Source: Protonemura montana | Taxonomy: Eukaryota > Arthropoda > Insecta > Plecoptera > Nemouridae | DNA: 64,000 nucleotides | Assembly: GCA_947568835.1 (NCBI GenBank) | Contig: OX387603.1 | Span: 932,501 to 996,500, forward strand | Direction: 5' to 3' | Part shown: positions 1 to 64,000 of the stretch, one piece after another | How the letters are laid out: each line of letters opens with the position of its first letter | Position numbering within the stretch: position 1 is the first letter of the stretch | Notes under the pieces: model-generated | Seen by the model: only the letters and a program-made list of their open reading frames with translations | Databases searched by the model: none | What the model was told of the DNA's origin: nothing | Position numbers and translations under genes: made by a program

Positions 1-66
1 CTTCACAGTTTATTTAAAACAAACTTTCAACCAATTTTTATCTTTAAAGCAGTGAAAACATCTTAA

Positions 67-372
67 AATAGCATGGCATGGCATGGCATGGCAAGGCATG
101 GCATAGCATGGCATGGCATGGCATGGCATGGCATGGCATGGCAAGGCATGGCATGGCATGGCATGGCATGGCATGGCATGGCATGGCATGGCATGGCATG
201 GCATGGCATGGCATGGCAAGGCAAGGCATGGCATGGCATGGCAAGGCATGGCATGGCATGGCATGGCAAGGCATGGCATGGCAAGGCATGGCATGGCATG
301 GCAAGGCATGGCATGGCATGGCATGGCAAGGCAAGGCATGGCATGGCATGGCAAGGCAAGGCAAGGCAAGGC
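67..372. repeat. Pentamer array (GGCAT/GGCAA)n in an AGL intron
   Basis: About 60 copies of GGCAT with GGCAA variants. On the AGL sense strand the array begins about ten bases after the donor of the exon ending at 383 (GTGAGTACCTGCC then TTGCC repeats). Open frames through it (MAWHG, MPCHA repeats) are artefacts. Confidence 0.95.
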
Positions 373-382
373 AGGTACTCAC

Positions 383-1500
383 ATGATGGGGCACCATCTC
401 ATCATGCCCGCGGGAGCTTCCTGTCGCACACGCTGCCATGGCAACAAGCGCGGCGGCGGGAAGAGAGTAAAGCTCTCCGCGCGTCTCTACGGCCGATTGG
501 TTGTCGTGGGTTGCGTCTAGGAACAAAGCGTGGGCGACGGAGGGACGGAGCGGGCGGAGAGGCGGGGGACGGAAAGCGCCGACGGGTTCGCCTCCGTAGC
601 GGAACACGAGGCGACCGAGCTCGTGGCCGTCCCACGCAGACAGAGCCTCTGAGGAAACAAAACACATCGCGGTCAAAATCTTCAAACTTAGAAACGCACA
701 GGAATATTAGTTCCCAGACTCATGTCTACTTGATGTAAACTTAGCACTAGTTTTAACAAAAACTATTTCAAATGGGTTTTCAATGCTAAGTGAAGAACAA
801 CTGAATTTCCCAACGTTTCGTAACTTGTACCTGTTACTTTATCAAGGGTTAAAGCAGTGGCATTTAAAACCCTGGTATATAATTACTTCATAGACGCCTT
901 TGCATTCTGATGGAACTTTTTCGAATATATTTCCTTACAAAGACAAGACAAGGGGTGGGAAGGGGTGGGAAGGGGTGGGAAGGGGTGGGAAGGGGTGGGA
1001 ATGGGTGGGGGCACAAACTGACCTCTAATCAGCGATGTAATTCCGAGACGGTTAACGAAGATGTTGTCCTTCGTGTCCGAGTTGGTGAACAGTTCCGCCA
1101 CAACGTAGAGATCTGGACGCACGCGCCTGGCTGCATCAAGTAAGTACTGCCAACACGAACAAAAAAAAATCAATGACCAAAACCGAAACCACGTCGAATT
1201 TAGGGCAAAAAAAAAACGCAAAAATAAAAACAAGGTAGAAATGAGGAACACTGGAATCTAAACTCGTGGAAAATTGCCGGTATGTATATCTAAATTTAGC
1301 ACAAAAGCAAAAACTAGGTTGAGTGAAATGAGTTGAAATGGACTGGCATCTCTCGGGGGCTGTGACCCACCTCTGCCACTGGGATCGGCGTCGAGTGGCA
1401 GTTGTCCAAGCGAATCCCGTCAAAGACTCGAGCCGTTTGTTCCACGTACTCGGTCATGTGTTGCCATAGAAACGGTGAATCCTCGGGGCGGTCACCGTAT
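383..1500 (-). CDS. AGL: AGL exons carrying the transferase catalytic carboxylates
   Basis: Three consecutive exons (1371-1500, 1023-1146, 383-648) carry the catalytic centre of the transferase domain. The sense translation shows [11 protein letters not shown] at the end of the first, [10 protein letters not shown] in the middle of the second, and LDATHDNQS in the third. The Asp-Glu-Asp set matches the GH13 family layout, so the gene looks functional over this region. The third exon ends ...HDEMVPHH and its donor at 382-381 is followed within about ten bases by the pentamer array that runs to the left edge. Confidence 0.9.
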
Positions 1501-4500
1501 CTGCAACAACATCCTGATCAGCATCGCCATGGCTACCAAACATTGAATCTACCATTGAACCTCCTATGCTAGGCCGTGATATACCCGTGGTAACATAAGA
1601 TAGCAGAATTGAGAAGCTCTGTCAGGCGATCTCAGCATCTCCATGGCTACCAAACGTTGAATCTACCATTGAACCTCCTATGCTAGGCCATGATATACCC
1701 GTGGTAACATAAGATAGCAGAATTGAGAAGCTCTGTCAGGTGATCTCAGCATCTCCATGGCTACCAAACGTTGAATCTACCATTGAACCTTCTATGCTAG
1801 GCCGTGATATACCCGTGGTAACATAAGATAGCAGAATTGAGAAGCTCTGTCAGGCGATCTCAGCATCTCCATGGCTACCAAACATTGAATCTACCATTGA
1901 ACCTCCTATGCTAGGCCGTGATATACCCGTGGTAACATAAGATAGCAGAATTGAGAAGCTCTGTCAGGTGATCTCAGCATCTCCATGGCTAACAAACGTT
2001 GAATCTACCATTGAACCTCATATGCTAGGCCGTGATATACCTGTGGTAACATAAGATAGCAGAATTGAGAAGCTCTGTCAGGCGATCTCAGCATCTCCAT
2101 GGCTACCAAACGTTGAATCTACCATTGAACCTCCTATGCTAGGCCATGATATACCCGTGGTAACATAAGATAGCAGAATTGAGAAGCTCTGTCAGGCGAT
2201 CTCAGCATCTCCATGGCTACCAAACGTTAAATCTACCATTGAACCTCCTATGCTAGGCCATGATATACCCGTGCTAACATAAGATAGCAGAATTGAGAAG
2301 CTCTGTCAGGCGATCTCAGCATCTCCATGGCTACCAAACGTTGAATCTACCATTGAACCTCCTATGCTAGGCCATGATATACCCGTGGTAACATAAGATA
2401 GCAGAATTGAGAAGCTCTGTCAGGCGATCTCAGCATCTCCATGGCTACCAAACGTTAAATCTACCATTGAACCTCCTATGCTAGGCCATGATATACCCGT
2501 GCTAACATAAGATAGCAGAATTGAGAAGCTCTGTCAGGCGATCTCAGCATCTCCATGGCTACCAAACGTTGAATCTACCATTGAACCTCCTATGCCAGGC
2601 CGTGATTTACCTAAGTTTCACGCTGTCACCCCAGGCTATGAGCTCCCTCCTGAGGTACACTTGGCTGTCAACAGCAGCGAAGTTGGTCAACGGGTCGGAG
2701 TCCATGACCCAGCCGTTATGCGCCATCAGGAAGCGACCGCGGTCCAAGCAGAACGCTGCGGATTCCTCGGCCTCGCGGGTTGCGCCCGGCGGCAGCGGGC
2801 TCGTGAAGTAGCTGCAAGCAAAGCAACGTCGAGGTAACGATGACAGAACGTGGCTGGTATTTTCATCATTAGGAACACCAATAACCTCTCAAAAAGTGAT
2901 ATCCTATAAATGGATTTTATAGGATTTTATTTAATATATGGATTTTATCCCTTACAATAAAATACTCCACGCATATTTATCTTATCTATATATAAATACA
3001 TATCTATCTACGTAACTTGTACCTGTTACTTTATCAAGGGTAAGAGCAGTCCTGACAATTTTCCACACACATAATTGGTAAGTTAGTAAAAAATGCAAAT
3101 TTTGTCTGTATTTAATTTCAGAAAATACAAAATACGTTAGTTTTTTAGTTATTGACCCTGATTATTTTATTTAGATGCATTTAGGAAGCTTGAACTTGGT
3201 AATTGTTATAATTTTATGTGGTTCTTTTGTTATTGGAAAATTGTCAGGACTGCTCTTACCCTTGATAAAGTAACAGGTACAAGTTACGAAACGTTGGGAA
3301 ATTCAGTTGTTCTTCACTTAGCATTCAAAACCCAGTTATCATTCTTCTTCTTGCAATGCAACTGACCGTGGTACGAGGGGTTCTGTCTCCATGACAACCG
3401 GGAGCCGAGGTCCTGCAGCGTCTACGCGGAAGTATCGCACGCCAGCGACTGTGTTGTCAACGGCCGCCACCAGGTGGCAGTGAAGCTCGCGTTCGCGGCG
3501 CGCGTTCAGCTCCGTGACGTGTGATCTGAAGTCGGCCGCGCAGCGACGCAGACGAGACTCCTCGTCGAAACAATCCGACCTGGGGGCGGAGCTTAGATCA
3601 GCGGAGCTGGGGGCGGAGCTTAGATCAGCATGCTGGGGGCAGAGCTTAGATCAGCGGAGCTGGGGGCGGAGCTTAGATCAGCGGAGCTGCTCTAATACAG
3701 ATTTATCATTTGAAGCTTGGGATGTGAGAGAAGGTGGGATGGATGTGAGGAAGAGAAAGATGGATACAAGAAGTATGCGCGGATGTGATGGAAAGAGATG
3801 GGAAATGGAAAAGAGTGCGAAGAAGACGAAAAATAGTTTGGCAAAATGAAGTTAAATGCCGTAAACTAAACATTTTCTACTGGTTGTAATAAATTGGATA
3901 AAAAATTGAAAAAAAATTGAATAAAAAGAAAAGTACGCTTTATAAATTAAAGATGCGTTTACACTTTTGTGACTGCATTTTGTTTTGAAGATTTTCAGGT
4001 TTTTTTTTCTCTGAAAATTTTTTTAAAACATTTCCTAAACGACCAAAACAACCAACTTAAAATTGTTCAAAGGAGTTTGAACGAGACAAAAAATAAATGA
4101 TTTGGCAGATCATTTTGTTAATCGTAGTCAAGACCCTTTCTAGCAGATAAGATAAAAAAATATTATAATTAAATAACTAATAAAAGCTAAGATCTCGGTG
4201 GCTGTGACCGACCTGTAGATGTTATAGATGTGCAGTGCTAGCTCAAGATCAACGTCAGTCTTCCCGCGACGATACAACGCGTCCTGCCGCAGTCGAACTT
4301 CGGCTCCCTCGGGGGCGGAGTCTGCGTGCGGGAGGCGGGACCTCGCTAGCGACAGGAAGTCTGAGACGACCACCTCGATGTCAGCCAAGTACAGCTCGGA
4401 GAGAGACAACGACGGCAGAACAGAGTCCCACAGAGCAGAGCGAATTGCCTGGAGCAAAGAAACATCCAAGTTTTCATGGAGTTATTAAGGGTTGGAATTG

Positions 4501-7500
4501 AATGGTCGATTTTTTCCACCCCTAAACATGATAAGTAAACAATTAATGTATTTTTCTTTTTAATTAAAGCACGGTTTTCATTTTAGAACAAGTCCCAACC
4601 TTTTAAGTTTATTTGTTCAAACGCTAGAGTGAATATAGTGAATGGAATGTGAATGGAATGACACATTTCCTTATGAGGAAACAGGATTTTCTAAAAAATT
4701 TTAATTTTCAAGAGTGAAAGGTCCGAGTGACACGAAAAAATGAGTCAGTAAAACAATCTTTGGAGCAACAATAATTTTTAAAATTTTAAAATTATATAAT
4801 CTCTGAATTTTCCGGTGATTTGCATGGTCCATACTCAACAAACACATGAAGAAACACAACTAAATGCACACACATCTATACAATAAAATAATTATAACTT
4901 CTGATCTTACGGCTGTTAATGATTCATTTTCTATCAATGAAGAGATAATAAGCAGGAGATGCTTGAAAAAAAAACGCGTTAAGAAATAAAAATTACTTCT
5001 TGAGTTATTAAAGGTTGAAATTTAATGGTTGATTTTTTCCACCCCTAAACTTGATAAGTAAGCAATTAATGTAAATTTTTCTTGTTAATTGAAGCACGAT
5101 TATCATTTCAGAACAAGTCTTATCCTTTTAAGTTTATTTGTTCAAACGCTGGAGTGAATACAGTGAATGGCCGTGCTAAGTTTACGTCAAGTAGAAGTAG
5201 TATTTTCTTCAACTGTTAACAAAGCCGCGTTGTTTTGTTGTTTTGTTGTCATGGCAACTCACGTTCAGATGTTCCTCTGTGTTAACAGCTGTTGGGACCC
5301 CGCGGTGGCTCCAGTCGCCCCGCGCCACCTGGATACTGAACGTAGACAGCGCAGCGTCCAACAGGTACGCCGGGCGCAGGTGGGGACAGTTGGCGCAGTT
5401 GTACGTTGCTTCCGGGTGCAGTGACAGCCACGGAGTCTCGTTGGCCGTGTGATTCAGTACAATGTCACACACTGATAACATCTGGAGGCAACAAGTGAAA
5501 GGATATTTAACGATTTAACAGGTGAGGGAGATTTTAAATGGAATATTTCATTCGAAATCTGTCCTAAACTAACCTAACCTAACCTAACCTAACCTAACCT
5601 AACCTAACCTAACCTAACTTCATGCTTTGCCACCCCTCCTTCCCCTCCTCCCATCCTCTCTACTCTCCATGAGTTGCACACAAATTCTTTAGAACGACAA
5701 TAAATTGACAAAATGTCCAACAAGTGTTTTGCAATGAGTTGACAGTGAAACAAACAGATGAAGCTCTAACCTTCCAGTCGCAGCGTAGTTTGTTGACAAC
5801 CGCGTCCACGTCGTCCATGACAACCGGTCGTTGACCGGCGGTCGCTAGACCCGGGTTCAATGTCAGCTGATCCTTCAAGCTGTACGAAGAGTTGGACCCA
5901 CCGAGCTCCTGAGGACACAACGCAGACAAACAATTCAGCGGCTTCCATATACCTGGCATACGTTGGTTAGAGCAACACCCGCGACAAGTTAGGTTAGGTT
6001 CGAGTACCTCTGTGGACAATAACTTTGCAAGAGATTATTAGTTATTGTAATTATAGAGAGTATTATTCTAATAGTCTAAATGAACGAACGATGTGCATTA
6101 GACTGTGTACCCTAGATTATCTAGGCATAGGATATATGCTCTGGAACTGCCGGATAAAAAACTTTTTAACACAAAATATTTTTTTTCCTGAAAAGTTGTC
6201 GAGGGCCAATTCTGAATTTTGGCACAAATATTCATTCATATGTTGTCAGCATTAAACAATTTTTTTTAGGTAAATTAAAGAGAGAGTTTTTTTTCAGTGG
6301 TCTTTTTTTAAAATGCCAATGTAGAAAATCAAGATAAAATTTCTGTCCACCAAGTGGTACGTACTGTAATATATTCAAGTAGAGAATTGAATTAGCTTTC
6401 AGATGAGCTCTCCTGGAACTCTGTAGCTGTCCACCAAGTGGTACATATTATAATATATTCAAGTAGAGAATTGAATTAGCTTTCAGATGAGCTCTCCTGG
6501 AACTCTGTAGCCGTCCACCAAGTGGTACATATTATAATATATTCAAGTAGAGAATTGAATTAGCTTTCAGATGAGCTCTCCTGGAACTCTGTAGCTGTCC
6601 ACCAAGTGGTACATATTATAATATATTCAAGTAGAGAATTGAATTAGCTTTCAGATGAGCTCTCCTGGAACTCTGTAGCTGTCCACCAAGTGGTACATAT
6701 TATAATATATTCAGGTAGAGAATTGAATTAGCTTTCAGATGAGCTCTCCTGGAACTCTGTAGCTGTCCACCAAGTGGTACATATTATAATATATTCAAGT
6801 AGAGAATTGAATTAGCTTTCAGATGAGCTCTCCTGGAACTCTGTAGCTGTCCACCAAGTGGAACATATTATAATATATTCAAGTAGAGAATTGAATTAGC
6901 TTTCAGATGAGCTCTCCTGGAACTCTGTAGCTGTCCACCAAGTGGTACATATTATAATATATTCAAGTAGAGAATTGAATTAGCTTTCAGATGAGCTCTC
7001 CTGGAACTCTGTAGCTGTCCACCAAGTGGTGCATATTATAATATATTCAAGTAGAGAATTGAATTAGCTTTCAGATGAGCTCTCCTGGAACTCTGTAGCC
7101 GTCATACAAGCCTAGATAATGTATATAATGTGACGGTGATACGCGCGCGGGGGGTGAAAACGCATGAACTTTAACCCCCTGTAACGTTTGAACTCTTCAA
7201 GTAAAAAAAAAAAAAAAAAAATCTTTGTACTCAAACCAACATTGTTAACAAGTGCACCGAATTTCATGATATTCCGAGTTGATCAAGCTCAAAATTAATT
7301 TCAAGTGCCTCCTATTAGACATGGAATGTCCTATGTGCTATGTAGCTATGTAGCTATGTAGCTATGTAGCTATGTAGCTATGTAGCTATGTAGCTATGTA
7401 GCTATGTACCTATGTAGCTATGTAGCTATGTAGCTATGTAGCTATGTAGCTATGTAGCTATGTAGCTATGTACCTATGTGGCTATGTGCTATGTAGCTAT

Positions 7501-10462
7501 GTAGCTATGTAGCTATGTAGCTATGTACCTATGTAGCTATGTAGCTATGTGCTATGTAGCTATGTAGCTATGTAGCTATGTACCTATGTAGCTATGTGCT
7601 ATGTAGCTATGTACCTATGTAGCTATGTAGCTATGTGCTATGTAGCTATGTAGCTATGTGCTATGTAGCTATGTAGCTATGTAGCTATGTAGCTATGTAG
7701 CTATGTAGCTATGTAGCTATGTAGCTATGTAGCTATGTAGCTATGTAGCTATGTAGCTATGTGCTATGTAGCTATGTAGCTATGTAGCTATGTAGCTATG
7801 TAGCTATGTAGCTATGTAGCTATGTAGCTATGTAGCTATGTAGCTATGTAGCTATGTAGCTATGTAGCTATGTAGCTATGTAGCTATGTGGCTATGAAGC
7901 TATGTAGCTATGTGGCTATGTAGCTATGTGGCTATGTAGCTATGAAGCTATGTAGCTATGAAGGTTTGTCTTCCTGTACCTGGATTGGGGTGAAGTGAAT
8001 CATGTTGTACCCGGATTCCTTCGTGACCTTCAGCTTGTCGAGCCAGGAGTCCAAGGGGCCGAGACTCTTGACAAGCACCGTCTGGCACTGAACGCAGTCC
8101 AGCGGCAGCCGGTCGTTGCCGGTCGACCCGTAGCCGAGCACCGGCTCCACAGTGAAGTAGCCGGATCCCCGGCTGCTGGGATCGCTGGAACAAACGCCAC
8201 GTCGTTGTTTCCAGACTCATGTCTACTTGATGTAAACTTAGCACTAGTTTTAACAAAAACTATTTCAACTGGGTTTTTAATGCTAAGTGAAGAACAACTA
8301 AATTTCCCAACGTTTCGTAACTTGTACCTGTTACTTTATCAAGGGTAAGAGCAGTCCTGACAATTTTCCGATAGCAAAAGAACCACATAAAATTATTACA
8401 ATTACTTAGTTCAAGCTTCCTAAATGCATCTAAATAAAATAATCAGGGTCAATAACTCAAAAACTAACGTATTTTGTATTTTCTGAAATAAAATCACGAA
8501 CACATTGGCGTTTTTTACTAACTAACCAATTGTGTGTATGGAAAAAACTCATGTATTTTAATATTTCTGATTTCTCTGAACATGCCTATGGTTTAACAAA
8601 AGCAACTTTAATTGGTTTATGAATACTAAGTAAAGAACAACTAAATTTCCCATGCTGGGTCCATTCAATTTATACAAAATTATCAATTTTTGTAAATCTG
8701 AAATTGTTACAAAACTGTTAGATCGATTCTGCTGAAAATCGCTGGGTTTCAAAGTTGAAGTAACGGAAACGTGCTCTGCAAATTTGGTGCAAATCGAAGC
8801 AGACGTTTGGCCGGAACAGCGCAAAGAAAATTACAAAAAAATCTAAAACAAAACACGACTAATTATTTATTTTCCTGTGTACCTGGATCCCGCATAGGTG
8901 AAGTAGAAGTGGAAGCTTCCGGCGCGGTTGATCTCAAGGTCAGCGAACGCAGCCGAGTCGTCTGCGCCGCGAGCCGCCGCGTCGTGTTTCCATGGCAACG
9001 TACGGTAGCGCGCGCGGTCGAACTCTGCCGCCGCGGTCGCCGGGAGATTGCAGAACAACGACAGCGACTTTCCAAACAGAGACGGGCCGGGACGGAACTG
9101 CAAGCGCCAACCTGACCCCAACAAAACATATATACTTCCCAATGATTCTCTGTAGTTGAACATATATACTTCCCACTGATGCTCTGTAGTTGAACATATA
9201 TACTTCCCACTGATGCTCTGTAGTTGAACATATATACTTCCCACTGATGCTCTGTAGTTGAACACATATACTTCCCACTGATGCTCTGTAGTCGAACATA
9301 TATACTTCCCACCGATGCTCTGTAGTTGAACATATATACTTCCCACTGATGCTCTGTAGTTGAACATATATACTTCCCACTGATGCTCTGTAGTTGAACA
9401 TATATACTTCCCACTGATGCTCTGTAGTTGAACATATATACTTCCCACTGATGCTCCGTAGTTGAACATATATACTTCCCACCGATGCTCTGTAGTTGAA
9501 CATATATACTTCCCACTGATGCTCTGTAGTTGAACATATATACTTCCCACTGATGCTCTGTAGTTGAACATATATACTTCCCACTGATGCTCTGTAGTTG
9601 AACATATATACTTCCCACTGATTCTCTGTAGTTGAACATATATACTTCCCACCGATGCTCTGTAGTTGAACATATATACTTCCCACTGATACTCTGTAGT
9701 TGAACATACATACTTCCCACTGATGCTCTGTAGTTGAACATATATACTTCCCACTGATGCTCTGTAGTTGAACATATATACTTCCCACTGATGCTCTGTA
9801 GTTGAACATATATACTTCCCACTGATGCTCTGTAGTTGAACATATATACTTCCCACTGATGCTCTGTAGTTGAACATATATACTTCCCACTGATGTTCTG
9901 TAGTTGAACATATATACTTCCCAATGATGCTCTGTAGTTGAACATATATACTTCCCACTGATGCTCTGTAGTTGAACATATATACTTCCCACTGATGCTC
10001 TGTAGTTGAACATATATACTTCCCACTGATGCTCTGTAGTTGAACATATATACTTCCCACTGATGCTCTGTAGTTGAACATATATACTTCCCACTGATGC
10101 TCTGTAGTTGAACATATATACTTCCCACTGATGCTCTGTAGTTGAACATATATACTTCCCACTGATGCTCTGTAGTTGAACATATATACTTCCCACTGAT
10201 GCTCTGTAGTTGAACATATATACTTCCCACTGATGCTCTGTAGTTGAACACATATACTTCCCACTGATGCTCTGTAGTTGAACATATATACTTCCAACGT
10301 AATACGAGGCTCACCTTTGCACAGCCGGAAGAGCGTTGAGTCAAGATTTTCTCCGTCGTTTAGAGTCAATACTCGGACTTGACCGCCGTCACCGCGTGGG
10401 GCATTGCCTAGGCACTCAAAGTCGGGGCCCAGCGCAGCTAGGCTCTGTCTCCGTGACAACAT
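383..10462 (-). CDS. AGL: Glycogen debranching enzyme, N-terminal half (11 coding exons; 3' part lies beyond the left edge)
   Basis: Bifunctional cytosolic enzyme with 4-alpha-glucanotransferase and amylo-1,6-glucosidase activities, which removes glycogen branches. Coding exons in transcript order: 10315-10462, 8883-9111, 7980-8184, 5771-5908, 5263-5481, 4213-4448, 3367-3579, 2611-2811, 1371-1500, 1023-1146, 383-648. All have GT-AG borders and closed phases, giving 703 codons; animal AGL proteins are about 1,500 residues, so the glucosidase half is missing here. Recognisable blocks are [53 protein letters not shown] and [10 protein letters not shown]. By GH13 logic the nucleophile is Asp of RLDN (about residue 562), the acid/base is Glu of AELF (about 591), and the third carboxylate is Asp of THDN (about 663). 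The start ATG at 10462 is the first Met after a good acceptor at 10481-10482 (CCCTTCCAG on the sense strand), so an upstream 5' UTR exon is likely. Nearly every intron holds a tandem array or dispersed repeat. Confidence 0.95.
703..861 (-). mobile_element. Penelope-like dispersed element, copy 1
   Basis: Minus-strand 3' part of the dispersed family described at 21541: contains TTGATAAAGTAACAGG and CGAAACGTTGGGAAATTC on the sense strand of the element, then the TTAGCATT...AAGTAGACATGAGTCTGG end. Lies in an AGL intron. Confidence 0.7.
949..1010. repeat. 10-bp G-rich array (AGGGGTGGGA)n
   Basis: Six copies of a G-rich decamer about 12 bases after the AGL donor at 1022-1021, so the pre-mRNA strand is C-rich (CCCACCCCTT). 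The DNA plus strand could form G-quadruplexes. Confidence 0.9.
1514..2610. repeat. 114-bp satellite, AGL intron
   Basis: About 9.6 units of 114 bp, almost identical, filling the intron between exons 2611-2811 and 1371-1500. On the sense strand the intron begins GTAAATCACGGCCTGGC, which aligns base for base with the internal unit GTATATCACGGCCTAGC, so the array starts exactly at the donor. Two more units occur in GLDC at 49347-49575. Confidence 0.95.
3012..3352. mobile_element. Penelope-like element, inverted pair
   Basis: A short minus-strand fragment (3012-3060) is followed at once by a nearly full plus-strand copy (3064-3352), a foldback arrangement. The plus copy has TTATTGGAAAATTGTCAGG, CCCTTGATAAAGTAACAGG and CGAAACGTTGGGAAATTC. 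Confidence 0.75.
3580..3693. repeat. 27-bp array of splice-acceptor-like units, AGL intron
   Basis: Four copies of a 27-bp unit. On the AGL sense strand each unit ends CTCCGCCCCCAG; the last copy supplies the acceptor used by exon 3367-3579. So four equivalent pyrimidine-tract/AG sites lie in a row before the exon. Confidence 0.85.
4484..5171. repeat. Diverged direct duplication inside an AGL intron
   Basis: Segments 4484-4646 and 4998-5171 are direct repeats (shared GATTTTTTCCACCCCTAAAC, TTTAAGTTTATTTGTTCAAA and GTGAATGG) with scattered differences. No coding sequence lies between. Could be an old segmental duplication or a degraded element with terminal repeats. Confidence 0.75.
5573..5618. 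repeat. (AACCT)n, arthropod-type telomere motif
   Basis: About nine perfect AACCT repeats, the complement of TTAGG+T phase, in the AGL intron between exons 5771-5908 and 5263-5481. TTAGG is the usual arthropod telomere repeat; here it is interstitial. Confidence 0.9.
6344..7106. repeat. 84-bp satellite, AGL intron
   Basis: Nine near-identical 84-bp units beginning TGTCCACCAAGTGGTAC and ending AACTCTGTAGC. The core CCACCAAGTGG is near-palindromic. Shares the intron with the 8-bp array at 7334. Confidence 0.95.
7334..7964. repeat. 8-bp array (TATGTAGC)n, AGL intron
   Basis: About 78 copies with occasional TATGTACC and shortened TATGTGC variants. On the sense strand it begins about 15 bases after the donor of exon 7980-8184. 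Closely related to the TATGTACC array in LMBRD2 at 17192. Confidence 0.95.
8207..8665 (-). mobile_element. Penelope-like element, long copy plus fragment
   Basis: Minus-strand copy from the ACATGAGTCTGGAAAC end at 8207-8222 through the hammerhead-like region (8308-8350) and the TTTAGATGCATTTAGGAAGC segment to the TTAGTTAGTAAAAAACGCC end near 8525; a second, more diverged 3' piece lies at about 8590-8665. In an AGL intron. Confidence 0.75.
9124..10297. repeat. 34-bp satellite, AGL intron 1
   Basis: About 34 units of 34 bp fill the intron between exons 10315-10462 and 8883-9111 apart from some 15 bases at each end. On the sense strand each unit holds GTATATATG and TTCAACTACAG, which look like donor and acceptor motifs. 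The unit lacks minus-strand stops in all three frames, producing long spurious reading frames. Confidence 0.95.
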
Positions 10463-10502
10463 CGCAGAGTGGCTAGCCTGGAAGGGAGCCAAGGGTGAAC
10501 CC

Positions 10503-11012
10503 GCTGCCTTTGACACACTGTGTTGGCTGCTCCTGTCCAACAGCACCAAGCACCGGCCACCGCTTAGCCTTGTCACTTTGACACACTGTGTTGGCTGCTC
10601 CTGTCCAACAGCACCAAGGACCGGCCACCGCTTAGCCTTGTCACTTTGACATACTGTGTTGGCTGCTCCTGTCCAACAGCACCAAGGACCGGCCACCGCT
10701 TAGCCTTGTCACTTTGACACACTGTGTTGGCTGCTCCTGTCCAACAGCACCAAGGACCGGCCACCGCTTAGCCTTGTCCCTTTGACACACTTTGTTGGCT
10801 GCTCCTGTCCAACAGCACCAAGGACCGACCACCGCTTAGCCTTGTCACTTTGACACACTGTGTTGGCTGCTCCTGTCCAACAGCACCAAGGACCGGCCAC
10901 CGCTTAGCCTTGTCACTTTGACACACTGTGTTGGCTGCTCCTGTCCAACAGCACCAAGGACCGGCCACCGCTTAGCCTTGTCCCTTTGACACACTTTGTT
11001 GGCTGCTCCTGT
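10503..11012. repeat. 68-bp satellite, probable AGL 5' UTR intron
   Basis: About 7.5 units of 68 bp just upstream (sense strand) of the acceptor at 10481-10482 preceding the AGL start codon. Same family and same sense orientation as the array filling GLDC intron 4 at 35847-37165. Confidence 0.92.
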
Positions 11013-14000
11013 GGCACTGGTTACTGTTGTTGCAAAACGTAGAGGTGGAAACAACCCCGGACAATTTTTGGCTAAACGAATCAAATTCTTGTAAGACAAA
11101 TACTTAGAGAAGTCTTTGAGTTTGACTGCAAAGGAAAGTGCTCCAAGCTCTGGCCAAATTCTTGATAATTTAAGAAAAATTGCATACAGTTAGATTGTGA
11201 GAATAATTTAACTATCAAGATTAAATCCCTTCTGACATAAATGAGCACAGATCTGCTCCTGACAGCAGTTTACTTACGTAGCAAAAACAAAATCTCCTTA
11301 TTAAGAAGCTAAGTGTTATTCCTATTGCACTGAACCAGGTAACACATCCACACACAACTAACACTTGCTTTCAACTGAGAAAGGGCCATGGACAACAGCT
11401 AAGTAACCAAAAGTCAACGATTGTATTTCTGTCAGATTGTATTTCATGCTTCAAATTTATTTATGAAAGGATGCCATGGTCTGTGAACTCATTGTCTTCT
11501 ATGAAATTGGAGCTGTGAATCTATGAGACAGAGTATCTACTGTCTGTTGAAACAGTATACTTCTGCTTGAGATCAAGTTCCAACGGTCAAAGATTTCACA
11601 GCAATTGTTTAACAGTCACGGTGATGATTCAAGTCAACTTACTGGACGTTTGACTCAAGAATAAAACTCGTGGTATTAGTGCATCACAGCTACACTTGTT
11701 TCCAAACGCTGTACAACTTTGCAAAAAGAAATCAGGTTAAATACCAAGTAGGTATAGGTAAGTAACCTACCTAGCCCAAGGCAAAAATGTGTGGTGCATA
11801 GCAAGTGCATAGGGAGTAACTTCAAAGTGACATAACCTACAATAACCGCATGTCAAACCGAAAATCCTGTAAATTTCTATGAAACCTTACCGTTCAACAA
11901 ATAAAAGCCATGCTCGTAGCAAAACAAACGTCCTTACCCCTAAACGGAAGCAGAGTGATTGCCCTCAGCTCCAGCTTCGTAAGTCCCTCAACTTCGCAAG
12001 GGCAATGAAGGTCACATATGGTCACATTGTTTGATTATAATGCTAGGCGCTCCGTTTGAAATTCCTTTTGATTATGAAAGTGCAATTATTCATGACCCCT
12101 GGCCTCAGCAAAATCTTATCAAAGCCCGTTGCTAGATCTAAAAAGAAATAATCTCTACAAATAGATTAGAAAAATGGATCAGACTATTTATCGGATTAGA
12201 AGCATTAATATCCTGATAGCAGCAAATTGTGCAAGGTTAGATCGAGGTTCAGCCGACAAGATTGGCAAAGCTGCGACAATGAGGTGGATGATCGAGCAAA
12301 GTGGTGCTAGGTCGGTAACCTACAGAAATAAAAAGTGGGGAAAAATGCTCGACTTTACTTGGCAATTAAACCCCGGTTCAATCCTATCACTGTTCATTGC
12401 CGACATTGTTAGAGCTCCATGTCCATTCCAGTTGTCTACTGGGATAGTTCCTCCACTAAAAGTTTGGTTGATTCCTTACCTCAGCCCTTAGTGATCATCA
12501 CCCCTGCAATATTTAGTTGACTAGCACCAATCCAATAGGCGGTGTAAAGCACATGTTATCTCACTGGAAATGAGGACCTCTTCAACTGTATTGCTCGAAT
12601 GCGAAAACGATTCATCTATCTGTAAATACAAATATTTGAAAGACCAATATTAAAAATGCTGATAATGTCAATAGTCCCATGCAAGCCACATCTGAATTAC
12701 ATACAAATCACAGCTTCATAATGCAGAATCGAAACAGAAAAACACATTGCATTGCACTTGGACTCTTTCGGTCATCGTGTATTTCAATCAACACCAACTT
12801 TATAAATAAATTGACTGTTAACACCACACAAACAAATAAGAAAACGGGGCGTCGTGGGCACACAAAACTCTGAGAACAAAGCTTACAGTGAAACAGCCGC
12901 CAACGCTTCCGCCACCTTTTGATGAGGACGCCCAAAACTGACACGATCTGTCATTTATTTCACAGGTAGGGAATGTCTTTGAGACTTTGCTTTCTTACCA
13001 CTATTATACAAACTATCTACCTGCAGGTACTATGCAGATTACTGAACATAAAATACTCTAAAAGTGTAGCACTTATTCACAAACTAATTGTATACATGCT
13101 GCTTTAAAATTACATCTATAATTATAGTTTTGATTTGCATATCTGATGAAATTGTGCTGCTATCGGGATACGAGTCGGACGAGTGTAGCCACGGGTTTAG
13201 AGAGCAAACTTCCAATGCGTAGAGCGTGAACAGCGAAAGTGCAAACCTTCTTTTTGTCTGTCGAATTAAGCCAGATTGATGCAATATAGACATGACAGTT
13301 CACAGATTGATCTTTGGGTGGAAAGCTTTTTTAGATAAAAAGTGCCAGCTGCTTAGAAGGTGGAGTCGAGGACAGGCTAACGCTCATCCACAGGTAATTC
13401 CTATTAAAAGCCATGTGCGTTATGTAAAAAAGTAAAAACAAAATCGATTGCAATAATAGCGGGGTAAATTATCAAAAAGTTGCGATTAGTTAAGCTTATA
13501 CTGACAACACACATTTAATACTTTTTAGTTCTTCCACGATTTCTGCGTTTTTCAAAAGAGATTGTTTGTTTTCAAAAGTCTTACCAGCACGAGGCTAACA
13601 GTACTGGCAACGCAAATAAGAAAAAGAGGTGTAAAAGTGATAAAGGATAAGAAGAAGGCTGCAGAGTTAGAAAAACCGTTAAATTATGATCCAAATTTTA
13701 GTCGGAACATTACAAAATACTTAACCGTTTACTGTCAGACCAACTTCATCTCGGTTAGTTGGACACTTCCTCCATTGACCGGACAGTAACTTAACCTACC
13801 GACTACCAAAAAAGCTACCTTACTAGCAGCTAAATACGCAGCATCCGTTGAGAAAGAGGTTGCTGCCTTACATCCTATCTAGGAAGGTACTACCATAGAT
13901 TACCTAGTATTAAATGGCACGGCTATGATATTTCTAGGTTGGCTATGATTGGATAATTCTTGTTCACCTAGCTGTTGGCAACTTCGACTTCAGAAAGCAT

Positions 14001-15013
14001 TCTTTGCTAGCGGCACCTGGAAATAATGCTCCAGCTCTCTATAAATTAATTTGAGTTTGACAATGAAATCATCAGCTGATCAGAAAAGATGAAAGATGGT
14101 TGACACAGCTGTTTTCAAATATTATGAATGTCATTTCAGTATCAAAGATGCCATGAAATTGTAACAAGGACTGCATTTGTCAGATGTTTACAGCTTGCAA
14201 ATGATAAACCAGTTTTTCCTTGTCAAAAACTGGCTTGGCTCAATTAGACAAAAGTCGACAATGAGCACAAATCAGGTTTTTGTCGAACTGGCACACCATC
14301 TGGCCTACAAACTATTAATTTCAGACAAACTACATCAACTTACAAGCCTCCTGAATCAGTTTTCTGATGACACTACAGACCGACGTCAGTCATTTCAGAG
14401 CAGAGACCACGATCCACAAAACAGCTGTCCTGGCATCACGACAAATAGTGTTCAAAATGTTCACGGTGTGTTTTTGTTGGAATCCTTCAAACAAGATTAG
14501 ACTGACGGGGAAACTGGTTATCAAATCATGACCCAAGCCATGTTTTAAAAACATTCAGATGGCCCATTAAATGAGTCCAACTGGATGACTTCAGAGTTGA
14601 GATTGATGGAACGTTTGAGGCCAGTTTCTATCACTTACAGAGCCGCGATGAAGGGTAAACTTTCAGAGAATAAGTTCAGTTGGCTATTACAGCACTAAAA
14701 CCTAAACGTCAAAGTCTCAGACGATGCTTTCTCACCTAACAGTACTCTCCACACTAAATTACCCTACAATAATTGTAGTAAGTACTTATGACATAACATA
14801 GGCTAACAAATCTTTGGATCTAAGTAGCATTTTCACACAAACCTGGCCATTCCTCGATCTTCTAATACAGAAAACGAGATCACAGCCCCACCAAGCAGTC
14901 AACGGTACTCGCTTTCCACACGAGCGTGTACAAACCAGCGAGTTATTGCACAAATAAAATAGAAATAACGTCCCACTGGCCGCCCCTGACACCAGTCACT
15001 GTGCCGGGGGTCA
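11013..15013. other. AGL-LMBRD2 spacer, no gene recognised
   Basis: Four kilobases of AT-rich, mostly unique sequence between the AGL 5' end and the LMBRD2 stop. It should hold the AGL promoter and 5' UTR exon and the LMBRD2 3' UTR. Reading frames up to about 107 codons exist (for example 14177-14500 plus) but show no family features. No obvious repeats. Confidence 0.5.
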
Positions 15014-18000
15014 CTAGACGTCGTCGAAGAGCCCTCTGGGCGGTGGACCGACCCTGCCATGGAACGCCAGGTCGTCGTGATCGGAGGGCAGGTCCTGGTA
15101 TCCGGGCCCCGAGTAGGACAAGTCCGAGCCGTGGCTGGACGCGGTGCCGGTGTTGGCCGAGTAGTCCGTCGGCTCGACGTCGCCCAGGAGACCGGCACGC
15201 GCAGACTCCAGCGAATCCTCGCGGTGCACTCCACGAACTGCAACAGATGAGGGTCAAGGACGGGGCTTCTTGGCTTACAGACAAAAATTGATGCCCAAAC
15301 GCGGACTCGAACCCCGATCTCCACCTGTCGCGGGTGTTGCTCTAACCAATTGAGCTACTTGGACACTGGCTTATTGAGACAATTTTAGTGTATTTGATGA
15401 GAATGACAGTTCTCCAAGGAGTAGAACCAAGAGGCTGTGAATACTCACAGTCACTCTGATTCTAGTGACGCTATATCACGTCACAACCTGTCAAACTCGA
15501 ATAACTCCAATTTGATGTTGAATTCGTTGCTGTATTTTAGATGAAATCTTGCTTGGTGGTTGTCAGCATCAAATTGTGTTCAATAAATTCAAGAAATACG
15601 GAGGACATCGCATCAACTACATTGGCAAAGCTCTAGAGCTTGAAACCAATCATCTTCTCCGGTACGTACCGCGATCCTCCTGCTTCGGCGTCCGGTAGCG
15701 CGTTCCAAATCGCTGGTGGAAGTCTCGTCGCCGTAGCAACGAATCCTCCATCCGTTGCAACCTCCGCTTCTCTGAGGAAACATTATTACCAGGAGTCAAA
15801 CACAAAGTAACAACTGGCTGGGTCCTATGTTCTATTAAGATTATTTGAGATCAGCTGGCTGGATCCTATGCTCTATCCAGGTTATTTGAGATCAGCTGGC
15901 TGGATCCTATGCTCTATCCAGGTTATTTGAGATTAGCTGGCTGGATCCTATGCTCTATACAGGTTATTTGAGATCAGCTGGCTGGATCCTATGCTCTATC
16001 CAGGTTATTTGAGATCAGCTGGCTGGATCCTATGCTCTATCCAGGTTATTTGAGATCAGCTGGCTGGATCCTATGCTCTATCCAGGTTATTTGAGATCAG
16101 CTGGCTGGATCCTATGCTCTATCCATGTTATTTGAGATCAGCTGGCTGGATCCTATGCTCTATCCAGGTTATTTGAGATCAGCTGACTGGATCCTATGCT
16201 CTATCCAGGTTATTTGAGATCAGCTGGCTGGATCCTATGCCCTATCCAGGTTATTTGAGATCAGCTGGCTGGATCCTATGCTCTATCCAGGTTATTTGAG
16301 ATCAGCTGGCTGGATCCTATGCTCTATCTAGGTTATTTGAGATCAGCTGGCTGGATCCTATGCTCTGTCCAGGTTATTTGAGATCAGCTGACTGGGTCCT
16401 ATGCTCTATCCAGGTTATTTGAGATCAGCTGGCTGGATCCTATGCCCTATCCAGGTTATTTGAGATCAGCTGACTGGATCCTATGCTCTATCCAGGTTAT
16501 TTGAGATCAGCTGGCTGGATCCTATGCTCTATCCAGGTTATTTGAGATCAGCTGGCTGGATCCTATGCTCTATCCAGGTTATTTGAGATCAGCTGGCTGG
16601 ATCCTATGTTCTATCTAACCTCGCTTGATGAGTTCTCGTCCCTCGTCCACCAGTTCCGCGGTGATGGCGTCATCGCCCACGAACTGCTGCCAGCCGACGA
16701 AGGAGAGAAGTCGGGAGCCGAGCTTGTAGTACGTTGCGAGACAGAAGGCAAGCATCGTCATCGGGAAGTAGACGTTGAAGCCGTCCGAGATTATTGCGAT
16801 CACGTCCATGTGACCCATCACCTGCGGACAGAGCGGCGTTGCAATCGTGCGAAGCAAGTAAAAATCGTTTCCCCGTTTTTAATTTGTTTAGGGCTCTAGC
16901 GACCAAATCTTTGCTCCGATTTTAACCAAATTTGCTGAGCACATTTCAGTTTATTTTACTCACTCTTCCTGTAATTTTCAGCAAAATCGGTCGAACAGTT
17001 CCGTTGATATTTCAAAAATGTATAAAAATTTTCAGGTTTTGTAATAAAAAGCCAAAAGTTTTTGATATTTTTTCACTTAACTTTGTAAATATGTGATATA
17101 GCAAATAAGAAGTTGTGCATTTTATGAATTTTTTCTGTTCTGTTTTGATCTTTACAATGAATCGGCTTCACATTTTATCATCCAGGTTAGGTTACCTATG
17201 TACCCATGTACCTATGTACCTATGTACCTATGTACCTATGTACCTATGTACCTATGTACCTATGTACCTGTGTACCTGTGTACATATGTACCTACGTACC
17301 TATGTACCCATGTACCTATGTACCTATGTACCTATGTACCCATGTACCTATGTACCTATGTGCCTATGTACCTATGTACCTATGTACCTATGTACCTATG
17401 TACCTACGTACCTATGTACCTATGTACCCATGTACCTATGTACCTATGTACCTATGTACCTATGCACCTATGTACCTATGTACCTATGTACCTATGTACC
17501 TATGTACCTATGTACCCATGTACCTATGTACCTATGTGCCTATGTACCTATGTACCTATGTACCTATGTACCTATGTACCTATGTACCTATGTACCTATG
17601 TACCCATGTACCTATGTACCTATGTGCCTATGTACCTATGTACCCATGTACCTATGTACCTATGTACCTATGTACCTATGTACCTATGTACCTATGTACC
17701 TATGCACCTATGTACCTATGTACCTTTGTACCTATGTACCTATGTACCCATGTACCTATGTACCTATGTGCCTATGTACCTATGTACCTATGTACCTATG
17801 TACCTATGTACCTATGTACCTATGTACCTATGTACCCATGTACCTATGTACCTATGTGCCTATGTACCTATGTACCTATGTACCTATGTACCTATGTACC
17901 TATGTACCTATGTACCTATGTGCCTATGTGCCTATGTACCTCACCACATTGCAGCAAATGCACATTTGTTAGAGAAAAATAAATACAACTAAGATCAAGC

Positions 18001-21000
18001 TACGCTGGGTTTACTGACCTGCGTGTAGTGGGTTTCTAGGATTCGCGTCTTGATTATGTGGCTGTCCATGTGGATGAGTCCCAAGAAGTTGAGGCACATC
18101 GGTGGAGTCAGTCGACAGAGCATCATTCCTGCAAAACAATCGCTCATTATATCATCGACCCTGACACAAACGTATCGCCCAAACTCAAGCAAATTTAATC
18201 ACGGCTCAACCTTGCAGTGGTTGATTTCGAATTGGATTCCGCGGAAATTGCTTCACGTTTTTCAAACAACGAGCCGATGTGTCAATTTTTTATTTGAATG
18301 ATTCCCTCGATATTTAGCCGAGCTAAAACAAATGGTTGCTTAAGCCTTCCTAAAACATTTGACGCTAACTAGCACCGTGTTTCATCTCGGCTACATGGTG
18401 CGCTACTACTGCTGCTACCTAGCAACAAATCATGACACTTCAAAGAAATAATTTAAGTGTTATAATTTGCTACTAGATGGCTGAAGAGTTCAGAATTACA
18501 TGCAAAGTCTCATTGAGCCGAGATGATGAGCGATCCATATTCTCTCAAAGAATACTTTTATCTCCAATTTGTAGAGCCACGATTATATGGTGATGCGCGA
18601 AATCGCGAATTGTTCTTATCTCTTGTTTTTCTTACAAATGAGTGCGATTCATTGAATTCCCAACTCAAATATGTAAGAAGCTCATCGCGACAAAACGCGA
18701 AATTCACGAAAAATCATCCATAACACCGAAATCAACTATTTCCCGCGAAATCATCGCGAAATGAGCCTTTTCCCGTCCAATTATCTTAAATTTCAGATAA
18801 TCTGTTATTTTTTTCATTTTTATCAAATCATATTTCACGGAAAATAAATAAACAAACCCATTTGTTTTTATGCGAAATTGAGAGATAATGAAGCTATTTC
18901 ACTAAAATTCGTGTATTTTGCGAAATAGCCACTTATTTCCATGCACAAATGTAAAATGTTTATTTTATCTCTATAAACACACATTTCCATGGATTTTTCA
19001 TATTCAGGTCTGTTTCTTATCAAATGCTGTCAACATTCCTAAGCTTAGGGGGTAGAAGTAGTGGGGCAAAATGTTTGCTGTAGGAAACCATTGCCATTGG
19101 TTGGCTGAATCTTCCCCTCCTTGCCATGTGAGCACCAGCACCACATGCATTCAGTCTATATAGAGATTAGCTGGGATTTCAAATTTCAATGGGGTGTAAT
19201 AAATCTTTGACTTTTGAGGATCAAGCAAAGCAACTCTTTGTGAGTGATGGATATATTTTGATGTGGAACACCAGACTTGTCTGGGAGAAAAAAGACAATC
19301 TTGTAAAGTATGTTAGTACCAGGCAGTGGGTCTAATTCAATTTCTAATGGACATAAAAATCTCAAACCTCTCATTTGCAGTTCTGACTTAGCAAACTATT
19401 TGAGCCCCTGTGAACAGTGTTGATGCAGAGAGGTTTTTTAGTCAATAAAACCTTGTGCTAACTGACAAAGGAACAAGAATGAAGGAAGCTACCATTGAAA
19501 CTTGTTCAATGTTAAGTTTTAACAAGTAGTAAGTGTCGCTCATGCTGCCATACAATGTATTTCATGGTGGCATTTATGTAAAATATTGATTTGTGCTATT
19601 CATTTTGTTCCAAGTCCCTTACAAATACCAATGTTGAGGACCTACACTAAATATTTGCTTTATTGTAATTATTATTGATCACTTCTTTATTAGAGATCCC
19701 AGTGCTTACCCTAAATCTTCATTCCTTTCGAATGTAGATCGCAAAAGCTCTTTTTTTCTATTTAGCTATAAACGCTCAAATTTAAATAATTAGCACTAAA
19801 ATTTCGATAAAACTAATGCTAAAAACACGTACCTTCTTTTTTCGTCACCTATGTCTGAAATCTGCTATAGACACGAAATTCTGTACTTTTGCCATAACAC
19901 CGCCATAACACCGAAATCCAAAAAGCTTACCACGAAATTATCGAAATCATAACACCATAAAATCTTGGCTCTACCAATTTGACTGGAAATTAAAGCGATG
20001 TATTTGCCCCGCAAGGAATGTCAACAGTAATGGAATTTTAATACGAATTGAATGCGCACCCATGTTTTTCTCTCAGGTTATAACTATCATCACAGCTTAA
20101 GACTGTGACCACGTGAAATATAATTTAAATTACAAACGCTTGCAATGCGCGGGGTACTTTATTATAATCAACACTATAACCGTCTCAAAAATGTATGCCC
20201 AAACGGAGACTCGAACACCGATATCCACCTGTCACGGGTGTTATGAAAGGTGCCCCACCTGTTGATTGCAGATGTTTACCTGAGAAGATGAGGGAGTACT
20301 GATCAGTCTGGTGGTGAGGTGCCAAGTAGTAGAGGTTGAGGAATCGAATCTTCAGAACGGTCGAGTATGCACAGTAGCACATGTACGCGATGGTGAGCGT
20401 TGACAGAACCTGCGGAAAGGAGCGATTTGATTGGTCCGTGGTCCAGTCGTCCACATCCAATCAGAATCATCGACATTGACAACTTTCCGGCGGCCTCGAG
20501 TGGGAAAGTAAATCATCGAGGTCACTTACCTTGATGATTAAATCATCGATTTAAACTGTAATCGACTGTTAAGAATGTGGATTTAACTGGAGGAGGGTTT
20601 TTATAAACTGCATGAAATAATCTTTCATTAAAGTTCTGTTGGAAGTCTGTAGCTCCAATAAAACCCAAGATATTGAGGAAAATGGAAGTCAATGCACGTG
20701 CGGAGGTAAAATTAACACATTTTCCAACCCCTGTAACTTTTTAAACCTTTGAGTAAAAAAAATAATAAAAAAACCTCGTGGCTTAATCCACATTCTCAAC
20801 AAGTTGACAAAATTTCATCAAAATCTGAGTCGGTCATCGACAAAGTTGAACGATTTCACGTCTAAATTATCAGATTTCCTGTCAATTTCTAGACAAGTGC
20901 ATTGCACACTTCTCTGGTAAGTTGTGAAAGTTCCATCCGACTCAGAGACTGATTGTTGCCCCCCATACTGTTCTATAGTGGGGCAGGGGTTGGGGTAGGG

Positions 21001-24000
21001 GTGGAGTGAAGATAGGTTGGTTGAGGGGGACTCCGATGCCAGTCTCTTCTCTCCAGTAATAAAGACAACGATGAAAACATTAACAAACAATGTTTTTGGG
21101 TTTTCTGGCATTTCCACTCGGGAGCTTAAACCAGCAAGCGGATGATGGAAATGTATGTTTGTAAAATTGTACACTTAAGTAAACTTGCAATTTTTGCAAA
21201 TTTTTCATCAAAATTTTTGCTTTTTGTCAAAATTTGGTAACATTTGTGAAATCGACTTTCAGCAAAATTTCACCGCTGTCAACTTTGACGAGAGCTCAAG
21301 TTAAATCGGGAGAGTTGTCAGTTAAATAGTAAAGAATTCATACCCCAATTAAATTACTTACAATACAAAGCGCATGACAATCAAAAATATCGTAAGTGAA
21401 TACATGTATGGAGATAATATATCTCCCACTGAACGGTTTAACGGGTTTAACAGGGTCCAGAATTTCCCCCCCGGGTGTGGACACCCTGACCACCCAATGC
21501 AAAATGTTACATTCAGCAAGCAAAAATATGGCGTTTTTTCCATACACATAATTAGTTAGTTAAAAAACTCCAATATGTTCGAGATCTTATTTCAGAAAAT
21601 ACATAATACATTAGTTTTTGAGTTATTGACCCTGATTATTTTATTTAGATGCATTTAGGAAGCTTGAACTTGGTAATTGTTATAATTTTATGTGGTTCTT
21701 TTGTTATTGGAAAATTGTCAGGACTGCTCTTACCCTTGATAAAGCAACAGGTACAAGTTACGAAACGTTGGGAAATTTAGTTGTTCTTCACTTAGCATTG
21801 AAAACCCATTTGAAATAGTTTTTGTTAAAACTAGTGCTAAGTTTACATCAAGTAGACATGAGTCTAAAAACATTCAAGTTTCAAAGAAGTTCCAAAAAGA
21901 TTTGAAAATAAATCACAAATACTGTAGAAATGCATAAAGACATAATGACTCGAGTTTTTGGGGAAAGTAAACTCCCACACAGGTGTTTCGATATAAGTAG
22001 ACTTGGGCTACTTCGTTGTCAGTTTAAAGTTTAAAATGGGAGAGTTGGGTTACCTCGATGGCGAAGTAGTCGTAGTCTGTCTTGGCGAGATCGAAGAGGA
22101 TTGCAAACAACGACAGAACCGGCTTCTTGTTGAAGAACGTAACCTCAGACCAGACGACGGCGGCAGAAAGGAGACCGCAAGCCACCGCCGACGCTTTCAG
22201 TACGTAGCCGTGGAGCACACAGCGCCAGTACCACTCTGTAATCAACATACAACGTACAGGGCTCAGTGCTTTCAAGAAAAAAAAAAAAATAATAAATAAC
22301 GACTAATTTTTCCTGACGTTTTTGTAAGTTAAAATTGGAAAATTGTCAGGACTGCTTAAACCCTTGATAAAGTAACAGGTACAAGTGATGAAACGTTGGG
22401 AAATTCAGTTGTTCTTCACTTAGCATTCAAAACCCAGTTGAAATAGTTTTTGTTTATTAAATAGTTTCAAATAATTAAGGATGAAAGTTAAGCATCACTG
22501 CGCTGGGTCAGGTATTGGATGGGTGACCATCATACACATGACCAGTTCTGTTCGGGAGAGAGGTTAGAGGGATGAAAGTTAAGCAACACTGCGCTGAGTC
22601 AGGTATTGGATGGGTGACCATCATACACATGACCAGTTCTGTTCGGGAGAGAGGTTGGAGGGATGAAAGTTAAGCAACACTGCGCTGGGTCAGGTATTGG
22701 ATGGGTGACCATCATACACATGACCAGTTCTGTTCGGGAGAGAGGTTGGAGGGATGAAAGTTAAGCAACACTGCACTGGGTCAGGTATTGGATGGGTGAC
22801 CATCATACACATGACCAGTTCTGTTCGGGAGAGAGGTTAGAGGGATGAAAGTTAAGCAACACTGCGCTGGGTCAGGTAATGGATGGGTGACCATCATACA
22901 CATGGCCAGTTCTGTTCGGGAGAGAGGTTGGAGGGATGAAAGTTAAGCAACACTGCGCTGAGTCAGGTATTGGATGGGTGACCATCATACACATGACCAG
23001 TTCTGTTCGGGAGAGAGGTTGGAGGGATGAAAGTTAGTACAGCAACTTCACTCGCCTTGCTTATCAACCTCTCGACAGCATGGATTTGTGGAGGAATCCT
23101 GTTGTTCGCGTTGTACCGTCCTTCGGAAGGGACGTTAAGCTGGTGGTCCCCTTGGTCTTCGACAGGAGTAGGCTACGTGCCGGCACCGGGTTTCCCCTCC
23201 TCCCTTCTAGGCTAGGTTAGGTTCATCATCATCCACTCATTCACCGACGCCATCAGACCAGCGCCACATGGAGCTACTCACCAAGAGCTGGGCAACGCGG
23301 CAGGATGCCCGGGTTTGTCCGGGCGAAGGTCGGCTGGTAGCGACGCTCGTGTCCGACCTGGTTGCGTGCAACGTCCTCGAGGTCGATGACCCTCGCAGCC
23401 AGGAGGCGCCACTGAGTCTCCGTTCGTTGCAAAGCTTGCAGCGCACGCATTGCCTTGACAACAACAACAATAACAACAATTATAAAATCTTACAAAAACT
23501 ATTTCAACTGGGTTTTCAATGCTAAGTGAAGAACAACTGAATTTCCCAACGTTTTGTAACTTGCAGCTGTTACTTTATCAAGGGTAAGAGCAGTCCTGAC
23601 AATTTTCCAATAACAAAAGAACCACACAAAATTATAACAATTACCAAGTTCAAGCTTCCTAAATGCAACTAAATAATTGTTATCGGAAAATTGTCAGGAC
23701 TGCTCTAACCCTTGATAAAGTAACAGGTACAAGTTACGAAACGTTGGGAAATTCAGTTGTTCTTCACTTAGCATTGAAAACCCAGTTGAAATAGTTTTTG
23801 TTAAAACAAGTGCTAAGTTTACATCAAGTAGACATGAGACTGGAACAATCATTATAAAATCTATTTAGCATTACAGCATATTTTACTACTATTTCAACCA
23901 AATATTCATCTATTATTATTATTATTATTTATTCTCATACTTAGGCTTGGTACATGTTCTCATGCAAGTTCTCAGAGTAATAGGAAAGTACATTTCTGTT

Positions 24001-27000
24001 AAATCACAATTGCCCCACACATTGCAAGCGTTTGCAATTTAAATCAGATTTCATCTAAAATATCTCTGGATTTAGTTCTGTTATTTTACCCCATTAGTTC
24101 GAAGACTTCTGTCCCTTGATTTCGCCAGCGTAATGACTGAAATGTCCTCCTATAAGACAGTTGTTGTAGTTCTAGTAATTATCACAGAGGTCAGCACCTG
24201 TTTATGAAGGGATACGAGTGCACGTTCAGTGGGCGTGTCCAGCTCGTTGCGAAGATCTGAGTCGGTGGGAAGTCGCCGAGCGAGTCGATCTCGCAGCTCC
24301 GTCGGAAGCTTGTCGAGAATCGTTTCAACGCGGTGACGGAGCGGTTGACCGTGACCCACGGCACATGAGATCGCTCCCAGCGACTGCAGGGAAGAAGAAG
24401 ATGAACCCTTATATTCCTGGATCTCATATATATATGATATACATAGTAACGGGGTATTTACACTTGAACTTAAACTTTAATAATCATTTTGTAAGATTTA
24501 ATAATGACATTTAGACATTTAAAAAAACTCCAGGGATAGACTTTTGGCGGCTTTGGCCAACGGAGCGGCCGCAGGTAAAGACAGGACTCTACAAGAGAAT
24601 CGTACTCAGCTTGCAGATTCATATTTTGAGAATATTCTTTTAAATATGTCAATTTCAATTCGCACTACAGGAACAAATCTATGCTAAAAATTATTTTCAA
24701 ACGGTAAATGCTGCTTTAGTGCAATAAAGTCTGTAACTGTCATAAAATATTAGCAACGTTCAGTGACAACTTGACAAAAATTGGGGAAAAATTTGGAAAT
24801 TCGGGGAAAAATGCCGGACTTGACCGGATTTCAGCAACGTTTCAGTTCCGTGACATTGGTACCAACCTCTAAGACATCGTCGACCGCTTCCTCGGCTTCG
24901 CTCTTCTCCGAGCTGAGCTTAGCGGCCTTGAAGTAGCCGTGGTTAAGTTGGTAACCTCGCTTGCTGGCATTCCACAGCGATGTCGGCACCTCCACCAGGG
25001 CGTAACCTAGCAACCAGGCAATAACACTCTACAAGCAGCCATTTTGTGCAACTTACATTCACGTTTCAATAGTGGAAATCTCTTTAAATTTGAAACTAAT
25101 TTTTTTTTTTTTTTGTTAAAAAATAATGAACATGTATTTTTTTTCATTTTCTTTTAAATTCAATTTTGAATAAAATATCTCTGTTTAAAATGTTTGCGTT
25201 AGAATCTCGTACGAAAACGAGGGTCGCCATTTTTTCTGACATGAAGTGAAATCTGACGTCAGTATGACGTCAAGAAACAGAAGCGAACGCAAAGGATACA
25301 ACAAAATGACGTCAGAACTACGTGTAGTTAATCACAGCCCGTTTTAATCCCGCCACGAGAATTCATATTTTAGCCATTCTTAAAACAAATAGAAATATAA
25401 AAATTACCTTTAATTATCTGAAAATGTAATCTACAATCTAAGGTGGTTCTCTTCTCTCGGAGTCTCGCCAATCTATCTACGAACTTCCCACGTTTCTCCC
25501 CGTGTAGAGATTCTGATTAGATGTAGGGATTAAGATGTCGTGGAATAAATCAAGCATATATTTAGTTGCATTTAGGAAGCTTGAACTTGGTAATTGTTAT
25601 AATTTTGTGTGGTTCTTTTGTTATTGGAAAATTGTCAGGACTGCTCTTACCCTTGATAAAGTAACAGGTACAAGTTACGAAACGTTGGGAAATTCAGTTG
25701 TTCTTCACTTAGCATTGAAAACCCAGTTGAAATAGTTTTTGTTAAAACTAGTGCTAAGTTTACGTCAAGTAGACATGAGTCTGGAAACAATCATAATGGT
25801 AGAGTTGTATATACTATAATATAGGTTAGGTTAGGAGCCATCAATCTCCATGGCGACGCTCACCTAACAGACCAATGAGCAGCAACAATCCCCACGTGTT
25901 GGATGCCGCAGCCGCGATGGCTTTCAGTTTCTGTCCGTCGAGATCGAGTCCCGGCTGAGCTGCGATGTAGATTACGAGCACCGTGCAGATCAACAGGTAC
26001 GAGCCGTAGTACAGCGCGTTGTCCACCAGGGCGGAACGCAACCGCGAGCGCACGGAGAAGTTGCCCGACTTTATGTACGACTGCATCAGCGGCAGAACCA
26101 ACCTGTCGCGGCAAAGTGAGGTTAGGTTCGGCCTCCGTTGACAGGTAAATTATTTATTGATTCTTTTAATTTTCTGTGATGCAAAGAAAGCAAAATGAAG
26201 TTGTAAAACATCCCACAGGCAAGGTTAAGTCTACTAACAGATGATTTAAATTAGAGAGCTTTTTTTTCTTTTTGATTATCAATTTAAAAATGTTGGTTTA
26301 GAATTTAGCTGCCAGCTAATTAGCGTAGACGCAGATTTTTCCTCATTTTACCGACAATAAACTTGTAATGATTATCATTTCTACGATTTCTTGGCAATCC
26401 GAGATCAGAGCTTTTCCTTCGATACAACGTGCACTTTTCAAATATAAATGAAGAAGTACAATTTCAGAAAGCTGGAAAACTGGAGAAGAAGACCATGGAT
26501 TAATGTTAAAGACTTAATATCAATAAATGTACATACTTTTATACATACAATGATGCATGGAGAACTGTCAATGTATTTGGAAAATAGGTTAGAGTTTAAA
26601 GAAAATAGTTATAGAACAAGGGATGAACGTAAGATTGTAAATAAAATGGATAAATGTGGGAGAGTAGATAGGGGAATAATGTACTTAGACATAAGAGAAT
26701 ATAAACCTGCAAACATTAGACAGAGTAGAAATGTAAGGCAACGTATGACACAAATGTAATGCACTAGATTAGCAAAATGCTAAATAAAAACAAACAAATA
26801 CAAAATAATAATTTGAGAATGCGGTTATGTGTGTGTCTTACCAGGTGAGGCACTGCGAGGTCCAGTAGACGACGCGCCAGAGTCCCGGGAAGATCGAGTC
26901 CGGGACGTAGCTCCACGGCTCTCGGCAGAGCGGCACTTCATGCGAGCTACCGTTGCCTAGCAGCGACACGTTACCAGCTTCGTGTTCGCTCTCCTGGATG

Positions 27001-30000
27001 CATTGACGGAACACCGTCTGCAAGCCGAGCATTGCAACGAGCATTGTAATATCTCCACCCGTATCATTGCTGCCAACATCAAGCGATCCTGACAGTTGAA
27101 TCGTACTACGTGCTATCGTATAGCAGACCTTGACAGCGACGGGGTGGGCTAGTCTTGGTCTGGGTCTCACTGGGAGCCTGTCAGGTATAGCAGACCTTGA
27201 CAGCGACGGGGTGGGCTAGTCTTGGTCTGGGTCTCACTGGGAGCCTGTCAGGTATAGCAGACCTTGACAGCGACGGGGTGGGCTAGTCTTGGTCTGGGTC
27301 TCACTGGGAGCCTGTCAGGTATAGCAGACCTTGACAGCGACGGGGTGGGCTAGTCTTGGTCTGGGTCTCACTGGGAGCCTGTCAGGTATAGCAGACCTTG
27401 ACAGCGACGGGGTGGGCTAGTCTTGGTCTGGGTCTCACTGGGAGCCTGTCAGGTATAGCAGACCTTGACAGCGACGGGGTGGGCTAGTCTTGGTCTGGGT
27501 CTCACTGGGAGCCTGTCAGGTATAGCAGACCTTGACAGCGACGGGGTGAGCTAGTCTTGGTCTGGGTCTCACTGGGAGCCTGTCAGGTATAGCAGACCTT
27601 GACAGCGACGGGGTGGGCTAGTCTTGGTCTGGGTCTCACTGGGAGCCTGTCAGGTATAGCAGACCTTGACAGCGACGGGGTGGGCTAGTCTTGGTCTGGG
27701 TCTCACTGGGAGCCTGTCAGGTATAGCAGACCTTGACAGCGACGGGGTGGGCTAGTCTTGGTCTGGGTCTCACTGGGAGCCTGTCAGGTATAGCAGACCT
27801 TGACAGCGACGGGGTGAGCTAGTCTTGGTCTGGGTCTCACTGGGAGCCTGTCAGGTATAGCAGACCTTGACAGCGACAGGGTGGGCTAGTCTTGGTCTGG
27901 GTCTCACTGGGAGCCTGTCAGGTATAGCAGACCTTGACAGCGACGGGGTGGGCTAGTCTTGGTCTGGGTCTCACTGGGAGCCTGTCAGGTATAGCAGACC
28001 TTGACAGCGACGGGGTGGGCTAGTCTTGGTCTGGGTCTCACTGGGAGCCTGTCAGGTATAGCAGACCTTGACAGCGACGGGGTGGGCTAGTCTTGGTCTG
28101 GGTCTCACTGCGAGCCTGTCAGGTATAGCAGACCTTGACAGCGACGGGGTGAGCTAGTCTTGGTCTGGGTCTCACTGGGAGCCTGTCAGGTATAGCAGAC
28201 CTTGACAGCGACGGGGTGGGCTAGTCTTGGTCTGGGTCTCACTGGGAGCCTGTCAGGTATAGCAGACCTTGACAGCGACGGGGTGGGCTAGTCTTGGTCT
28301 GGGTCTCACTGGGAGCCTGTCAGGTATAGCAGACCTTGACAGCGACGGGGTGGGCTAGTCTTGGTCTGGGTCTCACTGGGAGCCTGTCAGGTATAGCAGA
28401 CCTTGACAGCGACGGGGTGGGCTAGTCTTGGTCTGGGTCTCACTGCGAGCCTGTCAGGTATAGCAGACCTTGACAGCGACGGGGTGAGCTAGTCTTGGTC
28501 TGGGTCTCACTGGGAGCCTGTCAGGTATAGCAGACCTTGACAGCGACGGGGTGGGCTAGTCTTGGTCTGGGTCTCACCAGAAGCCTGTCAGGTATAGCAG
28601 ACCTTGACAGCGACGGGGTGGGCTAGTCTTGGTCTGGGTCTCACTGGGAGCCTGTCAGGTATAGCAGACCTTGACAGCGACGGGGTGGGCTAGTCTTGGT
28701 CTGGGTCTCACTGGGAGCCTGTCAGGTATAGCAGACCTTGACAGCGACGGGGTGGGCTAGTCTTGGTCTGGGTCTCACTGGGAGCCTGTCAGGTATAGCA
28801 GACCTAGACAGCGACGGGGTGGGCTAGTCTTGGTCTGGGTCTCACTGGGAGCCTGTCAGGTATAGCAGACCTTGACAGCGACGGGGTGAGCTAGTCTTGG
28901 TCTGGGTCTCACTGGGAGCCTGTCAGGTATAGCAGACCTTGACAGCGACGGGGTGGGCTAGTCTTGGTCTGGGTCTCACTGGGAGCCTGTCAGGTATAGC
29001 AGACCTTGACAGCGACGGGGTGAGCTAGTCTTGGTCTGGGTCTCACCAGAAGCCTGTCAGGTATAGCAGACCTTGACAGCGACGGGGTGGGCTAGTCTTG
29101 GTCTGGGTCTCACTGGAAGCCTGTCAGGTATAGCAGACCTTGACAGCGACGGGGTGGGCTAGTCTTGGTCTGGGTCTCACTGGGAGCCTGTCAGGTATAG
29201 CAGACCTTGACAGCGACGGGGTGGGCTAGTCTTGGTCTGGGTCTCACTGGGAGCCTGTCAGGTATAGCAGACCTTGACAGCGACGGGGTGGGCTAGTCTT
29301 GGTCTGGGTCTCACCAGGAGCCTGTCAGGTATAGCAGACCTTGACAGCGACGGGGTGAGCTAGTCTTGGTCTGGGTCTCACTGGGAGCCTGTCAGGTATA
29401 GCAGACCTTGACAGCGACGGGGTGGGCTAGTCTTGGTCTGGGTCTCACTGGGAGCCTGTCAGGTATAGCAGACCTTGACAGCGACGGGGTGGGCTAGTCT
29501 TGGTCTGGGTCTCACTGAGAGCCTGTCAGGTATAGCAGACCTTGACAGCGACGGGGTGGGCTAGTCTTGGTCTGGGTCTCACTGGGAGCCTGTCAGGTAT
29601 AGCAGACCTTGACAGCGACGGGGTGGGCTAGTCTTGGTCTGGGTCTCACTGGGAGCCTGTCAGGTATAGCAGACCTTGACAGCGACGGGGTGGGCTAGTC
29701 TTGGTCTGGGTCTCACTGGGAGCCTGTCAGGTATAGCAGACCTTGACAGCGACGGGGTGGGCTAGTCTTGGTCTGGGTCTCACTGGGAGCCTGTCAGGTA
29801 TAGCAGACCTTGACAGCGACGGGGTGGGCTAGTCTTGGTCTGGGTCTCACTGCGAGCCTGTCAGGTATAGCAGACCTTGACAGCGACGGGGTGGGCTAGT
29901 CTTGGTCTGGGTCTCACTGGGAGCCTGTCAGGTATAGCAGACCTTGACAGCGACTGGGTGGGCTAGTCTTGGTCTGGGTCTCACTGGGAGCCTGTCAGGT

Positions 30001-31785
30001 ATAGCAGACCTTGACAGCGACGGGGTGGGCTAGTCTTAGTCTGGGTCTCACTGGGAGCCTGTCAGGTATAGCAGACCTTGACAGCGACGGGGTGGGCTAG
30101 TCTTGGTCTGGGTCTCACTGGGAGCCTGTCAGGTATAGCAGACCTTTACAGCGACGGGGTGGGCTAGTCTTGGTCTGGGTCTCACTGGGAGCCTGTCAGG
30201 TATAGGAGACCTTGACAGCGACGGGGTGGGCTAGTCTTGGTCTGGGTCTCACTGGGAGCCTGTCAGGTATAGCAGACCTTGACAGCGACGGGGTGGGCTA
30301 GTCTTGGTCTGGGTCTCACTGGAAGCCTGTCAGGAATAGCAGACCTTGACAGCGACGGGGTGGGCTAGTCTTGGTCTGGGTCTCACTGGGAGCCTGTCAG
30401 GTATAGCAGACCTTGACAGCGACAGGGTGGGCTAGTCTTGGTCTGGGTCTCACTGGGAGCCTGTCAGGTATAGCAGACCTTGACAGCGACGGGGTGGGCT
30501 AGTCTTGGTCTGGGTCTCACTGGGAGCCTGTCAGGTATAGGAGACCTTGACAGCGACGGGGTGGGCTAGTCTTGGTCTGGGTCTCACCAGGAGCCTGTCA
30601 GGTATAGGAGACCTTGACAGCGACGGGGTGGGCTAGTCTTGGTCTGGGTCTCACTGGGAGCCTGTCAGGTATAGGAGACCTTGACAGCGACGGGGTGGGC
30701 TAGTCTTGGTCTGGGTCTCACTGGGAGCCTGTCAGGTATAGCAGACCTTGACAGCGACGGGGTGGGCTAGTCTTGGTCTGGGTCTCACTGGGAGCCTGTC
30801 AGGTATAGCAGACCTTGACAGCGACTGGGTGGGCTAGTCTTGGTCTGGGTCTCACTGGGAGCCTGTCAGGTATAGCAGACCTTGACAGCGACGGGGTGGG
30901 GGCTAGTCTTGGTCTGGGTCTCACTGGGAGCCTGTCAGGTATAGCAGACCTTGACAGCGACGGGGTGGGCTAGACTTGGCCTGGGTCTCACTGGGAGCCT
31001 GTCAGGTATAGCAGACCTTGACAGCGACGGGGTGGGCTAGTCTTGGTCTGGGTCTCACTGGGAGCCTGTCAGGTATAGCAGACCTTGACAGCGACGGGGT
31101 GGGCTAGTCTTGGTCTGGGTCTCACTGGGAGCCTGTCAGGTATAGCAGACCTTGACAGCGACGGGGTGGGCTAGTCTTGGTCTGGGTCTCACTGGGAGCC
31201 TGTCAGGTATAGCAGACCTTGACAGCGACGGGGTGGGCTAGTCTTGGTCTGGGTCTCACTGGGAGCCTGTCAGGTATAGCAGACCTTGACAGCGACGGGG
31301 TGGGCTAGTCTTGGTCTGGGTCTCACTGGGAGCCTGTCAGGTATAGCAGACCTTGACAGCGACGGGGTGGGCTAGTCTTGGTCTGGGTCTCACCGGGAGC
31401 CTGTCAGGTATAGCAGACCTTGACAGCGACGGGGTGGGCTAGTCTTGGTCTGGGTCTCACCAGGAGCCTGTCAGGTATAGGAGACAATGACAGCGACAGG
31501 GATTGAAACCTCCTCACCGACATGGCTTCCCGGTTCATTCGATCACACAAACCTGTTCCCCGCGATAAGGTGCTAGCCACGAAGGTAAGCGACAAAGCTG
31601 CTCGAACTTACTGAAGAGACATCCAGCGGCAAGACAAACACGATGAGGAACGAGAAGTACCAGGCGACGAGAACCGCAAGCGTGACGACGATGTGATGTC
31701 TCATCCAGTTACCGTAGTTGTACAGAACGTAGGTGGCCACGCAGAAAGTCACGATCACTTCCGTGAGAAGCGGCCCCAACGACAT
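15014..31785 (-). CDS. LMBRD2: LMBR1 domain-containing protein 2 (complete, 12 coding exons, 678 aa)
   Basis: Polytopic membrane protein of the LMBR1/limb-region family; the family has roles in receptor signalling and membrane traffic, and nothing more specific can be read here. Exons in transcript order: 31612-31785, 26842-27017, 25864-26102, 24867-25006, 24198-24383, 23282-23453, 22054-22235, 20280-20409, 18019-18128, 16620-16821, 15670-15771, 15014-15237. Phases all close and the total is 678 residues plus stop; human LMBRD2 is about 695. Diagnostic blocks are LVAWYFSFLIVFVLPLDVS in exon 1, VVYWTSQCLTW, NTWGLLLLIGLLGYALVEVP, VVWSEVTFF, LAPHHQTDQYSLIFSG, LCRLTPPMCLNFLGL, and the C-terminal LFDDV. 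The start is ATG at 31785; a GTG two codons upstream is not needed. The gene lies 24 nt downstream of the BBIP1 stop on the same strand. Intron 1 (4.6 kb) is almost all 67-bp satellite. Confidence 0.95.
15290..15560 (-). mobile_element. tRNA-derived SINE-like element, LMBRD2 last intron
   Basis: Minus strand carries TAGCTCAATTGG (tRNA A box) and GGTTCGAGTCC (B box) with CACC/GGTG anticodon-arm pairing, but the anticodon loop lacks U33, so it is not a working tRNA. The sequence to the right (GAGAATGAC...CTGATTCTAGTGACGC) recurs at 46530-46690, showing a common longer family. Confidence 0.7.
15836..16617. repeat. 41-bp satellite, LMBRD2 intron 10
   Basis: About 19 units of 41 bp containing CAGCTGGCTGGATCCTATG. 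Sense strand: donor GTTAGATAGAACATAGG joins the unit GGATAGAGCATAGG three bases after GT, so the array abuts the donor of exon 16620-16821. Same family at 41615, 51950 and 62299. Confidence 0.95.
17188..17943. repeat. 8-bp array (TATGTACC)n, LMBRD2 intron 9
   Basis: About 94 copies with scattered single-base variants (CATGTACC, TATGTGCC). Preceded by AGGTTAGGTTACC. Spurious YVPMYLC reading frames run through it. Confidence 0.95.
19413..19529 (+). pseudogene. Decayed hAT-type transposase C-terminus
   Basis: The frame reads NSVDAERFFSQ, stop, NLVLTDKGTRMKEATIETC, SMLSFNK, stop. The order S-V-D/E-x-x-F-S ... L-T-x-x-x-x-R-x-x-E is the hAT dimerisation-domain pattern. The internal stop shows it is inactive. 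It lies in LMBRD2 intron 8, whose flanks contain further AT-rich mobile debris. Confidence 0.45.
20120..20245 (-). mobile_element. tRNA-SINE fragment
   Basis: Minus strand has CACCCGTGACAGGTGGATATC and a B-box-like GTGTTCGAGTCTCC, then TTTTTGAGACGGTTATAGTG and the GCGCATTGCAAGCG end. Same family as 46140 and 15290. Truncated before the A box. Confidence 0.65.
21541..21872 (+). mobile_element. Penelope-like dispersed element, long copy
   Basis: Runs from CATACACATAATTAGTTAG through TTGACCCTGATTATTTTATT, TTTAGGAAGCTTGAACTTGG and TTGTTATTGGAAAATTGTC to the conserved CCCTTGATAAAG...GTTACGAAACGTTGGG block and the CATCAAGTAGACATGAGTCT end. The block GATAA-GTAAC-loop-GTTAC-GAAAC is hammerhead-like as in Penelope-like elements, but core positions C3 and G8 are changed. 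No reverse transcriptase is present; non-autonomous. Confidence 0.7.
22318..22480 (+). mobile_element. Penelope-like element fragment
   Basis: 3' part only: GGAAAATTGTCAGGACTGC, CCCTTGATAAAGTAACAGG, GAAACGTTGGGAAATTCAG, then a truncated tail. Directly followed by the 5S-derived array. Confidence 0.7.
22480..23039 (+). repeat. 5S rRNA-derived 91-bp array, LMBRD2 intron 6
   Basis: About six units. Each carries GATGAAAGTTAAGCAAC and TTGGATGGGTGACC, matching the 5S rRNA internal promoter (box A region and box C), plus AGTTCTGTTCGG matching the segment before box A. The last unit stops after GGATGAAAGTTA and runs into the body at 23036. Confidence 0.85.
23036..23272 (+). mobile_element. SINE-like body attached to the 5S-derived array
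   Basis: About 235 bp from TACAGCAACTTCACTCGCC through TTCGGAAGGGACGTTAAGC to AGGTTAGGTTCATCATCATC and CCGACGCCATCAGACCAGCG. The same body occurs inverted at 44614-44852 and 48180-48390, each time joined to a 5S-derived array at the same end. This head-body relation suggests a 5S-type (SINE3-like) element. Confidence 0.7.
23484..23852. mobile_element. Penelope-like element, inverted pair
   Basis: Minus-strand copy 23484-23675 followed by plus-strand copy about 23678-23852, joined near TTTAGTTGC/TAATTGTTAT. Transcripts of LMBRD2 intron 5 would fold back over about 170 bp. Confidence 0.7.
25556..25796 (+). mobile_element. Penelope-like element copy, LMBRD2 intron 3
   Basis: Starts TTTAGTTGCATTTAGGAAGC and ends AAGTAGACATGAGTCTGG; includes the full TTGATAAAGTAAC...GTTACGAAACG block. 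Confidence 0.72.
26448..26815 (+). pseudogene. Possible LINE reverse-transcriptase tail
   Basis: A 103-codon basic frame (MKKYNFRKLENWRRRPWIN...) contains VHTFIHTMMHGELSMYLENR, which resembles the stretch after the reverse-transcriptase domain of many LINEs (IYKIxxGxxPxYLxxxL), with RTRDERK after it and an A-rich tail. It sits antisense inside LMBRD2 intron 2. The match is weaker than for the 56640 remnant. Confidence 0.35.
27118..31497. repeat. 67-bp satellite, 4.4 kb, LMBRD2 intron 1
   Basis: About 65 units of 67 bp (TATAGCAGACCTTGACAGCG ... TGGGAGCCTGTCAGG) with very few substitutions and one single-base insertion near 30897. Sense strand units contain CTCCCAGTGAGACC, resembling both an AG acceptor and a GTGAG donor. 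Variants (CACCAGGAGCC, CACTGCGAGCC) recur in distant units, pointing to block amplification. Confidence 0.97.
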
Positions 31786-31809
31786 TGTCACTAATCGGGT
31801 GACACGAAT
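31786..31809 (-). promoter_or_regulatory. BBIP1-LMBRD2 intercistronic segment with a short hairpin
   Basis: The 24 nt between the BBIP1 stop and the LMBRD2 start contain a perfect 6-bp inverted repeat, TGTCAC at 31786-31791 and GTGACA at 31799-31804, around a 7-nt loop. The stem abuts the LMBRD2 ATG. A candidate AG acceptor, CTAACTTTTAG on the sense strand (31820-31810), overlaps the BBIP1 stop codon, and a second AG lies in the loop. Either could receive a spliced leader or a cis-splice that skips BBIP1. Function is inferred. Confidence 0.45.
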
Positions 31810-32019
31810 CTAAAAGTTAGTGCCGAGCTTTTCTGCTTCTTGCTGCTGTTGCTTCAGTTTGGTTTCGGCATCTTTTTGCATTTTCTCCATCTTTTCGAGA
31901 GTCACGGATTTGAGAGGCATTAGCTTTGGTTTGCAGAGAATGTACTGAGTGGTGTCTTCTTGGTGTAAGAAACCATGCTTCGGTAAAAAGTCTTTGAAAG
32001 GTTTCGCCTTTTCCGACAT
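31810..32019 (-). CDS. BBIP1: BBSome-interacting protein 1 (BBS18), single exon, 69 aa
   Basis: Small subunit of the BBSome, the coat complex that moves membrane proteins in cilia. The 69-residue frame starts MSEKAKPFKDFLPKHG, then has the family core YILCKPKLMPLKSVTLEKME and a C-terminal coiled, Gln-rich helix (KLKQQQQEAEK). Human BBIP1 is about 92 residues and shares the LCKPKL-PLKS-TLEK core, which is the reason for the call. ATG is in a good context (A at -3). The stop TAG is 24 nt from the LMBRD2 ATG, too close for an independent promoter and polyadenylation site. Very small genes of this type are easily missed by gene predictors. Confidence 0.85.
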   Translation of the reverse strand: MSEKAKPFKDFLPKHGFLHQEDTTQYILCKPKLMPLKSVTLEKMEKMQKDAETKLKQQQQEAEKLGTNF

Positions 32020-33049
32020 TGTTCACACTAGTCGCTATGACAGAAATAAATAATTAATCATCAAGTCCATAGTAATTATTCTTGCGAAAATCCGATTTCT
32101 CTTGCCGAAAAACTAGATGGGCATGCCCGTCTCGGCGCTGCAATATGTTCTGTGAATAGCTGTATAAATGAAAGGCCGACCACAAAATAGATCAAAAGAT
32201 GAAATGTCACACAAAATAAATCATTCTTTGCTGCAAATAGTGTTAGTAAACGTCTTTAAAAAAAATTAATAAGCACTGTAATTTAGCACCGAAACCGCAA
32301 GGAAAGTGACAGTGACAGCTGTATCTGCGTATTAAGTGCCATGTTGGAATCAGAGCGACGGCAGCGACGTCTAGCAGCAAGCGCCGAACCAAATAGCGTC
32401 AAACTCACGGCGGGTAGGATACAAAATCCAGTTATTTTATTTATTTTTAAATCCTACACAAACAGACAATAGTACAAATATTCAACGAGAAACTTTATCA
32501 AATGTCAAATTGTCTGAAAACTTCACGGTCCACGAGATTAGTTTCACTCAATTACAGTAACTTGATTGGTAGAAACCAGTAGGTGGATTGATGATGATAA
32601 AAAAACCAGGCAATTTAGAAGATATCACAGAATTACACTAGAATTTATTCATTTCTCTGGCAACTATTAAAGATGACTTTCAAGCTGCTACAGGCATGAC
32701 GTCGCTGGGTTTTGGGTCTCGCTTTACGAAAGGCCGGCCCATGCCCCCGAGCCCTTTGACCCGAGATAAGACCATCACAGATCGCAGTTCGTCCTCTCAA
32801 CGGGTTGACGCAGACCCACGGTCAGTGCAAGCAGCAGACGAGATCATCGCCATCCTCTTGGAGCCGTTGGCTTGAGCCGATACACAGTGAGTGGTTGGGG
32901 GCGTTGATGGTGTTCAAACGGGTGGTAAAGTAGGGAAGCACCAGTACTAATATCGCAACTCTGTTGGGCTACTTTGACCCGCTATCTCGCCTGAGATCGA
33001 CGTACCATGGACCGCCATGGTCGGCCAAATATAGCGCATTAAATTCATC
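32020..33049. other. Divergent spacer between BBIP1 and GLDC
   Basis: About 1 kb between the oppositely directed BBIP1 and GLDC units; probably holds both promoters and a GLDC 5' UTR exon ending at about 33049 (ATTCATC then GTAAGC). No TATA-like box can be assigned with confidence. A small frame at 32341 is listed separately. Confidence 0.4.
32341..32472 (+). CDS. Small unassigned reading frame, possible first coding exon
   Basis: ATG at 32341 opens a 43-codon frame whose first 24 residues are strongly charged (MLESERRQRRLAASAEPN...), followed by a plausible donor (GCGG then GTAGGA at about 32412). Past the donor the frame becomes AT-rich and low complexity. It lies in the divergent spacer between BBIP1 (minus) and GLDC (plus). 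I do not recognise a family, and no partner exon was found. It may be 5' UTR sequence only. Confidence 0.2.
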   Translation: MLESERRQRRLAASAEPNSVKLTAGRIQNPVILFIFKSYTNRQ

Positions 33050-34915
33050 GTAAGCTCCCAACGTGCACGGGGAGGCCAGGGTGAGCTTCCAACGAGCACG
33101 GGGAGGCCAGGGTGAGCTCCCAACGTGCACGGGGAGGCCAGGGTGAGCTCCCAACGAGCACGGGGAGGCCAGGGTGAGCTCCCAACGTGCACGGGGAGGC
33201 CAGGGTGAGCTTCCAACGTGCACGTGGAGGCCAGGGTGAGCTTCCAACGTGCACGGGGAGGCCAGGGTGAGCTTCCAACGAGCACGGGGAGGCCAGAGTG
33301 AGCTCCCAACGTGCACGGGGAGGCCAGGGTGAGCTTCCAACGTGCACGGGGAGGCCAGGGTGAGCTTCCAACGTGCACGGGGAGGCCAGGGTGAGCTTCC
33401 AACGTGCACGTGGAGGCCAGGGTGAGCTCCCAACGTGCACGTGGAGGCCAGGGTGAGCTTCCAACGTGCACGGGGAGGCCAGGGTGAGCTCCCAACGTGC
33501 ACGGGGAGGGCAGGGTGAGCTTCCAACGTGCACGTGGAGGCCAGGGTGAGCTTCCAACATGCACGGGGAGACCAGGGTGAGCTTCCAACGTGCACGGGGA
33601 GGCCAGGGTGAGCTTCCAACGTGCACGTGGAGGCCAGGGTGAGCTCCCAACGTGCACGGGGAGGCCAGGGTGAGCTTCCAACGTGCACGGGGAGGCCAGG
33701 GTGAGCTTCCAACGTGCACGGGGAGGCCAGGGTGAGCTTCCAACGTGCACGGGGAGGCCAGGGTGAGCTTCCAACGTGCACGGGGAGGCCAGGGTGAGCT
33801 CCCAACATGCACGGGGAGGCCAGGGTGAGCTTCCAACGTGCACGGCCAGGGTGAGCTTCCAACGTGCACGGGGAGGCCAGGGTGAGCTCCCAACGTGCAC
33901 GTGGAGGCCAGGGTGAGCTTCCAACATGCACGGGGAGGCCAGGGTGAGCTTCCAACGTGCACGGGGAGACCAGGGTGAGCTTTCAACGTGCACGGCCAGG
34001 GTGAGCTTCCAACGTGCACGGGGAGACCAGGGTGAGCTCCCAACGTGCACGGGGAGACCAGGGTGAGCTCCCAACGTGCACGGGGAGGCCAGGGTGAGCT
34101 TCCAACGTGCACGGGGAGGCCAGGGTGAGCTTCCAACGTGCACGGGGAGGCCAGGGTGAGCTTCCAACGAGCACGTGGAGGCCAGGGTGAGCTCCCAACG
34201 TGCACGGGGAGGCCAGGGTGAGCTTCCAACGTGCACGGGGAGGCCAGGGTGAGCACCCAACGTGCACGGGGAGACCAGGGTGAGCTTCCAACGTGCACGT
34301 GGAGGCCAGGGTGAGCTTCCAACGTGCACGGGGAGGCCAGGGTGAGCTTCCAACGTGCACGGGGAGGCCAGGGTGAGCTTCCAACGTGCACGGGGAGGCC
34401 AGGGTGAGCTTCCAACGTGCACGGGGAGGCCAGGGTGAGCTTCCAACGTGCACGGGGAGGCCAGGGTGAGCTTCCAACGTGCACGGGGAGGTCAGGGTGA
34501 GCTTTCAACGTGCAAAGGGAAGCCAGGGTAAGCTTCCAACGTGCACGTGGAGGCCAGGGTGAGCTTCCAACGTGCACGTGGAGCCAGGGTGAGCTTCCAA
34601 CGTGCACGGGGAAGCCAGGGTAAGCTTCCTACATGCACGGGGAGGCCAGGGTGAGCTTCCAACGTGCACGGGGAGGTCAGGGTGAGCTTTCAACGTGCAA
34701 AGGGAAGCCAGGGTGAGCTTCCAACGTGCACGTGGAGGCCAGGGTGAGCTTCCAACGTGCACGTGGAGCCAGGGTGAGCTTCCAACGTGCACGGGGAGGC
34801 CAGGGTGAGCTTCCAACGTGCACGGGGAGGCCAGGGTGAGCTCCCAACGTGCACGGGGAGACCAGGGTGAGCTTCCAACGTGCACGGGGAAGCCAAGGTA
34901 AGCTCCCAACCTGTC
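33050..34915. repeat. 31-bp satellite forming the likely GLDC 5' UTR intron
   Basis: About 60 units of 31 bp, GTGAGCTTCCAACGTGCACG followed by GGGAGGCCAGG. The first unit starts GTAAGCTCCCAACGTGC exactly at a consensus donor; every later unit has CCAGGGTGAGC at the same place. The array ends shortly before the acceptor TTTTCCAG at 34932. Some units lack a short segment (for example near 33844 and 33995). Confidence 0.95.
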
Positions 34916-34944
34916 TAAAAGCCCAGTTTTCCAGCGCCACCCAG

Positions 34945-49719
<14,775 letters not shown>

Positions 49720-49965
49720 CCGTGGGAATAATGTTTACTTTGCATCTGTACACAGGCATTGACACTGAGATTTAGCTGCTCGAAGGCTCAATATACTGCC
49801 GAGACGTTTATTTAATTGACCTGCAGCTTATTTGCCGAACTAATCATTAAATGAACTGTCAATCGGCCTCGAACTGCGATTCGAATAGCTTAAGGCAGTC
49901 GTCCCTTCGCCACAAAACGGTATCATACATACATCTACACAATCTCTTGTCCGACTAGAATGGAA

Positions 49966-50232
49966 TTATTTGTTGTAAAAGTTATTATTCAAAGGTCTTA
50001 CCTTCGTGAATACCGCTTCTGCCAAGACAGCTTCGTGATTGTCAAAGAATTCACTCACGAGGCCGGGCTTGAATTTTTTGTAGGCCTGTTCATCTGTCAA
50101 ATGCAAACACCACCACATATGATCGTAACTTGAGCACATGTGGATCGATCGTAACCGGTTTTTCAGGTGGCTGTGGTTATCATGTCGAGGATTCTTTGTT
50201 TTAAATCGAAGCGCCAATCTAAAAGTCTCCAT
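49966..50232 (-). CDS. Unassigned 88-codon frame, possible exon or mobile-element remnant
   Basis: The minus-strand frame begins METFRLALRFKTKNPRHD and reads cleanly to VLAEAVFTK, where a good donor (GAAG then GTAAGACC) occurs at about 50002; after it the frame turns low complexity. Composition before the donor looks protein-like (H, W, C, Y residues, no repeats). No family recognised. It sits between the convergent ends of GLDC and PKC, where an extra minus-strand gene would have to splice into or over GLDC. A transposon-derived piece is equally possible. Confidence 0.25.
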   Translation of the reverse strand: METFRLALRFKTKNPRHDNHSHLKNRLRSIHMCSSYDHMWWCLHLTDEQAYKKFKPGLVSEFFDNHEAVLAEAVFTKVRPLNNNFYNK

Positions 50233-50779
50233 TTAGGAAATCTGATAAAACTTGATTAAAGATAAACAATTTCTTTGCTTCTTTCCGTGTGTTTATAGAA
50301 AATTGGTCACAGACTTAATTCAGATTTACTTACTTGAATTATGTTAGCGAACTGATCATTTTGCTGCATTATGGTTGTATACCTTACCTAACTGACCATT
50401 GGTAAGTTTTGTTCACGTAACTCTTGGCCAATACAAAGACAGGTCGGTTTCTCTAGATTTATAAAAATATATTTAGCTTTATCCTAAGTGAATAACACTA
50501 CGTGTTATATCATTCATTATGCAATTGTACTAGAAGGTTGTACGCCTAAGGTAACTACAATATTACAGAGAATATCTCAGGTGATGCCGCTATTTTTAAG
50601 TTTGTAATAATTATAGAAAATAAAGAATGTCACATACGACAACTTACCTTTGTGTCGTTGCTATCGCATCACAGAAGTCTGAAAACCCAATTCCCTGCTT
50701 TTCCTACAACTACGTGCAAAGGGAACAATAAAATTATTGATCTACTGAGTCGGAGCTGGATTGCCAACAATTCAGGGAT

Positions 50780-51005
50780 TAACAAAAACTATTTCAACAG
50801 GGTTTTGAATGCTAAGTGAAGAACAACTGAATTTCCCAACGTTTCGTAACTTGTACCTGTTACTTTATCAAGGGTAAGAGCAGTCCTGACAATTTTCCAA
50901 TAACAAAAGAACCACATAAAATTATAACAATTACCAAGTTCAAGCTTCCTAAATGCATCTAAATAAAATAATTTGTAAAAAATAATTTTGTGTGGTTCTT
51001 TTGTT
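50780..51005 (-). mobile_element. Penelope-like element copy
   Basis: Minus-strand copy through the conserved block to AAATTATTTTATTTAGATGC, then a short inverted scrap (TTTTGTGTGGTTCTTTTG) at about 50985-51005. Confidence 0.72.
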
Positions 51006-51794
51006 ATCACGGCAGAAAGGACGACGAGGGAAGAAGGTAAATAAAAAGACAATCGGCAGAGTTCGACCTACGTATTCCAGCACGAACAAACTGCCTCAAT
51101 AATAAAAACAACAACAACAAGAACAAGAACAAAAGCGTGTCACCGAAGTCACATCCCCAGAGATTCCGTCGACAAAGTTCGTATGAAAACAGTTGGATCG
51201 AGGGCGGCCATCTTGTGACACGCGCAAAACAAAGCGGTGGTCGCCTGGCAACCGCCGGCTAAAGCGTGAGCCGCGTACAAAAAAAAAGTCGCAAGCGAAA
51301 TCGCAAACGAAAAAGAAAACCGCACCGCGATTGTCTCGAGGACAAAAACGAACAAATCAAAACCGCGAATGTGTAGAGCAAAGCCGTCTAAAAAACAGAG
51401 CCATGACATCGCCATGGCAACGTCATTGTCGCGGTCGTCATCGGCCGCAGCTTGGCGACGGAACGACGAGCGAGGAAAGCTGAAAATCACTAAACTAACG
51501 AAACACTGCCATCTGGTGGCCACCAAAGTCAAGCAGACGAACCACATTCAAGTCAACGTATCTCAGAGGCACTGGTTCGTCACTGTCTTCTCATTTCAAC
51601 CGCACAAGATGTCCAAACTAAAAACAAAGGCACAACGATCAACCTGGCGGTGACCAAAAAGTGCCAACATCATCATCCTTGTTCCAATGTTTTGCAACTA
51701 ATTGATTAATAGTATTAACTAATTACTGACATTGCCATCTGGCCAAGTGGCACTGGTCACATCACTCCGCCTGGCTTGCCCACCAGGTGGCAGC

Positions 51795-62094
<10,300 letters not shown>

Positions 62095-62298
62095 CTGTAA
62101 GGCATCAAGGTCAGTACGGCCCTTGTCCAACCACCCAAGGGTAAACACGTGACGTCACGCATCGCAATGGACGTGTTATCAACAAATCAAACCTCCGTCT
62201 CGATGTGCGAACAGAATGCGCTTTACTAGATTCATTCTCTTTATACTGAGAACCCTTAGTCAAAATGGCCGACCTCAGAGCCTTCTCCCTGACTTGGT

Positions 62299-64000
62299 TC
62301 TATGCTCTATCCAGGTTATTTGAGATCAGCTGGCTGGATCCTATGCTCTATCCAGGTTATTTGAGATCAGCTGACTGGGTTCTATGCTCTATCCAGGTTA
62401 TTTGAGATCAGCTGGCTGGATCCTATGCTCTATCCAGGTTATTTGAGATCAGCTGGCTGGATCCTATGCTCTATCCAGGTTATTTGAGATCAGCTGGCTG
62501 GATCCTATGCTCTATCCAGGTTATTAGAGATCAGCTGACTAGATCCTATGCTCTATCCAGGTAATTTGAGATCAGCTGGCTGGATCCTATGCTCTATCCA
62601 GGTTATTTGAGATCAGCTGACTGGATCCTATGCTCTATCCAGGTTATTTGAGATCAGCTGACTGGATCCTATACTCTATCCAGGTTATTTGAGATCAGCT
62701 GGCTGGATCCTATGCTCTATCCAGGTTATTTGAGATCAGCTGGCTGGATCCTATGCTCTATCCAGGTTATTAGAGATCAGCTGGCTGGATCCTATGCTCT
62801 ATCCAGGTTATTTGAGATCAGCTGACTGGATCCTATGCTCTATCCAGGTAATTTGAGATCAGCTGGCTGGATCCTATGCTCTATCCAGGTTATTTGAGAT
62901 CAGCTGACTGGATCCTATGCTCTATCCAGGTTATTTGAGATCAGCTGACTGGATCCTATACTCTATCCAGGTTATTTGAGATCAGCTGGCTGGATCCTAT
63001 GCTCTATCCAGGTTATTTGAGATCAGCTGGCTGGATCCTATGCTCTATCCAGGTTATTTGAGATCAGCTGACTGGATCCTATGCTCTATCCAGGTTATTT
63101 GAGATCAGCTGGCTGGATCCTATGCTCTATCCAGGTTATTTGAGATCAGCTGGCTGGATCCTATGCTCTATCCAGGTTATTTGAGATCAGCTGGCTGGAT
63201 CCTATGCTCAATCCAGGTTATTTGAGATCAGCTGGCTGGATCCTTTGCTCTATCCAGGTTATTTGAGATCAGCTGGCTGGATCCTATGCTCTATCCAGGT
63301 TATTTGAGATCAGCTGGCTGGATCCTATGCTCTATCCAGGTTATTTGAGATCAGCTGACTGGATCCTATGCTCTATCCAGGTTATTTGAGATGAGCTGGC
63401 TGGATCCTATGCTCTATCCAGGTTATTTGAGATGAGCTGGCTGGATCCTATGCTCTATCCAGGTTATTTGAGATCAGCTGGCTGGATCCTTTGCTCTATC
63501 CAGGTTATTTGAGATCAGCTGACTGGATCCTATGCTCTATCCAGGTTATTTCAGATCAGCTGGCTGGATCCTATGCTCTATCCAGGTTATTTAAGATCAG
63601 CTGGCTGGATCCTATGCTCTATCCAGGTTATTTGAGATCAGCTGACTGGATCCTATGCTCTATCCAGGTTATTTGAGATGAGCTGGCTGGATCCTATGCT
63701 CTATCCAGGTTATTTGAGATGAGCTGACTGGATCCTATGCTCTATCCAGGTTATTTGAGATCAGCTGGCTGGATCCTTTGCTCTATCCAGGTTATTTGAG
63801 ATCAGCTGGCTGGATCCTATGCTCTATCCAGGTTATTTAAGATCAGCTGGCTGGATCCTATGCTCTATCCAGGTTATTTGAGATCAGCTGGCTGGATCCT
63901 ATGTTCTATACAGGTTATTTGAGATCAGCTGGCTGGATCCTATGCTCTATCCAGGTTATTTGAGATCAGCTGACTGGATCCTATGCTCTAACCAGGTTAT
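62299..64000. repeat. 41-bp satellite, PKC intron, runs off the right edge
   Basis: At least 41 units of the family also seen at 15836, 41615 and 51950, with mixed sub-types (GGCTGGATCC, GACTGGATCC, GAGATGAGC) arranged in higher-order blocks. Confidence 0.95.

Follow-up and report, generated by a model that had tools for sequence, protein, structure and literature searches.

Satellite DNA reportedly lies inside introns of expressed genes in Drosophila, where spermatocyte genes carry satellite-containing giant introns. In the euchromatin of Tribolium castaneum, TCAST-like elements are dispersed tandem elements, 29 of 68 of them in introns; according to the available part of that report, some sit inside a DNA-transposon-like unit with TIRs, homogenisation does not differ significantly by local array or chromosome, and rolling-circle replication with re-integration has been proposed (PMC3411249). 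The accessible sections of a review describe tandem repeats borne by MITEs, for example Xstir of Xenopus and satellites of the oyster and other bivalves (PMC6947457). Introners, as portrayed in the available excerpt of a third study, are DNA-transposon-like, have edges that coincide with splice sites and make new introns (PMC9860276).

Here we describe arrays of a 41-bp unit, found in a 64-kb stretch of DNA (hereafter the window, C2:932501-996500) from a genome of 258 Mb in 34 contigs. Like the TCAST-like elements, these arrays are dispersed, intronic, TIR-linked and not homogenised by locus. Unlike them, as they appear in the part of the report available (up to tetramers, and tied to the major pericentromeric satellite), the 41-bp arrays reach more than 40 copies, their unit is itself the TIR end and some make up nearly a whole intron (PMC3411249). 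They share with Xstir and the bivalve satellites the property of riding on or deriving from MITEs, and differ in filling introns, which the accessible sections of the review do not mention (PMC6947457). They depart from introners, as described in the available excerpt, in that start phase varies and at least the position of the PKC intron is old (PMC9860276). A literature search turned up no account of introns occupied by arrays as far as their splice signals, which is not proof of absence.

Arrays of one 41-bp unit in three genes

Tandem repeats take up much of the window: TRF returned 42 rows, and the 31 main arrays sum to 25.5 kb of the 64 kb. Four of these arrays have a 41-bp unit and lie in introns of GLDC, PKC and a gene that we take to be LMBRD2 (LMBRD2-like below). 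Coordinates are from TRF, and distances to splice sites, where given for both ends, are from a spliced reading of the genes:

15814-16615, plus strand: 19.6 copies in the LMBRD2-like gene (minus strand), within an intron of 848 nt (about 15772-16619); 4 nt of non-array sequence on the donor side and 42 nt on the acceptor side
41618-42512, minus strand: 21.8 copies within GLDC intron 41613-42541; 5 nt of non-array sequence on the donor side and 29 nt on the acceptor side
51950-52964, minus strand: 24.9 copies within PKC intron 51942-52968 (gene on the minus strand); 4 nt of non-array sequence on the donor side and 8 nt on the acceptor side
62300-64000, plus strand: at least 41.5 copies, continuing past the end of the window, in the PKC intron that precedes the C1-domain exon; only the 3' side is visible, with the acceptor about 200 nt away

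Allowing up to 3 mismatches, a 21-mer of the unit had 106 matches in the window, every one of them within these four arrays or at their edges, compared to none in 100 shuffles. The original prediction that the four arrays share one unit, and that in three of them the first unit joins within five bases of GT (4 nt in the LMBRD2-like gene, 5 nt in GLDC and 4 nt in PKC), is thus upheld; its array starts were correct to within 22 bases, the largest shift being in the first array, which begins at 15814 and not at 15836.

Introns filled by arrays of unrelated families

Introns consisting almost entirely of tandem repeats are not special to the 41-bp family. Four further arrays in the window, from three other families, fill introns of AGL and GLDC:

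1518-2611, minus strand: 114-bp array filling AGL intron 1501-2610; -1 nt left at the donor, 17 nt at the acceptor
9125-10295, minus strand: 34-bp array filling a 1203-nt AGL intron; 19 nt left at the donor, 13 nt at the acceptor
49342-49573, plus strand: 114-bp array filling GLDC intron 49327-49608; 15 + 35 nt left
49094-49147, plus strand: 14-bp array of about four copies in a 108-nt GLDC intron; 21 + 33 nt left

When exons were joined across arrays, the spliced reading gave open, matching proteins. The joined sequences matched PDB entries for GLDC (E = 6.3e-43) and PKC (E = 1.6e-21), in both cases across the junction, and for NPC1, the gene at locus L047 (E = 9.9e-25), and AGL at the 114-bp array matched the Pfam family hDGE_amylase (E = 6.1e-49). 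Pfam gave no match for the LMBRD2-like exon pair or for loci L034 and L045.

Altogether we list eight filled introns from four unrelated families (41, 114, 34 and 14 bp), each with 12-54 nt of non-array sequence: 12 nt in PKC, 16 in AGL with the 114-bp array, 21 in NPC1, 32 in AGL with the 34-bp array, 34 in GLDC with the 41-bp array, 46 in the LMBRD2-like gene, and 50 and 54 in GLDC with the 114-bp and 14-bp arrays. Loci L034 (38 nt) and L045 (58 nt) were kept out of this list because they had been noticed through their donors, and both, like NPC1, come from regions chosen for arrays. The PKC intron with a 91-bp array retains 140 nt.

A homology-based pass over AGL, GLDC, PKC and NPC1 kept 22 of 23 introns, with AGL intron 8173-8882 left out for its poor junction and two AGL gaps left out because they did not resolve. 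Of the introns kept, 14 held arrays, five of these being filled and nine having flanks of 140 to 1037 nt; the other eight, 86-1019 nt long, were free of arrays. Arrays of 91, 52, 29, 45 and 20 bp in these four genes did not fill their introns. There are thus two kinds of array intron, one with the array set within ordinary flanks and one that is almost only array. Filled introns were also compared with array-free ones by a Mann-Whitney test, which was set aside as circular, the groups having been drawn by the same measure.

Intron length bears on the explanation that expansion was only local: slippage and unequal exchange would have built a separate array at each MITE end or in each short intron, and small ancestral introns would have brought the edges near splice sites by chance. 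In its favour, remnants of 46, 50 and 54 nt are close to the minimal length of an animal intron, and the 108-nt GLDC intron contains a four-copy 14-bp array. Against such purely local expansion, all eight array-free introns are longer than every filled remnant, with the proviso that the exon search may miss short ones. Three of the filled introns (12, 16 and 21 nt of non-array sequence) fall below the usual length of an animal intron, a point against the model favoured below.

The unit is one end of a MITE-like element

Genome-wide, a 38-mer of the 41-bp unit had 27,961 matches (14,400 + 13,561, up to 3 mismatches), and the reversed 38-mer, used as a control, had no genome-wide match. As a sample we took twenty stretches of contig C1, each of about 10 kb, surrounding exact unit matches among the first listed. 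In these, TRF and inspection identified 24 arrays, chosen by exact unit match and not by gene; with the four in the window this made 28 arrays. Arrays of this one unit occurred at many loci, introns included, as is characteristic of a dispersed satellite.

A degenerate shared body of roughly 250-300 bp adjoined 12 of the 28 arrays (at locus L040 by eye only), and its far end resembled the reverse complement of the end of the 41-bp unit. Two complete elements, picked as pairs of exact terminus matches facing each other, display the full structure. One (L051) has matching TIRs, CACTGATCTCAAATAACC, at both ends of about 295 bp in all and contains one unit, marked by a direct repeat with a spacing of 41 bases (CTGATC, with CTGTTC as the second copy); the other (L052) has the same TIRs at both ends and seven units at one of them. 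The terminus matched 657 places genome-wide (up to 1 mismatch), as befits a short element with many dispersed copies. No clear target-site duplication was seen beside L051 or L052, so transposition is deduced from the TIRs. The 41-bp unit is the TIR-bearing end of a roughly 300-bp, non-autonomous, MITE-like DNA transposon.

The body lay beside 0 of 7 arrays near donors compared to 12 of 21 others, the groups having been drawn by eye. At L046 the body is on one side of the array and a likely acceptor lies 13 nt from the other edge (by eye), so that array-only and intron-edge arrays are not cleanly separate.

On contigs C1-C4, 25 of the 28 terminus copies among the exact matches listed were in the outer 20% at either end, as were 21 of the 23 array places on C1. 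The opposite held on C12-C14 (8 of 42 in the outer 20% among the matches listed, with C12 and C13 mostly interior), and for the seven contigs of known length, pooled from the first 100 of the 657 matches, 33 of 70 were in the outer 20% (40% expected, P = 0.14). A bias of arrays to chromosome ends was dropped on these grounds.

Units are alike across loci and element bodies have diverged

The consensus unit was the same over all 41 bases in 29 of 30 loci, with L037 differing at one base. Mean identity of 41-bp units between loci was 0.935, within the span of within-locus values (0.870-0.986). We extended the comparison to other families by sorting 92 arrays of at least 150 bp into 35 groups, 26 of them with a single array, and scoring eight of the nine multi-array groups (the unscored group being two arrays). 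Within- and between-locus identities were nearly equal in all eight: 0.943/0.940 for the 41-bp family (27 loci); 0.953/0.944 for the 91-bp family, which had the largest gap, was alignable at 17 of 21 arrays (window and C1 regions) and showed locus differences of 0 to 4 bases; and, resting on 2 to 4 loci each, 0.956/0.954 for 52 bp, 0.983/0.981 for 73 bp, 0.967/0.960 for 68 bp, 0.927/0.941 for 49 bp, 0.935/0.941 for 31 bp and 0.976/0.978 for 114 bp. There is little or no homogenisation at the level of the locus, as in dispersed euchromatic satellites.

The element bodies have diverged. Their identity to the consensus was 0.707-0.851 in 11 aligned copies and 0.732-0.825 in the 8 best-aligned of the 12 bodies adjoining sampled arrays (17-27% diverged); four of the twelve were only 0.56-0.65 identical to the consensus, the body alignments being rough. 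Changes were mostly private to each body (pairwise identity 0.664, compared to 0.628 expected if all were private). Across eight loci the far TIR agreed at 8 to 23 of its 25 bases, and at two of the eight it was no better than shuffles.

An array grown from its own aged end should carry fixed locus-specific changes. Such changes were not found, only 0 or 1 of the 41 bases differing per locus across 30 loci, and the arrays therefore seem to have come by copying from a shared pool. Duplicated units do occur inside some arrays, and within-locus identity is slightly greater than between-locus identity in several families, as purely local expansion would have it; on balance we consider it rather unlikely as the whole explanation. 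Selection on the TIR for transposition could explain part of the likeness of the units, with the bodies diverging as subfamilies. Gene conversion, one of three mechanisms originally put forward, fares better than the other two (below): the unit data favour copying or exchange between loci, for which conversion would be one conceivable route.

Start phase and donor signals at array edges

The remaining two mechanisms of the original prediction were splice-site-targeted insertion and reverse splicing of an excised, array-bearing RNA, and we assessed both from the position of array edges. By eye, the donor-side starts of seven 41-bp arrays fell at unit positions 27 and 28 in forward orientation and 2, 4, 39, 19 and 24 in reverse, giving four same-orientation pairs within 5 nt compared to 3.0 expected (P = 0.31); a mild start-phase preference may be compatible with so small a number (n = 7). 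In the C1 sample, four of the 24 arrays were near a recognisable donor (L034, L042, L045 and L047) and 20 were not, and for two more, the array at L046 and one array at L031, a likely acceptor follows the array end at 13 and 38 nt (by eye).

We next counted GTAAGT within 30 nt of arrays genome-wide and found seven matches (4 + 3) facing into arrays and four (1 + 3) facing away; one inward and one outward match lie inside the same array (L053), and one inward match is the PKC array of the window. Only donors of the consensus form, beside a 12-mer that is intact, enter this count, which missed L042 for example, and it so bounds the donor effect without measuring it. Scoring of the 48 C1 array edges with a donor matrix gave inward donors at 2-21 nt in six cases at score 6, compared to 2.1 expected and three outward (P about 0.02), two of the six lying at the wrong edge of introns that had been counted before; the corresponding figures were 6 compared to 3.7 at score 5 (P = 0.17) and 3 compared to 1.4 at score 7 (P = 0.16). 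For all families together, window included, inward donors at 2-16 nt were present at 15 of 176 edges, compared to five outward (score 6). Strong donor enrichment at arrays is absent.

Either process would account for the three of four window arrays that begin within 5 nt of GT, for the excess of inward donors at C1 edges at score 6 and for the inward majority among edges of all families. Both are at odds with the inconstant junction, the varied orientation, the nearly balanced genome-wide GTAAGT count, the presence of TIR termini at some array edges (L034, L040 and L045), the element body adjoining 12 of 28 arrays, an intron position in PKC that predates its array and the fact that unrelated families abut donors too. 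We regard either process as extremely unlikely. That array starts would be unrelated to splice sites, the outcome named at the outset as contrary to these mechanisms, holds for most arrays examined, though not for all.

Age of the PKC intron

In protein alignment, the junction that the PKC array spans, PFKPRV|THALD, falls opposite PYKPKA|RDKRD in PKC beta I, where the sequence of PKC beta II is PYKPKA|CGRNA. PKC beta I and beta II are splice forms of one human gene, PRKCB, and the junction of the array intron is the point at which they part. The position is thus shared with human PRKCB and old, and the array invaded it later.

The same alignment bears on the idea that the element acts as an introner, inserting into exons and itself becoming the intron. 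Such an element would account for the DNA-transposon TIRs and for the arrays that, in several genes, run flush to the splice sites. Its borders should be constant, however, and the seven donor-side starts occupy seven unit positions in both orientations; moreover, most sampled C1 arrays are away from any recognisable donor, and the position of the PKC intron is not new. An introner origin is therefore, in our judgement, very unlikely.

A model for array-filled introns

The explanation that we favour, and consider probable, combines an origin from a MITE end, copying of arrays from a pool and filling of introns limited by selection, with no aiming at splice sites. One TIR-bearing end of a short, non-autonomous, MITE-like transposon supplied the 41-bp unit, and the six-base direct repeat CTGATC/CTGTTC, 41 bases apart, probably seeded its tandem duplication, presumably by slippage. 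Spread and renewal would then have involved whole arrays, copied from locus to locus out of a pool that is homogeneous across the genome, with ectopic conversion, break-induced copying or re-integration of repeat circles as candidate routes. Within an intron, an array could displace everything from the donor hexamer to the acceptor region, flanking intron sequence presumably being lost during or after insertion, and insertion or replacement would be limited by selection on the splice signals. Since the splice signals are all that selection retains, array edges would come to adjoin them without any need for aiming.

A bolder version, which we hold tentatively and think doubtful as it stands, is that old introns are overwritten by mobile minisatellites of several families, such that only the donor hexamer and a short acceptor stub stay and the repeat supplies the branch point as well as almost all of the intron sequence. 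If arrays do move as arrays, replacing all but about 12 nt, these introns would be a natural test of minimal intron needs, and the genome would show how repeat arrays enter genes. The near-equality of within- and between-locus identity in eight families would offer a way to separate circles, conversion and break-induced copying.

Other repeats in the window

Arrays of the 91-bp family occupy 22479-23036, 44843-45938, 48380-48925, 54045-54447 and 58420-59644. The 91-bp unit seems to resemble a stretch of 5S rRNA, but a search of the window with Rfam at gathering thresholds returned no 5S rRNA match. The 52-bp array at 46191-46504 overlaps a tRNA-model match (46172-46244, minus strand), and this family may therefore derive from a tRNA or a tRNA-derived SINE. 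A second tRNA-model match (15292-15364, minus strand, 40.7 bits) is close to the LMBRD2-like exons. A dispersed repeat with a recurring 22-residue translation is present on both strands, at 3162-3362, 8263-8442, 50792-51067 and 55400-55579. Finally, in AGL introns, pentamer (71-373), 10-bp (950-1009) and octamer (7331-7960) arrays start 9, 13 and 19 nt past donors.
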